From Bacteroidales bacterium (GTDB lineage Bacteria; Bacteroidota; Bacteroidia; Bacteroidales; P3): a stretch of DNA of 64,000 nt. Positions 1 to 64,000 of the stretch are shown piece after piece. The number at the start of each line of letters is the position of its first letter. Position 1 is the stretch's first letter. The translations under genes and the position numbers were made by a program. The DNA lies in the NCBI GenBank assembly GCA_017480225.1, contig JAFVBB010000013.1, positions 1 to 64,000 on the forward strand, in the 5' to 3' direction. The notes beneath the pieces were generated by a model, which ran no database searches, was not told where the DNA came from, and was given only the letters and a program-made list of their open reading frames with translations.

Positions 1-825
1 GGCTCCCAACTGGTGCTCCAGCATGTGGCACTGGAAGTCGGTCTGCTTGCCGAGTTTCAGGATGCCGTTCTCGCCCATCGCCGAGGCCCACATCAGTTCC
101 GAGCGGGCATGGTCGTCGTCGGGATTGGCGGCGATGGCCTTTAGGTTGGCAATGACGCTGCGCTGAACGGCTTCGTTGATTTCATCGGACAGGTTCGTGG
201 CGTGGGGATTTCCGAAATAGGTTTCCATACAGTGCGACAGCGTGTCGAAGGCACCGCTGATGACCTGCCGCATCGGCACGGTCTTCGTCAGGTCGGGGTC
301 GAGGATAGCGAAGTCGGCAAAGCAGCCCCAAAGCGGACTCTTCTGTTTCTTTTCCTCATGGGTGATTACCGCGCCGTTGTTCTGTTCTGAGCCCGTGCCG
401 CTGGCGGTTACGACGACGCCCAAAGGGATGAAGTCCGTCGGCGTCTTGTGCGCCGTATATTCGTAGTCCCATATGTCGGTATCGAGCCGTGCCTGTGCAG
501 AGACTATCTTGCAGCAATCGCTCACGGAGCCACCGCCCACGGCAAGGATGAAGTCAACCTTCTGCTCACGAGCCAAACGTGCGCCCTCCAGTACTTTTGC
601 ATACGTCGGGTTAGGCATGATGCCTGCGAAATCGACAACGGTCTTACACGCTTCGGTCAGTATCGCCATTATGCGGTCGTACAGCCCCGTCCGCTTCAGC
701 GAACCGCCACCGTATGCCAGCATCACTTTCTTGCCGTACTTCGGCAACTCCTTCTTCAAACTCTCCTCGAAGCATCCCTGTCCGAAGTGTATGCGCACAG
801 GGTATTCATAATCAAAATTATTCAT
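1..825 (-). CDS. Iron-containing alcohol dehydrogenase, YqhD/butanol dehydrogenase type (partial, C-terminus beyond the left edge)
   Basis: An open frame of 275 codons runs from the ATG to the window edge with no stop. It reads as a group III Fe-ADH, which reduces aldehydes with NAD(P)H in the cytoplasm. The dinucleotide-binding motif GGGSVSD is at about residues 97-103. The metal ligands expected in the YqhD family are visible: Asp194 and His198 in GAFDTLSH, and His267. The fourth ligand would lie past the edge. It is the last visible gene of a three-gene minus-strand operon, starting 3 bases after the stop of the cupin gene. Related Bacteroidales loci often also carry an aldo/keto reductase; here only a remnant of one is left. 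The family assignment is firm; the substrate is unknown. Confidence 0.93.
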   Translation of the reverse strand, partial: MNNFDYEYPVRIHFGQGCFEESLKKELPKYGKKVMLAYGGGSLKRTGLYDRIMAILTEACKTVVDFAGIMPNPTYAKVLEGARLAREQKVDFILAVGGGSVSDCCKIVSAQARLDTDIWDYEYTAHKTPTDFIPLGVVVTASGTGSEQNNGAVITHEEKKQKSPLWGCFADFAILDPDLTKTVPMRQVISGAFDTLSHCMETYFGNPHATNLSDEINEAVQRSVIANLKAIAANPDDDHARSELMWASAMGENGILKLGKQTDFQCHMLEHQLGA

Positions 826-828
826 CGT

Positions 829-1758
829 TTACTCTTTTGGCAAATTATCATACTCTTCCTTGCTCAATATCTCGTCAGTCCAAACCACGGCGGGCTTGTC
901 GGGATTGGTGCCTGCTGCCAAGTGGGCGAAGCGGGAGTTGGCCGATGCACCGTGCCAGTGCTTCACGTCGGGCGGACACAGGACTACATCGCCGGGACGA
1001 AGCACTTCCACAGGCTGACCCTCAATCTGGTGATAGCCGATGCCGTCGGTCACGATGAGAATCTGACCGCCGGGATGCGTGTGCCAGGCGTTGATGACAC
1101 CCGGCTCGAACACCACATAGTGCAGCCCCGGAGCACCGGCCTCGTTGGGCGCATCCACCGTGTTTGCCAATCGGATGGAGCCGTTGAACGTCGGCAGCGA
1201 GAGTGTGGAGTCTGGTGCAGCAAACATCAGACTGTCGATAATCGTCGGATGGTTGTACTCTTCCAGCGCCAGTTTGTTGTAATACTCATCTGAAAGTGCG
1301 TTATCCTCGTCTGACACCGTCGAATCAGGTCGCCAAGCCGTGTCGTAGATGACCACCTGCGAGAACCAGTTATCCTTCGTCGCCCCATGCCAGTGTCGCA
1401 CGCCAGCGGGAATCTGCAGCACGTCGCCCTTGCGGAGCACCTGCGCTGGTCGGCCTTCCTCCTGATAGAGACCGACACCGCCAGTAACCAGCACCACCAT
1501 ACCGCCGTGACGATGCCAACTGCTGTGTGCGCCCGGCGCAAATGTCACCACGTTGGTCTGCGGGAAGTTGAACACCGAATCCACCGCAATCAGTGGCTTC
1601 AGATAGGCATTGCCCGTAAAGGCCGGATTGTCGATTTTGTCGCCAACAGGAAACGTTAATTGCTTCCTCGTCACCACATCTTCCGATGCCGCCTGTTGCT
1701 TGCTGCCACACGACGAAAGCAAGGTAGCAAGCATCCCAATAAACAATATCTTCTTCAT
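829..1758 (-). CDS. Two-domain cupin lipoprotein
   Basis: 309 residues. The signal peptide ends in a lipobox with Cys17 (LLSSCGS), so this is probably a membrane-anchored periplasmic or outer-membrane lipoprotein. Two cupin beta-barrels follow. Each has a histidine-rich first motif (WHRHGG, then WHTHPGG) and a second motif ending in the same residues, RHWHG and KHWHG. The paired histidines suggest a bound metal, but no catalytic activity can be assigned. The gene starts 1 base after the hydrolase stop and ends 3 bases before the dehydrogenase start, so the three are almost certainly co-transcribed. A role in small-aldehyde or quinone detoxification would be a guess from the neighbours. Confidence 0.88.
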   Translation of the reverse strand: MKKILFIGMLATLLSSCGSKQQAASEDVVTRKQLTFPVGDKIDNPAFTGNAYLKPLIAVDSVFNFPQTNVVTFAPGAHSSWHRHGGMVVLVTGGVGLYQEEGRPAQVLRKGDVLQIPAGVRHWHGATKDNWFSQVVIYDTAWRPDSTVSDEDNALSDEYYNKLALEEYNHPTIIDSLMFAAPDSTLSLPTFNGSIRLANTVDAPNEAGAPGLHYVVFEPGVINAWHTHPGGQILIVTDGIGYHQIEGQPVEVLRPGDVVLCPPDVKHWHGASANSRFAHLAAGTNPDKPAVVWTDEILSKEEYDNLPKE

Positions 1759-1759
1759 C

Positions 1760-2827
1760 CTACAGCCCTTTCTCCTTCAACCATTTCTCCACTAGGTCTG
1801 CAATCTCGGCGTTGTTCTTCTCCTGGAACATGAAGTGGCTGTTGCCGTGGATGTTCTCGTCGGGCAGGTAGATGACCGTCGCGTCTCCACCGTCCTTCAC
1901 GTACTGGGCGACGAACTCGCGGCACTGGTTCAGCACCATCCGCCAGAAGCCCGTCGACTGGATGTCCTCGGAGCCGTTCTCGATGTAGTCGCCAAAGAGG
2001 AACAGCATCGGGGTCTTGGCGGCCACGAACTTCTGATATTCGGGCGAGCCAATCTGCGGAGCAAAGCCCGGCTCTACGGCCACGATGGCAGCGATGTTGT
2101 CTGTGTCCGTTGCCCAGCCGACGCGACCGCCCTGCGAGTGGGTGATGTAGATGGACTTCCTGCCCGTCATCTGATGCACGTCGCCGAGCACGGCACTCAG
2201 GGCCTTGCCGAAGAGAGGCTCGTCGTAGTTGCCCGTGTTGGGTGTCATCTGGCAGAAGAATTCCTCCAAAGCCTCGCTGCCCTCGGGGAACTGCGAACCC
2301 TCGTAGCGCTCTGGTGCCACGCGGCCGATGCGGAAGTGCGTGTACCATGCCTGCTCGCCTACTTTGAACCGTCCGCCAGCGACGTCGCCCGGGTCGGTCA
2401 CAACATCCTCCGTCGCCCCCGCAGCACCACGTCTTGGCTGGTCAACGAGGAACACCGAATAGCCCTTCTTCAAGAACAAGTCCGACCACCCCTCGCGTCC
2501 GTCGGGCGTCGATTGCCAGCCCGTGCGCGTCTGTCCGTAGCCGTGCAGGAAGACCACCGGCGTACCGTTGCCACCCGCAGGAATCTGATAGAACGTGTTG
2601 GCATGATCTACGTGCGTCGTCGTGCCCTTGCGCTCGGGGTCGAGCCAGTTCTGCGTCGGGTCATACTCACCCGCAATCGGCTCCGTCACCCGTCCGCCAG
2701 ACGAGAACACGCCCTGCCGTTCAATCTCCAGTCCCTCTGTTTTCGCAGCCTGCTGCTCCGTGCAAGCCGCCAGGACGCCAGCCACCAAGGCCACTGCGCC
2801 GAATAAAAAACTCTTCTTCATATTCAT
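1760..2827 (-). CDS. Alpha/beta-hydrolase fold lipoprotein
   Basis: 355 residues. The N-terminus MNMKKSFLF leads to a lipobox with Cys22 (VLAACTE). An HGYGQ motif in the first third fits the oxyanion-hole region. ITHSQGGRVGW is the nucleophile elbow, with Ser in H-S-Q-G-G. A late NIHGNSH segment offers the catalytic His. Together these indicate a secreted esterase or lipase-like enzyme of unknown substrate. A second ATG two codons downstream is an equally good start. It is the first intact gene of the operon; its leader of roughly 200 bases contains the aldo/keto reductase remnant. Confidence 0.88.
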   Translation of the reverse strand: MNMKKSFLFGAVALVAGVLAACTEQQAAKTEGLEIERQGVFSSGGRVTEPIAGEYDPTQNWLDPERKGTTTHVDHANTFYQIPAGGNGTPVVFLHGYGQTRTGWQSTPDGREGWSDLFLKKGYSVFLVDQPRRGAAGATEDVVTDPGDVAGGRFKVGEQAWYTHFRIGRVAPERYEGSQFPEGSEALEEFFCQMTPNTGNYDEPLFGKALSAVLGDVHQMTGRKSIYITHSQGGRVGWATDTDNIAAIVAVEPGFAPQIGSPEYQKFVAAKTPMLFLFGDYIENGSEDIQSTGFWRMVLNQCREFVAQYVKDGGDATVIYLPDENIHGNSHFMFQEKNNAEIADLVEKWLKEKGL

Positions 2828-2842
2828 ATCATGTTATCGTTA

Positions 2843-2970
2843 TTAATATCCACTGTCAATTCTCTTCTGGCTGTCGGCATGGTAGCGGCGGATCAGTTCA
2901 ATCATCTCCTTTTTGTCACGTGCGTCACCATAGCCGTGATCATGCCCATACAGCCCGATGGCCGACACCT
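2843..2970 (-). pseudogene. Remnant of an aldo/keto reductase N-terminus
   Basis: One reverse-strand frame reads VSAIGL, then after disrupted bases HGYGDARDKKEMIELIRR, ending at a stop. Aldo/keto reductases of this type normally begin with a segment like GLGCMGMSHGYG followed by a helix resembling DKKEMIELIRRA. The missing GCMGM is readable in another frame just upstream, so at least one base appears lost. The (beta/alpha)8 barrel that should follow is absent. I infer a gene reduced by deletion to about 40 codons. It sits where a full reductase is expected in related operons. Too short for certainty. Confidence 0.5.
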
Positions 2971-3035
2971 ACAGGTCGCTTCCTAATGTTCTCTGTTGCA
3001 TATTCTCTTCATTTTAAGTTTGCCGTGTTAAACGA

Positions 3036-3362
3036 TCACGCTGCAAAGGTACACAAAAATCCCCGAATCTCTTTAAAAAATCGGAGATTCTTTCGCTTTT
3101 TGCCGAAAACTATTTCACTGTTATAATACTCCACTTGATAGGTCTTGCCGTCGGCTGCAGTTGTCGCAAAATTTGCGACAACTGAATCAATATTCAACTC
3201 CTCTGCCAGTGCGTTGTTGATGTGTTTGCCGATAGTCTTGACATCGCGATTGAAGAGAACAGCCATCTGCTGACGGTTGAGCCACACGGTTTCCTCGTTG
3301 AGGCGGACTTCCAATTTCAGCGAGGAGTCGGGTTGGTATAGTATAATTTCGCCTGTATCCAT
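3036..3362 (-). pseudogene. Truncated RhuM/virulence-type DNA-binding protein
   Basis: The first ~85 residues, from MDTGEIILYQ through WLNRQQMAVLF and NADVKTIGKHINN-like sequence (here NRDVKTIGKHINN) to YQVEYYN, match the N-terminal domain of RhuM-family proteins. These are about 330 residues and occur with restriction or mobile loci. Directly after YQVEYYN the family continues with a YDLDMIL-type stretch. Here the frame instead runs into a short lysine-rich tail and stops. I infer that a deletion joined the 5' part of the gene to unrelated sequence. The junction is near position 3115. Confidence 0.6.
3043..3050 (-). promoter_or_regulatory. Candidate -7 box for the hydrolase-cupin-dehydrogenase operon
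   Basis: TACCTTTG on the minus strand matches the Bacteroidota -7 consensus TAnnTTTG. No clear TTTG is found 19-21 bases upstream. It would give a leader of about 210 bases that includes the reductase remnant. Confidence 0.4.
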
Positions 3363-3403
3363 TATGCTTCTTTGAGAGCGATAGGCATACAACGTGCGAA
3401 GGC

Positions 3404-3415
3404 GCAATATATTGC
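3404..3415. promoter_or_regulatory. 12-bp perfect palindrome upstream of the RhuM fragment
   Basis: GCAATATATTGC is fully self-complementary and lies about 40 bases before the start codon of the truncated gene. It could be an operator left from the intact locus. The surrounding stretch between the RhuM fragment and the MFS terminator holds no other gene I can support. Confidence 0.3.
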
Positions 3416-3553
3416 AGGGACCGATAGAATATGTTGCCGACAGGCCGGTTTCGGCGCCGTGTGATGGGGCTGTGACAGCGTGAAGGCTCGCGGCTGCGGT
3501 CGGTGAGCGGCAACCTGCAGTGGTTGGTGACGCAAATTGTACTTAGCGGGCGC

Positions 3554-3590
3554 AAAAAAGCCGCCCGGCAAAGTGTTTTCTTGCCGGGCG
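3554..3590 (-). terminator. Rho-independent terminator of the MFS gene
   Basis: On the minus strand GCCCGGCAA pairs with TTGCCGGGC across a 9-base loop, followed by GGCTTTTTTG. It lies 31 bases beyond the MFS stop codon. Confidence 0.8.
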
Positions 3591-3620
3591 ACTGTGATGG
3601 ATGGCGATGCGGTGAAGTCA

Positions 3621-4763
3621 TCAGGCCTCTGGCGGCAGGGCGTGGTGGTGGCGGGTGAGGAAGGCCTGGAGCAGGAAGACGACGGCAACGGCGGCAGCCA
3701 CGGCATAGGGCGAGCAGCCGCAGGCGTCGGCTATGGGGGTGACCACCAGCGGCGAGACGAACTGGCCGAGGTAGAGCGCGGCGGAGATGAGAGGCATGAC
3801 GGTGACGGCGGCGTCGCGCCCGCCCTTGATGCTGGCTATGGTGTTCACGTAGGGCACGCCCACGCCGTTGGCCAGCCCTATCAACGCCGAGCCCGCCAGC
3901 ATCCCGCTCACGCCGGGCACCCATGCCAGCACGGCGTAGCCAGCCATGAAGAGCAGCGGCGACAGGTACTTCATCCACCTCATGGCGTTCTTCATCAGCC
4001 AGCCGAAGGCCAGCCCCACGAAGAAGGCCACCAGGTCGAGCCCCACCATGATGAGCGTGGTTGCCATCGGCCCCAGCCCGGCCTGCCGCGCGGTGAGGGC
4101 GAAGTTGGTGGGGTAGACGAAGAAGATGAGCATCGTGAGCAGCATGGCCGTCACCGAGGGGTGGAAGCGCAGCAGCGACGACACCTTGAATCCGCCGCCA
4201 GCCACCAGCCGCTCAGATGGCAGCCACACGGCCACCAGCACCACCGCCAGCAGCCCTGCCAGGTAGACCAGGAAGGCGTAGTTCCACTGCACCGAGGCCA
4301 GCACCCCGGCCAGCAGCGTGGCCACCACGCCGCCCATCTGGTTCATCGCCGCCGAGAGCCCCATCAGCCTGCTCTGCTCCTCGGACGGGAAGTAGTAGGC
4401 CAGCAGCCCTGTGGAGAGGGGCATCACCATGCCCACGCTTACCCCGAGCAACGCACGCAGCGCCAGCAGCACGGCTATGTCCTTGACCATGAACGCCCCG
4501 GCCCCGGCCACCACATAGAGCGCAAGCCCGGCCAGCGCCAGCGTGCGCGTCCGCATCAGGCGGCACAGCGGCCGGAAGAGGAAGGTGGTGACAATGATGA
4601 ACAGGGCGGGCAGGCTCACTATGAGCTGCAGCGTCATGGGCTTGCACCCGGCAAAGTGCTCCCTGATCGCCCCCAGTGCAGGTGCCACTGCGGCACCCGC
4701 CATGACCGTGAGCAGGCTGATTGACAGAATGGCGGCTGTCAGTCCGCTTTTGTTTTTCCGCAT
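3621..4763 (-). CDS. Major facilitator superfamily transporter
   Basis: 380 residues, almost all hydrophobic, with about 12 predicted membrane segments in two halves. The loop after the second helix (FRPLCRLMRTRTLAL) resembles MFS motif A, although the usual glycine-aspartate core is weak. N-terminus MRKNKSGLTAAILSIS is typical of a short cytoplasmic start. The family contains drug and metabolite exporters; no substrate can be read. It is monocistronic: a terminator follows and the upstream region is intergenic with a hairpin element. Confidence 0.88.
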   Translation of the reverse strand: MRKNKSGLTAAILSISLLTVMAGAAVAPALGAIREHFAGCKPMTLQLIVSLPALFIIVTTFLFRPLCRLMRTRTLALAGLALYVVAGAGAFMVKDIAVLLALRALLGVSVGMVMPLSTGLLAYYFPSEEQSRLMGLSAAMNQMGGVVATLLAGVLASVQWNYAFLVYLAGLLAVVLVAVWLPSERLVAGGGFKVSSLLRFHPSVTAMLLTMLIFFVYPTNFALTARQAGLGPMATTLIMVGLDLVAFFVGLAFGWLMKNAMRWMKYLSPLLFMAGYAVLAWVPGVSGMLAGSALIGLANGVGVPYVNTIASIKGGRDAAVTVMPLISAALYLGQFVSPLVVTPIADACGCSPYAVAAAVAVVFLLQAFLTRHHHALPPEA

Positions 4764-4864
4764 AGCATAGCGTTTTTTGAGTTAATTAAACCAGTGGAGT
4801 TTGCGCTCTACCAGGCGGAAGGCCAGTGGGTTGCGGCGATGAGAGGCCGCCCGGCCGTCGGCTG

Positions 4865-4892
4865 CAAAGATACGAAAAAAAACGTTAGGCAA
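4865..4892 (-). promoter_or_regulatory. Candidate promoter of the MFS gene
   Basis: On the minus strand TATCTTTG is preceded by TTG at a 17-base gap, slightly shorter than usual for Bacteroidota promoters. It lies about 100 bases upstream of the MFS start. The flanking 4764-4996 stretch holds no gene I can support. Confidence 0.5.
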
Positions 4893-4996
4893 GCCCCATC
4901 GGGCAAGAAAAAAAACGCCCGCCTGCCCTGACGTCGATGTCGGCGGCAAGTGCTGGTTTATAGGTGCTTATGAAAAGCCATTGCTGTATCTGGTTG

Positions 4997-5135
4997 AAAA
5001 CCAGCCTGGCAAGGCGTCAGGTCAATGTCAACACCGTCTGTTCTTCGATTGTTCTCCGATTGTTCTTCGATTGTTCTTCGATTTAGTATCGGAGAACAAT
5101 CGAAGAACAATCGGAGAACAATCGAAAAACAGACG
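4997..5135 (+). repeat. Hairpin element, copy 1 (symmetric subtype)
   Basis: A head of about 40 bp begins AACCAGCCTG and ends at CCGTC. Four 11-bp units follow, in order TGTTCTTCGAT, TGTTCTCCGAT and twice TGTTCTTCGAT (called A, B, A, A). After loop TTAGT come four complementary units of type B', A', B' and a mutated A' (ATCGAAAAACA), then GACG. Foldable core is 5035-5135. Four more copies occur in this window. It is between the 5' end of the MFS gene and the tRNA-Val terminator, outside any coding region. Confidence 0.95.
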
Positions 5136-5192
5136 TTCCAGGCAGCGTGCGGCCGCGAGCCTGTGAGGGCGTTTTTTTTGAGCCGTGCACTC

Positions 5193-5228
5193 AATAAACG
5201 GGCGCGGCCCGCGTTTGACAATGGCAAA
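5193..5228 (+). repeat. CAATAAAA-type motif, divergent copy
   Basis: CAATAAACGGGCG followed by GCGTTTGACAATGGCA resembles the motif seen in front of the DPP IV and phosphoesterase genes. A TTTTTTTTG run lies 11 bases before it. No convincing gene follows; the only downstream frame runs antisense through tRNA-Val. Confidence 0.4.
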
Positions 5229-5288
5229 TCAAAAGAAAAAGGAGGTTAATGATGTCGGCAATGGCAGCGCGCACGGCAGTACGGCAAC

Positions 5289-5316
5289 AAAAAAAGCCCC
5301 TCGCATTGGGGGCTTT
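5289..5316 (-). terminator. Terminator of tRNA-Val
   Basis: On the minus strand AAAGCCCCC and GGGGCTTT flank a short loop and are followed by a run of seven T. It starts 8 bases after the tRNA end. Confidence 0.85.
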
Positions 5317-5323
5317 GTGGCGG

Positions 5324-5398
5324 TGGTCTGTGGGAGATTCGAACTCTCGACCTCTTCCGTGTGAAGGAAGCGCTCTAAACCAACTGAGCTAACAGACC
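5324..5398 (-). tRNA. tRNA-Val (anticodon CAC)
   Basis: A full cloverleaf of 75 bases can be folded: acceptor GGTCTGT/ACAGACC, D-arm GCTC..GAGC, anticodon stem CTTCC/GGAAG around loop TTCACAC, variable loop AGGTC, and T-arm GAGAG/CTCTC around TTCGAAT. The anticodon CAC reads GUG valine codons. The 3' CCA is not encoded (discriminator A is followed by CCG). It has its own promoter and terminator. Confidence 0.95.
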
Positions 5399-5423
5399 GC
5401 TGTGTTCCTCTCGAAATCGGGCG

Positions 5424-5454
5424 CAAAAATACATACTTTTTTCAAAACTGCAAA
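5424..5454 (-). promoter_or_regulatory. Promoter of tRNA-Val
   Basis: On the minus strand TTTG, a gap of 19 bases, then TATTTTTG: a close match to the Bacteroidota consensus. The -7 box lies about 25 bases before the tRNA 5' end. Confidence 0.8.
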
Positions 5455-5466
5455 ATTTTTATTCGA

Positions 5467-6192
5467 ATGAGGCAAAAAAAAGAGGGGCTCTCGCAGACGC
5501 AACGGCTTGGTCTGGTCTGGTTTTCAGTGGGGTTGCTGATAGTGGCTGTTCTTGCGATTTTTTTGCCCGGAAGGGCTGCGAAGGAGCCGGAAAAGCCAAC
5601 GGCCGGGGTGGTGGACACCGCAATTTTGGGCACCAATGGCAACCAAAGGGGCTCATATCGGCGCAACGACAAGCCCCACAGCGGTTTGGCTGCCACTGGA
5701 AACACTGCGTCGCGGCCCCGCCCGGAGCCTGCCGCGGCCCCGCCGGTTGTGAGAAAACAGCCGCTGGTTGTGGAGCTTAACGATGCCGACAGCCTCACGC
5801 TGCAGCTGCTGCGCGGCATAGGCCCGGCAAGGGCGCGCGCCATAGTGCGCTACCGCGAGCGGCTGGGGGGCTTCGTCGACGTGCGCCAGCTGGAGGAGGT
5901 GTGGGGCATAGACTCTGTGTTGGTCGACGGGCTTTCCCCGATGTTGCGCGTGGACACGGCGGGCATCAAGCGGCTGCGGGTGAACACGGCCGGGCTGAAG
6001 GAGCTGGCACGCCACCCCTACATGGAGTACTATCAGGCGCGCGACATAGTGCGGCTGCGGCAGGGTGGCTTCCGCTTCGGGTCGGAGGACGACCTGCGGG
6101 CTGTGCCCTCGATGGCCGACTCCACGCTGCGCCGCCTGGCGCCCTACCTCGACTACACCGACACCGCCGTTTCAACAACGCGGTGTGAGTAA
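5467..6192 (+). CDS. Membrane-anchored helix-hairpin-helix (ComEA-like) protein
   Basis: 241 residues. One hydrophobic segment at about residues 14-36 anchors the protein, followed by a proline-rich linker. Then come helix-hairpin-helix units: LLRGIGPARARAIVRYRE carries the GIG hairpin of ComEA-type DNA binding. A second related unit (VNTAGLKELARHPYMEYYQA) and a third weak one follow. ComEA proteins bind incoming DNA during uptake; in Bacteroidota such proteins are common but their role is not proven. It starts 13 bases from the tRNA-Val promoter on the other strand. No competence genes are nearby. Confidence 0.85.
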   Translation: MRQKKEGLSQTQRLGLVWFSVGLLIVAVLAIFLPGRAAKEPEKPTAGVVDTAILGTNGNQRGSYRRNDKPHSGLAATGNTASRPRPEPAAAPPVVRKQPLVVELNDADSLTLQLLRGIGPARARAIVRYRERLGGFVDVRQLEEVWGIDSVLVDGLSPMLRVDTAGIKRLRVNTAGLKELARHPYMEYYQARDIVRLRQGGFRFGSEDDLRAVPSMADSTLRRLAPYLDYTDTAVSTTRCE

Positions 6193-6231
6193 CTTTGGGG
6201 CATGGCCGCGCTCCGGCCGCGCCTTTATGTG

Positions 6232-6239
6232 TATTTTTG
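6232..6239 (+). promoter_or_regulatory. Candidate -7 box before the 1509-residue protein gene
   Basis: TATTTTTG sits 24 bases before the ATG. No TTTG is found at the proper distance, so this is a weak call. Confidence 0.4.
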
Positions 6240-6263
6240 CAGTTTGAACCAAACACAGTGACA

Positions 6264-9200
6264 ATGAACACGACGAGAATATTGAAGGCGGTGATGGTGC
6301 TGGCAATGACCCTTTTGCCGCTTTTCGCCGCGGCGCAGAAGCCGCGCCAGGCCGCCGATTTCAGCGCCGAGGGGCTGCCTGCCGAACTGGGCGAATACCT
6401 GGAGAAGAACACCGCCGACAAGGCCACCCGCAAGGAGTATGCCAAGATGGTGGAGGCCTTCTCGGCCTCCTACTCGGCCATGGAGCCTGCCATGCGCCAG
6501 CGCCTGGCCTCGCTGTTCACCTATGCCGTGGGCGCCAAACTCAAGGCTGACCCTGAGGTGGCCGCCGTGGCCCGTGTGCTCACCGCCTACGCCACCGCGC
6601 CGCAGGGCGGCATGAACCTGGAGGGATGGGTGGCCTCGATGGAGACATTCCGCAAGAAAAACTCGAAGGCCAAGTATGTCAACGAGTTTGTGGCGTGGAG
6701 CGAGCTGCTTTTGACCGACCGTGTGCTTTATCGCTCGGCCACCAGCGAATGGGTGCTCGACGCCAAGACCCCCTTCCGCCTGGCGGTGGAGGATGGCAGG
6801 ATATTGGTGCACGTGGTCGAGGCCGCCGACCTCAACTATGCCTCCAGCAAGGACTGGAACACGCTCCACGGCACGCGCGGCACATACGACTACCGCGAGG
6901 GGGCGTGGCACGGAGTGGGCGGCCGCCTGGACTGGGCGCGCACCGGACTGGGCGCGGAGGCCTGCTACGCCGACCTGCGCACCTATGACGTCGAGGTGAA
7001 GTTCCCCAAGTTCAAGGCCGACAGTGTGAGCTTCGTCAACACGCACTACTTCTCAGCGCCCATCATCGGCAGGGTGGAGGAGGCCCTGCAGGGCACCATG
7101 GAGCCTGAGAAGTACACCTATCCGCGCTTCCGCTCCTACCAGCGCGACTTCGTCATACCCAACATCATGCCCGACGTCGACTACAGCGGCACCTTCATGA
7201 TGAACGGCTCGAAGTTCATCACCGCCAGCAGCAAGCACCCTGCCAGGCTGGTGTTCCACCCGGGCGGTAGGGAGCAGCTCAGCGTCACCTCGCTCAACTT
7301 CACCATCACCCCCGGGCGCCTCACGGCCGAGAACGCCCAGGTGAGCTTGCCGCTGGGCACCGAGGACTCGATATGGGGCAACGGCCTGCTGGTGCGCTAC
7401 ATGCCAGCCGAGAAGCTCGTCACCATCGTCAACGACCGCCAGCGCAAATTCTACGCGCCGCTTATTGACACATACCACGAGCTTGACATATACAGCGAGA
7501 GCGTCACCTGGAACATGGGCAAGAACCGTGTCGACTTCGGCAGCCTGGCCTCGTCGGGCACGGTCAGCACCGCCACCTTCGAAAGCTCGAACTGCTATAC
7601 ATATAAGAGGTACCGCGACATACAGGGCATTGACGAGATCAGCCCGGTGAGGCGCGTCTACGACTATGCCGAGGGCAACAGCTACAACTTCGGCATCAAG
7701 GGCTTCTCCAACTATATAGGCCTCGACATGAGCCAGACGCTGCTCATGATACACACGCTCTGCCGCAACGGCCTGGTGAGCTACAATGAAATTACCGGCC
7801 GCGTGCTGGTGAAGCAGAAGCTGGAGGATTACGTCAAGGCCAACGCCCGCGCCAAGGGCTTCGACTACGACGCGCTGGCGCTGGAGAGCACGGCCAGGGG
7901 CACCAATGCCCGCATGAGCCTCGACGACTACGACCTCGTGGTGCGCGGCGTGGAGCAGTTCGTGGTGAGCGACACCCACCGCGTGGTGGTGTACCCCGAC
8001 TCGGCAAGCGGCTACCAGGTGCACGTGGGGCGCAACAGAGCCCTGCATTTCAGCGGGCGCGTGGAGTGCAACAAGTTCATATTGCAGGTGACCGACGCCG
8101 ACTACGACTACGGCCGCCACCGCTTCGAGCTGCCGCAGGTGGACCGCATGGAGTTCTACGTGCCCGACTTCGACAACCCCGACTACGAGCAGCTGGTGCG
8201 CACGCCGCTGGCCGGGCTCACGGGCAGCCTTGAGGTCGACAAGCCCGACAACCACAGCGGCCTAAAGAAAAACAAGGAATACCCCATATTCAACAGCAAC
8301 GAGAACTGCTACGTCTACTACGACCGCAAGGCCATACAGGGCGGCCAGTACCGGCGCACCTCGTTCTACTACACCATACGCCCCTTCAGCCTGCCCAGCC
8401 TGGCCGACTTCAAGGTTGACAGCCTCCAGTTCGGCGGCGTGCTCACCTCGGCTGGCATCTTCCCGGAGCTGGACGAGCCCCTCAAGGTGCAGCGCGACTA
8501 CTTCCTCGGCTTCCGTATGCAGACCCCCAAGGGCGGCCTTCCCGCCTACGGCGGCAGGGGCACCTACCACAACGAGCTGCGGCTCGACGCGGGCGGACTG
8601 CACGGCCCGGGCCACATCGACTACCTGGCCTCGCACGCCTCCTCGCGCAACGTGCTCTTCCTGCCCGACTCGGCCCTGGCCGTGACCGACACCTTCGTGG
8701 TGCGCGAGGGCGGCTCGTTCCCCGACGTCAAGGGCGGGCGCACGGCCATGCACTGGCTGCCCTACCTCGACTCCATGGACGTGGCCACCCCCAAGGGCGG
8801 CAGGCCGCTCGTCCTCTACCGCGCCGACGCCACCCTCGACGGCCACCTGGCCCTGATGCCGCAGGGCGCCATGGCGGGCGGCGACGTGCGTGTGCGCGAG
8901 GCAACGCTCCAGAGCGCGCGCTTCGACCTGCTGCAGCGTGAGATGGAGGCTCGCACAAGCTCCTTCACCCTGCGCAGCAACACCTTTGCCAGCACCGCCT
9001 TCGAGGCGCACGGCGTGGCCTCGAGGGTCGACTACGACGCCCGCCGCGCCGAGCTCACCATGCCCGGCGGCCCGCAGCGCACCGAGCTGCAGCTGATGCA
9101 GTATGAGGCCTGGGCCGACCGCTTCGGCTGGGACATGGACCGCCACGTGCTCGAGATTGCCAACTCGCAACGACTGGAGCCTGAGGGGCTCGACGCCATG

Positions 9201-10793
9201 GACATACGCCTGCGCCTGCCCAAGCTGGCCGACATGCCCGGCGCGCGCTTCGTCAGCACCGACCCCAAGCGCCGCCACCTCACCCACCACGCCACCCTCG
9301 GCTCCTACCGCTACGAGCAGGCCGACCTCTCGTGCCTCGGCGTCTACCTCCTCGCCGTGGCCGACGCGGCCATAGCCCCGGCGGGCGACTCGGTGCACAT
9401 CGTCAAGGGCGGCGAGATGCGCGTGCTCAACGGCGCCACCCTCCTCTGCAACCGCGACAGCGCCTTCCACCTCGTGGGCGAGGCCTACCTCGTCGTGGCC
9501 GCCAGCGACAGCTACACTGGCAAGGGCTACACCAGCTACCCCGACGAGCAGGAGGGGAGCCAGCGCATCTACTTGAGCGACATATCTGTCGTCGGCGGGC
9601 AGACGGTGGGCACCGGCACCGTCAACGCCGACGCCGACTTCCGGCTGAGCGACGCCTTCGGCTTCGCGGGCAAGGTGCGCATGGAGGCCGCGCGGCGCGA
9701 GCTCTACTTCGACGGCGGCTTGCGCCTGCTGCACGACTGCATGGACCGCGACCAGATGGGGCTGCTGGCCTATGCCGACTATGCCGACCCCGACCATGTG
9801 CACGTGGTGGTGCCCGAGCTGCCCACCGACTGGAAGGGCAAGCGCATCAGCGCCGCCATACTGCTCGACAAGACCACCCTCGCCCCGACGCCGGCCTTCC
9901 TCACCGTGGACCGCGCCGCCGACAACGAGCTCCTCGCCGCCCACGGCGTGCTCACCTTCCTCGGCGCGCGCAGCCAGTTCATGATCGGCTCCGAGGCCAA
10001 GATCGCCGACCCGGAGGCCGTCGTCGAGCCCTTCCTGGCGCTCACCACCGGCAGCTGCGCCCTTGAGGGCGAGGGGTCGATGGACCTCACCCTCAAGCGC
10101 ACGCAGGCCTCGTTCTACACCTACGGCACCGCCACCGTCGGCCTGCGCCAGGGCGCCGACGACATGCTCAACACCGTCTACGGCTTCACCTTCCCGCTGG
10201 CCGCTGACGTGGTCGAGGCCATGCGCTCGGCCCTCAAGGACGACCTGCGCCTGGCACCCACCGCCCCGCGCAGCAACGGCCCCATGCGCCACGCCCTGAT
10301 GCACCACCTCGGCGCCGAGCGCGGCGCCAAGCTCTACGCCTCCTACAGCGAAGAGGGCAGGCTCGGCTCCATACCCGAGGCCATGCGCTGCATGGTGCTC
10401 CTCGACCAGGTGCGCTGGCAGCACCTCACCGGCTTCGGCTGGTACGCCGACTCGAAGGTGGGTCTCGTGGCCCTCGACGGCAAGCCCATGGGGCTCGAGG
10501 TGAGGTTCAAGGCGCAGATCACCAAGCGCGGCAACTCGCAGCAGATGACCCTCTACCTCGAGGCCGCGCGCGACCACTGGTACTTCTTCCGCTTCGACCT
10601 CGGCAGCCAGGAACTCACCGTCTACTCCTCGGTCGGCGCCTTCGAGGACGCCATCAAGGCCCTGCCCGCCGAGAAGCGCCGCGTGGACCGCGACGGCCTC
10701 GGCACCTTCCGCTACCACGTGGGCAACAGCCGCACCGAGGTGAGCGGCTGGCTCACCACCTTCTCAAACAGCGTCTACTCCGACAACGACTGA
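6264..10793 (+). CDS. Very large exported protein of unknown function
   Basis: 1509 residues. The start ATG gives a clear signal peptide (MNTTRILKAVMVLAMTLLPL..AAAQ); an earlier in-frame start would bury it. After a helical N-terminal part of about 200 residues, the rest looks beta-rich, with many short strands and recurring phrases such as FHPGGREQL, LHFSGRVE and LTMPGGPQR. These loosely resemble repeated beta-layers as in OstA-like or beta-solenoid proteins. I recognise no catalytic motif, membrane barrel or sorting tail. GC at third positions is extreme, producing long antisense frames. It stands alone, with a terminator 25 bases after the stop. Secretion to the periplasm is inferred; function is unknown. 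Confidence 0.85.
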   Translation: MNTTRILKAVMVLAMTLLPLFAAAQKPRQAADFSAEGLPAELGEYLEKNTADKATRKEYAKMVEAFSASYSAMEPAMRQRLASLFTYAVGAKLKADPEVAAVARVLTAYATAPQGGMNLEGWVASMETFRKKNSKAKYVNEFVAWSELLLTDRVLYRSATSEWVLDAKTPFRLAVEDGRILVHVVEAADLNYASSKDWNTLHGTRGTYDYREGAWHGVGGRLDWARTGLGAEACYADLRTYDVEVKFPKFKADSVSFVNTHYFSAPIIGRVEEALQGTMEPEKYTYPRFRSYQRDFVIPNIMPDVDYSGTFMMNGSKFITASSKHPARLVFHPGGREQLSVTSLNFTITPGRLTAENAQVSLPLGTEDSIWGNGLLVRYMPAEKLVTIVNDRQRKFYAPLIDTYHELDIYSESVTWNMGKNRVDFGSLASSGTVSTATFESSNCYTYKRYRDIQGIDEISPVRRVYDYAEGNSYNFGIKGFSNYIGLDMSQTLLMIHTLCRNGLVSYNEITGRVLVKQKLEDYVKANARAKGFDYDALALESTARGTNARMSLDDYDLVVRGVEQFVVSDTHRVVVYPDSASGYQVHVGRNRALHFSGRVECNKFILQVTDADYDYGRHRFELPQVDRMEFYVPDFDNPDYEQLVRTPLAGLTGSLEVDKPDNHSGLKKNKEYPIFNSNENCYVYYDRKAIQGGQYRRTSFYYTIRPFSLPSLADFKVDSLQFGGVLTSAGIFPELDEPLKVQRDYFLGFRMQTPKGGLPAYGGRGTYHNELRLDAGGLHGPGHIDYLASHASSRNVLFLPDSALAVTDTFVVREGGSFPDVKGGRTAMHWLPYLDSMDVATPKGGRPLVLYRADATLDGHLALMPQGAMAGGDVRVREATLQSARFDLLQREMEARTSSFTLRSNTFASTAFEAHGVASRVDYDARRAELTMPGGPQRTELQLMQYEAWADRFGWDMDRHVLEIANSQRLEPEGLDAMDIRLRLPKLADMPGARFVSTDPKRRHLTHHATLGSYRYEQADLSCLGVYLLAVADAAIAPAGDSVHIVKGGEMRVLNGATLLCNRDSAFHLVGEAYLVVAASDSYTGKGYTSYPDEQEGSQRIYLSDISVVGGQTVGTGTVNADADFRLSDAFGFAGKVRMEAARRELYFDGGLRLLHDCMDRDQMGLLAYADYADPDHVHVVVPELPTDWKGKRISAAILLDKTTLAPTPAFLTVDRAADNELLAAHGVLTFLGARSQFMIGSEAKIADPEAVVEPFLALTTGSCALEGEGSMDLTLKRTQASFYTYGTATVGLRQGADDMLNTVYGFTFPLAADVVEAMRSALKDDLRLAPTAPRSNGPMRHALMHHLGAERGAKLYASYSEEGRLGSIPEAMRCMVLLDQVRWQHLTGFGWYADSKVGLVALDGKPMGLEVRFKAQITKRGNSQQMTLYLEAARDHWYFFRFDLGSQELTVYSSVGAFEDAIKALPAEKRRVDRDGLGTFRYHVGNSRTEVSGWLTTFSNSVYSDND

Positions 10794-10818
10794 GCCCCCT
10801 CGGCCAGCCGCCCCCAGC

Positions 10819-10858
10819 CATGGGCCGCACCCTTCGGGCGCGGCCCATGACTTTTTCT
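10819..10858 (+). terminator. Terminator of the 1509-residue protein gene
   Basis: CATGGGCCGC pairs with GCGGCCCATG across an 11-base loop, followed by ACTTTTTCT. Confidence 0.8.
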
Positions 10859-10921
10859 GCACACTCCATAATGCACAGGCCGCCAGTGTGTTATGTTGCA
10901 GTGTCAGTGCATCTGCCTGAT

Positions 10922-11059
10922 AACCAGTCTGAAAAGGCATCAAGACCGTGTCAGGGCCGTCTGTTCTTCGATTGTTCTCCGATTGTTCTTCGATTGTTCT
11001 TCGATTTAGCATCGGAGAACAATCGAAGAACAATCGGACATCAATCGGAGAACAGGCGG
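10922..11059 (+). repeat. Hairpin element, copy 2 (GGACATCA subtype)
   Basis: Head starts AACCAGTCTG and runs into GGCCGTC. Left arm A-B-A-A, loop TTAGC, right arm B', A', the variant unit ATCGGACATCA, and B', then GGCGG. Foldable core 10957-11059. It lies about 60 bases beyond the upstream gene's terminator and 190 bases before the next promoter. The bases from 11060 to that promoter hold nothing else I can support. Confidence 0.95.
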
Positions 11060-11251
11060 CCCGGTGGCGGGCCAGCCCGCGCGGGCGGAGGCCTGACGAG
11101 AGGCAAAAAACTGCCCGCCCGAGGCGCGCAGGAGTGGCTGGCGGCTGGCGGCGGCTCGCTGTGCCAGGTGGTGGGTGTAGTGCCGTGTGTGCTGATTTTT
11201 ATGGGGTTATGTGCCGATGATGTGTTAAAAATGCTTAATCGGGCTATGTTT

Positions 11252-11284
11252 TTTGCCACGAAAGGCAAAAATGGCGTATTTTTG
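11252..11284 (+). promoter_or_regulatory. Promoter of the 222-residue lipoprotein gene
   Basis: TTTG, 21 bases, TATTTTTG, then about 47 bases to the ATG. It matches the Bacteroidota consensus well. Confidence 0.75.
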
Positions 11285-11331
11285 CAAACAGATTGCAACA
11301 CGAAGTATTAACCCTAAACAAATAAACAAAA

Positions 11332-12000
11332 ATGAAAAACATCTTCAAACTGATGGGTATCGCTGTGCTGGCAGCCGGTATGCTTGCCTCCTGCGGAGAC
11401 AAAGAGGGGGATGAACCCACTAACGATCCTACCCCTGGTAACGGTGGCGGCAGCTACACCATCACCTTCAACGGCAAGACCTGGACTCCCGGTGTCGTGA
11501 AAATGTACAACTACACCGACGAGGGCTACCTTGCGGTCACTGCCATCTACGACAAGGAAGACGAGGCCAACATCAACGCCTTCGTGCAGCGCTACGCCGC
11601 GTACATCGAGCAAGGCTATGCCACTGAGGGTCAGGGTGCCCAGAAGCCCTACGTCATGGGTTGGCTTGAGTCGACCCCCGGCTCGTACACCAACGATGAT
11701 TTTGGTGACTACATGGTCTTCTACGACGCCACCGATGTCTATACGCTGGCTGAGGACCTCCCCATCGGCAACCAGACCGTCGAGGCTGGCAGCTACTATC
11801 GCTGGAACGTCATCAAGGAGAGCGCAACCCACGAGGTTACCGCCATCGACCTCAACGCCCTCACCATGAGCGCCAGCTGGAAAGAGAGCTGCTTCGACTT
11901 CGAGCAGGCCTACGTCATCAACAACGGCCAGAGCTACGGCGACCTGAAGGAGCTCAGCGGCAAGTTCACCAACTACAAGTGGACCTCTTGGGTGAACTGA
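11332..12000 (+). CDS. Lipoprotein of unknown function
   Basis: 222 residues. The lipobox is GMLASCG with Cys21. An Asp/Pro/Gly-rich linker follows (DEPTNDPTPGNGGG), typical of outer-membrane-exposed lipoproteins in this phylum. The mature part starts with ITFNGKTWTPG and is likely a beta-sandwich. It contains an aromatic- and Asp-rich sequence with no catalytic motif I recognise. The lower GC and codon choice differ slightly from the 1509-residue protein upstream. It has its own promoter and a downstream hairpin. Confidence 0.85.
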   Translation: MKNIFKLMGIAVLAAGMLASCGDKEGDEPTNDPTPGNGGGSYTITFNGKTWTPGVVKMYNYTDEGYLAVTAIYDKEDEANINAFVQRYAAYIEQGYATEGQGAQKPYVMGWLESTPGSYTNDDFGDYMVFYDATDVYTLAEDLPIGNQTVEAGSYYRWNVIKESATHEVTAIDLNALTMSASWKESCFDFEQAYVINNGQSYGDLKELSGKFTNYKWTSWVN

Positions 12001-12035
12001 TCCAGTGCTCGTCTGTTAGGTGCAGACAGTAGACG

Positions 12036-12071
12036 AAGCCTGCTTTCCCTACTGTAGGGGAAGGCAGGCTT
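12036..12071 (+). terminator. Hairpin after the lipoprotein gene
   Basis: AAGCCTGCTTTCCC pairs with GGGGAAGGCAGGCTT with one wobble, around ACTGT. No long T run follows, so it may be an attenuating or processing hairpin. Confidence 0.6.
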
Positions 12072-12086
12072 TGCAATGTGGAAAGG

Positions 12087-12590
12087 ATGAACGCGATGAC
12101 CGTGAGGCGAACCATAATGTTGGCGGCGGTGCTGGGATGCACCCTTGCCTCGTGCGGGGGTGACTCCGACAAGGCCGGCGCGAAGGCGGTTGCCTACGCC
12201 TACTCGTATGCCATGGCCAACTACGACGTGGCTGCCGCCGAGGCCTATGCCACCGCCGAAACCCGCAACACCACCCTGCGCAGGGCGGCGTACTATGTGG
12301 ACCAGGTGGGGGGCGACTACATAGCGGCCGACACTCCAGCCCGGATTGAGATTACAAAAGTCGACCTCACTTCCGACACGACGGCCTACGCCATCTACCA
12401 CAAGGTTACACCGCTGAAGGACTTCTGCGACACCCTCCAGCTGCGCAAGCGCGAGGGGCAGTGGCAGGCCCACGCCATGATGCGGATTGTAAAGATCGAC
12501 ACTGCCGCCGCCCAGGCGGCCCCGCCAGCCGACGGCGGGAACATCAGGTCGGCGCAAGATTTGATTGAAAAACAAAAACAAACCAATTAA
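12087..12590 (+). CDS. Small lipoprotein, possibly NTF2-like/DUF4878-type
   Basis: 167 residues from the chosen ATG; a GTG three codons earlier and an ATG three codons later are alternatives. The lipobox is TLASCGG. The mature part begins with a helix (AKAVAYAYSYAMANYDVAAA) and continues with a curved-sheet pattern, including VDLTSDTTAYAIYHKV and LRKREGQWQA. That resembles small NTF2-like lipoproteins, but similarity is weak. A lipoprotein gene starts 1 base after its stop, so they form a pair. Confidence 0.75.
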   Translation: MNAMTVRRTIMLAAVLGCTLASCGGDSDKAGAKAVAYAYSYAMANYDVAAAEAYATAETRNTTLRRAAYYVDQVGGDYIAADTPARIEITKVDLTSDTTAYAIYHKVTPLKDFCDTLQLRKREGQWQAHAMMRIVKIDTAAAQAAPPADGGNIRSAQDLIEKQKQTN

Positions 12591-12591
12591 G

Positions 12592-12978
12592 ATGAAGAAA
12601 GTTACCCGTATTGCCATTATGGCGGTTGCCGTGATGGGCCTTGCCGTGGCTTGCAAGTCGAAAGAGGCCAAAACCGTTGACACTCTTCCCGCCGAGCCTG
12701 TTGAGCAGGCTGTAGACAGCATGATTGACGAGATGAACCTCGACACCATCGCCGCCGAGGTCGAGAAAGAGGTGCAGCAGGTGAAGAGCGCCACCAAGGC
12801 CGCCGCCACCAAGGCTGCCGAGAAGGTGGATCCCCATGCCCGTGGCAACAAGGCTGCCTCCAGCAGCAGCCTGCCCACCGTGAGTACCCCCAAGGTCTCC
12901 GATGCGCAGAGCACCACGGTGAACACCGCTCCTGTCAGCGGAGGCACTAATAAGGTCGACCCCCACGCCCGCCGCTAA
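12592..12978 (+). CDS. Small lipoprotein with repeated VDPHAR motif
   Basis: 128 residues. The N-terminus MKKVTRIAIMAVAVMGLAVA leads to a lipobox Cys (AVACKSK). The mature chain is low-complexity, with an acidic helix (DSMIDEMNLDTIAAEVEKEV), an Ala/Lys segment, and a Ser/Thr-rich linker. KVDPHARG occurs mid-chain and KVDPHARR ends the protein. The exact repeat at the C-terminus suggests a conserved binding or processing tag. No function is recognised. It is translationally coupled to the preceding lipoprotein. Confidence 0.78.
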   Translation: MKKVTRIAIMAVAVMGLAVACKSKEAKTVDTLPAEPVEQAVDSMIDEMNLDTIAAEVEKEVQQVKSATKAAATKAAEKVDPHARGNKAASSSSLPTVSTPKVSDAQSTTVNTAPVSGGTNKVDPHARR

Positions 12979-13034
12979 CAGCAAGGCAGGTTTGACCCTT
13001 GGCCGGCGCCATCTTTGTGTGGTGTCGGTTTTTT

Positions 13035-13068
13035 TTTGTGCGCGGTTCCAAAAAAAGTTGTATCTTTG
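13035..13068 (+). promoter_or_regulatory. Promoter of rpsA
   Basis: TTTG, 22 bases, TATCTTTG. It would give a leader of about 120 bases before the rpsA start. The leader carries no obvious S1-type stem. Confidence 0.7.
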
Positions 13069-13195
13069 CATTTTGCGCCGGGCGGCCGCAGTGCCTGCCA
13101 ACGCGGTGTCGGCCAGCGCTATAGAGCATAGAAGCATTGAAGTTTAACCGTGCCTGGCAGGGGCACACAAGCAAAAAAAAGCACAAATCCAGCGT

Positions 13196-14965
13196 ATGGA
13201 TTACAAGAACGTACAGCCGCTGGCCGATTTCGATTGGGAAGCCATCGACGAGAAGGCCGGCAAAATCAAAGAGCAGCCCGCTGGCGACACCAACGAAGCC
13301 TATGAGAAAAGCTTCAACGCCTTCACCGAGCAAGAGGTGATCAAGGGCGTGGTGGTGGCCGTGACCGACCGCGAGGTGGTGGTCAACGTCGGCGCGAAGA
13401 GCGACGGTGTCATCCCCATCAGCGAGGTTCGCTACAACCCCGACCTCAAGGCGGGCGACGAGATAGAGGTCTACGTCGAGAGCCAGGAGGATGCCAACGG
13501 CCAGCTTATGCTCAGCCACAAGAAGGCTCGCATACTGAAGAGCTGGGAGCGCGTCAACGAGGCCTTCGACAACCAGGAGATTATCACCGGCCTTGTGAAG
13601 AGCCGCACCAAGGGCGGCCTCATCGTCACCGTGTTCGACAACATCGAGGCTTTCCTCCCCGGCAGCCAGATCGATGTGAAGCCCATCCGCGACTACGACG
13701 TCTACGTCGGCAAGCAGATGGAGTTCAAGGTGGTGAAGATCAACCACGAGTACAAGAATGTCGTCGTCAGCCACAAGGCTCTCATCGAGGACGAGATCGA
13801 GGCTCAGAAGGCCGAGATTATCAGCCACCTCGAGAAGGGCCAGGTGCTGGAGGGCACCGTCAAGAACATCACCAGCTACGGCGTGTTTGTCGACCTGGGC
13901 GGCGTCGACGGCCTGGTGCACATCACCGACCTCAGCTGGGGCCGCATCAGCCACCCGAGCGAGGTGGTGCAGCTCGACCAGAAAATCAACGTCGTCATCC
14001 TCGACTTCGACGAGGCCAAGCGCCGCATAGCCCTCGGCCTCAAGCAGCTCACCCCGCACCCGTGGGATGCCTTCGACCCGAGCCTCAAGGAAGGCGACCG
14101 CGTGAAGGGCAGGGTAGTGGTCATTGCCGACTACGGCGCCTTCGTCGAGGTGATGCCCGGCGTGGAAGGCCTCATCCACGTGAGTGAGATGAGCTGGAGC
14201 CAGCACCTGCGCTCGGCACAGGACTTCCTGAAGGTGGGCGACGAGGTGGAGGCCGTCATCCTGAGCCTCGACCGCGAGAACCGCAAGATGAGCCTCGGCA
14301 TCCGCCAGCTCATGCCCGACCCCTGGGCCGACATCGCCGCCAAGTATCCCAAGGACAGCAAGCACACCGCCACGGTGCGCAACTTCACCAACTTCGGCAT
14401 CTTCGTCGAGCTGGAGGAGGGCGTGGACGGCCTCATCCACATCAGCGACCTCAGCTGGAGCAAGAAGGTGAAGCACCCCGCCGAGTTCACCAAGATTGGC
14501 GAGAAGATTGATGTTGTGGTGCTCGACGTCGACGCCGAGAACCGCCGCCTCAGCCTTGGCCACAAGCAGCTTGAGGACAACCCGTGGGATGTCTACGAGA
14601 GCCTGTTCACCGTGGGCAGCGTGCATCAGGGCAAGATTGTCAGCATGAACGACAAGGGCGCCACCGTGATGCTCCCCTACGACGTGGAGGCTTTCGCGCC
14701 GATGCGCCACCTTGACAAGGCCGACAAGAGCAAGGCCCGCCAGGGCGAGACGCTCGACTTCAAGGTGATCGAGTTCAACAAGGACAGCAAGAAGATCATC
14801 GTCAGCCACACCCGCACCTTCCAGGAGGGCAGTGAGAGTGGACGTGGCGAGGGCGACAGCCGCGAGCGCGCCACCAAGAAGACCGTGAGGCAGATAAACG
14901 ACAACCTCGAGAAGACCACTCTCGGCGACCTGGACATCTTCCAGAAGCTGAAGGAGGAGAAGTAA
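13196..14965 (+). CDS. rpsA: 30S ribosomal protein S1
   Basis: 589 residues with six S1 (OB-fold) domains. Recognisable repeats are VVVAVTDREVVVNVGAKSDG, ITGLVKSRTKGG, VKNITSYGVFVDLGGVDG, VVVIADYGAFVEV, VRNFTNFGIFVELEEGVDG and KIVSMNDKGATV. S1 binds mRNA at the ribosome and supports initiation, important in a phylum that rarely uses Shine-Dalgarno pairing. The length and six-domain layout fit the family. The gene has its own promoter and a strong terminator. Confidence 0.97.
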   Translation: MDYKNVQPLADFDWEAIDEKAGKIKEQPAGDTNEAYEKSFNAFTEQEVIKGVVVAVTDREVVVNVGAKSDGVIPISEVRYNPDLKAGDEIEVYVESQEDANGQLMLSHKKARILKSWERVNEAFDNQEIITGLVKSRTKGGLIVTVFDNIEAFLPGSQIDVKPIRDYDVYVGKQMEFKVVKINHEYKNVVVSHKALIEDEIEAQKAEIISHLEKGQVLEGTVKNITSYGVFVDLGGVDGLVHITDLSWGRISHPSEVVQLDQKINVVILDFDEAKRRIALGLKQLTPHPWDAFDPSLKEGDRVKGRVVVIADYGAFVEVMPGVEGLIHVSEMSWSQHLRSAQDFLKVGDEVEAVILSLDRENRKMSLGIRQLMPDPWADIAAKYPKDSKHTATVRNFTNFGIFVELEEGVDGLIHISDLSWSKKVKHPAEFTKIGEKIDVVVLDVDAENRRLSLGHKQLEDNPWDVYESLFTVGSVHQGKIVSMNDKGATVMLPYDVEAFAPMRHLDKADKSKARQGETLDFKVIEFNKDSKKIIVSHTRTFQEGSESGRGEGDSRERATKKTVRQINDNLEKTTLGDLDIFQKLKEEK

Positions 14966-14997
14966 CCACACACACGGCACGCTGTGCCGCAAACAAC

Positions 14998-15035
14998 GAC
15001 GCCCGGCCGCGCAAGCGGCCGGGCGTCTGTTTCCT
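14998..15035 (+). terminator. Terminator of rpsA
   Basis: GACGCCCGGCCGC pairs perfectly with GCGGCCGGGCGTC around GCAA, followed by TGTTTCCTT. Confidence 0.8.
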
Positions 15036-15077
15036 TAAGGGTGAGGGCAAAGTCGCCCACGCCCTCCGGGGGCAGTG

Positions 15078-15911
15078 TCAGTGCGTCGCCTTGAGATACT
15101 GCAGGTCGCCGTAGTGATAGCTGGCGGTGGTGCCGCCATCGATCAGGATGTCGGTGCCGGTGATGAAGCGTCCGCGGCTGCTCATGAGGAACTCGGCCAG
15201 GTCGCCCACCTCGTCCGGTGTGCCGGCGCGGCGTGCCGGGCAGCCGGCGATCATCTTTAGGTAGCCGTCCTTGCGCGGGCCGTGCAGTTCGTCGTTGGCC
15301 AGCGGGGTGATGATGATGCCAGGCGAGATGCTGTTGAGCGTGGCGCCGCGCCTGCCCCAGCGCACGGCCTCCATCATCACGCGCAGCACGTTGCAGCGCT
15401 TTGAGTATTGGTAGGCCTTCAATGTGTCGGTAATAGCCGTCAGGAAAGGCAGTTCCAGCAGCTGCTCGCACGGTGTGCAGGCCAGGGCTTGGTTCTGCTC
15501 CTCGGGCAGGGCCGGCAGGCGGTGGCCGCTCTGCGACGAGATGACGATGCCCGATCCGCCCTCCGCCATCACGTTGCCGAACTCCTCGAGCAGCACGCTG
15601 GTGCCGTAGAGGTCGACGCGCAGTATCTCGGACACCGGAGCCTGTGAGGGAGACACGCCTGCGGCGTTGATGAGGCCTGCTACCTCGCCTTTCGACGTGG
15701 CAAACTCGACCAGCCTCCTAATGTCGGCACGCGAGCCGAGGTCGCACTGGATGGCAGAGCATTCAAATCCTGCGTTTTCAAGCGTGGAGGCCTCACGCTC
15801 GGAGTTGGCCTTGCTGTAGTCGGCCAGCACCACGTGCCTTCCCGCGCCGGTGCGCCGGGCTATGGCCACGCCTATGCTGCCTGCCCCTACAAGTACGGTA
15901 ACTTTCTTCAT
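15078..15911 (-). CDS. Short-chain dehydrogenase/reductase
   Basis: 277 residues from ATG (MKKVTVLVGAGS); the longer upstream frame would run through the promoter. VLVGAGSIGVAIARR is the Rossmann dinucleotide-binding loop. ISSQSG supplies the catalytic Ser and YQYSK the Tyr-x-x-x-Lys pair. C-terminal INSISPG-type sequence (here LNSISPGII) and TGTDILIDGG are standard SDR signatures. An insert of about 25 residues separates the Ser and the Tyr. Substrate unknown. It is monocistronic and divergent from the subtilase gene. Confidence 0.9.
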   Translation of the reverse strand: MKKVTVLVGAGSIGVAIARRTGAGRHVVLADYSKANSEREASTLENAGFECSAIQCDLGSRADIRRLVEFATSKGEVAGLINAAGVSPSQAPVSEILRVDLYGTSVLLEEFGNVMAEGGSGIVISSQSGHRLPALPEEQNQALACTPCEQLLELPFLTAITDTLKAYQYSKRCNVLRVMMEAVRWGRRGATLNSISPGIIITPLANDELHGPRKDGYLKMIAGCPARRAGTPDEVGDLAEFLMSSRGRFITGTDILIDGGTTASYHYGDLQYLKATH

Positions 15912-15959
15912 TGTGCGTAGTGTTTGGTTAGTTGTTGTAAATTGTGCTTTCCCGGACTG

Positions 15960-15967
15960 CAAAGATA
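15960..15967 (-). promoter_or_regulatory. -7 box of the SDR gene
   Basis: TATCTTTG on the minus strand, 49 bases before the start codon. No clear -33 element is seen. Confidence 0.5.
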
Positions 15968-16031
15968 CGCATTTCCCCGCACATGCCTCTGCCACTGGGC
16001 TAAAAAATTTTATCGTTTGGAAAAATAGTCG

Positions 16032-16039
16032 TAACTTTG
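16032..16039 (+). promoter_or_regulatory. -7 box of the subtilase gene
   Basis: TAACTTTG on the plus strand, 25 bases before the ATG. The nearest TTTG is only 12 bases upstream, so the -33 element is unclear. Confidence 0.5.
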
Positions 16040-16063
16040 CAATGTGCATAAATAGCGCGGAAT

Positions 16064-18187
16064 ATGAAAAAGGTACTATTCATACTGTTGGCAATGTGCG
16101 CTTTGGGCGGTGCTGTGGCGCAGTCGCCGAGGTGCAGCATAGCCGCCAAAGGCCAGCTCGTGGAGCGGGCGCTGGCGGGCGACACCGTTTTCTCGTTCAT
16201 CGTCAAGATGAGGCCTGGGTTCGACTACAACTGGTTCTTCGAGCGTGGCATCCGCTTCGGAGCGCAAGTGGGCGACATTGTCACGATGCGTGTGCCGAAG
16301 CGGTCGTTATATGTGCTCGACGCAAGCGACGACGTGGTCTACTACAGTCTCTCCAATCGTGTGGGCCGCCCTTCGATGGACAAGACTCGCGGCGACACGC
16401 GCACCGACAGCGTTGAGCATGGGCTCGGCCTGCCTGGTGGCATGGGCTACGACGGCAGCGGCGTGTACATCGGCATCACTGACTGGGGCTTCGACTACAC
16501 CCATCCCAACCTAAACCGTGGCGACGTGTCGAACCGCCGCATTGAGCGTGCCTGGGACCACTTCCGCACTGCAGGTCCGCCGCCTGACCCGACCGACCTC
16601 AACTATGGCACCGAGATTGTGGGCTACACCGACTTGATTGCGGCCAGGGGTGACACGTCGAACCTCTATGGTTACGGCACCCACGGCACCCATGTGGCTG
16701 GCATTGCCGCCGGGGCTGGCACCGACGAGGGTGTGTTCCGTGGACAGGCGCCTGGGGCAAGGATGCTGCTTTGCTCGTTTGGCCTTGGCGAGAGCGAATG
16801 GCTCGATGGCGTGGCATGGATGCACCGTGTGGCCAAGAACGACAACAAGAGACTTGTGGTAAACAGCAGTTGGGGCATGTACAGCTTCAGCTGCATAGAC
16901 GGACGCTCGTTGTTGAGCGAGGCCATTGACAGGCTCAGTGACGAAGGTGTGGTCTTTGTGACGAGCGCGGGCAACAACGGTGGCACCAACTTCCACATCA
17001 GCCGCAACTTCAGCGAAGTAGGCGACACAATGCGCACCGTGGCCTCCTACTACACGCTGGTGGAGGACGCCATCGGCCAGTGCCTCATTATGTGGGGCGA
17101 GGAGAACCATAGCTTCAGTGCGCGCTTCCTTTTCCAGAAGGATGACCAGGTGTGGTACGGCCCGCTGGTCAATACAGCCGACGGTAACCTCTACATGACT
17201 GACAGCATTGACCTTGGCGACGTGCGAGTGGCCTATCGGGTGACGTGCGAGCAGGCCAACCCTCTCGACAATCGCCCACACATACAGTTTGATGTAGACC
17301 GTGCTTCCGGCAAGCAACTGCAGCTTCAGATTATTGCTGAGAACGGGCTGGTGCACGCCTGGAATGTCGCCAACAAGACCAACCATGCGGGCAATGAGGG
17401 CGCCGCTTTCCACACAGGTGGACACCCGGGCTATGTCGGTGGCGACAACGACTACGGTGTTGGTGAGCCGGGCTGCGCGTCGAAGACCATCACTGTGGCC
17501 GCCCACGACGCCGACACCTGGAGCAGTGACTCGTCGAGATACAATACAGGCAGCCTCACCTCCTTCTCCAGTTATGGCCCCGCGTTGGGAGAAGGCCGCA
17601 AGCCCGAAATATCGGCTCCGGGTTATCAGGTCAATTCATCAATCAGCTTGTGGAGCGACACCAAGTACACCCCCACTGCCACGCAGCGGGTGGGAGTGCG
17701 CACCTACAGGTGGAGCCCCTTGAGCGGCACCTCCATGTCGTCGCCCGCCGTGACCGGCGTAGTGGCTCTGATGCTGCAAGCCAATCCTAACCTCACAACC
17801 GACGAGGTGCGTGAGATACTCTTCACCACTGCGCGCAACGACGACAAGACCGGCGACATACAGGCAGGCGGCACGTCCGACCTTCGCTGGGGATGGGGCA
17901 AGGTCGACGCGCTGGCTGCGGTGAAGGCGGCGGTGAAGCGTGTTGGCATAGAGCAGGCCGAATCGCAGCGGCTTCCCCTCTTCGTGTATCCCAACCCCAC
18001 AAGCGGGCTTGTCACGGTGCAGACCGGATGTGGCGAGCTTCAATTGGTAGATGTTTTCTCTGCCGAAGGCCGCCGGGTCATGAGTTTCGAGGCCAGCGGC
18101 GAGCATGTTGTCGACATGCGCGGCTTGCCGCAAGGCGTGTATATCGTCAAGTGCGGCAGCCGCACGGCGAAACTTGTTGTTAAGTAG
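16064..18187 (+). CDS. S8 subtilisin-family peptidase with type IX-style C-terminal tail
   Basis: 707 residues. The signal peptide is MKKVLFILLAMCALGGAVAQ. The catalytic triad is visible: Asp140 in GITDWGFD, His210 in GTHGTHVAG and Ser557 in SGTSMSSPAV. The domain is interrupted between His and Ser by a beta-rich insert, as in other Bacteroidota subtilases. The last ~75 residues (VYPNPTSGLVTVQ and a GVYIVKC..KLVVK end) match the type A sorting domain used by the type IX secretion system. That implies export to the cell surface. No T9SS gene lies in this window. The next gene starts 12 bases later and may be read through. Confidence 0.95.
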   Translation: MKKVLFILLAMCALGGAVAQSPRCSIAAKGQLVERALAGDTVFSFIVKMRPGFDYNWFFERGIRFGAQVGDIVTMRVPKRSLYVLDASDDVVYYSLSNRVGRPSMDKTRGDTRTDSVEHGLGLPGGMGYDGSGVYIGITDWGFDYTHPNLNRGDVSNRRIERAWDHFRTAGPPPDPTDLNYGTEIVGYTDLIAARGDTSNLYGYGTHGTHVAGIAAGAGTDEGVFRGQAPGARMLLCSFGLGESEWLDGVAWMHRVAKNDNKRLVVNSSWGMYSFSCIDGRSLLSEAIDRLSDEGVVFVTSAGNNGGTNFHISRNFSEVGDTMRTVASYYTLVEDAIGQCLIMWGEENHSFSARFLFQKDDQVWYGPLVNTADGNLYMTDSIDLGDVRVAYRVTCEQANPLDNRPHIQFDVDRASGKQLQLQIIAENGLVHAWNVANKTNHAGNEGAAFHTGGHPGYVGGDNDYGVGEPGCASKTITVAAHDADTWSSDSSRYNTGSLTSFSSYGPALGEGRKPEISAPGYQVNSSISLWSDTKYTPTATQRVGVRTYRWSPLSGTSMSSPAVTGVVALMLQANPNLTTDEVREILFTTARNDDKTGDIQAGGTSDLRWGWGKVDALAAVKAAVKRVGIEQAESQRLPLFVYPNPTSGLVTVQTGCGELQLVDVFSAEGRRVMSFEASGEHVVDMRGLPQGVYIVKCGSRTAKLVVK

Positions 18188-18199
18188 CCGCAGAGGTTG

Positions 18200-19192
18200 A
18201 TGCTCCGACTTTTCCAGCGCAACATGGCCCTGCAGGGCATTTTGGTGGTGGCGGCAGTGATTTTGCTGTGGCTGAGGCCTCTCATTGCTCCACCACCGCT
18301 CGATGCAGGCAGCCATCCGGCTGTTCTTTACGGACTGCTGGCTGGGTGGCTGCAGCCTGTGCCACGCTTGGCGGTTGTATTGGCCATGCTGCTGGTGCTG
18401 GCCGAGGCGGTGCTGTGCAACCTCTTGCTGGTCGACGTGGGGCTGGCATCGCAGAACAGCCTGCTGCCCTCGCTGCTGTATGTGCTGGCGGCCAGTGCAG
18501 GCTGCCATACTCTTGCCCCCGAACTCTTGGCTGCAGGAATCATGCTCGCATGTCTGCACCGGTTGATGTTGCGGGGCACCCCGCTGACCATCGATGCCGA
18601 GACTATATGTGGTGCCACCTTGATGATCGGACTGGCCACCATGTTCTACCAGCCTGCCGTGTGCTTCATGCTTTCCTATCTTATGGTGGCGGCTGGCTAC
18701 AGGCTCTATTCTTGGCGCGACTGGCTTGTGATGCTGCTCGGCTTCGCCGCTCCATATGTGCCGTTGCTGGCCGTGCTCTACCTCACGGGCGGCGTGCACT
18801 CGTGGTGGGCGTCTACAGTGCAGAGCCTGGCTCTTCCGCGCCTCGGTTTCGTCAACGCAGACCCATGGACGATGATTGGCGGCTGTGTGCTGGCAGCCTT
18901 GCTGTTGTGGAGCCTTCTGGTCACGGTGTCGCAGCTCGGCGAGCGGCCGGTGCTGTGGCAACGCAACGCCTCAACCCTCCTCTATATTGCGCTGGGAGGC
19001 ATGGCCACGCTCCTCTACCACCACCCATTCCCGCTATGTACCACATTGGTTGCTGCTCCGTTTGCTTTTGCCGCCAGTCGCTCGCTGACAGCCCATTTTG
19101 AGCGGCATAGCGTCTATGGGCGTGCCAAACGGCGTGCATGGATTTACGACCTGCTGCTTGTGGCGGCAATAATTGCGGCGTTCCTGTGCTGA
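18200..19192 (+). CDS. DUF6427-family integral membrane protein
   Basis: 330 residues, very hydrophobic, with around nine or ten predicted membrane helices. The N-terminus MLRLFQRNMALQG and position directly before rnhB fit the DUF6427 family known from Bacteroidota. No catalytic residues stand out and its function is unknown. Its stop overlaps the GTG start of rnhB by a few bases, indicating co-translation. Confidence 0.75.
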   Translation: MLRLFQRNMALQGILVVAAVILLWLRPLIAPPPLDAGSHPAVLYGLLAGWLQPVPRLAVVLAMLLVLAEAVLCNLLLVDVGLASQNSLLPSLLYVLAASAGCHTLAPELLAAGIMLACLHRLMLRGTPLTIDAETICGATLMIGLATMFYQPAVCFMLSYLMVAAGYRLYSWRDWLVMLLGFAAPYVPLLAVLYLTGGVHSWWASTVQSLALPRLGFVNADPWTMIGGCVLAALLLWSLLVTVSQLGERPVLWQRNASTLLYIALGGMATLLYHHPFPLCTTLVAAPFAFAASRSLTAHFERHSVYGRAKRRAWIYDLLLVAAIIAAFLC

Positions 19193-19830
19193 AACCGTGG
19201 CTCATAGAAGGAAGGCTTGAAGCCGGGTGCGACGAGGCCGGACGCGGCCCGCTGGCAGGGCCAGTGGTGGCTGCAGCCGTACTCTTGCCGCGCGACTATG
19301 AAAACAGCGTTCTCAATGACTCGAAGCAACTCACCGAGAGGCAGCGCGACAGCCTGCGACTGGAGATAGAGCGCGAGGCCGAGGCCTGGGCAGTGGCCTC
19401 GCTCGACGCTGCCGAGGTCGACCGCCTCAACATACTCCGAGCCTCCACTCACGCCATGTGCCTGGCCGTGATGGCTCTGCTCGGCAATGCTGACCCATGC
19501 GTGGCGAGCGGGGGCAAAAGCCTCGGCAGACTGATTCCGGAGCATATTCTCGTCGACGGCAACCGCTTCTACAACGAGACTCCGCTGCCATTCACAACAG
19601 TGGTCAAGGGCGACGCCAGGCTGATGCCGATAGCGGCAGCCAGCGTGCTGGCCAAGACTCACCGCGACGAGCAGATGGCCGCCCTGCACAGCGAGTACCC
19701 ATGCTATGGCTGGGATCACAACAAAGGCTACCCCACGGCAAGCCATTACGACGCCATAGAGCGGCACGGACCCTCCCCCTACCACCGCCGCTCGTTCAAC
19801 CTTTACAAGCAACACTCACTTTTTGAATAG
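19186..19830 (+). CDS. rnhB: Ribonuclease HII
   Basis: 214 residues from a GTG start, which gives the family-typical opening LKPWLIEGRLEAGCDEAGRG; the longer frame would overlap the upstream gene by over 50 bases. The catalytic acids are visible: Asp and Glu in CDEAGRGPLAGP, Asp in ILVDGNRF, and Asp in KGDARLMPIAAASVLAK. The enzyme removes ribonucleotides from RNA:DNA hybrids in the cytoplasm. It is in a tight run with DUF6427, DUF6913, dapA and the prenyl synthase. Confidence 0.96.
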   Translation: MLKPWLIEGRLEAGCDEAGRGPLAGPVVAAAVLLPRDYENSVLNDSKQLTERQRDSLRLEIEREAEAWAVASLDAAEVDRLNILRASTHAMCLAVMALLGNADPCVASGGKSLGRLIPEHILVDGNRFYNETPLPFTTVVKGDARLMPIAAASVLAKTHRDEQMAALHSEYPCYGWDHNKGYPTASHYDAIERHGPSPYHRRSFNLYKQHSLFE

Positions 19831-19838
19831 CCTCACCC

Positions 19839-20384
19839 ATGTTTGATTTCATTAAGGAGATCCACCGCAAAAGCCTGATACGCGACCTCAAGGCCGCACC
19901 TCGCGAGAAGAAGATTGCCAACATCGACCAGGTGCGTACCATCGGGGTGATATGCGAGCTCGGCGACGAGCAGCACTGGAACATAATGCACCACTTTGCC
20001 AAGGTGATGGAAAACCAGGGCAAGGAGGTTCACATAATAGCCCTGCTCGAGAAAGACCAGGAACTGGGCTTTGTCATCACCCACCAGCAGACCTACCTTG
20101 TGCGCTCCAAGGCCGACACCAACTTCTGGGGGCTGCCGAGCGGCGAGTCGGTGCGCGACTTCCTTGCACGCAGCTACGACCTGCTTATCGACACCATCGG
20201 CGGCGGCAACTTCTTCGCGCTCTACACCGCCCTCCGCGCCGAGGCCAGCCTCAAGGTGGTCTATGCCACCCAGGAGGAAGACCCCTCCGACGTGTTCGAC
20301 CTCATTATCAAAGGCGATGGCGAAATGGACATCAAGGACTATTTCAACAACGTCATCGAATATCTGAGCATGATCCAAAAGTAA
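19839..20384 (+). CDS. DUF6913-family cytosolic protein
   Basis: 181 residues, no signal peptide. The sequence includes QVRTIGVICELGDEQHWN, FVITHQQTYLVR and a DTIGGGNFFALYTALRAEA segment with a small Gly loop. Order and spacing (after rnhB, 10 bases before dapA) match the conserved Bacteroidota neighbourhood of DUF6913. The fold looks Rossmann-like but no activity can be assigned. Confidence 0.75.
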   Translation: MFDFIKEIHRKSLIRDLKAAPREKKIANIDQVRTIGVICELGDEQHWNIMHHFAKVMENQGKEVHIIALLEKDQELGFVITHQQTYLVRSKADTNFWGLPSGESVRDFLARSYDLLIDTIGGGNFFALYTALRAEASLKVVYATQEEDPSDVFDLIIKGDGEMDIKDYFNNVIEYLSMIQK

Positions 20385-20394
20385 ACAACCAAGT

Positions 20395-21291
20395 ATGAAA
20401 CAACCCATATTCAGCGGCACCGGGGTGGCACTGGTCACTCCCTTCCGCCGACAGCAGGAGACGGTGGACTTCACCAAGCTCGAGGCGTTGATAGAGAACA
20501 TCATCACGTCGGGCGCCGACTACATCGTCGCACTTGGCACCACCAGCGAGGCTGCCACCATGACCGAGGCCGAGCGGTCGGCCGTGCAGGAATTCATTGT
20601 CGAGACCGCAGGCGGCAGGGTGCCCATAGTGCTCGGCGTCGGAGGCAACAACACCACCAGTGTGTGCGATGCGCTGGCACGCACCGACTTCGACGGCATC
20701 GCCGGGGTGCTCTCTGTCACGCCCTACTACAACAAGCCCAACCAGCGCGGCCTGCTGGCTCACTACCGTGCCGTGGCGTCAGCCTCGCCTGTTCCTGTGC
20801 TGATGTACAATGTGCCCGGACGAACTGGAGTGAACATGACTGCCGAAACCACGCTCGCTTTGGCCGCCGAGTGCCCCAACATTGTGGGCGTGAAGGAGGC
20901 CTCTGGCAACATGGCGCAGGTCATGGAGCTGCTGCGCAACCGTCCGCAGGGCTTCCGTGTGATCAGCGGCGACGATGCCCTGACGCTGCCCATGCTGGCA
21001 ATGGGCGCCGACGGCGTCATATCGGTCATTGCCAACGCCCTGCCGCGCGACATGAGCCAAATGGTGCGCTTCGGCATGAAGGGCGACCTCAAGAAGGCCC
21101 TGCCGCTGCACTACCGTATGCTGCCGCTGATGAACGCCATCTTTGAGGAGGGCAATCCCACTGGCATCAAGGCACTGCTCGAGGCGCAGGGCGCCATCAC
21201 CGGCGCGTTGAGGCTGCCTCTGGTGAAGGCGACGAAACAACTGTCCAACAAACTGACCGCGCTCTACAATGAATATTGCGCAGAGGCTTGA
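20395..21291 (+). CDS. dapA: 4-hydroxy-tetrahydrodipicolinate synthase
   Basis: 298 residues, the usual length. It condenses pyruvate with aspartate semialdehyde in the lysine/diaminopimelate pathway. The Schiff-base lysine is in GVKEASGN, the catalytic Tyr in YNVPGRTG, and the pyruvate-binding GTTSEA is at residues ~45-50. The gene overlaps the start of the polyprenyl synthase gene by 23 bases, which indicates translational coupling. Confidence 0.97.
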   Translation: MKQPIFSGTGVALVTPFRRQQETVDFTKLEALIENIITSGADYIVALGTTSEAATMTEAERSAVQEFIVETAGGRVPIVLGVGGNNTTSVCDALARTDFDGIAGVLSVTPYYNKPNQRGLLAHYRAVASASPVPVLMYNVPGRTGVNMTAETTLALAAECPNIVGVKEASGNMAQVMELLRNRPQGFRVISGDDALTLPMLAMGADGVISVIANALPRDMSQMVRFGMKGDLKKALPLHYRMLPLMNAIFEEGNPTGIKALLEAQGAITGALRLPLVKATKQLSNKLTALYNEYCAEA

Positions 21292-21994
21292 CGAGGTGCG
21301 CTCCGAGTACCTGCGCCGCATGACCAGCGGGCGCGGCGACCTGCTGCGCAGCGTCGAGGCCTACGCTGTGCAGCGCATGGGCAAGATGCTGCGCCCGCGC
21401 ATGGTGCTTGAGGCCGCCGCCACCCTGGGCGACGCGCACGCCATGGAGCGATGGGTGCTGCTGCTGGCCGTGTGTGTCGAGATGCTGCACAACACATCGC
21501 TGCTGCACGACGACGTGATAGACCACGCAGGCGAGCGGCGGGGCACCCCCAGCGTCAATGTACGCTGGAACAGTTCGGTGGCTGTGCTGGTGGGCGACTA
21601 CCACCTGGCGCAGATCATGGCCCTGCTCGACGAGGTTGACCGCCCTGACGCCGCGCGCATGGTGAACCGCACGGTGATGGACATGGTCGAGGCCGAGCTG
21701 CTGCAGCAGGAGCATCTCGCCGGGCGCGCCATGAGTGAGGCCGACTATCTCGACGTGATTGACGGCAAGACGGCCAGCCTCTTTGCCACCGCCGCCGCGC
21801 TCGGCAACCCGGCTTTCCGCGACTTTGGCCTGTGCTATGGGCGTCTCTTCCAACTCTACGACGACCTGCGCGACGGCGAGGCTCCCGCTTTCGCCACGGC
21901 GCTGATTGACAGTGAGCGGCAGCGTATGCGGCAGTTGCAGGGGCAAGGGCTGGCACTGGCGGCAATGCCGCTGCCATCGCTGCAGATGCAATAA
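21269..21994 (+). CDS. Short polyprenyl diphosphate synthase
   Basis: 241 residues, about 80 shorter than typical long-chain synthases. The first Asp-rich motif is present in LLHDDVIDHAGERRG. The second appears near the C-terminus as YDDLRD. Both are needed to bind prenyl diphosphates via Mg. It ends soon after that motif, so the C-terminal helices are missing or compact. Whether it is an active synthase of short- or long-chain products is unclear. It overlaps dapA and is the last gene of the run. Confidence 0.85.
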   Translation: MNIAQRLDEVRSEYLRRMTSGRGDLLRSVEAYAVQRMGKMLRPRMVLEAAATLGDAHAMERWVLLLAVCVEMLHNTSLLHDDVIDHAGERRGTPSVNVRWNSSVAVLVGDYHLAQIMALLDEVDRPDAARMVNRTVMDMVEAELLQQEHLAGRAMSEADYLDVIDGKTASLFATAAALGNPAFRDFGLCYGRLFQLYDDLRDGEAPAFATALIDSERQRMRQLQGQGLALAAMPLPSLQMQ

Positions 21995-22052
21995 AAGCAG
22001 CCCAAGGTGTACTTAATGGCAACGCAAACAACAAAAAACACACTCACATAGT

Positions 22053-22550
22053 ATGAAACGTATTCTTTTGGCAATCGCAACCCTGGCTTTGGCTGCCGGA
22101 CTCTCGGCGCAGAACGCCAAGCTTCCCACCAACGTCAACCTCAAGACGGTCGACGGCAAGACGGTGCAGTCGTCGGTAATCCAAAACGACGGAAAGCCGA
22201 TGATAATCAGTTTTTGGGCCACTTGGTGCGGTCCCTGCCTGCTCGAGTTGAAGACCATCAGCGAGGTCTACGACGAATGGGTGGAGGAAACTGGCGTGAA
22301 GCTTGTGGCCGTGTCGATTGACGACTCGAAGACCTCGTTCCAGGTCAAAAAGCGCGCCACCGCCCTTGGCTGGCCTTTTGAAATCTACATCGACGAGAAC
22401 AAGGACTTTGCCTCGGCATTGAGCATTGGCCAGGATCCGCCCTACACGCTGCTCATCAACGGTGAGGGCGAGATCGTGTGGCAGCACAAGGGCTTCCAGC
22501 CAGGGGCAGAGGAAGAACTGCTCGAGCAGGTGCGCAAGCTTGTGGAGTAG
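22053..22550 (+). CDS. TlpA-family thiol-disulfide oxidoreductase
   Basis: 165 residues with signal peptide MKRILLAIATLALAAGLSAQ. The thioredoxin-fold active site is WATWCGPC, and DPPYTLLINGEGEI holds the cis-Pro region. TlpA proteins reduce periplasmic disulfides. It stands in front of the porin-like and Omp28 genes, an arrangement common in Bacteroidales. A strong terminator follows the stop, so it is probably its own transcript. Confidence 0.93.
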   Translation: MKRILLAIATLALAAGLSAQNAKLPTNVNLKTVDGKTVQSSVIQNDGKPMIISFWATWCGPCLLELKTISEVYDEWVEETGVKLVAVSIDDSKTSFQVKKRATALGWPFEIYIDENKDFASALSIGQDPPYTLLINGEGEIVWQHKGFQPGAEEELLEQVRKLVE

Positions 22551-22574
22551 GGCGACAACAGTTCGGCAAGTACA

Positions 22575-22612
22575 GGAGGCGGCGCGCGCGGTGCGCGCCG
22601 CCTCCTTTTTTT
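22575..22612 (+). terminator. Terminator of the TlpA gene
   Basis: GGAGGCGGCGCGC pairs perfectly with GCGCGCCGCCTCC around GCGGT, followed by seven T. Confidence 0.92.
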
Positions 22613-22688
22613 GTGACCTGCCGCCGGCCGGCGGCTGCGAGCCGTCGCCGCAGGCCATGGCCGGGTGCCGCCGCCGCACCGCCCGAAT

Positions 22689-22840
22689 GCCTGCAGGGCT
22701 ATGCCAACACCGTCTGTTCTTCGATTGTTCTCCGATTGTTCTTCGATTGTTCTTCGATTTAATATCGAAGAACAATCGAAGAACAATCGGAGAACAATCG
22801 AAGAACAGACGGCCTTGACACGGTGTCAGGGCTTTTTTTC
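22689..22840. repeat. Hairpin element, copy 3 (perfect palindrome, heads on both sides)
   Basis: The foldable core is 22710-22812. Left arm CCGTC plus A-B-A-A, loop TTAAT, right arm A', A', B', A' plus GACGG: 49 bp pair without a mismatch. Head-like sequence occurs on both flanks: GCCTGCAGGGCTATGCCAAC on the left, and GCCTTGACACGGTGTCAGGG on the right. The latter, read on the minus strand, resembles the head of copy 2. The right flank folds again (GACAC/GTGTC) and runs into GCTTTTTTTC, like a terminator. No gene is seen in 22613-22922. Confidence 0.95.
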
Positions 22841-22885
22841 GGTGCTTTTTTTGAGGGCGGGACGCGCCGTTTCGTTTTTTTTGTG

Positions 22886-22893
22886 TACATTTG
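22886..22893 (+). promoter_or_regulatory. -7 box of the porin-like gene
   Basis: TACATTTG, 29 bases before the ATG. No -33 TTTG is seen at the usual distance. Confidence 0.5.
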
Positions 22894-22922
22894 CAGTTTG
22901 GAAATACAAAATGCTGTAGTAT

Positions 22923-24593
22923 ATGCACCTGTCAAAGAAAGCATTAACGATGGCTCTGTGCGCTGTGGCCGCCTTGGGCGCGAGCGCGCAGGGTATTATG
23001 GGCGGCCATGTCACCGGCAATGTGCAGCTGGAGGGGCAGATGAGCCGTGAGGACACCGCCATAGGCGCGGCCGACGTGCCGGAGCGGATGCTCATGAACG
23101 CCCGGGCCGACATACTCTACACCAACGGCGACTTCAGCGCCGGTCTGCGCTTCGAGGCCTACCAGAACCCGATGCTGGGCTTCGACGCGCAGTACAAGGG
23201 GCAGGGTCTGGCCAACTACTTTGTGGCCTACCGCACCAAGAGGCTGAGCGTAACGGCGGGCAACTTCTACGAGCAGTTCGGCTCCGGGTTGATACTGCGC
23301 GCCTACGAGGACCGCTACCTGGGGCTTGACAACTCGCTGCTGGGCCTCAACATCCAGTTCCGCCCGGTCGACGGCTTGACCATCAAGGCCCTGGCCGGAA
23401 AGCAGCGCATCTATTGGGGCTACGGCGAGGGGCTGGTGCGCGGTGCCGACGCCGAGGCCGACCTCAACGCCCTGATCAGGCCTCTGTCTGACAGCCCGCT
23501 GCACTTGACGGTGGGCGCGGGCTTCGTGTCGAAATACGAGGCTGACGAGACCATACTGTCGCCCGCCGACCCCGAGCAGAGGCTCAACCTGCCGCTCAAT
23601 GTCGGCGCGGCCGCCTTCAGGCTCAACGCCGACTACGGCAACTGGACGCTGCAGGGCGAGTATGCCCGCAAGGGGCAGGACCCGACCGTCATGAACGGCT
23701 ACATTTACCGTCCGGGCGAGGCCATGACGCTCAACATGGCCTATGCCGTGAGTGGCTTTAGCGCCAGCCTGCAGGCCAAGCATGTGGACAACATGGCCTT
23801 CAAGTCGAGTCGCAACCAGAGCGGCGAGATGCTGTACATCAACTATGTGCCTGCCATCAACAAGCAGCACAGCTATGCCTCGCTCACGATGTATCCCTAC
23901 GCCACGCAGGACATCGGCGAGAACGGACTTCAGGCCGAGGTCACATACAGGCTGAAGAAAGGCTCGAAGCTTGGCGGCAAGTATGGCACCGACCTGCGCC
24001 TCAACGGCAGTTACATCATGGGGCTCGACACCACGGTGGTGGGGGGTGCCGGCACTGACGGCTACACGGCCCCGTGGTTCCGCCCGGGCGAGAAGTATTT
24101 CACCGAAGTGTCGCTCGAGGTGGAGCGCAAGTTCAACAAGGCGCTGCGCCTCACTGCCACCTATGCATACCAGGAGTTCAACCCGGTGGTTGAGGGTCAC
24201 ACCTCCGACCTCTACCACAACCACATGCTCATTGGCGACCTGCATTGGCGCGTCAGCAAGCGCCACTCGCTGCACTTCAAGGCCGAGTGGCTGGGCAGCG
24301 ACAGCCGCTACGACCCGGCCGAGGGCCACACCGACCGCCGCGCTGGTGACTGGCTGATGGGTTTTGTGGAGTGGAGCATCGGCACGCATTGGTTCGTCTC
24401 GGCCAGCGACCAGTATGCCTACAACGACGGCGTGGGCAACTATCCTGCGGTCTCGGTGGGCTACACTGCCGGGGCCACGCGCTTCCAGCTGGGCTACGGC
24501 AAGCAGCGCGAGGGCTTGCTCTGCGTGGGCGGTGTGTGCCGCCAGGTGCCTGCCAGCAACGGCTTGACCTTCAGTCTTACAACCAGTTTTTAG
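22923..24593 (+). CDS. DUF6029-family outer-membrane porin-like protein
   Basis: 556 residues. The signal peptide ends near GASAQG. The mature chain alternates polar and aromatic residues as in a large beta-barrel, with strands such as GLRFEAYQNPML, LSVTAGNFYEQFGSG and LRLTATYAYQEF. It ends in a terminal Phe (TFSLTTSF), the usual barrel-assembly signal. DUF6029 proteins are found beside Omp28 in Bacteroidales and appear to act together. Substrate unknown. Confidence 0.88.
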   Translation: MHLSKKALTMALCAVAALGASAQGIMGGHVTGNVQLEGQMSREDTAIGAADVPERMLMNARADILYTNGDFSAGLRFEAYQNPMLGFDAQYKGQGLANYFVAYRTKRLSVTAGNFYEQFGSGLILRAYEDRYLGLDNSLLGLNIQFRPVDGLTIKALAGKQRIYWGYGEGLVRGADAEADLNALIRPLSDSPLHLTVGAGFVSKYEADETILSPADPEQRLNLPLNVGAAAFRLNADYGNWTLQGEYARKGQDPTVMNGYIYRPGEAMTLNMAYAVSGFSASLQAKHVDNMAFKSSRNQSGEMLYINYVPAINKQHSYASLTMYPYATQDIGENGLQAEVTYRLKKGSKLGGKYGTDLRLNGSYIMGLDTTVVGGAGTDGYTAPWFRPGEKYFTEVSLEVERKFNKALRLTATYAYQEFNPVVEGHTSDLYHNHMLIGDLHWRVSKRHSLHFKAEWLGSDSRYDPAEGHTDRRAGDWLMGFVEWSIGTHWFVSASDQYAYNDGVGNYPAVSVGYTAGATRFQLGYGKQREGLLCVGGVCRQVPASNGLTFSLTTSF

Positions 24594-24622
24594 CATACCA
24601 TTACAATCAATACTGACAAGCA

Positions 24623-25471
24623 ATGAAAAAGAACGCAATGGTGCTGGCGGCCGCGGCCATGCTCTTCGCCGCCTGCGACAAGATAGCCGAAGGCGAGTAC
24701 ACCACCTTTGCCGGAATCAGCGCCACGTGGAGCGAGGGGCCTGCCCTGCAGGCCACGCAGCGAGCCTACGTGGAGAAATACACAGGCCCTTCGTGCATCA
24801 ACTGCCCATTGGCCGACGTGACCATTGAGAATGCCCACGAGAGCCTCGGCGAAAGCTTGGTGGCTGTGAGCATCAACCACTGGGAGGGCATGGGAATGCC
24901 CTTCGCCGGGCAGCCCGACATGCGCACCGACGACGGCACGGCGTGGGACAAGTACTTCGGTGTGTCGTCGCTGCCGTCGGCCTACATCAACCGCAACACC
25001 GAGAAGCGCTACCGCTCGTCGATGGAGGACATACTGGCCGGGCTGCAGAGCGCGGTGGGCGAGCAGCCCTCGGTTGCCCTCGAGGTGAGCGCTGAGCAGG
25101 GAGCCGGCGGCGGCATCGCCGTGGTGGCCGACATTCAGTTCGAGAAGGCTGTGGCAGGCCAGCTCACACTGACGCTGGCGCTGATAGAGGACTCGCTGCG
25201 CTACAAGCAGCTCACGCCCGACAACGGCGTGGTCGACGACTACGTGCACAACCACATGCTGCGCGACGTGATGACCGACCTCTGGGGCGCCGACGTGGAT
25301 GCCGAGGGCAGGGCCGGTGAGCGGCGCCGCGCCGTGTTCAGCGAATACAACGTCAAGAATGCCGACATCAAGCTGGAGAACTGCCACGTGGTGGCCTTCG
25401 TCAGCGAGCGCGGAAGCAAGCGAGTGCTCAACTCGGCACAATGCACCATCACCCTGGCCGCCGCTGAATGA
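24623..25471 (+). CDS. Omp28-related lipoprotein
   Basis: 282 residues. The lipobox is MLFAACDK with Cys18. The region VEKYTGPSCINCPLADV holds a CxxC pair in a thioredoxin-like fold, typical of the Omp28 family of surface or outer-membrane lipoproteins. The C-terminal half is beta-rich. It starts 29 bases after the porin-like gene and its last codons overlap the ATG of the MATE gene (ATGA), so the run is one operon. Confidence 0.92.
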   Translation: MKKNAMVLAAAAMLFAACDKIAEGEYTTFAGISATWSEGPALQATQRAYVEKYTGPSCINCPLADVTIENAHESLGESLVAVSINHWEGMGMPFAGQPDMRTDDGTAWDKYFGVSSLPSAYINRNTEKRYRSSMEDILAGLQSAVGEQPSVALEVSAEQGAGGGIAVVADIQFEKAVAGQLTLTLALIEDSLRYKQLTPDNGVVDDYVHNHMLRDVMTDLWGADVDAEGRAGERRRAVFSEYNVKNADIKLENCHVVAFVSERGSKRVLNSAQCTITLAAAE

Positions 25472-26814
25472 ACCGCCGCGTACTGAAGCTGGCTTTGCCT
25501 AACATTGTGACCAACGTCACCGTGCCCCTGCTGGGCATGGTCGACATGGCGATAGTGGGCCATCTTTCGTCGGCGCATATAGGCGCAATCACCATAGGCG
25601 CGTCGATATTCAACCTAATATACTGGAATTTCGGCTTCCTGCGCATGGGCACGAGTGGTTTCACAGCGCAGGCCTACGGTGCTGGCCGGTGGAGCGAGGC
25701 ACTGGCCACCCTTGTGCGCGCGCTGGCTATAGCATTCTTGATTGCCCTGCTGCTCAATGCCTTGCAGTGGCCAATCTCGCGTCTTGTGCCAGTAATATTC
25801 AAGGGCAGCGGACAGGTGATAGGCATGGCGCTGACCTATTTCTTCGTGCGCATATGGGCGGCACCGGCCACCCTGGGGCTGTATGCCATAAAGGGGTGGT
25901 TTATCGGTATGCAGGATTCGCGCACTCCGATGTGGATTGCCATCGCCCTCAACTGTGTCAACATTGCGTGCTCGCTGCTGTTTGTACTTGTGCTGCGGTG
26001 GGACATTGCCGGTGTGGCCTTGGGCACGGTGGTGGCTCAGTATAGCGGTCTTCTATTGGGTGTGCTCTCCCTTCGCCGCCGAATGCGCATCGACCCGCAC
26101 TTGTCGGCAATGCGCGTCGACATGGATTTTGTGAGGCGGTCGTTGCGGTGGAGCGAGATGCGACTGTTCTTCAAGGTCAACGGCGACATCTTTCTGCGCA
26201 CAGTGTGCCTGGCAACGGTGTTTACGTTCATCACCGCCGCCAGCGGACGTATTGGCGACTTGGAACTTGAGGTCGACGCGCTGCTGCTCCAGTTCTTCAC
26301 CCTTTTCAGCTACATCATGGATGGTTTTGCTTATGCGGGCGAGAGTCTCGTGGGGCGTTACATAGGTGCCCGCGACGAGTCGAGCCTGCGCAAGTCGGTG
26401 AGGCTGCTGCTGGTGTGGGGGCTGGCGTTGACTGCGGCTTTCACCTTGCTCTATGCGCTTTTCAGCACACAGTTTCTGCGTGTCTTCACCTCTGACGCAG
26501 GCCTTGTGGAGTCGGCAGGCAGCTATATTGGCTGGGTGCTGGCCATTCCTGCCTGTGGTTTTGCCGCTTTCTTGCTCGACGGCGTCTTTGTGGGAGCCAC
26601 GGCCTCGCGTACCATGCGCAACTCCATGTTTGTTGCCACGGCCGCTTTCTTTGCGGTGTACTTCGGTTTGAAGGCAGTACTTGCGTGGCAGGGGGCACTC
26701 GACGCAAGGATGTGGAACAACACGCTTTGGCTTGCTTTCATGGTCTACCTTGTGTTGCGCGGAGTGCTGCAGGGAGTCAAGATAAAGAGTGACATATATA
26801 CGCGTGCGGAGTGA
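25468..26814 (+). CDS. MATE-family efflux transporter
   Basis: 448 residues, about 12 membrane helices. It shows the internal pseudo-repeat of MATE proteins: VDMAIVGHLS near the N-terminus, LRMGTSGFTAQAYGA, and a second half with MDGFAYAGESLVGRYIGA. These pumps export cationic compounds by coupling to Na or H. The start ATG overlaps the Omp28 stop and its stop overlaps the patatin GTG start. Confidence 0.95.
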   Translation: MNRRVLKLALPNIVTNVTVPLLGMVDMAIVGHLSSAHIGAITIGASIFNLIYWNFGFLRMGTSGFTAQAYGAGRWSEALATLVRALAIAFLIALLLNALQWPISRLVPVIFKGSGQVIGMALTYFFVRIWAAPATLGLYAIKGWFIGMQDSRTPMWIAIALNCVNIACSLLFVLVLRWDIAGVALGTVVAQYSGLLLGVLSLRRRMRIDPHLSAMRVDMDFVRRSLRWSEMRLFFKVNGDIFLRTVCLATVFTFITAASGRIGDLELEVDALLLQFFTLFSYIMDGFAYAGESLVGRYIGARDESSLRKSVRLLLVWGLALTAAFTLLYALFSTQFLRVFTSDAGLVESAGSYIGWVLAIPACGFAAFLLDGVFVGATASRTMRNSMFVATAAFFAVYFGLKAVLAWQGALDARMWNNTLWLAFMVYLVLRGVLQGVKIKSDIYTRAE

Positions 26815-28805
26815 AGAGATTGTCTGCCATACTGCTGTTGGTGTTTGCTTTTGTCATTGTGTCAGCTCAGCCTGCCGACCGCCCGACCGTGGCGGTGGTG
26901 TTGAGTGGCGGCGGCGCAAAGGGCGTGGCGCATATTGGCGCGCTGCGCGCAATAGAGCAGGCAGGCTTGCCCATAGATATAATGACAGGCACCAGTATGG
27001 GCAGCCTCATTGGCGCTCTGTACAGCATAGGCTACACCACCGACCAACTTGACTCGCTGGTGCTGTCGCAGGACTGGCTGGCGCTGTTCACTGACCGCCC
27101 TGACCCGGGCTCGCTGACATTGCAGCAACGGCAGGAGCAGAACACCTATGCTTTGATCAGAGGTATTGACACGGAGCGCGCGCAGCGTGGCGGCGCCATA
27201 CGCGGACGCAACCTGATGCGACTATTCAACTCGTTGTGCCACGAATACAGCGGCACGATAGACTTCGACAGCCTTCCGATACGCTATGCCTGTGTAGCCA
27301 CCGACATTGTGACTAACACCGAGGTCGACTTCCGTCATGGCGTGTTGGTGCAGGCCATGCGTGCTTCCATGGCCATACCGGGGGCGTTCACACCGGTGCG
27401 TCTGGGTGACAGTGTGCTGGTGGACGGGGGGCTGAAGAACAACTATCCTGCCGACTTGGCCAAGGCCATGGGAGCAGACATCATCATCGGCGTCAGCGTA
27501 CAGGCTCCGTCGATAACAGCCGACCAAATTACCGATGCCGCGTCGGTGCTGAACCAGATAGTGAATATCAATTGCAGGAACAAGTTTGATGAGAATGTGG
27601 CCATATCCGATGTTTTCATACGTGTTGATGTGCAGGGCTTCTCGTCGGCAAGCTATTCTGCCGCTTCCACCGACTCGCTCATACATCGTGGCATGGAGGC
27701 CGCCATGGCTCATTGGGACGAATTGCTCTACTTGCGTCGCAAGGTTGGCCTCGACAGTGTGACAACGCGCAGGGCTTCGGTGCAACCTCTGCGGCAGGAG
27801 CCGGAAGCTGCTATGGTCAACCAGTTTCCCAAAGTGCCGGTGCTGAGCGTTGGATTTCGCTTCGACACCGAGGAACATGGCGCGTTGACGCTCGACGGCA
27901 AGTTGCCGCTTGGCACAAGGCTGCCGTCTTGCCTGCAAGCCACTGTGAGGCTGGGCAACAAGGTGATGGCGCGTGCCGCCCTGTCGTCATTGACCAGGGT
28001 GCGTGGCCTCAATCCCACACTGGCCTACACCTATGTCAACAACGACCTCGACATTTATTCTTCCGGCACACGGGCCTACAATGTGCGTTACCGTACCCAT
28101 ACCGTCGACCTCACTCCTCTTGACCTGCATCTGCGTCGTTACGACCTCCGCGTGGGGGTTAGGTGGGACTATTTCGACTTCTTCGGCCATCTGCTTGCTT
28201 CCGGCGGCACAATACAGCCGCCCTCGGATGGGCAGTACCTTACACTCTATGCCGCCTCCGACCTCAACACTGAGGACAACTGGTATTTCCCCACTCGCGG
28301 AACACGCTTCCACGCAGCCTACAGCTACCATGCCGCCAACCTTTTCGGCGTGGGCTTGAACGACGTGTCCATGCATTGGCGAGTCAACCTGCCATTCGGA
28401 GAACATTGGACACTGCAGCCGATGGTCTATGGCAGGGCTGTGCTTTCTGCCGACGTCCCCCTTGTCTACCGCAATGTTGTCGGGGGCGAATGGATCGGCC
28501 ACAGGGTAGACCAGCAGCTGCCCATGGCTGGGGTGGGTCAGGTGGAGCTTGTCGGCAATTATTTTCTGGCCGCGCAGCTGCAGTTGCAGTGCCATCTGGT
28601 TGGCAGCCACTATGTGCTGCTTCGTGGTGTTGCGGCTGTGGGTGCCGATGCGACAGCCGACCTTGTCAACTCTCCTTCCTCAATCTTCGGTCTGCAGGGA
28701 GGCTACAGCTACAACACCTTTTTCGGCCCGCTTGGTGTGCGCATGGGCTACTCCAGCCGCACCCGCAGCCTCAACTTCTTCATCAATATTGGCCACCAAT
28801 TCTGA
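26811..28805 (+). CDS. Patatin-like phospholipase with C-terminal outer-membrane domain
   Basis: 664 residues from a GTG overlapping the preceding TGA. After a signal peptide, the patatin domain shows GGGAKGVAHIG (oxyanion loop), Ser62 in GTSMGS and Asp205 in LVDGG, the Ser-Asp dyad. From about residue 340 the chain is BamA-like: a short POTRA-like piece, then barrel-type strands such as LRVGVRWDYFDFFGH, ending NFFINIGHQF. The layout matches PlpD-type autotransporters. It is co-transcribed with the MATE gene and the two glycosyltransferases follow. Confidence 0.93.
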   Translation: MKRLSAILLLVFAFVIVSAQPADRPTVAVVLSGGGAKGVAHIGALRAIEQAGLPIDIMTGTSMGSLIGALYSIGYTTDQLDSLVLSQDWLALFTDRPDPGSLTLQQRQEQNTYALIRGIDTERAQRGGAIRGRNLMRLFNSLCHEYSGTIDFDSLPIRYACVATDIVTNTEVDFRHGVLVQAMRASMAIPGAFTPVRLGDSVLVDGGLKNNYPADLAKAMGADIIIGVSVQAPSITADQITDAASVLNQIVNINCRNKFDENVAISDVFIRVDVQGFSSASYSAASTDSLIHRGMEAAMAHWDELLYLRRKVGLDSVTTRRASVQPLRQEPEAAMVNQFPKVPVLSVGFRFDTEEHGALTLDGKLPLGTRLPSCLQATVRLGNKVMARAALSSLTRVRGLNPTLAYTYVNNDLDIYSSGTRAYNVRYRTHTVDLTPLDLHLRRYDLRVGVRWDYFDFFGHLLASGGTIQPPSDGQYLTLYAASDLNTEDNWYFPTRGTRFHAAYSYHAANLFGVGLNDVSMHWRVNLPFGEHWTLQPMVYGRAVLSADVPLVYRNVVGGEWIGHRVDQQLPMAGVGQVELVGNYFLAAQLQLQCHLVGSHYVLLRGVAAVGADATADLVNSPSSIFGLQGGYSYNTFFGPLGVRMGYSSRTRSLNFFINIGHQF

Positions 28806-28811
28806 CTATCT

Positions 28812-29513
28812 ATGCCCCCTCTTCATGTGATAATGCCGGTTAAGGATTCGCCAGTTACCACCGTCGAGGCCATCGAGGCCTTGCTGTCATCTCCCGGCAT
28901 CGACCTCACTGTTTACAACGACTTCAGCACACAGGAGAACACCGCCATGCTTGCGGACATGGCCGCCGGGCGCGGTTTCGAGCTCCACAACTGGGCCGAC
29001 CACACCGACCACCCTTCGCCCAATTACCGCCTGACGCTTATCGATGCCCAGCGCCGCGCTTTGTCCGACGGCGCTCATTTGGTCATCGTGGAAAGCGACG
29101 TCACAGTGTCACCCGGCACGCTTGGCCTCATGGCCAGTGCAGTGAGGCCAGGAGTGGGCATGGTGGCGGCCGTCACCGTCGACGAGACTGGGAGCGTCAA
29201 CTTCCCATACCTTTATGCGTCACGCATGAGCGGCGGCACCGTGGCCACCACGCGCCGGTTGAGCTTCTGCTGCACGCTACTCAGCAATGAGTTGCTGCGG
29301 GCGTTTGATTTCAGCCAGCTCGACCCTTCTAAGCAGTGGTTTGATGTCGCCATCTCGCATCGGTCCAGGCAACTGGGTTTCACCAACCTGCTGCAGCTCG
29401 ACAATGCGGTGCTGCATCGCCCTCACTCATCGCGGCCATGGAAGAGGATGAAGTACACTTCGCCGTTGCGCTACTACATTCAAAAGATCTTTCAACGCCG
29501 CGACAGGATATGA
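28812..29513 (+). CDS. Family 2-like glycosyltransferase
   Basis: 233 residues, GT-A fold. The start shows HVIMPVKDSP and later VYNDFSTQEN. The nucleotide-sugar metal motif appears as VESD in HLVIVESDVTV rather than a plain DxD. It presumably adds sugars to a cell-surface glycan. The next glycosyltransferase starts in its stop codon (ATGA), so the pair is co-translated. Confidence 0.85.
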   Translation: MPPLHVIMPVKDSPVTTVEAIEALLSSPGIDLTVYNDFSTQENTAMLADMAAGRGFELHNWADHTDHPSPNYRLTLIDAQRRALSDGAHLVIVESDVTVSPGTLGLMASAVRPGVGMVAAVTVDETGSVNFPYLYASRMSGGTVATTRRLSFCCTLLSNELLRAFDFSQLDPSKQWFDVAISHRSRQLGFTNLLQLDNAVLHRPHSSRPWKRMKYTSPLRYYIQKIFQRRDRI

Positions 29514-30226
29514 AGGTCTACAGTCTGCTCGTTGTGAAGGATGAGGCCGACGTGGTGCCTCTCTCCGTTGCCGACGCGCTTCGCTGGAGCGACAAGGTGA
29601 TTGTGGTCGACAACGGCAGCACCGACGGCACGTGGGAGGCCTTGCAGGCCATGGCTGCGGCCGAGCCGCGGCTGGTGCTCTTCATGCGTTTTGAGGGGCC
29701 GTTCCACATTGGTCTGCGGGCAAAGGCTTTCCGGGCGTTCCGCCACGAGATGCGGCTGGGCGACTGGTGGTGCGTCAGGCTCGATGCCGACGAGTTCTAC
29801 CCTGGCGACGTCCGCTCTTTCTTGCGCCGTGTGCCGTGGTGGTGCCGCACGGTGAAGAAGCAGAGCACCGACTACGTGATTACGCACGAGGATTTGGCCG
29901 AGGGGCTGGTGACCGGCGATTTCGCCACCGACCGCATCCGCCTTCGCTACGCTTTGCCGCAGAAGCGCGCCGAGCGCCGTTTCATGCGCCATTCGCCGCT
30001 GCTGGTTTGGCTGGCACGCTGGCGCTACCCTCATCCTTGGGGGCTGGTGGCAAAGGAGCGCATCGGTGTGGAGCACTATCAGTACCGCTCTGTCGCTCAG
30101 ATGCAGCGCCGTCATGCCAACCGCCGAAAGGCCAAGGCCGACGGCTGCGGCTCTTTCTCGCACGAGACGGGCAGCGACTGGCGTGTCTACTTGCGCGGCC
30201 GCGACGAATGCGTCAAGGTGAGGTAA
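29510..30226 (+). CDS. Family 2-like glycosyltransferase
   Basis: 238 residues from the ATG within the previous stop; the longer in-frame start would overlap by over 70 bases. IVVDNGSTDGTW marks the GT-A nucleotide-binding region and VRLDADEFYPGD contains a DxD metal motif. Rich in Arg and Trp near the C-terminus (FMRHSPLLVWLARWRYPH), suggesting membrane contact. Acceptor unknown. A terminator follows. Confidence 0.87.
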   Translation: MKVYSLLVVKDEADVVPLSVADALRWSDKVIVVDNGSTDGTWEALQAMAAAEPRLVLFMRFEGPFHIGLRAKAFRAFRHEMRLGDWWCVRLDADEFYPGDVRSFLRRVPWWCRTVKKQSTDYVITHEDLAEGLVTGDFATDRIRLRYALPQKRAERRFMRHSPLLVWLARWRYPHPWGLVAKERIGVEHYQYRSVAQMQRRHANRRKAKADGCGSFSHETGSDWRVYLRGRDECVKVR

Positions 30227-30236
30227 CTGGCATAAA

Positions 30237-30270
30237 CCGAAAGGAACACCCCATCGAGTGTTCCTTTCGG
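30237..30270. terminator. Bidirectional terminator between glycosyltransferases and tRNA-Met
   Basis: CCGAAAGGAACAC pairs perfectly with GTGTTCCTTTCGG around CCCATCGA. The plus side continues CTACTTTTTG; the minus side serves the tRNA. Confidence 0.85.
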
Positions 30271-30280
30271 CTACTTTTTG

Positions 30281-30354
30281 TAGCGGGAATCAGACTTGAA
30301 CTGATGACCTCCGGGTTATGAATCCAGCGCTCTAACCAGCTGAGCTATCCCGCC
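30281..30354 (-). tRNA. tRNA-Met (anticodon CAT, elongator type)
   Basis: 74 bases, cloverleaf: acceptor GGCGGGA/TCCCGCT (first pair G-T), D-arm GCTC..GAGC, anticodon loop TTCATAA, T-arm ATCAG/CTGAT around TTCAAGT. A tRNA-Ile2 with modified CAT cannot be excluded by eye. The closing pair of the anticodon stem looks like A-C, slightly unusual. No encoded CCA. Confidence 0.9.
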
Positions 30355-30388
30355 GCGCCTTGCCCTCTGCGGGCTTGAAAAGCGAGTG

Positions 30389-30420
30389 CAAAGATACTAC
30401 TTTTTCCACACACGGCCAAA
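30389..30420 (-). promoter_or_regulatory. Promoter of tRNA-Met
   Basis: On the minus strand TTTG, 20 bases, TATCTTTG, about 35 bases before the tRNA. Strong consensus match. The remaining bases to the anmK stop hold only a GC-rich inverted repeat near 30545. Confidence 0.82.
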
Positions 30421-30580
30421 TATTTTTTCAAAAAAGTGCACAAGGCGTTGTTTGATAGCGCATTATTTATTGTGCCTGGCTCTGCGCCGCATCGTCGCCG
30501 CATGGGGGTCTGCCGTGTTGCGCTTCTCTTTTTGCCTTGATTGGCGCCGCCTGTAGGCGGGGCGTGTTCGCAAAGTGTTG

Positions 30581-31636
30581 CTAATGTGCGTAGTGGCTTT
30601 TGCCAAAGAAGCCGCTGACCGACCCTCCAACGCTGTCTGCCCTTGCGCCGGTCACGCTGCGCAGTGTGTTCACGCGGCCGTTCAGCCTCATGTAGCCCAG
30701 CAGGGCAAAGACCAGCGCCTCCTTGTAGTCAACCGTAAGCCTGTCGGGCACCGTCAGCGCCACCCCCTCGGCCAGCGCTGCTATGCGCTCCACGAGTAAG
30801 GTGTTGTGCGCGCCCCCGCCGGTGGCCAGCATCGATGACGCTCCGGCTTCGTGCGCCGCGTGGGCTGTGCGCCTTGCTATGTGCTCCACCACCGTGCGCA
30901 GCGCGTCGGCCTCGGTCATGGGGTGGCTGGCCAGCAGCGGCGCGAATTCTGACTCGAACCATTCTCGCCCCAGCGTCTTCGGGGCAGGCTGGCGGTAGTA
31001 TTCCAGCCCTTCCAGCGCGGCCAGCAGGGCGGGGTCAACGCTGCCCCGGCGGGCTGTGGCGCCGTCGCGGTCGCAGTCTTGTCCCATTCTTGAAGCCAGC
31101 ATGTTGAGCGCCATGTTGCATGGGCAGATGTCGTAGGCCGTGCGGGTCTGCCTGCCGTGGCTGATGTTTGCTATGCCGCCAAGGTTCAGGCAGGCGTCGT
31201 ATTGGCCGAAGAACAGGGCGTCGCCTATGGGCACCAGCGGGGCTCCCTGCCCGCCCAGGGCCACGTCGAGCGTGCGGAATCCGCTCACCACCTGCAGCCC
31301 GCACTCGGCGGCAATGGCGTCGGGGTCGCCTATCTGTGTGGTGAGCCCGCGCTGCGGCAGGTGGAAGACAGTGTGCCCGTGCGAGGCCACGGCGCGGCAT
31401 TCCCTGCCTCCCAGGAAGTCTCTCACCATGCGGCCGTAGAGGTGCCCCAGCTCCACGTGCGTCAGCGCGTAGTCAAGCGCGCTCATGCCGGCGGCTTTGG
31501 CCAGCCGTCCGCGCCATTGCCGGCTGTATTCCACTGTCGTGGCGTCGACTATCTGCCAGCCGTTGTCGTCAATGCTGCACAGCGCCAGGTCGACGCCGTC
31601 GAGCGACGTCCCCGACATCAGTCCCAAGATGTTCAT
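30581..31636 (-). CDS. anmK: Anhydro-N-acetylmuramic acid kinase
   Basis: 351 residues. GLMSGTSLDGVDLAL at the N-terminus is the family signature of the actin-like ATP fold; NLGGIANIS and ATGGGAHN are the other nucleotide-binding loops. It phosphorylates anhydro-MurNAc from peptidoglycan turnover so it can be recycled. Its start lies 67 bases inside the end of the SGNH gene, an unusually long overlap that couples them. Confidence 0.95.
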   Translation of the reverse strand: MNILGLMSGTSLDGVDLALCSIDDNGWQIVDATTVEYSRQWRGRLAKAAGMSALDYALTHVELGHLYGRMVRDFLGGRECRAVASHGHTVFHLPQRGLTTQIGDPDAIAAECGLQVVSGFRTLDVALGGQGAPLVPIGDALFFGQYDACLNLGGIANISHGRQTRTAYDICPCNMALNMLASRMGQDCDRDGATARRGSVDPALLAALEGLEYYRQPAPKTLGREWFESEFAPLLASHPMTEADALRTVVEHIARRTAHAAHEAGASSMLATGGGAHNTLLVERIAALAEGVALTVPDRLTVDYKEALVFALLGYMRLNGRVNTLRSVTGARADSVGGSVSGFFGKSHYAH

Positions 31637-32540
31637 TTATCAATGCGGTCATTTGTTTGTCTATGATGGCCACTCCCTCCTGGTTCAGGTGCCCCTCGTC
31701 GTAGAAGTGCAGCGTGTCGTCCAGGCAGTCGCCGTCCAGCCTGTGGTGGGGGCCGAAGGTGGCCATGAGGCTGTCGAACGCGGCCAGGTTGGTGAGGCTT
31801 TCGGTGAGGGCGCGAGTGTCGGGCGTTGTCACCAGCATGTAGTCCACCCCCTTGCGCCGCAGGTAGCCCACCGTGCGCCGCAGCGCTCTCAGCTGCATGG
31901 GCAGCGGCCTGATGGTGTCGCTGGCGAAGGTCTGCGGCTGCCATCGCTCGGTGTCGCGCTCCACGTATCCGCCCGCCACGTAGCGGTTGCCGTGCACATC
32001 CTCCGGCGGGTCGCTGTAGTTGCGGTATTCGGCTGAGGTGGCGTTGTGCAGTGTGGCGTAGATGGCGGTGCAGAAAGTTCTCGCGTTGGGCTGGCGCAGC
32101 AGCAGCGGCAGGTTGTGCGCCGACGGCGGCGCGTTGCAGAGCCAGCCCAGCGTGGCCTCCACGCCGTCGTATTCTATTATGTCGGGGTGCACCTCTATCA
32201 CCACCAGCCTCGGCTCGAGGCGCCGCAGGTAGCGGTGCAGCAGCGCCTCGGTCTGCTGCGGTGTCTGGTTCGACGAGCCCAGGTTGAAGCAGCGCAGCCC
32301 CTCGGCGGCGAAGATCCTCGGGTCGAACGAGCGGTAGCAGTGCGACGAGCCTGCGAACAGCACGTCGACCGGCCCCGCAGTGTCGGCCTCGTGCGAGCGG
32401 CTGTAGGTGAAGTCCTGGTGCCCCAGGCGGTAGGTCACGTTGGCCAGCAGCCCCGTGCCGCCCAGCAGCCACGTGAGGAGGGTGACCGCCGCGGCCGCCA
32501 CGGCGAGGAAGAGCGCTGTATGGATCACGAACTTTCTCAA
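31569..32540 (-). CDS. SGNH-like (AlgJ/AlgX/DltD-type) membrane-linked protein
   Basis: 323 residues from a TTG that overlaps the MBOAT stop (TTGA). A membrane anchor covers residues ~5-38. LFAGSSHCYRSF gives the nucleophilic Ser65/66 region, and DEGHLNQEG near the C-terminus fits the Asp-x-x-His block. Such proteins pair with MBOAT acyltransferases to put acetyl groups on extracellular polysaccharide. The partner is the adjacent MBOAT gene. The alternative overlapping frame in this region lacks these motifs. Confidence 0.8.
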   Translation of the reverse strand: MRKFVIHTALFLAVAAAAVTLLTWLLGGTGLLANVTYRLGHQDFTYSRSHEADTAGPVDVLFAGSSHCYRSFDPRIFAAEGLRCFNLGSSNQTPQQTEALLHRYLRRLEPRLVVIEVHPDIIEYDGVEATLGWLCNAPPSAHNLPLLLRQPNARTFCTAIYATLHNATSAEYRNYSDPPEDVHGNRYVAGGYVERDTERWQPQTFASDTIRPLPMQLRALRRTVGYLRRKGVDYMLVTTPDTRALTESLTNLAAFDSLMATFGPHHRLDGDCLDDTLHFYDEGHLNQEGVAIIDKQMTALINEHLGTDVGDVARRRRPGAVQH

Positions 32541-33922
32541 AACTGGAAGTATATGAAGGGCATCTCGCCCGTGGGTTGCATTGTCAGTATGATGAACAGC
32601 AGCAGGCAGTACAGCGCCCACCTGGCGGCACGGCTGCGCGGCAGTGCGGGCAGCCCGTCGGCACGGTGCCTTCCTGCCCACTCCACGGCCATCATCGCCG
32701 CCGCCGCCAGCGGCGCGTGCCAGCCCGTGGCAAGCCACTCGCCGCCGTGCGCCAGCCCGGCGAAGTAGTGCAGCGCGAAGCCTGTCGAGGGCGACCGAAA
32801 GATCACCCATCCCGCCGTGGCCAGCAGGAAGGTCAGCACGCAGAGCGGCAGGGTGCGCGCCGAGGCCTCGCGCCGCTGACGCCTGCCTGTCAGCAGGCCT
32901 GGCGTGAAGAGCACTGCGTGGTAGAGTCCCCACAGCACGAAGGTCCACCCAGCGCCGTGCCACAGTCCGCTCAGCAGGAAGACCACGAAGGTGTTGGCCA
33001 CCGTGCGCCAGCGCCCCCGGCGGCTGCCGCCGAGCGGCAGGTACACGTAGTCGCGCAGCCACGACGTGAGGCTCATGTGCCACCGCCGCCAGAAGTCGGC
33101 CATGCCTGTGGCGAAATAGGGCGTGGCGAAGTTGCGCCGCAGGCCGATGCCGAACAGGCGCGCGCAGCCTATGGCCAGGTCGCTGTAGCCCGAGAAGTCG
33201 GCGTAAATCTGTATGGCGAAGAGCACCGCCGCCGCCGCCAGCGTGCCGCCGCCGAAGCGCGAGGGGTCGGCGAAGACCGCGTCGACGTAGAGGGCGCACC
33301 TGTCGGCCACCACCACCTTCTTGAACATGCCCCACAGCATCAGCCTCAAGCCCTGCACGGCGGCCTCGCGGTTGAACGAGCGCGGCTTGAGGAACTGCGG
33401 CAGCAGCGAGTCGGCCCTCTCGATGGGGCCTGCCACCAGCTGCGGGAAGAAGCTCACGTAGGCAAAGAAAGCCGCCGCGTCGCGCGTGGGCTGCACCGTG
33501 CGCCGGTACACGTCGACCGTGTAGCTCAGCGCCTGGAAGGTGTAGAACGATATGCCCACCGGCAGCACCAGCCCCAGCACCCACCGCTCCGGCGGCAGCC
33601 CCAGCAGCCGGGCAAGCTCGGCCGCGAAGAAGTCGTGGTATTTGAACAGCGCCAGCACGCCCAGGTTCAGCGCCACGTTGGCCCACAGCACCGCCCGCCT
33701 CGCCGCCTGCCTCCGCGTGGAGCCGAGCAGCAGCCCCGACGCCCAGGCCATCGCCGACACGCCCGCTATCAGGCACAGGAAGCGGGCGTCCCAGCAGGCA
33801 TAGAAGAAGTAGCTGGCGGCCACGACGAAAAGGTTCTGCCAGCGCAGCGAGCCGCGCAGCAGCCAGTACACCGCAAATACCACAGGCAGGAAGAGCGCGA
33901 ATTTCAGTGAGTTGAATAGCAT
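32537..33922 (-). CDS. MBOAT-family O-acyltransferase (AlgI-like)
   Basis: 461 residues from the ATG giving MLFNSLKFALFLPVV; longer upstream starts add no signal. About ten membrane helices. MSLTSWLRDYVYLPLGGSR and SGLWHGAGWTFVLWGLYH are the MBOAT core, with the invariant His in LWHGAGW. This type transfers acyl groups across the membrane to cell-surface glycans. It is the first gene of the MBOAT-SGNH-anmK operon. Confidence 0.94.
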   Translation of the reverse strand: MLFNSLKFALFLPVVFAVYWLLRGSLRWQNLFVVAASYFFYACWDARFLCLIAGVSAMAWASGLLLGSTRRQAARRAVLWANVALNLGVLALFKYHDFFAAELARLLGLPPERWVLGLVLPVGISFYTFQALSYTVDVYRRTVQPTRDAAAFFAYVSFFPQLVAGPIERADSLLPQFLKPRSFNREAAVQGLRLMLWGMFKKVVVADRCALYVDAVFADPSRFGGGTLAAAAVLFAIQIYADFSGYSDLAIGCARLFGIGLRRNFATPYFATGMADFWRRWHMSLTSWLRDYVYLPLGGSRRGRWRTVANTFVVFLLSGLWHGAGWTFVLWGLYHAVLFTPGLLTGRRQRREASARTLPLCVLTFLLATAGWVIFRSPSTGFALHYFAGLAHGGEWLATGWHAPLAAAAMMAVEWAGRHRADGLPALPRSRAARWALYCLLLFIILTMQPTGEMPFIYFQF

Positions 33923-34075
33923 TGGGGCATCGATTCCAGTCCTGCGAGAAGAAACGCGCCACCTTGTGCCATATTGTGCCGCAGGGCACATTTTTTGGCG
34001 GCCTGGTTCCGACAGGTGTGCATGAAGGTATTGTTTCACAAATGGTTACGATTGACAATCTTTGTATTGCTTTGA

Positions 34076-34214
34076 AAACCAGCCTGCAAGGGTATCAAGT
34101 CCGTGTCAACACCGTCTGTTCTTCGATTGTTCTCCGATTGTTCTTCGATTGTTCTTCGATTTAGTATCGGAGAACAATCGAAGAACAATCGGACATCAAT
34201 CGGAGAACAGGCAG
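34076..34214 (+). repeat. Hairpin element, copy 4 (GGACATCA subtype)
   Basis: Head AAAACCAGCCTGCAAGGG, core 34112-34214: left A-B-A-A, loop TTAGT, right B', A', the variant ATCGGACATCA, B'. The order of right-arm units is the same as in copies 2 and 5. It lies between two divergent genes. The stretch 33923-34075 holds no other feature I can support. Confidence 0.95.
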
Positions 34215-34310
34215 TCCTGCCGCGCTGCGGAGCCGGGGCGCGCCGCCCCTCCGGCCAGGCCGTTGCCCGGAGGGTATCTGTCCAAGGCGAATTTTTGTTG
34301 CCGCGCGGCG

Positions 34311-34352
34311 CAATAAAAACTGCCGCGTGGCGTTAGCAGTGCAGTTTTTATT
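34311..34352 (+). repeat. CAATAAAA-type motif with inverted repeat
   Basis: CAATAAAAACTGC, 17 bases, then GCAGTTTTTATT: a 12-bp inverted repeat. The first part also matches the motif found before the DPP IV, phosphoesterase and 280-residue membrane protein genes. It lies 119 bases before the next start codon. Confidence 0.5.
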
Positions 34353-34429
34353 TTTCAGGCAGGGAGTCTCCCACGTGCGTGCCCGCTGAAAACACACAAT
34401 GTAGTACAAACCCCTAAAACAACCGGAAA

Positions 34430-35467
34430 ATGGAGAAAAAAGACCTCCTGAAAGAGACAGTTGAACACATCGACATCAAGAAGTACGACTCGACCGAGCT
34501 GATTGACGCCATGCGCCGCATGTCGTTCACCAGCCGCGACACCGCGCGCGCCGCTGACATCCTCTGCCAGATGCTGGCCGAGAAGGACTGCACCAACATC
34601 CTCACCATTGCGGGCTCGACCAGCGCCGCCGGGTGTATGCAGGTGTACGTCGACATGGTGCGCAACAAGATGGTCGACGCCGTGGTGAGCACCGGCGCGA
34701 GCATCATCGACATGGACCTCTTCGAGGCCCTGGGCTTCAAGCACTATATCGGCACGAAGGAGAACGTCATCCCCGACACCAAGCTGCGCGAGCTCTACAT
34801 TGACCGCATCTACGACACCTTCATCGACGAGGAGGAGCTGCAGGCCTGCGACCAGGCCACGTGCGACGTGGCCGACAGCCTCGAGCCTCGCCCCTACAGC
34901 AGCCGCGAGTTCCTCTACGAGGTGGGCAAGTGGCTGGCCTCCGGCCACGGCGTGAAGAAGGACAGCCTCATTCAGACCTGCTACGAGTGCGGCGTGCCCA
35001 TCTTCTGCCCCGCCTTCAGTGACAGCAGCGCTGGCTTCGGCATAGGCAAGCACCAGTGGCTCCGCCGCCACGAGGGCAAGCCCTACGTGAGCATCGACTC
35101 TGTGGCCGACTTCCTGGAGCTCACCGAGATCAAGATGAACGCCCCCGAGAGCGGCCTCTTCATGGTGGGCGGCGGCACGCCGAAGAACTTCGCGCAAGAC
35201 ACTGTGGTCTGCGCCGAGATCCTTGGCAAGGAGGTGCCGATGCACAAGTATGCCATCCAGATCACCGTGGCCGACGTGCGCGACGGCGCCTGCTCGAGCA
35301 GCACCCTGCTCGAGGCCGGCAGCTGGGGCAAGGTGAGCGAGGAGCTGCAGCAGATGGTCTACGCCGAGGGCACCACCGTCATCCCCGCCATAGTGAGCTA
35401 TGCCTACCACAACGGCGCATGGCGCGAGCGTGAGTACAAGAACTGGCAGCGCCTGTTCCAGAAATAA
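34430..35467 (+). CDS. Deoxyhypusine synthase-like protein
   Basis: 345 residues, cytosolic. It reads as the DHS fold: AGSTSAAGCMQVYVDM, VSTGASIIDMD, GGTPKNF and DGACSSSTLLEAGSWGK. The catalytic lysine of the family fits Lys301 in SWGKVS. True deoxyhypusine synthases modify eIF5A, which bacteria lack. Bacterial homologues are thought to act on small polyamines, for example to make homospermidine. Function here is therefore inferred only as an NAD-dependent aminobutyl transferase. It is monocistronic with a terminator. Confidence 0.88.
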   Translation: MEKKDLLKETVEHIDIKKYDSTELIDAMRRMSFTSRDTARAADILCQMLAEKDCTNILTIAGSTSAAGCMQVYVDMVRNKMVDAVVSTGASIIDMDLFEALGFKHYIGTKENVIPDTKLRELYIDRIYDTFIDEEELQACDQATCDVADSLEPRPYSSREFLYEVGKWLASGHGVKKDSLIQTCYECGVPIFCPAFSDSSAGFGIGKHQWLRRHEGKPYVSIDSVADFLELTEIKMNAPESGLFMVGGGTPKNFAQDTVVCAEILGKEVPMHKYAIQITVADVRDGACSSSTLLEAGSWGKVSEELQQMVYAEGTTVIPAIVSYAYHNGAWREREYKNWQRLFQK

Positions 35468-35490
35468 GCCGCAGGCCGCGCGCAACCCTT

Positions 35491-35527
35491 GCGGAGGGCT
35501 CCCCACGGGCGGAGCCCTCCGCGCTTT
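35491..35527 (+). terminator. Terminator of the DHS-like gene
   Basis: GCGGAGGGCTC pairs with GAGCCCTCCGC across CCCACGGGCG, followed by GCTTTT. Confidence 0.8.
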
Positions 35528-35539
35528 TCGGCCTCGGCA

Positions 35540-35577
35540 CAATAAAAGCGGCGGGGGCGCGTTGATGGTGGCAAAAA
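35540..35577 (+). repeat. CAATAAAA-type motif before the DPP IV gene
   Basis: CAATAAAAGCGGCG, then GGGCGCGTTGATGGTGGCAA. It is nearly identical to the sequence before the phosphoesterase gene at 54645 and lies 60 bases before the start codon. Confidence 0.6.
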
Positions 35578-35599
35578 AGCAAACACATACACTGACGAC

Positions 35600-37597
35600 A
35601 TGAAGAAACTTGTACTCATTGCGCTGGCGCTGGCCTCGGCGGCTTTCGCCACGGCGCAGGGCAAACTGCTGCAGTGGGACCAGCTGATGTCCCGCGAACT
35701 CTACCCCCAGCGCGCCATGTGGGGCTTCCAGTTTGTGCCCGGCTCGGGCAAGGTGGTGTACCACACCGTCGACGGCCTGCGCCTCTTCGACGGCAAGAAG
35801 GAGGTGTCCGTCACGCAGGAGGAGGTGAGCCGCATGATGGGCGTGGGCACGCAGCCCAGAGCCAACGAGCGCGTGGAGAAGAGGGACGGCAGCCTCTACG
35901 TCGACGGCCGCATGGTGGCTGCCGGCGACGGCTACAACATAGTGGTGGGCGAGAGCGTGCACCGCAACGAGTTCGGCATCAACGGCGGCCTCTTCTGGTC
36001 GCCCGACGACAGCCGCCTGGCTTTCTACCGCATGGACCAGAGCATGGTGGGCGACTACCCGCTGGTGAACACCAAGGCGCGCGAGGCCGAGCCGATGCCC
36101 ATCAAGTACCCCATGGCCGGAATGAAGAGCCACGAGGTGGAGGTGGGTGTTTACGACTGCGCCTCGCAGCGTACCGTCTACCTCAAGACCCGCCGCGACA
36201 CCACGGTGCACGAGCGCGAGATGTACCTCACCAACATCGCCTGGAGCCCCGACGGGCAGAGCATCTACATCGCCAAGGTGAACCGCGAGCAGAACCACAT
36301 GTGGATGGAGCAGTATTCGGCATCCACCGGCCTGCTTGAGAAGGTGCTCTTCGAGGAAGAGAATCCGCGCTACGTGGAGCCCTGCGAACCCATGGTCTTC
36401 ACCCCCAAGGGCGACCAGTTCCTCTGGTTTTCGATGCGCGACGGCTACAAGCACCTCTACCTCTACAACAAGGACGGCTCGCTGGTGAGGCAAGTCACCA
36501 AGGGTGAATACGAGGTCGAGGGCTTCATCCAGTTCGACAAGAAGGGTGAGAACATTTTCGTCTATGCCAACAAGGACAACCTGGCTGGGCGCGACGCCTG
36601 GAGGGTGAACCTCAAGTCGGGCGAGATGTGGTGCGTCACGGGCGGCGTTGGCGGCACCCACAGCGTGGCTGTCAGCGAGAACGGCGACAGGGTGGTCGAC
36701 GTCTACTCGTCGGTGACGGTGCCTGCCACAGCCTCCTACTACACCGTAAAATACAACAAGAAAGGCAACGCCGTCAGGGTGGGGCAGGAGCTCTACAGGG
36801 CGGAGAACCCGCTCAAGGACTATGCCATGCCGGGTGTGAAGCTGGGCACGATAAAGGCAGCCGACGGCAAGACTGACCTCTACTACCGCCTCATGACGCC
36901 GCCTGACATGAAGCCCGGCGAGAAGTACCCCACACTCGTCTACGTCTACGGAGGCCCTCACTCGCAGCTGGTCACCGATTCGTGGCTGGCCGGTGGCAAC
37001 CTCTACTTCACCTTCCTGGCGCAGCAGGGCTATGTGGTGTTCACCCTCGACAACCGTGGCACCGACAACCGTGGCTTCGAGTTTGAGAGTTGCACCCACC
37101 GCCACCTCGGCGAGGTGGAGATGGCCGACCAGATGGAGGGTGTGAAGTTCCTTAAGAACCTGCCCTACGTAGACAGCGAGCGCATGGGGGTTGAGGGCTG
37201 GAGCTTCGGCGGCTTCATGACCATCACCATGAAACTGGCGCACCCAGAGGTGTTCAAGGTGGGCTGCGCCGGTGGCCCGGTCATCGACTGGAAGTGGTAC
37301 GAGATAATGTACGGCGAGCGCTATATGGACACTCCGCAGGAGAACCCCGCGGGCTACGAGGCCGTCTCGTTGCTTGGCAAGGCCAAAAACCTCGAGGGTC
37401 GCCTGCTGGTCATACAGGGCGCCGAGGACAACACCGTTGTCCCCCAGCACAGCACCGAGTTCATCGAGCGTTGCATCAACAACCTAAAGCAGGTCGACTA
37501 CTTCGCATATCCCCACCACGAGCACAACGTGATGGGCCGCGAGCGCCTGCACCTCTACAAGAAGATGTTCGACTACTACGAGGCGTTCTTGCGCTAA
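35600..37597 (+). CDS. Dipeptidyl peptidase IV-like S9 peptidase
   Basis: 665 residues, signal peptide MKKLVLIALALASAAFATAQ. The N-terminal beta-propeller runs to about residue 410 and contains repeats such as FWSPDDSRLAFYR and AWSPDGQSIYIAKV. The catalytic domain shows Ser535 in GWSFGG, Asp610 in GAEDNTVV and His642 in HHEHN. The enzyme cuts dipeptides from peptides in the periplasm. It is monocistronic, ending in a 20-bp hairpin terminator. Confidence 0.95.
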   Translation: MKKLVLIALALASAAFATAQGKLLQWDQLMSRELYPQRAMWGFQFVPGSGKVVYHTVDGLRLFDGKKEVSVTQEEVSRMMGVGTQPRANERVEKRDGSLYVDGRMVAAGDGYNIVVGESVHRNEFGINGGLFWSPDDSRLAFYRMDQSMVGDYPLVNTKAREAEPMPIKYPMAGMKSHEVEVGVYDCASQRTVYLKTRRDTTVHEREMYLTNIAWSPDGQSIYIAKVNREQNHMWMEQYSASTGLLEKVLFEEENPRYVEPCEPMVFTPKGDQFLWFSMRDGYKHLYLYNKDGSLVRQVTKGEYEVEGFIQFDKKGENIFVYANKDNLAGRDAWRVNLKSGEMWCVTGGVGGTHSVAVSENGDRVVDVYSSVTVPATASYYTVKYNKKGNAVRVGQELYRAENPLKDYAMPGVKLGTIKAADGKTDLYYRLMTPPDMKPGEKYPTLVYVYGGPHSQLVTDSWLAGGNLYFTFLAQQGYVVFTLDNRGTDNRGFEFESCTHRHLGEVEMADQMEGVKFLKNLPYVDSERMGVEGWSFGGFMTITMKLAHPEVFKVGCAGGPVIDWKWYEIMYGERYMDTPQENPAGYEAVSLLGKAKNLEGRLLVIQGAEDNTVVPQHSTEFIERCINNLKQVDYFAYPHHEHNVMGRERLHLYKKMFDYYEAFLR

Positions 37598-37622
37598 AAG
37601 CAGGGCGCCTGTTGTGCAACTT

Positions 37623-37672
37623 GTCGTGTAACTGTCACCATGTCCACATGGTGACAGTTACACGACTTTTTT
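37623..37672 (+). terminator. Terminator of the DPP IV gene with 20-bp perfect stem
   Basis: GTCGTGTAACTGTCACCATG pairs without mismatch with its complement around a TCCA loop and is followed by six T. Confidence 0.9.
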
Positions 37673-37940
37673 GTGCACATTTTCATGACGCGGCGTGGCA
37701 AAAAGGGTAGGCCTTGTGTTTTATTGATGGAGGAAGGAATGATTTCGGAGCCGAATAAAATGAACTCTTTGCAGACGCAGCGCCTTGCTTACGAAATACA
37801 CGACGCCGAAGTCGTCGTATTGGTACGGACACTACGAAGAGAGATAGTTATTTCCCTATCCTGTCCGATATGTTGTTCATTAGAATAATACTTATTTAGG
37901 CAGTGGTGGCCTGTTTCGGATAGGAAAAGTGAGATAAATT
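37673..37940. other. AT-richer intergenic stretch, no gene recognised
   Basis: About 270 bases of lower GC between the DPP IV terminator and the next one. A short plus-strand frame exists but its product has no signal peptide, motif or family resemblance. There is a small inverted repeat (ACGAC/GTCGT). It could be a decayed insertion. Confidence 0.4.
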
Positions 37941-37981
37941 GGGCGACAGCCTTATCTGTAAAAGATAGATGGTTGTCGCCC
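37941..37981 (-). terminator. Terminator of the CsgG-like gene
   Basis: GGGCGACA..AGATA-type stem: on the minus strand GGGCGACAACC pairs with GGCTGTCGCCC, with an extra ATCT/AGAT helix in the middle. A T run is weak. Confidence 0.6.
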
Positions 37982-38012
37982 ATTGCCTTTTTATGCAATG
38001 AGAGTGGATGTT

Positions 38013-39029
38013 TCAGTATAAAGCGGTGTATAGTTTAGAGATAGCAAGACTGTATGAGAAAAATCCATAGAATAAACCATTGGTCGATGCCCCCAATCCG
38101 AAATTAAAGTTCTTGTAGCCAATACCAAGAGCTATGTTTGCAAAAAAGTGACTATATGTTTCAGTCCAAAAGAAAACATAATCATCCTCACCGTAATCAT
38201 AATGAAAAACATCCTCGTCAGCGGGTGCAAATGCAAGAAGTCCTATTTTGGCATTTGCAAATAGTGACCATTTGTATAATGGAGTTCGATATTCTATCTC
38301 TGCATAGATTGGCATGGCAGGCTGCCAGAACCCTCTATAATCTACAAATTCCCCGTTCTCATCATAACATCTTACTACCGATGCACCAAACCCCAAACCT
38401 GCGCCAACCAGAAAACTTGAGGTTATTTGGCGGTTATAGGCAATGGAAACCATTATGTCCGGGGCGCCGGCACTAAACCGCAGGTAGTCACCAGTTGGAC
38501 GATAAAGAGGATTTACTTTTTGGGGCTTTTCTGGTTCGGGGATGGGTTCAGGCTCGCGGTAGAACTCCACCAGCGGTATTTTGCGCGACATGCGCTCGGC
38601 AATGGCACGCATGGTCTCGCGGTAGGAGGTTCCTTCTGACCACTCAGCTCCATCTTTGGCTATGATGGCGCCCGTTTCTACATTCACGGCGCGGATGTCA
38701 ATGTTGTACTGCCCCATGGCACGGTTGACGTCGCCAATCACGATGACAGGCACGTTCAGTATCCGTCCCAATCGGGTCATTTCGACTTCGGTTATCGTGT
38801 CGCCTTGAATCTTGTGTTCGTCCAGTATGCGCTTCACTCGCGTACGCTCCACAACGATGTAGCCTGTTGGTTCGAAATAGGTGTTGAAAATGGCAGAGAG
38901 GCCGTCGATTTCACTTTGCTTCACGTTCACTCCCGCGCTGAAGTCGAGCACTGCAATTCGAGGCTGTGCAACGGCAGACATCATGGAGGCCATCATGATG
39001 AGAACAAGGGTTGTCCATTTAGATTTCAT
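38013..39029 (-). CDS. CsgG-like periplasmic domain fused to an outer-membrane-type domain
   Basis: 338 residues from ATG, signal peptide MKSKWTTLVLIMMASMMSAVA. Residues ~25-165 (RIAVLDFSAGVNVK, YIVVERTRVKRILDEH, VIVIGDVNRAMGQYNID) match the CsgG/HfaB fold that forms secretion pores or envelope lipoprotein scaffolds. After a Pro/Glu linker, the C-terminal half alternates aromatic and polar residues (SFLVGAGLGFGASVVR and later GLFYGFFSYSLAISK), like a small barrel. It lacks a lipobox Cys. The combination is uncommon. The leader is long. Confidence 0.75.
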   Translation of the reverse strand: MKSKWTTLVLIMMASMMSAVAQPRIAVLDFSAGVNVKQSEIDGLSAIFNTYFEPTGYIVVERTRVKRILDEHKIQGDTITEVEMTRLGRILNVPVIVIGDVNRAMGQYNIDIRAVNVETGAIIAKDGAEWSEGTSYRETMRAIAERMSRKIPLVEFYREPEPIPEPEKPQKVNPLYRPTGDYLRFSAGAPDIMVSIAYNRQITSSFLVGAGLGFGASVVRCYDENGEFVDYRGFWQPAMPIYAEIEYRTPLYKWSLFANAKIGLLAFAPADEDVFHYDYGEDDYVFFWTETYSHFFANIALGIGYKNFNFGLGASTNGLFYGFFSYSLAISKLYTALY

Positions 39030-39124
39030 CCTTTGGTTCGTTTTGGTTTCGGCCAGCGCCACGACCGCCTGTTTTTACCACAAAACGAAGCGTGGCACTG
39101 TACACCACTTCCTCTGATGTAGGT

Positions 39125-39221
39125 CGTGAGAATTACCTTTGAAATGCAGAAATGGGAAAGTCCACGCAACAATGCGCAAACCGTTGTGCGTCCCACTGCA
39201 TTTCGATTTGAATTTCTCACG
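39125..39221 (-). other. 97-nt imperfect palindrome in the leader of the CsgG-like gene
   Basis: CGTGAGAA pairs with TTCTCACG, AATGCAG with CTGCATT, TGGG with CCCA and ACGCA with TGCGT, all nested around a 12-base apex. It lies between the promoter and the start codon, so it could be a structured 5' leader. It matches no riboswitch class I know. Confidence 0.5.
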
Positions 39222-39276
39222 TTCACATCAGCAGCCGAGGCATAACGCTTCGTGATTCCGACTGTTGGAATCGGTG

Positions 39277-39308
39277 CAAAAATATGCACTTTTCGGTGAA
39301 TGACCAAA
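39277..39308 (-). promoter_or_regulatory. Promoter of the CsgG-like gene
   Basis: On the minus strand TTTG, 20 bases, TATTTTTG. It gives a leader of about 240 bases containing the large palindrome. Confidence 0.7.
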
Positions 39309-39427
39309 TTTATTTCGCATCATTCATAAAAACAGCATGTTCCTACGCCTTGGCTTGACAACCGCCATGCCGATGCCATGGGCAATAAACTGTGGCCGAG
39401 ATGCGTTATGCGGGCATAAACATCAAA

Positions 39428-40918
39428 ATGCAACAATCTATGACACAAGACAGCACTATTCAGTCGCCCCTGGCGGGGCTTCAGCCGGCAAGGGTGTGGC
39501 ACTGGTTCGGCGAGATAATGCGTATTCCGCGTCCGTCGAAGCATGAGGAGCGCATCTCGGCTTTCCTTGCGGAGTGGGGCAAGAGCCACGGCATCGAGAC
39601 CCATACCGACAGTTTGGGCAATGTCCTTATCAGAAAGCCCGCCAGCGAGGGCTACGAGCAGAGTCCCGGCGTGTGCCTGCAGGCGCACATGGACATGGTG
39701 TGCGAGAAAAACTCCGACAAGCAGTTCGATTTCATGACGGACGCCATCCAGCCGGTGCTCGACGGGGAGTGGCTCACTGCCGACGGCACAACCCTCGGCG
39801 CCGACGATGGCATAGGCGTGGCCGCCATACTGGCCATTCTTGAGGACGACACCATACAGCATCCGGCTCTGGAGGCTCTGATCACCGTCGACGAGGAGAC
39901 CGGGCTCACCGGCGCCATGGGACTTCGTACCGACTGGCTGCGGAGCGAGGTGCTGCTCAACTTCGACGACGAGGACGAGGGTGAATACTGCATCGGCTGC
40001 GCTGGCGGGGTCGACACCACCGTGGAGCTCGACTACACCACCGAGCCCCTGCCTGCAGCCGACGGCTACAAGGCCTTCTCCCTGCGCCTGTTCGGGCTGA
40101 AGGGCGGCCACAGTGGCGACGACATCAACCGTGGACGTGGCTGCGCGATTAAGCTCATCAACCGCATGTTGTGGGAGGGCACATTCAACCACGGCATGAG
40201 GATTGCCAGTTTCGAGGGCGGCAACCTCCGCAATGCCATCGCCCGCGAGGCCGAGGCAGTGGTGGCTGTGCCGAAGGGCGAGGAGCTGGCTTTCCGCGCC
40301 ATGGTGGCACGCATGGGCGAGGCTGTGCGCTTCGAGTTCCGCTCCACCGAGCCGGGCTTGGCCACCGAGCTCGCCGAGTTCGCCATGCCGGCCATGGTGA
40401 TTGACAGGCCAAGCCAGGAGCGCCTTGTGAACCTGCTCTATGCCTGTGCCCACGGCGTGCTGGCCATGAGCCGCGAGATACCCGATTTCGTGGAGACGAG
40501 CACCAACCTGGCAAGCGTGAAGATGAAGGACGGCGTGTTCCATTTTGCCACCAGCCAGCGCAGCTCTGTGGAGAGTGCCAAGAAGGCAGCCGCGCAGAAG
40601 ATTGAGGCCACCTTCCGCCTGGCAGGTGCCAGGGTGAGCCACAGCGACGGCTATCCAGGGTGGACGCCCAACCCCGACAGCCGTGTGCTGAAGGTGGGTG
40701 TCGACGTCTATCGCCGCATGTACGGCAAGGAGCCGGTGGTCCGCGCCATACATGCTGGCCTGGAGTGCGGCCTCATTGGCGAGAAATACCCCAAGATGGA
40801 CATGATCAGCTACGGCCCCACGCTTCGGGGAGTGCACAGCCCCGACGAGCGCATCGAGATAAAGACCGTTGGCATGTTCTGGAACCAGACCCTCGAGATA
40901 CTGAAGCAGCTCAAATAG
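39428..40918 (+). CDS. pepD: Aminoacyl-histidine dipeptidase (PepD-type, M20)
   Basis: 496 residues from the chosen ATG (MQQSMTQDS); an ATG four codons later is also plausible. Metal ligands are visible: His in LQAHMDMVCEK, Asp in GADDGIGVAA and Glu-Glu in DEETGLTGA. GGHSGDDI is the M20 family's later His block. The enzyme hydrolyses Xaa-His and related dipeptides in the cytoplasm. Monocistronic, with a bidirectional terminator. Confidence 0.94.
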   Translation: MQQSMTQDSTIQSPLAGLQPARVWHWFGEIMRIPRPSKHEERISAFLAEWGKSHGIETHTDSLGNVLIRKPASEGYEQSPGVCLQAHMDMVCEKNSDKQFDFMTDAIQPVLDGEWLTADGTTLGADDGIGVAAILAILEDDTIQHPALEALITVDEETGLTGAMGLRTDWLRSEVLLNFDDEDEGEYCIGCAGGVDTTVELDYTTEPLPAADGYKAFSLRLFGLKGGHSGDDINRGRGCAIKLINRMLWEGTFNHGMRIASFEGGNLRNAIAREAEAVVAVPKGEELAFRAMVARMGEAVRFEFRSTEPGLATELAEFAMPAMVIDRPSQERLVNLLYACAHGVLAMSREIPDFVETSTNLASVKMKDGVFHFATSQRSSVESAKKAAAQKIEATFRLAGARVSHSDGYPGWTPNPDSRVLKVGVDVYRRMYGKEPVVRAIHAGLECGLIGEKYPKMDMISYGPTLRGVHSPDERIEIKTVGMFWNQTLEILKQLK

Positions 40919-40939
40919 ACGCAGCCCTCCGGACTGCAT

Positions 40940-40973
40940 AAAAAGGGCGTGCGCACATGCGCACGCCCTTTTT
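40940..40973. terminator. Bidirectional terminator after pepD
   Basis: AAAAAGGGCGTGCGCA pairs perfectly with TGCGCACGCCCTTTTT across a 2-base loop, with A and T runs on the two sides. Confidence 0.9.
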
Positions 40974-41028
40974 GCTTGTGTGCCGCAGCCGTGGCAATGC
41001 GCAGGAAATCAGCCGTTATGGCGGAGTG

Positions 41029-41060
41029 TTTGCTCACAACGACTTTTTTTACTAATTTTG
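41029..41060 (+). promoter_or_regulatory. Promoter of the cation/proton antiporter gene
   Basis: TTTG, 20 bases, TAATTTTG, 22 bases before the ATG. Strong consensus match. Confidence 0.85.
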
Positions 41061-41082
41061 CAAACTTCAGATACTACCGTTC

Positions 41083-43341
41083 ATGGAGAAATTGCCCGAG
41101 CTGTTTATGGATTTGGCGGTGATACTGGTCACCGCCGGAGTGATTACCGTTGTCTTCAAATGGCTGAAGCAACCGCTGGTGCTGGGATACATACTGGCGG
41201 GTTTTTTCATAGGCCCTTACTTCGACTGGTTCCCCGCCGTGCGCGACCCGACCAATGTCCACGTGTGGAGCGACATCGGCATCGTCTTCCTCATGTTTGC
41301 GCTGGGCTTGGAATTCAGCATCAAGAAGCTGAAGAAGGTGGGCGGCACAGGGGCGATAACGGCACTGACCGAGCTGGCCATTATGTTCTTGATAGGCAAC
41401 ACCGTGGGGCATCTGCTGGGCTTCAAGGACATGGACTGCATCTTCCTGGGCTGCATGTTGAGCATCTCGTCGACGGCCATCATCATTAAAAGCTTCGACG
41501 ACCTGAAGCTCAAGCAGCAGAAGTTCACCTCGACGGTGACGGCGGTGCTTGTGGTCGAGGATCTCGTGGCGGTGCTGCTGCTCGTGGTGTTGAGCACCAT
41601 CAGCGTGAGCCGCGCCTTCAACGGCGGCGAGCTGGCCATGAGCATGGTCAAGCTTGTGTTCTTCCTGATTGTGTGGTTCGTCTTCGGAATCTACCTTATA
41701 CCCACTTTCCTGCGCTGGATGAGGCGCTACATGACCGAGGAGACCCTTCTGCTGGTGGCCGTCGGACTGTGCTTCGCCATGGTGGTGCTGGCGGCGCGCG
41801 CCGGATTCAGCACCGCCCTGGGTGCGTTTGTGATGGGGGCGATACTGGCCGAGACCATCGAGGCCGACGTGATACACCGCCTCATCACCCCGCTCAAGAA
41901 CCTCTTCGGCGCTGTGTTCTTCGTGTCGGTCGGTATGCTCATCAAGCCCGAGGTGCTTGTGCACTACTGGCTGCAGATACTCATCATCGCCCTCTCCATC
42001 ATCATTTTCAAGTCCCTCGCCGCCACTACCGGCGTGCTCCTCAGCGGCCGGCCGCTGAAGACTGCTGTGCAGAGTGGCTTCTGCTTCTGCCAGATAGGCG
42101 AGTTCTCGTTCATCATTGCCGGGCTGGGCTTGAGCTTCGGGGTGATAGACGAGAACCTTTACCCCATCATCGTGTCGGTGTCGATACTCACCACATTCGT
42201 CACACCCTACATGATCAAGGGCGCGGTGCCGTTCTACAACTGGCTTGAGCCTCACGTGCCCGCCAAGGTTATGCGGCGGCTCGACAGCTACAGCGCGAAC
42301 TCGCGAGGCAGCGAGCTGGCGCACTCTGCCATACAGACCTTCCTGCGCCGCCAGCTGACCAACATACTGCTCTACGGAGCCATCCTTGCCGCCATCTCGC
42401 TCCTCAGCATAGGGGTGCTGCGGCCGTTCCTCGACCGGGTGCTGGGCAACCTGCACGTGCCCTCCATCTGGGTGCGCCTGCTGGGGCTGCTGGCCACGCT
42501 GGGCGTCATGTCGCCCTTCCTGTGGGCCGTGACGGTGAAGAATGTTAACCGCCGCACCATCAAGGAGATGTTCGACACCTACCGCTTCTCGCAGGCTGTG
42601 GTGATACCGGTGCTCGTGCTGCGCTACTTTGTGGCAATCTTCTTCGTGGGCACGGTGGTGGCGGGCTACGTCGACGTGGCCGTGGGCTTCCTGATGGTCA
42701 TCGCCGTCATCGTGATGGCCGTGGTGCTCTTCTCGCGCCGCGCCGACGGCTTCTACGCGCAGATTGAGGAGCGCTTCTCCAAGAACTTCAACAGCCGTGC
42801 CGCGCAGGCCTCGTTCCACATACCCACCGGCCTGGAGAACGAGTTTGCCATGGAGCGGCTGCGCATGACCCCCAGCTCGCCCCTGGCCGGGCTGACCCTG
42901 CAGCAAGCCTCCATCCGCGAGCGCTACGGCGCCAACGTGGTGACCATAGAGCGCGGCGAGCGCATCTTCGACCTGCCGCCGAAAGACACCATCATGATGC
43001 CCGCCGACGTGCTCACCGTCATCGGCACCGACGACCAGGTAGCCGCCATCAGGGGCGACATCGAGCACGAGGCCGACATGCTGGTGCACGACCACTCCGA
43101 CCACGAGATGCACATGTACCGCTACCACGTCGAGGCTGGCGGCCCGCTGTGCGGCCTGCACATCGGCACCTCGATGCTCGCCACGCGCCACAACGTGATG
43201 GTGATAGCCATAGAGCGCGGCGGCGAAAAGATAGTCAACCCGCCCAAGGGCACGGTCTTCCAGCATGGCGACAACCTGCTTTTCGTCAGCCCCGAGGAGC
43301 TGACCATCGAGGGCTTCGAGAAGAAGATTGTCGAGGTTTGA
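41083..43341 (+). CDS. CPA2-family cation/proton antiporter with two TrkA-C-like domains
   Basis: 752 residues. The N-terminal ~400 residues form about 12 helices with CPA2 signatures: GYILAGFFIGPYFDW, LGLEFSIKKLK, VVEDLVAVLLLVV and LGAFVMGAILAET. A linker with four further helices follows (residues ~440-560). The C-terminus holds two RCK-C/TrkA-C domains (SSPLAGLTLQQASI and GGPLCGLHIG). The NAD-binding RCK-N domain seen in Kef systems is absent. It likely exchanges K or Na for protons; the ion is not readable. Confidence 0.93.
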   Translation: MEKLPELFMDLAVILVTAGVITVVFKWLKQPLVLGYILAGFFIGPYFDWFPAVRDPTNVHVWSDIGIVFLMFALGLEFSIKKLKKVGGTGAITALTELAIMFLIGNTVGHLLGFKDMDCIFLGCMLSISSTAIIIKSFDDLKLKQQKFTSTVTAVLVVEDLVAVLLLVVLSTISVSRAFNGGELAMSMVKLVFFLIVWFVFGIYLIPTFLRWMRRYMTEETLLLVAVGLCFAMVVLAARAGFSTALGAFVMGAILAETIEADVIHRLITPLKNLFGAVFFVSVGMLIKPEVLVHYWLQILIIALSIIIFKSLAATTGVLLSGRPLKTAVQSGFCFCQIGEFSFIIAGLGLSFGVIDENLYPIIVSVSILTTFVTPYMIKGAVPFYNWLEPHVPAKVMRRLDSYSANSRGSELAHSAIQTFLRRQLTNILLYGAILAAISLLSIGVLRPFLDRVLGNLHVPSIWVRLLGLLATLGVMSPFLWAVTVKNVNRRTIKEMFDTYRFSQAVVIPVLVLRYFVAIFFVGTVVAGYVDVAVGFLMVIAVIVMAVVLFSRRADGFYAQIEERFSKNFNSRAAQASFHIPTGLENEFAMERLRMTPSSPLAGLTLQQASIRERYGANVVTIERGERIFDLPPKDTIMMPADVLTVIGTDDQVAAIRGDIEHEADMLVHDHSDHEMHMYRYHVEAGGPLCGLHIGTSMLATRHNVMVIAIERGGEKIVNPPKGTVFQHGDNLLFVSPEELTIEGFEKKIVEV

Positions 43342-43362
43342 CGCCAGCCACAAGCCTGCCGG

Positions 43363-43395
43363 CGCGCAAGGGCAACCACCCTTGCGCGTTTTTTT
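43363..43395 (+). terminator. Terminator of the antiporter gene
   Basis: CGCGCAAGGG pairs with CCCTTGCGCG around CAACCA, followed by seven T. Confidence 0.9.
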
Positions 43396-43469
43396 GTGCC
43401 CGTGGCACCCCCGCGCGCACCTGCAGGCCAGGGGCAAGACCGTATGAAATACTGCTCAAACACTACTCT

Positions 43470-43550
43470 TCACCTAACCATCTCCTACAGTTATAGGACA
43501 TGATTAGGAGTTGGGTAGGCGATGAGTAGGAGTTGAGTAGGAGTTGGTCT
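43470..43550 (-). repeat. TAGGAGTTG-unit repeat, copy 1
   Basis: On the plus strand the segment contains TTAGGAGTTGG, GTAGGCGATGAGTAGGAGTT and GAGTAGGAGTTGGTC. Read on the minus strand it begins GACCAACTCCTACTCAACTC and continues as in copy 2 at 54511, identical for the first 29 bases. A 6-bp stem (CTCCTA/TAGGAG) occurs at its distal end. No gene overlaps; 43396-43670 holds nothing else I can support. Confidence 0.85.
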
Positions 43551-43670
43551 ATCTTTTGTGTTGATTTTTAGCTATTTAGGTACTATTGTTCTACTTTTGA
43601 GGGTATAGTGCTGATTTATAATTGTTTGTGTAAAAATAGAGGCGTTGCTTGCGGGGTGTAGAAAAAGCCG

Positions 43671-43695
43671 CCGCGCGGTGTTCGCGTGGCGGCTT
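43671..43695 (-). terminator. Terminator of the kdsD operon
   Basis: On the minus strand AAGCCGCCACGCG pairs with CGCGCGGCGGCTT (one mismatch) around AACAC, followed by TTTC. Confidence 0.75.
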
Positions 43696-43717
43696 CGGGG
43701 TGGGGTGGGGCGCCTGG

Positions 43718-44668
43718 TCAGAGGCAGGCAAACGAGTCGATTAGCCCGCAGGGCATACCCTCGTCGTCGAGCACCACCAGGGTGTGAATGCTGTTGAGGC
43801 GCATCAGCTCCGAAGCCCGCGAGAGGCTCTCGGAGCGGCGGATGGTCTTGGGGTGGCAACTCATGACCTCGCCAACGGTGAGCGAGAAGAAGCGATGCTT
43901 GAAGTTCTGCATGGCGCGGCGCACGTCGCCGTCGGTCACCACGCCCACCAATGCGCCTTTCTCCACCACAATGGCGATGCCCTGCTTGGCGCGGCTGATG
44001 ACGATGATGGTGTCGCTCACCAGGTCGGTCGGAGTCACGAAGGGAAGGTCGACGCTGACCATGTAGTCCTCGACTCTGGCCAGCAGCCGTTTGCCGAGGC
44101 TGCCGCCGGGGTGGTACTGCGCGAAGTCGCTTGCCTTGAAGTTGCGCCTTTTGATGAGGGCGCAGGCCAGTGCGTCGCCCATGGCGAGGGTGGCGGTGGT
44201 CGACGATGTAGGGGCGAGCCCGAGAGGGTCGGCCTCGTGGTCGACGGCGATGTTGAGGTGGCACACCGAGAGGCGCGCCAGTGGCGAGCGGCTGTTGCTG
44301 CTCATGCCGATGATGGGTATGCCGCGCCGTTGCAGCAATGGCATGAAGCGCAACAGCTCGTCGGTCATGCCGCTGTAGGAGATGGCCAGCACCACGTCGC
44401 CGCGCTGTATCATGCCGAGGTCGCCGTGGTAGGCGTCGAGTGGGTTGACGAAGAAAGAGGGGGTGCCGGTCGAGGCCAGGGTGGCGGCTATCTTGCTGCC
44501 GATGTGGCCGCTTTTGCCGACGCCGGTCACGACGAACTTGCCGCTGCAGTTGTAGATCAGCTCGACGGCTTTGGTGAAGTCGTCGTCGAGCCGCGACGCC
44601 AGGGCGAGGATGGCCTCGGCCTCGTCGCGCAGGCAGCGGCGGCCGGTTTCGATAAGGTTGTCAGTCAT
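43718..44668 (-). CDS. kdsD: Arabinose-5-phosphate isomerase
   Basis: 316 residues. The SIS domain is residues ~30-175, with VVTGVGKSGHIGSKIAATL and STGTPSFF, and the Ser-rich sugar-binding SYSGMTDEL. Two CBS domains follow from about 205 (VEDYMVS.. and VGEVMSCH). It converts ribulose-5-P to arabinose-5-P, the first step to Kdo. The gene overlaps kdsA by 8 bases and is last in the operon ECF-S, ispD, kdsA, kdsD. Confidence 0.95.
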   Translation of the reverse strand: MTDNLIETGRRCLRDEAEAILALASRLDDDFTKAVELIYNCSGKFVVTGVGKSGHIGSKIAATLASTGTPSFFVNPLDAYHGDLGMIQRGDVVLAISYSGMTDELLRFMPLLQRRGIPIIGMSSNSRSPLARLSVCHLNIAVDHEADPLGLAPTSSTTATLAMGDALACALIKRRNFKASDFAQYHPGGSLGKRLLARVEDYMVSVDLPFVTPTDLVSDTIIVISRAKQGIAIVVEKGALVGVVTDGDVRRAMQNFKHRFFSLTVGEVMSCHPKTIRRSESLSRASELMRLNSIHTLVVLDDEGMPCGLIDSFACL

Positions 44669-45422
44669 GGGTGAGTTTTCCTATTAGGTTGTCAAGGTCG
44701 TCGAGGCGCAGCATGTTGGGGCCGTCGCTCAGGGCGCGGTCGGGATCGGGGTGCACCTCGAAAAAGTAGCCTGTGGCGCCGAAGGCTTTCGCCGCCAGGG
44801 CCATTGATGGCACGAAGCGGCGGTCGCCGCCGGTGGCCGCGCCTGCCGATCCGGGACGCTGCACGCTGTGTGTACAGTCCATCACCACGGCGTCGGCCAG
44901 CGGAAGCATGTCGGTGACGTTGCGGAAGTCGACCACGAGGTTGTTGTAGCCAAAGGAGTTGCCGCGCTCGGTGAGCCACACCTCGCCGCCGCCGCTTTGG
45001 CGCACCTTCTCCACGGGGTAGCGCATGTCGGCCGCGCCGAGGAACTGCGCTTTCTTGATGTTCACTATGCGGCCTGTGCGCGCGGCCGCCACGAGGAGGT
45101 CGGTCTGCCGGCAGAGGAATGCGGGTATCTGCAGTATGTCGGCCACCTCGGCGGCGGGCGCGGCCTGTGCGGCCTCGTGTATGTCGGTGGTGATGCGCAG
45201 GCCGTGCTTTGCCTTGACCTCGGCCAGCATACGCAGCCCCCGCTCCAGCCCCGGTCCCCGGAAGGAGTGCAGCGAGGTGCGGTTGGCCTTGTCGAATGAT
45301 GCCTTGAAGATGATGTCTACACCGTGCTTGCGGTTGAGCCTTGCCAGTTCGGTGGCAACGGTGTCGAGCAGGCTGGCGTCCTCTATCACGCACGGGCCGG
45401 CGATGAGTATCGGTTTGGTCAT
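44661..45422 (-). CDS. kdsA: 3-deoxy-8-phosphooctulonate synthase
   Basis: 253 residues from the ATG that overlaps the ispD stop. FKASFDKANRTS and GPGLERGLRML are the phosphoenolpyruvate and arabinose-5-P binding regions; GNSFGYNNLVVD and MDCTHSVQ follow in the family order. It makes Kdo-8-P from the product of the neighbouring isomerase. The length is at the short end of the family. A gene encoding a later Kdo step, waaA, lies 13 kb away. Confidence 0.96.
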   Translation of the reverse strand: MTKPILIAGPCVIEDASLLDTVATELARLNRKHGVDIIFKASFDKANRTSLHSFRGPGLERGLRMLAEVKAKHGLRITTDIHEAAQAAPAAEVADILQIPAFLCRQTDLLVAAARTGRIVNIKKAQFLGAADMRYPVEKVRQSGGGEVWLTERGNSFGYNNLVVDFRNVTDMLPLADAVVMDCTHSVQRPGSAGAATGGDRRFVPSMALAAKAFGATGYFFEVHPDPDRALSDGPNMLRLDDLDNLIGKLTHD

Positions 45423-46111
45423 TGGTTGTTGTCTGTTTCCAGTTCGGCGCGCCGAAGGTCGCCGGGATTGGTTATTTTGAAGTTGCGCGGCGATCCCTGC
45501 ACGATGTGTATCGGCACGTGGGGCATGTAGCGCATCACCACGCCGCAGTCGTCGGTGGCGGCGAAGGAGGGGTCGGCCATGGCGAGGCGGTAGGCCTCGC
45601 GCAGCAGGGCGGCGCGGAAGGCCTGCGGCGTCTGCGCGCACCACATCGAGGCGCGCGGGGGCACGCCGGTTATGCGTCCGTCCTCGACCACGAGGATGGT
45701 GTCGACAGAGGGGGTGGCCACGGCCACGGCCTCATGCAGGCGCAGGGCGTCGGCCACGCGACTGATGGTTGCCGCGTCGAGCAGGGGGCGTGCCGCGTCG
45801 TGCAGCAGCAAGTTGCAGTCCCCGCCGCCGAAGGCCTCGATGGCGGCCAGCGACGAGTGGCAGCGTTCTGCCCCGCCCTCAACCACTCCAAGCAGCTTGC
45901 CGCCGCCGTGATGCCCGACAAGCGAGCGCATTAGGCCGAGATGGTCGCGGTGAACGACAACGCCCACCCCGTCGATGGCGGGGTGGGCGCAAAAGAGGTC
46001 GACAGAGTGCTCCACAACGGTGCGTCCGGACAGGGGCAGGAACTGCTTGGGCACATCGGTGCCCATGCGTCGGCCTGTGCCGCCAGCCAGCACTACCGCT
46101 ATGTTCTTCAT
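45419..46111 (-). CDS. ispD: 2-C-methyl-D-erythritol 4-phosphate cytidylyltransferase
   Basis: 230 residues. VVLAGGTGRRMGTDVPKQFL is the CTP-binding loop and LLHDAARPLL the family active-site segment; FKITNPGDL is near the end. It acts in the MEP isoprenoid pathway. Bacterial TarI-type ribitol cytidylyltransferases look alike, so the assignment rests on context-free similarity and the Bacteroidota norm. It overlaps the ECF-S gene by 4 bases and kdsA by 4 bases. Confidence 0.85.
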   Translation of the reverse strand: MKNIAVVLAGGTGRRMGTDVPKQFLPLSGRTVVEHSVDLFCAHPAIDGVGVVVHRDHLGLMRSLVGHHGGGKLLGVVEGGAERCHSSLAAIEAFGGGDCNLLLHDAARPLLDAATISRVADALRLHEAVAVATPSVDTILVVEDGRITGVPPRASMWCAQTPQAFRAALLREAYRLAMADPSFAATDDCGVVMRYMPHVPIHIVQGSPRNFKITNPGDLRRAELETDNNQ

Positions 46112-46593
46112 TTACGCTTGGCGAAAAGCAGGGCGAACAGGCCGCCCCAAAGCAGCGCGGCCAGCAGTTGCAGTTTCCAGTCGGTGCCCACGAGCATGGC
46201 GGGCGCCAGCAGCAGTGCCTTGAGGGCATAGTAGACCGCCTTGCCTGCGGCAATGGCCAGCAGCACGGCGGGCAGGGCTTTCAGCCTGCGCGAGGCCAGG
46301 GTGAACAGGCCTGCCACGGTGGCCAGCTCGGCCATCATGCATATCATCTTCGGTCCGGCAGGCATTCCCACCAGCAGCCCGCTTGCCAACGGCATGGCCA
46401 CGGCGAGAAGCAGCGCGTTGCGCCAGTCGCGCCCCAGCAGCACGCCCGCCAGCAACAGGGCAAGCATGGGGTTGGCCTTGTAGAGAGGCAGGCCAAGCAT
46501 GTGGGAGGCCGCCGGCACCAGGCAGGCCAGGGTGACCAGCATGGCGTCGAGCGCGGTGCGGCGGACTATGGGTTTGATTGCTACGTTGTTCAT
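46108..46593 (-). CDS. ECF-transporter S-component-like membrane protein
   Basis: 161 residues, five or six membrane helices. The pattern LLLAGVLLGRDWRNALLLAV, LASGLLVGMPAGPKMICMMA and ELATVAG resembles the substrate-binding S subunit of energy-coupling factor vitamin transporters. The length also fits. No ECF A or T gene is next to it, as is usual for shared-module S components. The vitamin cannot be named. First gene of the operon with ispD, kdsA and kdsD. Confidence 0.65.
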   Translation of the reverse strand: MNNVAIKPIVRRTALDAMLVTLACLVPAASHMLGLPLYKANPMLALLLAGVLLGRDWRNALLLAVAMPLASGLLVGMPAGPKMICMMAELATVAGLFTLASRRLKALPAVLLAIAAGKAVYYALKALLLAPAMLVGTDWKLQLLAALLWGGLFALLFAKRK

Positions 46594-46614
46594 TGTTCGC
46601 TATTTTTGAGGGCG

Positions 46615-46645
46615 CAAAGTTACATCTTTTTTCCCTTATGGCAAA
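46615..46645 (-). promoter_or_regulatory. Promoter of the ECF-S-ispD-kdsA-kdsD operon
   Basis: On the minus strand TTTG, 19 bases, TAACTTTG, 22 bases before the start codon. Good consensus match. Confidence 0.8.
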
Positions 46646-46658
46646 ATAATTTGCATAA

Positions 46659-46670
46659 AGTAACGTTACT
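46659..46670. promoter_or_regulatory. 12-bp palindrome AGTAACGTTACT between divergent genes
   Basis: A perfect dyad placed between the -33 element of the ECF-S operon and the start of the MORN-protein gene. It is a candidate operator for either. Confidence 0.45.
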
Positions 46671-46714
46671 CAACGGAATAAACAAGCACCTCCTGTTGCA
46701 AAAACAACATAGAA

Positions 46715-47743
46715 ATGAGAAAGATATGCATTCTTTGGGCTGTGCTGGCCACGTTTGGGACATTGACTGTCCAGGCACAGAACCAAATAGACCGGCAGGG
46801 TCGCCGCCAAGGGCATTGGATTCGTACGGAAAAGGACGGCTCGAAGATATACGAGGGCGACTTCGTGGACGGCAAGGAGAGTGGTACGTTCAGTTACTAC
46901 TATCCCGACGGCACGCTGCGTATGCGCAACGTGTACAGTGTGCCTGGTGAACGGTGCAGCCATGAGGCCTTCGACGAGAAAGGCAGGCTCATTGCCCGAG
47001 GCTCGTATGACCGCCGCAACCGCGACGGCCGCTGGGAGTTCTTCAACGAGGAGGGGCGCCTGGTGAAGGAGGCCAGCTACCGAATGGGGGTGAAGGACGG
47101 CTTGCATGTGGTCTACACGCAGAAAGGCGACACTGCCGAGGTGACCCACTGGACCGGCAATCACCGCAATGGCCGCTGGTGGAAACGCATAGGCGAGCGA
47201 GGCTACATCACGGGCACCTATGTGGCCGGTGGCTTGGAAGGGACGCTGATACAGCGTGACGACGATGGCCAGTTGGTGCGTGAGGGCAATTACAAGGACG
47301 GTCTGAAGCATGGCAGCTACCGCTACTACGAGAAGGGGCAGCTTACGGTGGTTGAGCAATGGGAACACGGCATGATGGCGGACCGCCGGGTGCGTCTGTT
47401 GACGCCGCAGGAGGAATGGGTCTCCATACACGAGATAGCCTGCATGGCCCCGCAAGGCAAGCGCAAGGTGCTGGTCGTGATGAACGACGGAAGCGAGAAG
47501 GTTGCGTCTGAGAGTGCCGACGTGGTGTACGACCGCATAGGCGACGAGTTGTTCGACTGCGCCAACCGCAAGAGCCGCATCATGGTGGCCCGCCGTGCTG
47601 TGCAGGGAACCGGCACCGATGCCGAGGGCAGGATAATCCTCATCGTGGAGCCTCAGCCCTCGTTTGCCATCTTCCCCGACGAGGATGGCCAAAAGATGGT
47701 GCGCAGCCGCCAGTACGACGACGAACCTGTGCTCAAGAGGTGA
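46715..47743 (+). CDS. Secreted MORN-repeat (YwqK-like) protein
   Basis: 342 residues with signal peptide MRKICILWAVLATFGTLTVQA. The middle carries at least six short MORN-like units (GHWIRTEKDGSKIYEGDF, GTFSYYYPDGTLR, GRWEFFNEEGRLVKEAS, GSYRYYEKGQL), each with the G-x-W/Y pattern. The last 110 residues lack repeats. Such proteins are often annotated as YwqK-type antitoxins, but the signal peptide makes a surface role more likely. Its stop overlaps the GTG of mtaB. Confidence 0.83.
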   Translation: MRKICILWAVLATFGTLTVQAQNQIDRQGRRQGHWIRTEKDGSKIYEGDFVDGKESGTFSYYYPDGTLRMRNVYSVPGERCSHEAFDEKGRLIARGSYDRRNRDGRWEFFNEEGRLVKEASYRMGVKDGLHVVYTQKGDTAEVTHWTGNHRNGRWWKRIGERGYITGTYVAGGLEGTLIQRDDDGQLVREGNYKDGLKHGSYRYYEKGQLTVVEQWEHGMMADRRVRLLTPQEEWVSIHEIACMAPQGKRKVLVVMNDGSEKVASESADVVYDRIGDELFDCANRKSRIMVARRAVQGTGTDAEGRIILIVEPQPSFAIFPDEDGQKMVRSRQYDDEPVLKR

Positions 47744-48984
47744 CGATAGCGGCTCACACGCTGGGCTGCAAGCTCAACTACGCCGAGACCTCCGACCTGC
47801 TGCGCCGCTTGAAGTCGAGGGGACACACGGTGGTGGAGTGGGGTGAGCGGGCCGACCTTTACATTGTCAACACGTGCACGGTAACTGCTGTGGCCGAAAA
47901 GAAGTGCCGCAACGCCATAAGCCAAGCCCACAGGCTGAACCCCGATGCGCAGGTGGCTGTGGTGGGTTGTTTCGCGCAGGTGGCGGCCGACGCGCTGTTG
48001 TCGATGCCGGGCGTCACGATGGTGCTGGGCAACGACCGCAAACACATGCTGCCGGAAATACTTGACAATTCCCTGCCTAACAGTATACCACAGGGCTTCC
48101 AGCTGCAGCACTCGTCAGGCGACCGCACACGCACGTTCTTCAAGATACAAGACGGGTGTGATTACTTCTGCACCTATTGCGCCATACCGTTTGCCCGAGG
48201 CCGCTCGCACTCGGCCACAGTGGCAGAAACCCTGCAAGAAGCCAGACGTATTGCGGACGAGGGTGCTGCAGAGGTGGTGCTTACAGGTGTGAACACAGGC
48301 ACCTTCGGCCAGCAGCATGGCGAGACTTTGCTCGACCTGCTGCGTGGGCTCGATGCCATAGAAGGCATCAAGCGCTACCGCATATCCAGCATTGAGCCAA
48401 ACCTGATTACCGACGAGATAATAGACTTCACCGCCGCAAGCCGTGCTTTCCTGCCTCATTTCCATGTTCCGCTGCAGGCGGCGAGCGACCATGTGCTGCA
48501 GCTCATGCGCCGCCGCTATACGACTGACCTTTTCCGCCACAAGGTGGAGCGCATAAAGGCGGTTATGCCCGACGCCTGCATTGCCACCGACGTAATGGCA
48601 GGTTTCAATGGCGAGAGTGAGGAGGAGTTTGCCAAGGCGCTTGGCTTCATCGAAAGTCTGCCTGTCAGCTATCTTCATGTGTTCACCTACAGCGACCGGC
48701 CAGGCACTGCGGCATTACGATTGCCTGAGAAAGTGCCTGTTGCGGCAAGGCGTGAGCACACGGCGCGACTACTGCAACTGTCGGACAGGAAGCATCGTGC
48801 ATTCATTGAGAGCCAGCTTGGCAAGGTGCGTCCTGTGCTTTGGGAAGGCAGTAATCACAATGGCGCGATGCAGGGATGGACGGACAACTATATCCGAGTG
48901 CAGCGTCCTTACGATGAGGCCAGGGTAGGCTTGACGGAACAGGTGATGCTGGCTGCGGAGAACGTCTTGAGGTTAGACGAATAG
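47740..48984 (+). CDS. mtaB: tRNA t6A37 methylthiotransferase
   Basis: 414 residues from a GTG overlapping the MORN stop. It carries the N-terminal UPF0004 cysteines (LGCKLNYAE, VNTCTVTAVAE, VVGCFAQ) and the radical-SAM CDYFCTYCAIP motif. A TRAM-like domain ends the protein. It adds a methylthio group to N6-threonylcarbamoyladenosine 37 in tRNAs reading ANN codons. Its last 12 bases overlap the end of the convergent hemW. Confidence 0.94.
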   Translation: MTIAAHTLGCKLNYAETSDLLRRLKSRGHTVVEWGERADLYIVNTCTVTAVAEKKCRNAISQAHRLNPDAQVAVVGCFAQVAADALLSMPGVTMVLGNDRKHMLPEILDNSLPNSIPQGFQLQHSSGDRTRTFFKIQDGCDYFCTYCAIPFARGRSHSATVAETLQEARRIADEGAAEVVLTGVNTGTFGQQHGETLLDLLRGLDAIEGIKRYRISSIEPNLITDEIIDFTAASRAFLPHFHVPLQAASDHVLQLMRRRYTTDLFRHKVERIKAVMPDACIATDVMAGFNGESEEEFAKALGFIESLPVSYLHVFTYSDRPGTAALRLPEKVPVAARREHTARLLQLSDRKHRAFIESQLGKVRPVLWEGSNHNGAMQGWTDNYIRVQRPYDEARVGLTEQVMLAAENVLRLDE

Positions 48985-50073
48985 GTCGGCTGCCATACCG
49001 TCGGCATGCAGCAGACCTTCGGCTGTAGGGCTGTAGTGGCCTCCGTTCACTGTAATCCATCCACAGGCAATGTATGATGCCATCTTCTTGTTTACCATTG
49101 CTCGATGCTTGTATGGTATGGCGTCGGCGGGCAGCCCTCGTGCTGTGCGCAGTGCTGTCATCAGTGTTTCGTTGAATGCGTCGTTGTCTGTAAGCAGTTC
49201 TTCCTCATAGAACGGCATTCTGTTGCTGACGCAGTCGATGTACCTCTTCACATTGCTGACATTCCACCTTCTCTTGTCGCCCGAAAAGCTGTGTGCGGCA
49301 GCACCCAGCCCAAGGTAAGGTGTGCGCGTCCAATAGCGCGAGTTGTGGAGTGATTGAAAGCCATTGCGGCAGAAGTTGCTCACCTCGTATTGTTCAAAGC
49401 CTGCATCTTTAAGGCATTGGCGCATTGCATGGTATTGGACGGCCACCTCGTCATCGCTTGGCAGGATAACGGTGCCACGCTCCACCTGTACAGCCAGCGC
49501 GGTGCGTGGCTCAACGGTCAGTGCATAGGCCGACACGTGTTTCACGGCATACAGCATCGCCGGGTCAGGCAGCTCCATCCTGCCTCCGGGCAGTCCATAC
49601 ATGAAGTCCACGCTGATATTGCTGAAGCCAGCCTGTGTGGCAACCCTCACCGCATCGGCCGCTTGTGCCGCTGTGTGACGGCGACCAAGCAGGCGAAGCG
49701 TGTCGTCGTTGAGGCTTTGCACACCGATGCTCACGCGATTGAAGAACCCCAATGAGGCCAGCCCTGCCATGAACCCGGCGTCGATGTCCTCAGGATTGCA
49801 CTCCACGGTAGCCTCCTCCACCATGCGGGTGTCGAAGCATTCTCTAAGTGCGACGACAATACGTCTCAGCCCCTCGACCCCAAGCATGGACGGAGTGCCG
49901 CCGCCCAGATAGACTGTGCGTGGCGGTTGTCCCAGCTCGCCGCGGCGCATGTGCATCTCTGTGATCAGAGCGTCAATGTAGGAGAGCCGCAACGCCTCGT
50001 CCTGCGTTCCCATCGAGTAGAACGCGCAGTAGGTGCATTTGCGGTGGCAGAATGGTATGTGGATGTATATCAC
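48973..50073 (-). CDS. hemW: HemW-like radical SAM protein
   Basis: 366 residues from a GTG that yields the family opening IYIHIPFCHRKCTYC; longer starts add unrelated sequence. The CxxxCxxC iron-sulfur motif is CHRKCTYC. YLGGGTPSML follows as in HemW/HemN. The protein is now viewed as a heme chaperone in many bacteria, not a true coproporphyrinogen oxidase. It follows the 961-residue gene by 10 bases on the same strand. Confidence 0.9.
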   Translation of the reverse strand: MIYIHIPFCHRKCTYCAFYSMGTQDEALRLSYIDALITEMHMRRGELGQPPRTVYLGGGTPSMLGVEGLRRIVVALRECFDTRMVEEATVECNPEDIDAGFMAGLASLGFFNRVSIGVQSLNDDTLRLLGRRHTAAQAADAVRVATQAGFSNISVDFMYGLPGGRMELPDPAMLYAVKHVSAYALTVEPRTALAVQVERGTVILPSDDEVAVQYHAMRQCLKDAGFEQYEVSNFCRNGFQSLHNSRYWTRTPYLGLGAAAHSFSGDKRRWNVSNVKRYIDCVSNRMPFYEEELLTDNDAFNETLMTALRTARGLPADAIPYKHRAMVNKKMASYIACGWITVNGGHYSPTAEGLLHADGMAADLFV

Positions 50074-50083
50074 GCCTGTGGCC

Positions 50084-52969
50084 TCAATCCATGCTGTAAT
50101 AGCGTAATTGCTGCAGATTGGCTCCTTCGGGCATTGTCTCGCCTTGCGAAAGGGGCACGAGCAGCGTATGGTCGGAGGATTGGATGCCGTCAACCGTCAC
50201 GGCCTGGCGCACCATCTCTTCCAGCGTCGCGTCGGCCATTTTGCGCAGCTCCACCATCTCTGCTGCATGACGGCGGCACTGAGCGGTTGCTTCGCCGCCA
50301 AGTTTCAGCAGTTTGCCATACTTGAACATCCTCTCGCCCAGGTTGGGCACAGCCAGTGTGGCCGATGGAAGGTAGAGGTCGGCGTCGACTGCCTTCTTCT
50401 TGATTTCCTTCTCCATTGCTGCAAACTCGTCGCCGGCGCGTCGCAGCGAGGCTATGCTCTGCTTTGTGCCGACGGCGTCTCGGAACGATACGGCCTTGTA
50501 CACTGTGCCGTCGGCGGCCTGCACATAGTCGGTTGACATTGTGTATCCTGGTGCGGCGTGCCGCTGCATGTCGAGGGTGGCATTCCACAGGTCGCTGACG
50601 GCATTGAGGTAGTTGTCCACGTTTTGGTCTCCGCTCATGCGGTCCACCTCCCATACCACCAATGGTTTCTCCTTCTTGGGTTTGCTTTTCTTCTTTTCTT
50701 TCTTGGATTCCTGCGCTTGCGGCCTGGGTGCAGGGGCTGCGGTGGCGGGCTTCTTCTGCCCGGCTATGGGTCTTGACGTCTTGGGCTCGGTGCCGGGAGT
50801 CTGTGGCAGACGCTGTTTGCTGACCTTGAGGTCGTAGAACACGTATTGCCCTGACCTCACGTCGCCGCACTGCATCCAGAACATCAGCTGCTCGCAACGG
50901 TTGATCGGCACTGTGTAGGTGGTGGGCTGCATCTTGTCGGAGAGGGTTATCTCGGCCACTTGATGCTGGTCGGCAATGACGTAGAGAGTCACCGGGGGCG
51001 CATCGTGCTTGCCTCCGATCATCTCGTCGAAGGGGTCGACGTACACCGATTTGTTGGCCACGGTGAAGGTCACGCTCTCGTATTCCCTGTATGGATTAAA
51101 GGCTGCCATCGACGATTGGTGGCCCTTCTCGTCGCACACCGCCAGGTCGATTCCGGCCGCAAACACCGGCGTGAACATCAGGCACAGAGCGCGTGTGAAG
51201 GTCATGTCCTCGAATCCCAGCGGAATATTGGTCTCGAGCATGAACCCTTTGTATATCTTGCTGCCATCCTTCATCTGGAAGAACTCGCGTTGCGACGAGC
51301 CGTTCTTGAAGCAGTCGTTGAAGTCGAAGTCGGTGAGGGTGCTCAGGTAGCGTCCCACAAAGTGGAAGTATGGGCGCTTGCAGAGGTCTATGAGGTCGGC
51401 AGTCTCCGGGCATTCCGGCTTCTCGTGCACGAAGAGGTTGTTATCCACCACCTTGCCACGGTACAGCACCACATCGGCTATGCCGAAGTACACCTGCTTC
51501 GACTCGCCGTTGCCGGGTTTCTCGAAGCGTAGTGTGCGGCAGCGGTTTATGGGCAGCTCGAAGTGCTGGTTGGGCCATGTGGCATGGATGGTGGTCTCCA
51601 GGATCAGTTTGTCGTCGGCGTAGACGCGGATGATGTCGTCGTTGAGCACGCGGTGTTGCGTCAGGCAGCCTGCAGTGAAACTCACGTAGTCGTATTCGCC
51701 CGCCAGGTCAAATGCGGCATACGCGTTGATGTTGTCGTCAAACAGGGTGGTGCCTGTGGTGAGGATGAAGCCTTCCCAGAACTGCACGCCGCCCATGGAA
51801 AATGTGTAGTGGCGTGTGGATCCGTCGAAGTAAGTGTTGCTGTTCTTGGCCACGCCGCGCACCGAGTAGGGCTTGATGTTCGAACACATGCGGCACACGT
51901 CGGGCAACTTGCTGATACGCTCCTTCGAGCCGTTGTGAATTCCGGCCTGTGGCACCGAGGCGTCGCCTGCCTGATAGGCGGTGATGTCGACCACGCCGAA
52001 AGTGAGCCCGCCCAGGAAGTCGCCCCCTTCGTCGATGCTGTGGAACGACAGCTGGTTCACCCCGCTCACATCGATTACCACCTGCTCGGCCAGGTCTTTC
52101 TGCGTGATGCGCTTTTCGAACAGTATCTTGCCGTCGCCTTTCACAGTGAGCCACCCGGTGAAGTTGGAGCTTTGGTTGTCGCGCGGGCCAACGATGAAGG
52201 CCACCTTGTCATACTTTTTCTGCAGCCAGAAGTAGGCCCACGCGGTGTTGTTTCCGGCAAGGGCCTGGTCGGCGGTGAACCGGAGCCCGGACGTGTACTC
52301 CACGCGGTTGATGCTGATGCTTGGTTCGTGTTGGCAGTCGTCGGCGTCGCGTTGGGTGATGGCGGCCACCCACCCGGTGTGGAGTATGTAGTAGGGCCAC
52401 AGTTGGTCTACCATCTTGGCGCGTTTTGACGTTATTGCGGCCAGCGGGTTGGAGGCTGCCGTGGGCTTTTGCCCGGCTTTCCACAGCCTCACCGCCCCGA
52501 AGGCCAGCTCGGTCTCGCCGCGCAGCACCTCGAAGCGCACGTCCTGCGCGCCCTTCACGTCGAGCACCACCTCGCGGGGCGCGTCGTGGTCCCACACCAC
52601 CTCGTCAAACAGTGTCTCACCGTCGGCGCTGACCGTCACAATCACGTTCTTCGAGTCGCCTGCCGAGTTTGGGTTGTCAGGACCCACCACGAAACTCAGC
52701 TTTTCGTATGTTCCGCCCAGGTGGAAGACCGCGTGCCCGCCGGGGTCGTCGGCCGAGATGAGGCCTCCCTGCCCGGTTTTCAGCTTGAAGCCGCCCTTGT
52801 AGTCGTAGCGGGCTATGCGCAGCGCCTTGTCGGTGGAGCGGAAGCCCTGGTAGCGTCGCTGCGATGTCGGTTTCATGACGTCGGCCATGTACACTTGCGC
52901 CCGTGCGGCGGGCAGCGCCATCATTGCGACCATTGCGGCCAGTAGCAGTCTTTTCGTTGTTTTCTTCAT
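50084..52969 (-). CDS. Exported multi-domain protein with NPCBM-like modules
   Basis: 961 residues, signal peptide MKKTTKRLLLAAMVAMMALPAARAQ. Three or four modules resemble the NPCBM carbohydrate-binding fold: GGTYEKLSFVVGPDN with VTVSADGETLFDEVV, QKKYDKVAFIVGPRDNQ with VKGDGKILFEKRI, and DLAGEYDYVSFTAG with VYADDKLILETTI. After residue ~735 a Pro/Ala/Lys linker (KKEKKKSKPKKEKP) leads to a helical C-terminal domain. No catalytic motif is visible. It is likely a surface or periplasmic glycan-binding protein. Confidence 0.8.
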   Translation of the reverse strand: MKKTTKRLLLAAMVAMMALPAARAQVYMADVMKPTSQRRYQGFRSTDKALRIARYDYKGGFKLKTGQGGLISADDPGGHAVFHLGGTYEKLSFVVGPDNPNSAGDSKNVIVTVSADGETLFDEVVWDHDAPREVVLDVKGAQDVRFEVLRGETELAFGAVRLWKAGQKPTAASNPLAAITSKRAKMVDQLWPYYILHTGWVAAITQRDADDCQHEPSISINRVEYTSGLRFTADQALAGNNTAWAYFWLQKKYDKVAFIVGPRDNQSSNFTGWLTVKGDGKILFEKRITQKDLAEQVVIDVSGVNQLSFHSIDEGGDFLGGLTFGVVDITAYQAGDASVPQAGIHNGSKERISKLPDVCRMCSNIKPYSVRGVAKNSNTYFDGSTRHYTFSMGGVQFWEGFILTTGTTLFDDNINAYAAFDLAGEYDYVSFTAGCLTQHRVLNDDIIRVYADDKLILETTIHATWPNQHFELPINRCRTLRFEKPGNGESKQVYFGIADVVLYRGKVVDNNLFVHEKPECPETADLIDLCKRPYFHFVGRYLSTLTDFDFNDCFKNGSSQREFFQMKDGSKIYKGFMLETNIPLGFEDMTFTRALCLMFTPVFAAGIDLAVCDEKGHQSSMAAFNPYREYESVTFTVANKSVYVDPFDEMIGGKHDAPPVTLYVIADQHQVAEITLSDKMQPTTYTVPINRCEQLMFWMQCGDVRSGQYVFYDLKVSKQRLPQTPGTEPKTSRPIAGQKKPATAAPAPRPQAQESKKEKKKSKPKKEKPLVVWEVDRMSGDQNVDNYLNAVSDLWNATLDMQRHAAPGYTMSTDYVQAADGTVYKAVSFRDAVGTKQSIASLRRAGDEFAAMEKEIKKKAVDADLYLPSATLAVPNLGERMFKYGKLLKLGGEATAQCRRHAAEMVELRKMADATLEEMVRQAVTVDGIQSSDHTLLVPLSQGETMPEGANLQQLRYYSMD

Positions 52970-52996
52970 GTCCCTGGGTGTTGCGTGTTGCCGTCG

Positions 52997-53434
52997 CTAT
53001 TCGTCGCCGCTCTGCTCGTCGTCTGGCGCGAACTCCTGCTGTTCGGGCGGCTCGGGGTTGATGAAGTCCTTCACGAGGTAGCCCTTGTACACATCCTTGA
53101 TTTGCTGCATGAAGGCATAGGCCTCGAGCCTGGTGCGGAAGTCGCCCACCTTCACCTTGAAGTTTGGCTCGTCAAACACGATGTAGGCCTGCACCGAGGG
53201 GTAGTCGGCGCGGAAGCGGTCGCGCAGGTTGAAGGCGCTCTGCTTGCCTCCCGTCCCGCTGAACGAGGCTATCTGCACCCTGTAGCCCTGCACCGTGCGG
53301 GTGCGGCTGGCCAGCTCCACATGCTTCTCCACCATCTGCCCGGCCTTGGTGTCGCCCACCACGGTGAGCCTGCCCTGCTGCGCCGCCGCCGTCATGCAGA
53401 GGCCGGCCAGCGCCAATAAAACCAGTCGTTTCAT
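52997..53434 (-). CDS. SPOR-domain protein
   Basis: 145 residues from the MKRLVLLAL start; a longer start is possible. Signal peptide, then a SPOR domain: GYRVQIASFSG, PSVQAYIVFDEPNFKVKVGD and EAYAFMQQIKDVY. SPOR domains bind glycan strands stripped of stem peptides at division sites. An acidic tail ends the protein. It starts 27 bases before the 961-residue gene and 15 bases after the universal stress gene, all minus strand. Confidence 0.88.
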   Translation of the reverse strand: MKRLVLLALAGLCMTAAAQQGRLTVVGDTKAGQMVEKHVELASRTRTVQGYRVQIASFSGTGGKQSAFNLRDRFRADYPSVQAYIVFDEPNFKVKVGDFRTRLEAYAFMQQIKDVYKGYLVKDFINPEPPEQQEFAPDDEQSGDE

Positions 53435-53448
53435 TGCTGTTGTTGTTG

Positions 53449-54270
53449 TCAATAGTTGGCGGTGTCGGCCAGCACCTTCTGCGGGCGCACCGTAAGCACC
53501 GGTATCTTGCTTTCGTTGATCATCTGCTGCGCGTAGGTGCCCATGATGAGGCTTGTCAGGCGCGACTCCTGCTCGGTCATTATCGTGATGAGGTCTGCCC
53601 CGATGCTGTTGGCATAGTCGAGCGTGGCGGAGGTGACGTTGCCCTTCACCTCGACAAATTTCGTCACGTAGCTCACCTCGGCCTTGTCAAGGTAGCGCTG
53701 CACGAAGCCCACATAGCCGTTCACGATGCGGCGCACGTCGGCCACCGTCGAGGTGTAGAGCCCCAGCAGGTGTATGGTGGCTCCGAAGTTTTTGGCAAAC
53801 AGAGCCGCCTGCGCCACCTTCTGGCGCGTGTCGTCGCTGCTGTCGATGGGCACCACCACGCTCTCCAGCCGCTTGTGGAAGTTGAAGTCCTCGCGCACAA
53901 TCAGCACCGGCGCCGGGCTCTGCTCTATGGTGCGGTAACTGTTGCGGCCCAGCAGGCTCTTCTTCATGCCGCTCATGCCGTGCGTGCCCACCACGAGCAG
54001 CGCGGCGTTGTCGGCTTTCACCTGCTCCACCAGTTGGTCGGCTGGGTTGCCCTCGCGCACCGTGTATTCCAGCTTGATGCCGGCCAGCAGGTGCCCCACA
54101 GCGTCGATGCGCCGCTCTATCTCAGCGCGGATTGGAGCCTCGTCCTCTTTCTTCTCCTTCACGTAGACAAGCCTTATGTCGCTCTGCCAACGGTTTGCCA
54201 CGTCTATTGCCAGGTCGACCGCGTAGGCCGATCCCGACGAAAAGTCAAATCCTACAACCACTCGGTTCAT
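53449..54270 (-). CDS. Tandem universal stress protein
   Basis: 273 residues, cytosolic, two UspA folds. The first contains VVVGFDFSSGSAYAV and VVGTHGMSGMKKSLLGRN (the nucleotide loop GxxGxxxxxxGS-type region); the second contains VVVPIDSSDDTRQK and IIMTEQESRLTSLI-like sequence (here ITIMTEQESRL). Such proteins bind ATP or AMP under stress. First gene of the run with SPOR and NPCBM proteins. Confidence 0.92.
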   Translation of the reverse strand: MNRVVVGFDFSSGSAYAVDLAIDVANRWQSDIRLVYVKEKKEDEAPIRAEIERRIDAVGHLLAGIKLEYTVREGNPADQLVEQVKADNAALLVVGTHGMSGMKKSLLGRNSYRTIEQSPAPVLIVREDFNFHKRLESVVVPIDSSDDTRQKVAQAALFAKNFGATIHLLGLYTSTVADVRRIVNGYVGFVQRYLDKAEVSYVTKFVEVKGNVTSATLDYANSIGADLITIMTEQESRLTSLIMGTYAQQMINESKIPVLTVRPQKVLADTANY

Positions 54271-54370
54271 GTCAGTAATGTTTTTGCTGTGGCACTGTGT
54301 TGTGCCACAATGGTTTGTAATAGGTTGTCAAGTTGCTCGCGCCCTGCGTTGGGGGCGGCTGTTCTGTTTG

Positions 54371-54402
54371 CAAATGTACTAATCTTTTCCCTTTCTGCCA
54401 AA
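54371..54402 (-). promoter_or_regulatory. Promoter of the universal stress protein operon
   Basis: On the minus strand TTTG, 20 bases, TACATTTG, with a leader of about 95 bases. Confidence 0.75.
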
Positions 54403-54510
54403 TTTATTTGACAGTTTCTTTATGCGTCTGATTCATAGCGTGTTACCTATTGTAGACTGGTGGGGGTAGAAGTGCTGTGTCTAAATGCCTGATAATCTGC
54501 GTTAAGGCAA

Positions 54511-54582
54511 GACCAACTCCTACTCAACTCCTACTCATCTACTACCCAACACCTACTCATCGCCTGCATGAGTAGGTGTTGG
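54511..54582 (+). repeat. TAGGAGTTG-unit repeat, copy 2, with 15-bp hairpin
   Basis: Starts GACCAACTCCTACTCAACTC. The end folds: CCAACACCTACTCAT pairs perfectly with ATGAGTAGGTGTTGG around CGCCTGC (54546-54582). The first 29 bases equal the reverse complement of copy 1. It lies between the divergent universal stress and phosphoesterase genes. Confidence 0.88.
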
Positions 54583-54644
54583 TATGGCTATAGTATAGTC
54601 TTGTCATGGTGGTGACATGCCGACAGTGCCTGCCTGTGGCTGCG

Positions 54645-54684
54645 CAATAAAAGCGGCGGCGGCGCGTTGACAGTGGCAGAAAGA
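54645..54684 (+). repeat. CAATAAAA-type motif before the phosphoesterase gene
   Basis: CAATAAAAGCGGCGG, then CGGCGCGTTGACAGTGGCAG, 97 bases before the ATG. Nearly identical to the motif at 35540. Confidence 0.6.
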
Positions 54685-54741
54685 ATCCCGGCCGCCGCGG
54701 TGGCGCCGGGCTGTGATTGTGAAAACCAAAGCTGACTGGCA

Positions 54742-55251
54742 ATGAAACGCATCGGTGTGCTTTCCGACACCCACGGCACGGTGCCGCCGCAGGTGTACTC
54801 ATTCTTCAAGGACTGCGACGAGCTGTGGCACGCGGGCGACATCGGCCCCGGGGTGCTCGACGAGTTGCGCTCATGGAAAGAGGTGAGGGCTGTGTGGGGC
54901 AACTGCGACAGTTTCTCGCTGCACTATGAGCTCGACGAGACGGCCTTCTTCGTCGTCGAGGGGCAGCGGGTCTTGATGACCCACATCGGGGGCTGGCCCG
55001 GGCACTATCCCTACGCCTTGCGGCGCAGGCTGGAACTGGCCAGACCCGACATCTTCGTGTGTGGCCACAGCCACATCCTCAAGGTGATGTACGACCACGA
55101 GCTGGGCTTCCTGCACATCAATCCCGGCGCGGCAGGCCGCCAGGGGTTGCACCGCACGTCGACGCTGGTGCGCTTTGTGCTCGACCCTGAGCCGAAGGGA
55201 CTTGAGATTATGGATTTTGCGAAGGGCGGCGCGGCGGCAGCTGGGCAATGA
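54742..55251 (+). CDS. Small metallophosphoesterase (YfcE/MJ0936-like)
   Basis: 169 residues, cytosolic. Metal-binding motifs run in order: SDTHG (Asp-x-His), HAGDIG, WGNCD, and MTHIGG and GHSH near the end. The family hydrolyses phosphodiesters; the substrate is unknown. Its end overlaps the convergent EamA gene by about 40 bases. Confidence 0.92.
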   Translation: MKRIGVLSDTHGTVPPQVYSFFKDCDELWHAGDIGPGVLDELRSWKEVRAVWGNCDSFSLHYELDETAFFVVEGQRVLMTHIGGWPGHYPYALRRRLELARPDIFVCGHSHILKVMYDHELGFLHINPGAAGRQGLHRTSTLVRFVLDPEPKGLEIMDFAKGGAAAAGQ

Positions 55252-56107
55252 CCACACCGGCCACTGTCACCGCGATGCCCGCCAGCTTGTGCCAGCCGAA
55301 GGTCTCCTGCCCCAGCAGCAGCGCGGCCACCAGCGAGAAGATGGGAATGGCGTTGTTGAAGATGCAGGCGCGCGAGGCTCCCAGCACGCGCACTCCGTGG
55401 TTGTAGCCGGCATAGGCCAGCGTGGAGCAGCATATCCCCAGGGCCAGCAGCAGGGCCAGCATCTTTGGGCTCCACGAGAGCAAGGGCAGGCTGCCCGCGT
55501 CGAGCACAAGCACCAGCGGCAGGAAGTAGACCAGCCCGATGAGATTCTGCCATGTGGTGATCACGATGGGGTTGTAGTGGTCCACCACCTTGACCAGCAG
55601 TAGTGTGTATACGATGGCTATGATTACCGCCCCGGCCAGGAAGAGCAGCCCCCGCGGATTGCCCTCGAAGCCGTCGCCCCCGAGCAGCATCACCGACACT
55701 CCCGCCAGCGACATCACCACGCCCACCAGTAGCGGCAGCCCGATGCGTGTGCGGTAGGCCGCCCACATGCCGAATGGCACGAAGAGGGGTATGGTGGCAA
55801 TCACCACCGACGCCAGCGAGCCGCTGACCATCTTCACGCCGGTGGTCTCGCACAGGTGGTAGATGAAGGGCTCGCACAAGGCCAGCAGCAGGAACCATTT
55901 GATGTCCTCGCGCCGGGGCAGGCTCAGCCGCCGCGTCAGCGCCAAGGCCGGCACCATCACCGCCGAGGCCACGGCCAGCCGCAGGAAAATCAGCGTGGTG
56001 ACCATCATGTGCGGCTCGGAAAGGAAAAGCTCTTTTGTGAAAATGAAGCTGACGCCCCAAAAGACGGTGCTTGCCACCAGCACCAGATAGGTGACTGATC
56101 TCTTCAT
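55208..56107 (-). CDS. EamA/DMT-family transporter
   Basis: 299 residues, ten membrane helices in two EamA repeats: VFWGVSFIFTKELFL (first) and LLLVKVVDHYNPIVI (second), with an LIGLVYFLPL segment. DMT proteins export amino acids or metabolites. It begins 3 bases after the BamA-like stop and ends opposite the phosphoesterase gene. Confidence 0.9.
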   Translation of the reverse strand: MKRSVTYLVLVASTVFWGVSFIFTKELFLSEPHMMVTTLIFLRLAVASAVMVPALALTRRLSLPRREDIKWFLLLALCEPFIYHLCETTGVKMVSGSLASVVIATIPLFVPFGMWAAYRTRIGLPLLVGVVMSLAGVSVMLLGGDGFEGNPRGLLFLAGAVIIAIVYTLLLVKVVDHYNPIVITTWQNLIGLVYFLPLVLVLDAGSLPLLSWSPKMLALLLALGICCSTLAYAGYNHGVRVLGASRACIFNNAIPIFSLVAALLLGQETFGWHKLAGIAVTVAGVVIAQLPPRRPSQNP

Positions 56108-56110
56108 CGG

Positions 56111-58477
56111 TCAGAAAGGATAGTTTATTCCGAAATTGGTTACAATTTGGTTGAATCGCCAGTGCGGCGGGCGGAAGCGCTCGGCGCTTGCGAAGCCGGG
56201 GTCGTAGAGGGGCAGGGCGAAGTCGACCCGCAGGGTGGCTATGCGCACCTTCAGTCGCAGTCCGGCGCCGACGCCCACGGCCACCTCTGAGGGGATGCTG
56301 TTCCATTTCAGCTCGCCGCCCGCGTACTCGTCGGAGCGGTTCATCAGCCACACGTTGCCCATGTCGGCGAACACCGCCCCCTCGACGATGCTCACTATCG
56401 GGAAGCGCCCCTCGAGGTTGAGCACCATCTGAAGGTCGCCCACACGCTCGAGCATGGCGTCGGTGTTGGCGAAGCTGCCTGGTCCCAGCCGCCGCAGCTG
56501 CCATGCGCGCATCGTGGTCCCGCCCCCGCCAAAGAAGCTTTTCTCGTAGGGCATGGCCACCGAGTTGCCGTAGGGCGCCCCGACTCCCAGCAGAAGCCGC
56601 GCCACCAGCGTCGAGCCCTTGCCGATGTAGTGGTAGCGGGTCCACTCGGCTCCCAGCCTGACGTACTGCGAGAACGGCACTCCGAACAACTGGCGCACGC
56701 CGTTGCTGTCGGTCGGCACCCCGGCCAGGCTTCCAAGTCCGGCCAGCAGGTTGCCCGCGCTCTCCACGCTGAGGTGCAGGTTGGTGAAGTCGGCGCGTGT
56801 GCCGAACTGCTGGGTGGTGTAGTTGTAGTCGTAGCGTGCCGCCAGTATGAAGTGGCTGCTGTATTGGTACTTCATCCTCAGGTCGCTCACGCTGCGCAAC
56901 CGGGCCGCGAAGGCATCGTCGAGCGAGAGCATCCGCACGAAGGTGAGCTCTATGGGAAGCAGCTGGTTGGAGGCTTGGCGCGAGTGGCTCCAAGTGTAGC
57001 CGAATGAGGTGTTGGCCAGCACGCGCTCGTAGTAGTAGCGGTATTGGTAACTGCCACCGAGGCCCACCAGCGTGTGGGGTTTGACGCGCTGCCACAGCAG
57101 TTGCTGCGTGAACGGCAGCAGAAGGGAGGGCATGTCGAGCGAGGCGTCGAGCCCGGCCTCGAAAGCCGAGAAGTTGTCGTAGAAGCCGCCGCCTGCGTGC
57201 GAGAAAGCCAGCTTGGGTAGCTCGAAGAGCAGCGAGCCCTTCACCTTCAGTTGCTCGGCGCCGCCGAAGAGGTTGCGGTGGCGGTATTCAAGTGCGGTCT
57301 CGATGCCCATGTTGCCGCCTGCCAGGAATCCCGCCGAGTCGTTGCTGCCGAGCGGCGAGGCATTGGTCAGCTCGAGCGAGAGCGACAGGCGTTGCTGTGT
57401 GGCGCTGATGAGGTGCACGTGGGCGTCGACAAGCGGCAGGCTGTCGCTGCTGGAGGGTGATTCGGTGAAGTCGATGTTGATGTACTTGAAGTTGCGCAGC
57501 GACAGCATCGAGTTGTAGGTGTTGTTTATATAGCGCGGGCGGTAGGTCATGCCGGGGAACAGCATCAGCGAGCGGCTTATCACGCGCGGGCTGATGGTCA
57601 TCGGCGACGAGTGCACATAATGGAAGTCCACGATGCGGCGCGGGGTGGGGTAGGTGTAAATCAGTGTGTCGTAGGCTGTGGCTGTGCTGTTGCGCAGGGC
57701 TGTGGTGCTGTTGGGGTAGACGAAGATGTTGTTTATGTGGTACACGCGAAGGTTGCGGCTGTCTACCACCACATCGATGCTCAAATGGCTTGAAGAGTAG
57801 GTGGTGTCGACCACGAAGCCCACCATGTCGGCTGCCGCACGGTAGTATCCGGCCTCGCGCAGGTTGGTGACCAGGCGTGTGCGTTCGGCTGCAAGCAGCT
57901 CCTGGTCGTAGGGCAGGCCAGCCTTCAGGGGCGAGTCGGGCTCCCACTCGGCCAGCAGCCGTGCCACACTGTTGTCGTCGGTGCGGTAGGTCACCTCGTC
58001 AACCATGTACCGCTGGCGGGCTTTCACGCGGTAGGCCACGCTGATGTTGTGTTCCGTCATTGCCAGGGTGTCGAAGCTGACCGTGCTGCCGAAGCAGCCC
58101 TTGCTTTCCAGCAGGTCGCGCAGCTGGCGCGCGGTGCGCCGGGCCTGTCCCTCGTCGTAGACGCGCGGTGCCTGCCCAAGCCGCCGGAAGTAGCGGCCTA
58201 TGAACGAGTTGTCATTGGGGTGTGCCACGCCGTACACGCCCATGCCGACCCGCAGCCAGTCTATGCCCAGCACCTTGGAGTTGGGCTTCTGCGTGTAGTA
58301 GTTGCGCGCACCGCGCATTACGTCGGCCACCTCGGGCGGCACGTCTGTGCTGTCGCTCATGCTCACGTCGAGAACATTCTTGTAGAGCACATGCTCGCCC
58401 TCGGGCACGTAGCGGTATGTGTAGCACGAGGCGAAGAGCGTAGATAGGAGCAGAATATATAGAGACCGGTGTTTCAA
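56111..58477 (-). CDS. BamA/TamA-family outer-membrane lipoprotein
   Basis: 788 residues. The lipobox is LFASCYT; YRYVPEGEHVLYKN follows, typical of this Bacteroidota group. POTRA-like domains span residues ~25-390. The C-terminal barrel shows RVGDLQMVLNLEGRFP and FADMGNVWLMN and ends in TNFGINYPF with a terminal Phe. Such proteins insert or export other envelope proteins, but this is not the essential BamA type. Its end overlaps the waaA start by 4 bases. Confidence 0.9.
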   Translation of the reverse strand: MKHRSLYILLLSTLFASCYTYRYVPEGEHVLYKNVLDVSMSDSTDVPPEVADVMRGARNYYTQKPNSKVLGIDWLRVGMGVYGVAHPNDNSFIGRYFRRLGQAPRVYDEGQARRTARQLRDLLESKGCFGSTVSFDTLAMTEHNISVAYRVKARQRYMVDEVTYRTDDNSVARLLAEWEPDSPLKAGLPYDQELLAAERTRLVTNLREAGYYRAAADMVGFVVDTTYSSSHLSIDVVVDSRNLRVYHINNIFVYPNSTTALRNSTATAYDTLIYTYPTPRRIVDFHYVHSSPMTISPRVISRSLMLFPGMTYRPRYINNTYNSMLSLRNFKYINIDFTESPSSSDSLPLVDAHVHLISATQQRLSLSLELTNASPLGSNDSAGFLAGGNMGIETALEYRHRNLFGGAEQLKVKGSLLFELPKLAFSHAGGGFYDNFSAFEAGLDASLDMPSLLLPFTQQLLWQRVKPHTLVGLGGSYQYRYYYERVLANTSFGYTWSHSRQASNQLLPIELTFVRMLSLDDAFAARLRSVSDLRMKYQYSSHFILAARYDYNYTTQQFGTRADFTNLHLSVESAGNLLAGLGSLAGVPTDSNGVRQLFGVPFSQYVRLGAEWTRYHYIGKGSTLVARLLLGVGAPYGNSVAMPYEKSFFGGGGTTMRAWQLRRLGPGSFANTDAMLERVGDLQMVLNLEGRFPIVSIVEGAVFADMGNVWLMNRSDEYAGGELKWNSIPSEVAVGVGAGLRLKVRIATLRVDFALPLYDPGFASAERFRPPHWRFNQIVTNFGINYPF

Positions 58478-59724
58478 GGCTTGGCCAATGGAAGGATGAT
58501 GTCTGTGCTGCCGAGGTTGCGGCGCATCAGTGTGCGGCAGGCCTCGGTGGCAGCGTCGTAGGGTGCCCCGCTGTCAAGCAGCGGCAGCAGGGCCTGCTTC
58601 ATTTGGTCGGCGTCCTCGACAGTCCAGCCTCCGCCGAGTGCCAGTATGTCGTGTGCCTCTTGGAACTTGCTGTAGTTCGGGCCGAATATTACAGGCTTGC
58701 CGAAAGCTATTGCCTCAAGCGTGTTGTGTATGCCCACACCAAATCCGCCGCCAATGTAGGCCACGCGGGCGTATCGGTAGAGGCGCGACAGCAGCCCTAT
58801 ATTGTCCACTATCAGGACTCTTGCCGAGGGGTCGCCGTTGCCGCTTTTCAGTTCGGAGTAAAGCACGGTGCTTCCGGGCAGTGAGCGCAGTGACTCCACG
58901 TGGGCACGGCTGACCACATGCGGAGCCACCACCCACCGCACAGGCAAGGCTTCCTCTGATTGCATCACCTCGGCCAGCAGACGCTCATCGGGCGGCCAGG
59001 TGCTTCCGGCCACCACAACAGGAGCCTCCGCCGGCCCGGCCTCAAGCCATCGCTCGGTGACCTCGTCGGCAGCAGCCTCGCGGGCAATCTGGTTCACGCG
59101 GTCGTAACGGGTGTCGCCCGCAAGGCTCACCTCTGTGAAGCCGTGGACGCGCAGCAGTTGCAGCGACTGCTCGTTCTGCACAAAGATGTGGCGGTAGCCT
59201 GTGCGCAGCTGGAGCAGGAACCATCGCCCCCAGGGGCGGAAAAAGTATTGCCCCGGACGAAATATTGCAGAGAAGATGTAGACCGGAGCCTCCTGCCGCT
59301 TGCGCATGGCGTGCAGGTAGTTGAACCAGTGGTCATACTTGACGAAATATGCGGCGCAGGGCCTGCATGTGCCGATGAATCGGCCCACGTGCCACGGTAG
59401 GTCGGGCGGCAGGTAGCACACCACCTCGGCGTGGCGGTAGTTCTTGCAGGCCTCATAGCCAGAAGGCGAGAAGAATGTGAGCACCACCTGATACTGGCTG
59501 TTTTCCGCGCGGAAGCGCTCAATCACAGGCCTTGCCTGCTCAAACTCACCCATGCTCGACGCGTGGAACCAGGCCACAGGGCGCTCCTGGTCAAGGGATG
59601 CCGCCTTGTCGCGCCACTGTCGCCAGCCCTGCACCATCAGTCTGGCCTTGTGGTGGCCGAACATTGCCACCACTCTGATGCCGAGGGTGTAGAGGAGTAT
59701 GCCGAGGGTGTAGAGGGCTCGCAT
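58474..59724 (-). CDS. waaA: Kdo transferase
   Basis: 416 residues from the ATG giving MRALYTLGILLYTLGIRV, a membrane anchor. WFHASSMGEFEQARPVIE is the family N-terminal signature, and VVAGSTWPPDE and YIGGGFGVGIHN-TLEA-type segments follow in order. It transfers Kdo from CMP-Kdo to lipid A at the inner membrane. Start and upstream stop share one base (TGATG). The Kdo supply genes kdsD and kdsA are elsewhere in this window. Confidence 0.95.
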   Translation of the reverse strand: MRALYTLGILLYTLGIRVVAMFGHHKARLMVQGWRQWRDKAASLDQERPVAWFHASSMGEFEQARPVIERFRAENSQYQVVLTFFSPSGYEACKNYRHAEVVCYLPPDLPWHVGRFIGTCRPCAAYFVKYDHWFNYLHAMRKRQEAPVYIFSAIFRPGQYFFRPWGRWFLLQLRTGYRHIFVQNEQSLQLLRVHGFTEVSLAGDTRYDRVNQIAREAAADEVTERWLEAGPAEAPVVVAGSTWPPDERLLAEVMQSEEALPVRWVVAPHVVSRAHVESLRSLPGSTVLYSELKSGNGDPSARVLIVDNIGLLSRLYRYARVAYIGGGFGVGIHNTLEAIAFGKPVIFGPNYSKFQEAHDILALGGGWTVEDADQMKQALLPLLDSGAPYDAATEACRTLMRRNLGSTDIILPLAKP

Positions 59725-60566
59725 CAGAAGTAGTAGTAGTCGTAGGCGGTCTTGCCTGTGAACGGGAACATCCAGTTGAGCTTGAAGCCCACCACAATGT
59801 CGAAGTATCGGCTGTTGTCCTTGCCGTTGAGCCCCATCACCTTGTCGATTTGGTAGCTGCGCACCGACCAGTTCCAGCATTCGCTAACTTCGAGCATTAT
59901 CTTGAAGTTGGCGTAGGTGGAGTAGTTGCTCATGAAGAGGAAGCCCACTCCCTGCGTCAGCATTATGCCCACACGCTTTTGATCGTAGAGCTTGGCATAG
60001 TCGCCGTTGAGCTGCGGCACCGGGGCTTGGTCGAAGTCTTGAGTGAAGACGGTTTTCTGCGAGAAAGGGCCGACGCTGGCTTTAAGCAGCACGCCGGAGT
60101 TGGGGTTCTTGGGAAGAATGCGGACAATGTAGCCCACGCCCGGACGCGCCGCCAGTCCCCGGTTGTAGGCCGTGAGGTTGCCGTTGTAGCCGCCCCAGCT
60201 GTAGGTCATTATGCCGTCGTGGAACAAGCCGTCGTAGCGCTCGGTGCGGCGCGAGAGGTTGTTGCTGTTAAGCCCGAACCACAGGTCGGCGTCGAGCGAG
60301 ACCATCCAGCCCGAAGCCCACTTGTAGGCCCAGTCAAGCCCGAAGTCGATTGACGGCAGGTCGTAGAGTTCCCTCATCGAGCCTCCAGTGATGCCCTGGC
60401 TGTTGCTGCCTGCCACGGCCTGGGTCATGCCGAAGTCGAACCCCACCATGTGGCACTGCAACGTGTCGGGGGCAAACTTCACCTGCCCCCGCGCCGCGCC
60501 GGGCAGCGTCATGGCAATCACAGCCAACGCAGCCAACAGCCACTTTCTGCGGAAAAAACAGTCCAT
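59724..60566 (-). CDS. Small outer-membrane protein of unknown function
   Basis: 280 residues from ATG (MDCFFRRKWLLAALAV) with signal peptide ending GAARGQ. Strand-like segments alternate (MVSLDADLWFGLNSNN, GVLLKASVGPFSQKTV, FKIMLEVSECWNWSV) and the protein ends YDYYYF, a barrel signal. Eight to ten strands are likely. It is co-transcribed with waaA and the BamA-like gene, suggesting a lipopolysaccharide or envelope role. Confidence 0.75.
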   Translation of the reverse strand: MDCFFRRKWLLAALAVIAMTLPGAARGQVKFAPDTLQCHMVGFDFGMTQAVAGSNSQGITGGSMRELYDLPSIDFGLDWAYKWASGWMVSLDADLWFGLNSNNLSRRTERYDGLFHDGIMTYSWGGYNGNLTAYNRGLAARPGVGYIVRILPKNPNSGVLLKASVGPFSQKTVFTQDFDQAPVPQLNGDYAKLYDQKRVGIMLTQGVGFLFMSNYSTYANFKIMLEVSECWNWSVRSYQIDKVMGLNGKDNSRYFDIVVGFKLNWMFPFTGKTAYDYYYF

Positions 60567-60616
60567 GCGCAATATTGTTTCTTCGTTTTGCGTTACTGGC
60601 GTGAAACGCCGTGAGG

Positions 60617-60629
60617 GCGTTTTTATTGC
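60617..60629 (-). repeat. CAATAAAA-type motif before the 280-residue membrane-protein gene
   Basis: On the minus strand CAATAAAAACGCC, with GGCGTTTCACGCCAGT following, similar to the other members. A TTTTTTTG lies 11 bases upstream. Distance to the start codon is about 60 bases. Confidence 0.45.
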
Positions 60630-60725
60630 GTTGTGGCGGCAAAAAAATGAGCCCCGGCCAGCGGCTGGCGCTGCCCCGGCGCAAGAATTATGGCCAAGAA
60701 AGAACAAACAACAGAATAAACAACA

Positions 60726-62198
60726 ATGGCAAAAGACTTTACAAAACGGTCGGAGAACTACTCCGAGTGGTATAACGAACTGGTGGTGCGAGCCGACCTG
60801 GCCGAGCAGAGCGCCGTGCGCGGATGCATGGTGATCAAGCCCTACGGCTACGCTATCTGGGAAAAGATGCAGCACGAGCTTGACCGCATGTTCAAGGCCA
60901 CCGGGCACCAGAACGCCTACTTCCCCCTCTTCATTCCCAAAAGCTTCCTCAGCCGCGAGGCCGAGCACGTGGAGGGCTTCGCCAAGGAATGCGCCGTGGT
61001 CACGCACCACCGCCTGATGAACGACCCCAACGGCGGCGGCGTGGTGGTCGACCCCAGCGCCAGGCTTGAGGAGGAACTCATCGTCCGCCCCACCAGCGAG
61101 ACCATCATTTGGAGCACCTACAAGAACTGGATCAAGTCCTACCGCGACCTGCCCATCCTCTGCAACCAGTGGGCCAACGTGGTGCGTTGGGAGATGCGCA
61201 CACGCATGTTCCTGCGCACAGCCGAGTTCCTTTGGCAGGAGGGACACACGGCCCACGCCACGCGCGAGGAGGCCGAGGCCGAGACGCGCCGTATGCTCGA
61301 GGTCTACGCCGAGTTTGCCGAGAAGTATATGGCCATGCCTGTGCTCAAAGGCCATAAGAGCCCCAACGAGCGCTTCGCAGGCGCCCTCGACACCCTCTGC
61401 ATCGAGGCCATGATGCAGGACGGCAAGGCCCTGCAGGCCGGCACCAGCCACTTCCTCGGGCAGAACTTCGCCAAGGCTTTCGAGGTGCAGTTCCTCAACA
61501 AGCAGAATCAGCTGGAATATGTCTGGGCCACCTCGTGGGGCGTGAGCACACGCCTTATGGGCGCCCTCATCATGACCCACAGCGACGACAACGGCCTCGT
61601 GCTGCCGCCCCGCCTGGCACCCATACACGTGGCCATAGTGCCCATAGCGAAGAGCGACGCGCAGATGGAGCAGCTCGACGCTCACATCGCACCTGTGGTC
61701 AAGGCGCTCGAAGCCAAGGGTCTCACCGTGAAGTACGACAACCGCACCGAGCAGAAGCCAGGCTGGAAGTTCAACGAATACGAGTTCAAGGGCGTGCCTG
61801 TGCGCCTCGCCATAGGCCCGCGCGACATGGAGCAGGGCACCTGCGAGGTGTGCCGCCGCGACACGCTGGAGAAGTCTGTCGTGCCGATAGAGGGCATTGC
61901 CGACTATGTGGCGCACCTCATGGACGAGATACAGGCCAACCTCTACCGCAAGGCCGCCGACTTCCGCGAGCAGCACACGCGCCGTGTCGACACCTGGGAG
62001 GAGTTCAAGGTGGAGATTGAGAAGAACGGTTTCCTGCTCTGCCACTGGGACGGCACCGCCGAGACCGAGGAGCGCATCAAGGAGGAGACCAAGGCCACCA
62101 TACGCTGCATACCCTTCGACGCGCCCGACGAGGAGGGCTGCTGCATTTACAGCGGCCGCCCGAGCCACCGCCGTGTGGTCTTCGCCCGCAGCTACTGA
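60726..62198 (+). CDS. proS: Prolyl-tRNA synthetase (eukaryal/archaeal-type)
   Basis: 490 residues of class [17 protein letters not shown] opens the protein, as in the short ProRS type that lacks an editing insert. [16 protein letters not shown] and [15 protein letters not shown] are class II motifs, and [15 protein letters not shown] starts the anticodon domain. It ends [10 protein letters not shown]. It charges proline. Starts in AT-poor sequence without an evident promoter. Confidence 0.96.
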
Positions 62199-62228
62199 CC
62201 GTGGTTTCTTTGTCGTAGAACGACTGTA

Positions 62229-62254
62229 GGCCGCCCCCTGTGGCGGCCTTTTCT
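62229..62254 (+). terminator. Terminator of proS
   Basis: GGCCGCC pairs with GGCGGCC around CCCTGT, followed by TTTTCTT. Confidence 0.8.
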
Positions 62255-62286
62255 TGTTTCCCGGCAGTGCCGGCAGGGTGCTGGCG

Positions 62287-62428
62287 CCGTTTGTTCTCCG
62301 ATTGATGTCCGATTGTTCTTCGATTGTTCTCCGATTGCAAATCGAAGAACAATCGAAGAACAATCGGAGAACAATCGAAGAACAGACGGCCTTGGTATTG
62401 CTTTTATGCCTTGTTTGGCTGGTTTTCA
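62287..62428 (-). repeat. Hairpin element, copy 5 (reverse orientation, GGACATCA subtype)
   Basis: Read on the minus strand it has head AACCAGCC..GGCCGTC, left arm A-B-A-A, loop TTGCA, right arm B', A', ATCGGACATCA, B'. Foldable core 62287-62389. The right-arm order equals copies 2 and 4. It begins 33 bases past the proS terminator. 62429-62566 holds no gene. Confidence 0.95.
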
Positions 62429-62566
62429 GTGTGATATATCTTGCATGTTGCTATAACTGTTTGTTAATCAATCTTATTGCAGGGTGTATTTTTGTTGTTT
62501 CGTGGCGTGGTGCGGAGCTGTTGGGGCGGGCTCGCTTTTTTTTCGTGGTGTGTGCTTTTTTTTGTG

Positions 62567-62574
62567 TAATTTTG
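62567..62574 (+). promoter_or_regulatory. -7 box placed directly before cutC
   Basis: TAATTTTG lies 4 bases before the ATG. A transcript starting at the usual distance would have almost no leader. The -33 element is unclear. Confidence 0.55.
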
Positions 62575-62578
62575 CGCC

Positions 62579-63259
62579 ATGATACAGGTTGAGATATGCA
62601 CGCCGTCTGCGGCTTCGGCCAAGGCGGCTAAAGAGGGTGGGGCACAGCGCGTTGAGTTGTGTCGCGACTTGCCTTGCGGCGGCCTTACGCCGACCGACGG
62701 CGACATTGAATACTGCGTGCGCGGGCTCGGTCTGCGCACCCATGTGCTGGTGCGCCCGCGTCCGGGCAACTTCTATTACAACGCGGCCGAGGTGGAGGAG
62801 ATCATGGCCACCATAGAGTGCTGCCGCCGTCTGGGCGCTGCTGCCGTGGTGGTGGGTTTCCTCGACTACGAGGGGCGTGTCGACGCGGGGCTCACGCGCC
62901 GTGCCGTCGAGGCGGCGGGTCCGATGGAGGTCACCTTCCACCGTGCCTTCGACGAGGCCTGCCAGCCACCGCTGGAGGCCCTGCGTGTCATTGCCGACTG
63001 CGGCTGCACGCGCCTGCTCACCAGCGGCCAGCGTGCCACCGCCATCGAGGGCGCGGAGGTCATTGCCAGCCTGGTGGGCGCCACTCCGGTGCGGATACTG
63101 GCAGGCAGTGGGGTGACCCCGATGAACGCACGGCGCCTGGTGGAGCTCACCGGGGTGGGCGAGGTGCATGGCTCGTGCAAGACCCTCCTTCCCGACGGCA
63201 CCCCGCAGACCGACGCCGCACAGGTGAGGGCACTGGTTGAACAAATGAAAGCTTACTGA
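62579..63259 (+). CDS. cutC: CutC family protein
   Basis: 226 residues, TIM-barrel. Family opening IQVEICTPSAASAKAAKEGG and RVELCRDLPCGGLTP are clear. Then VLVRPRPGNFYYN, VTFHRAFDEA, RLLTSGQ and ILAGSGVTP appear in order. CutC was first linked to copper handling, but its biochemical role is unproven. It is translated nearly from the promoter and overlaps nothing. The lipoprotein gene follows by 2 bases. Confidence 0.93.
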   Translation: MIQVEICTPSAASAKAAKEGGAQRVELCRDLPCGGLTPTDGDIEYCVRGLGLRTHVLVRPRPGNFYYNAAEVEEIMATIECCRRLGAAAVVVGFLDYEGRVDAGLTRRAVEAAGPMEVTFHRAFDEACQPPLEALRVIADCGCTRLLTSGQRATAIEGAEVIASLVGATPVRILAGSGVTPMNARRLVELTGVGEVHGSCKTLLPDGTPQTDAAQVRALVEQMKAY

Positions 63260-63261
63260 TT

Positions 63262-64000
63262 ATGAATGCCAAGAGAATAGCCATCTTTGCCGCCGCGCTG
63301 TCGCTGCTGGCGGCCTGCAACCGCGACCCGCACTTCATCAGCGACGCGGACTACCGCGCCGAGGTGCAAGCCGACTTCGAGGGCCGCCGGGCGCAGTTCC
63401 CCATGCTCGACCTGCGGCTCGACACCCTGTGCACCGCCGAGCGCGAGGCCATGGAGTTCCTCTATGCCTACATGCCGTTGAGCGACCTGGCCGACTACCC
63501 AGCGCAGTTCTACCTTGACCAGGTTCGCACTGCCTTCCGCGCCCGCAGCGAGATGGCGTGGGGCAAGCGTGTGCCAGAGGATGTGTTCCGCCACTTCGTG
63601 CTGGTCTACCGCGTGAACAACGAGAACCTCGACACGGCCCGGCAGCTGATGTTCCGCGAGCTGAAAGAACGCGTGCAGGGCATGACCATGGAGCAGGCCG
63701 CCCTGGAGGTGAACCATTGGTGCCACGAGCATGTGGCCTACCGCGCCAGCGACGGCCGCACCAGCGCCCCGCTGGCCACAATGCGCACCAGCCTGGGCCG
63801 CTGTGGCGAGGAGAGCACCTTCGCCGTCACAGCGCTGCGGTCGGTGGGCATACCGGCGCGCCAGTGCTACACGCCCCGCTGGGCGCACTGCGACGACAAC
63901 CACGCCTGGGTAGAGGTGTGGGTGGACGGCGAGTGGAAGTTCTGCGGCGCCTGCGAGCCCGACCCGAGGCTCGACATGGGCTGGTTCTCCATTCCCAGCA
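63262..64000 (+). CDS. Transglutaminase-like lipoprotein (partial, C-terminus beyond the right edge)
   Basis: 246 codons to the window edge, no stop. The lipobox is LSLLAACNR. The transglutaminase-like core shows Cys in GRCGEEST, His in DDNHAWVEV and Asp in CEPDPRL, the Cys-His-Asp triad. Proteins of this kind often cleave or modify peptides in the periplasm or at the surface. It starts 2 bases after the cutC stop, so the pair is likely one transcript. Confidence 0.88.
   Translation, partial: MNAKRIAIFAAALSLLAACNRDPHFISDADYRAEVQADFEGRRAQFPMLDLRLDTLCTAEREAMEFLYAYMPLSDLADYPAQFYLDQVRTAFRARSEMAWGKRVPEDVFRHFVLVYRVNNENLDTARQLMFRELKERVQGMTMEQAALEVNHWCHEHVAYRASDGRTSAPLATMRTSLGRCGEESTFAVTALRSVGIPARQCYTPRWAHCDDNHAWVEVWVDGEWKFCGACEPDPRLDMGWFSIPS

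Follow-up and report, generated by a model that had tools for sequence, protein, structure and literature searches.

A dispersed palindromic array of 11-bp units as a candidate protein-docking site between transcription units of a Bacteroidales genome

We describe a dispersed family of palindromic arrays, built from 11-bp units of about one helical turn each, in presumably untranscribed spacers of a Bacteroidales genome. Tentatively, and with somewhat less than even confidence, we interpret the element as a DNA-level binding array that would dock a putative oligomerizing protein between transcription units.

The five dispersed hairpin copies reported by the initial annotation were all present in the window (the whole 64-kb stretch of DNA that was analyzed), in which the two-unit pattern gave 30 matches as compared to 0 in 100 dinucleotide shuffles. 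Each core measured 93 bp and comprised four units, a 5-nt loop, and four complementary units. This layout agrees with the four-unit left arm, 5-base loop, and complementary arm first proposed, except that one copy is reversed and the tail-side arms vary in four copies. Because copy 62292 is reverse-oriented, its constant arm is the right one. The tail-side arm carried the variant unit TGATGTCCGAT in three copies (10962, 34117, and 62292) and TGTTTTTCGAT in copy 5039, and the arms of these four copies are therefore imperfectly complementary. Of the ~40-bp head that had been described, the sequence AACCAGCCTG was exact in copies 5039 and 34117, altered in copies 10962 (AACCAGTCTG) and 62292 (AACCAGCCAA, reverse strand), and hardly recognizable in copy 22715, for which reason the orientation of the last is uncertain. 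The element limits given at first were too narrow; conservation extends ~92 bp before the core and ~33 bp after it, such that copy 1 occupies about 4947-5164.

Table 1. Coordinates of the five copies of the element in the 64-kb window.
Feature	Position	Strand	Description
Copy 1 core	5039..5131	+	4 + 4 units of 11 bp, 5-nt loop
Copy 1 head	4947..5038	+	conserved, decaying away from core
Copy 1 tail	5132..5164	+	weakly conserved
Copy 2 core	10962..11054	+	tail-side arm with variant unit TGATGTCCGAT
Copy 2 head	10870..10961	+	
Copy 3 core	22715..22807	.	perfectly complementary arms; head scores 22 and 29 of 45
Copy 4 core	34117..34209	+	variant unit TGATGTCCGAT in tail-side arm
Copy 4 head	34025..34116	+	
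Copy 5 core	62292..62384	-	reverse orientation; variant unit TGATGTCCGAT in tail-side arm
Copy 5 head	62385..62476	-	

The host genome (2,053,254 bases in 22 contigs, 97.6% complete) yielded 475 matches to a three-unit half arm when up to three mismatches were allowed. We read 849,019 bases that held 222 of these matches and 66 elements, and scaling the ratio of elements to matches to all 475 gives an estimate of ~141 elements in the genome. Because many of the stretches read (most of one set and part of contig C7) were chosen where half-arm matches were listed, element density cannot be taken from the 66; contig C1, which was read continuously, held 12 elements in 260 kb. Core length was 11n + 5 in 66 of 66 elements (93 bp in 44 copies, 82 in 15, 104 in five, and 71 in two), and the loop was 5 nt in every one, yet it occurred as 20 sequences as parsed. 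The arms contained 4 + 4 units in 43 copies, 4 + 3 in 12, 4 + 5 in four, and other numbers in seven. For the 44 copies whose cores measure 93 bp, the mean identities of the head-side arm, the tail-side arm, and the loop were 0.98, 0.93, and 0.52, respectively. Successive 11-bp blocks of the head fell from 0.84 to 0.54, 0.48, 0.46, and 0.33, with a background of 0.26 beyond position -100, and the tail dropped through 0.58, 0.40, 0.31, and 0.28; the closest pair of heads was 0.73 identical over 90 bp. With heads and flanks so diverged and arms so alike, the copies look old, the arms being held alike or homogenized while the rest drifts. The head-side arm was near-constant, and the several variants of the tail-side arm (TGATGTCCGAT and TGTTTTTCGAT) were common to unlinked copies, which indicates that the copies descend from common masters. 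An in-phase degenerate unit was present on each flank (4.5 and 4.2 of 11 matches versus ~2.8 out of phase). Further out, autocorrelation of the head at 11 bp did not reach significance (p = 0.095), and a first impression of 11-bp phasing across the whole head was dropped as unsupported by this test. When the head was sought without the hairpin by use of a PSSM, 0 of 51 matches lay away from elements, and the head as a target site with empty copies was rejected on that ground. A CRISPR array was likewise rejected, as the units abut with no spacers between repeats.

According to our own hexamer gene caller (712 genes called), 0 of the 66 cores were inside genes, which agrees with the earlier statement that the copies lie only between them. 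The 64 elements with two neighbors were distributed over divergent, tandem, and convergent spacers (25, 31, and 8, respectively), which make up 35%, 51%, and 14% of the spacer base pairs, lengths to which the elements themselves add; element placement tracks the length of the spacer and not the convergence of gene ends. Start-facing sides numbered 82, and in 41 of them a TAnnTTTG promoter separated element and gene; the wrong strand gave 5, and spacers lacking an element gave 74 of 135. On the 48 stop-facing sides, a terminator-like site separated the element from the stop codon in 15 cases, as compared to 4 on the wrong strand and a baseline of 18 of 89. We conclude from these positions that the elements mostly sit between transcription units.

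The two-unit pattern, with one mismatch allowed, was detected in 10 of 190 genomes of the family including the host, all belonging to this genus, and in 1 of 119 genomes drawn across the order, which was the host itself. The concern raised at the outset that the copies might be found only here is removed by the nine carriers among the other 189 family genomes. Named carriers of the unit are uncultured Bacteroidales MAGs from sheep rumen (RGIG6769) and red deer as well as RUG737, and together with the TAnnTTTG promoters they indicate that the host is a Bacteroidales member of gut or rumen. Among the listed pairs of facing arms, the intervening gap was constant per species, being 5 modulo 11 in G048 (18/18), G108 (6/6), G076 (3/3), and G060 (2/2) and 4 modulo 11 in G087 (8/8) and G041 (1/1); these gaps were read by eye, and G048, G087, and G108 were equated with G196, G195, and G194, respectively, by equal counts. 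Heads differ between most carrier species, with one head common to G048 and G076. Outside the order, direct arrays of the same 11-mer (TCGAAGAACAA) were observed in at least one Limisphaerales, one Verrucomicrobia, and two Chloroflexi MAGs (L096, L102, L103, L104, and L107). None of the five such loci read had palindromic arms, and the recurrence of this 11-mer in distant phyla may be a coincidence among very many arrays. A long 11-bp array with an unrelated unit (GATGGTGTACG) was also seen in a Limisphaerales MAG (L188, 18365-18554). A viral contig collection gave no exact match to the two-unit string.

Tandem arrays were surveyed in 609,662 bases made up of 34 stretches, one from each of 34 further species of the genus and none longer than 20 kb. 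After clustering by period, 35 arrays were at 7 bp, 17 at 8, 37 at 11, and four at 10, with none at 4, 5, 13, 17, 19, or 23; periods in multiples of 3 were frequent and were taken as coding. After removal of L221 (all N), L140 (holding a site from the two-unit pattern search), and L138 (holding an array seen before), the remaining 31 samples contained 34, 15, and 31 arrays at 7, 8, and 11 bp, respectively, four at 10, and none at 13, and an 11-bp array was present in 18 of them. Six samples that represented other genera of its family contained three arrays at 7 bp, one at 8, and three at 22, but none at 11. In 14 samples from the order outside this family (223,295 bases, with two of the samples very short), there were two arrays at 8 bp and single ones at 10, 14, 20, and 22, and neither 7-bp nor 11-bp arrays. 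An inverted match of at least 10 nt, inside the array or within 80 bp of it, accompanied 11 of the 37 11-bp arrays (control, 0), 3 of the 35 7-bp arrays (control, 1), and 1 of the 17 8-bp arrays (control, 0). The genus samples held nine long hairpins, six of which were judged by eye to be built on 11-bp units; G026 had a perfect palindrome with 45-bp arms and a 5-nt loop, and G100 and G102 had imperfect arms of 50-52 bp. An exact 11-mer was common to 12 of 37 array pairs within genomes versus 28 of 1854 between genomes when unit-picked loci (L193-L209) were left out, for pairs that are not independent and that include some proS loci chosen after arrays had been seen there. The corresponding values were 11/33 and 27/1620 without L138, L140, and one neighboring pair, and 38/75 and 144/3328 with the unit-picked loci included. 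At least two copies of an own array family with conserved flanks occurred in several genomes, among them G055, G100, and G036, and some genomes held several unrelated units (1 of 10 pairs shared in G041, 2 of 10 in G113). On this sequence evidence, the 11-bp period is genus-wide and the unit is largely species-specific.

Other species have dispersed 11-bp families of their own, seen at L142 (5804-5878 and 16970-17052), L228 (5618, 12110, and 16410), and L136 (1733 and 13320), with the units TGTACAATATA, ATACCTATAGG, and CGACCTCAACA, each family having its own conserved flanks. Arrays of 7 and 8 bp (AATTGAG and GTTAATTC; L137, L143, L144, and others) are the second and third abundant classes, and some form long inverted pairs. 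By analogy, the frequent periods of 7, 8, and 11 bp recall the repeat lengths of ribbon-helix-helix arrays, which are 7 bp (omega), 8 bp (ParG/MetJ), and 11 bp (R1 ParR).

At one orthologous site, arrays appear from sequence comparison to recur while their sequence changes. The tlpA-like and DUF6029 genes that flank copy 3 were both present in 21 of 30 genomes read, including the host. Six of these had a gap of 26-55 bp with no array, and the other 15 (118-375 bp) comprised 10 with an 11-bp array, two with a 7-bp array, and three with none. Excluding the host, an 11-bp array was present in 9 of 14 genomes, or 9 of 15 when G109 is added (102 bp, array-free, as compared to 372 bp in the host). 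The units at this site were mostly unrelated, with one common to G014, G075, and G084. The baseline was an 11-bp array in 29 of 162 spacers of 100-600 bp, giving a Fisher p of 4e-4 for 9/14 at a single site that was selected because the host has a copy there. In the divergent spacer upstream of proS, 11-bp arrays occurred in 3 of 23 genomes, in the three longest spacers and each with another unit, and the host had none. A general test for shared neighbors was negative (6/14 versus 20/43, p = 1.0, after 9 and 29 further rows with a host spacer below 120 bp were dropped), and when 147 gene pairs that adjoin both in the host and in the sample from a relative were compared, a host element was present in a single pair; position is therefore not fixed genus-wide. 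A looser neighbor test (41/102 versus 59/411) was set aside because overlapping frames and the selection of loci around proS had inflated it; regulation of fixed genes was rejected for lack of shared neighbors. At the sites of copies 4 and 5, the upstream MBOAT-like gene was beside deoxyhypusine synthase in 0 of 29 relatives' loci, and the proS-cutC pair was not seen by eye in relatives.

The observed combination of a loop that is free in sequence but fixed in length, arms that hardly vary and do not covary, and flanks that fade is what would be expected of a phased protein-binding palindrome; it would not be expected of a terminator, a conserved RNA hairpin, or a mobile element that is still young. 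Among the options that the initial annotation had listed, a chromosome-binding site accordingly fits best. Head-to-tail short units in constant phase, as in iteron arrays, were found in all 66 elements, and an 11-bp unit is close to one turn of DNA, the helical period of which is given as 10-11 bp in PMC3940949. A putative oligomerizing DNA-binding protein would dock at many chromosomal sites and may read the units from a single side of the double helix; selection or genome-wide homogenization would keep the arms alike, and the unit would change in step with its protein from species to species. Consistent with the binding array are the contrast between near-identical arms and a variable loop and decaying head, the fixed arm gap per species elsewhere, the lack of pairing coupling within copies (see below), the promoters between element and gene, and the genus-wide period with other units. 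Several results weigh against it. RHH_1, the sole binding-protein family searched, had no match in the genome, and an RHH protein was rejected as binder on that account; phasing is not significant past one degenerate flanking unit; the elements are not, in the general neighbor test, beside the same genes in other species; the conserved arms could come from homogenization rather than selection; and the arm mismatches show a bias that an RNA would also allow. An older transposition step that seeded the copies is compatible with the binding array.

The main rival, which we consider somewhat unlikely, is a non-autonomous MITE- or REPIN-like mobile element, now old, that was spread in trans by a putative transposase and whose arms stay alike as a recognition site or through recombination between copies. 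It would account for the variant units and the head common to copies, which imply common masters, and for the shortness of array-free spacers, both in the six relatives at the tlpA-DUF6029 site and in G109; at the proS site, too, the three array-bearing spacers are the longest of 23. These array-free sister sites speak for the mobile-element option of the initial annotation, and other observations speak against it. The Y1/RAYT transposase family (PF01797, Y1_Tnp) had 0 matches in the 97.6% complete host genome (control matches in 5 of 14 genomes), on which ground a RAYT/REP reading was rejected. Conservation fades on both sides of the element rather than stopping sharply, and we saw no sharp ends. 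No recently duplicated pair of copies was found, the best head identity being 0.73, and the head was never encountered without the hairpin. A retron or DGR was rejected as well; the single reverse transcriptase gene of the genome (G000:C20:76410-77003; L152, 1006-2271; 421-aa ORF) is not linked to any element.

An unlikely alternative is that 11-bp minisatellites and palindromes grow in place, without function, by replication slippage and template switching. Arm length does vary by whole units, the genus is also rich in 7- and 8-bp arrays, and Verrucomicrobia and Chloroflexi MAGs carry the 11-mer of the element in direct arrays. However, growth in place does not make arms and head recur alike at 66 sites. 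Correction within a molecule should also couple the arms of each copy, and no such coupling was found; periods of 10 and 13 bp, moreover, are nearly absent (4 and 0). Loss of SbcD as the reason for palindrome tolerance was also considered. SbcD (TIGR00619) had no match in the host, which is 97.6% complete and full of long palindromes, and we found no clear link because 32 of 66 genus genomes scored above the cut-off and two of the seven unit carriers among the 66 (G076 and G108) have the protein.

A structured RNA, either a small RNA or a hairpin in mRNA ends, is very unlikely, and with it the untranslated RNA suggested by the initial annotation. The folds of both strands were much more stable than those of shuffled sequences (z = -12.4 and -15.2), as is true of any palindrome by construction. 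A search of Rfam at gathering thresholds returned only two tRNAs and nothing at the element. Arm-arm pairing within a copy was equal to that of shuffled copies (1833/1936 versus 1830.8, SD 4.1; 194 of 500 shuffles reached it), and no covariation between arms was detected. Head-tail pairing fell below the shuffled value (720 versus 761.5, SD 14.0, over 22 columns; all 500 shuffles reached it), a deficit that may be due in part to our having oriented each copy by whichever head was better. Among the joint unit states, a head-side T with a tail-side C-type unit, which would give a U-G wobble in a head-to-tail transcript, was commoner than the reverse; this excess is compatible with RNA and equally with a single ancestral arm. 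The elements lie upstream of promoters, TAnnTTTG inside the element was found in 2, 1, and 6 of 66 by three strand and region checks, and there was no bias of orientation relative to tandem genes (10 versus 13, with 17 of 64 ambiguous copies left out). Since arrays of 7 and 8 bp are frequent too, the A-form RNA helix was discarded as a reason for 11 bp. A transcription terminator or barrier at gene ends is hardly credible: elements do lie between transcription units and follow a terminator-like site on 15 of 48 stop-facing sides, but 25 of the 64 elements are in divergent spacers, where no terminator is needed, as compared to 8 in convergent ones, and the consensus 3' of the hairpin, GACGGCCTTGGCACGG, has no T-run. 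These results also bear out the initial view that the element is not simply the terminator of the preceding gene.

We found no described family with these features in Rfam or in the open-access literature searched, in keeping with the initial annotation. Small intergenic palindromic repeats and MITEs (ERIC, YPAL, Correia/NEMIS) are alike in being palindromic, multicopy, mostly intergenic, and 100-200 bp long, but as described in PMC2229807 they have no internal tandem unit, whereas the present elements have arms of 11-bp units, fading ends, and no terminal inverted repeats that could be placed, and they change unit between species while keeping the period. REP/REPIN sequences with RAYTs are also high-copy extragenic palindromes, but PMC3733652 gives REPs as 20-40 bp, many of them GTAG-tagged and with RAYTs, as compared to cores of 71-104 bp (93 bp in 44 of 66) and no Y1_Tnp match here. 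Plasmid centromeres with iterons (R1 parC/ParR and pSM19035 parS/omega) share arrays of short units that an oligomerizing protein binds singly, but as described in PMC5016525 they are few sites beside partition genes, in contrast to ~141 chromosomal copies and no RHH_1 match. The TAACTGA heptamer repeats (MacGregor 2015, PMC4679880) are similarly intergenic, multicopy short-unit arrays scattered over distant phyla; those, however, are direct repeats of 7 bp, most of them located immediately before start codons, whereas ours are 11-bp, palindromic, and upstream of promoters.

Dispersed bacterial palindromes are usually ascribed to transposase-driven spread or to terminators, and the present family fits neither well. 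The copies also matter for assembly; among the matches listed, several G087 contigs start within 70 bases of one. It is conceivable, although doubtful, that the arrays represent a new class of chromosomal site in which an 11-bp period and an often palindromic layout are kept genus-wide while the unit is rewritten in concert in each species, as would be expected if the sites co-evolve with a fast-changing protein that organizes or marks the chromosome. Centromere satellites and recombination-hotspot motifs evolve fast, and a spacing that is kept while the sequence is replaced per species would, if true, be a bacterial parallel to them. The family would then offer a way into the study of a putative nucleoid or partition protein in the uncultured Bacteroidales of gut and rumen.
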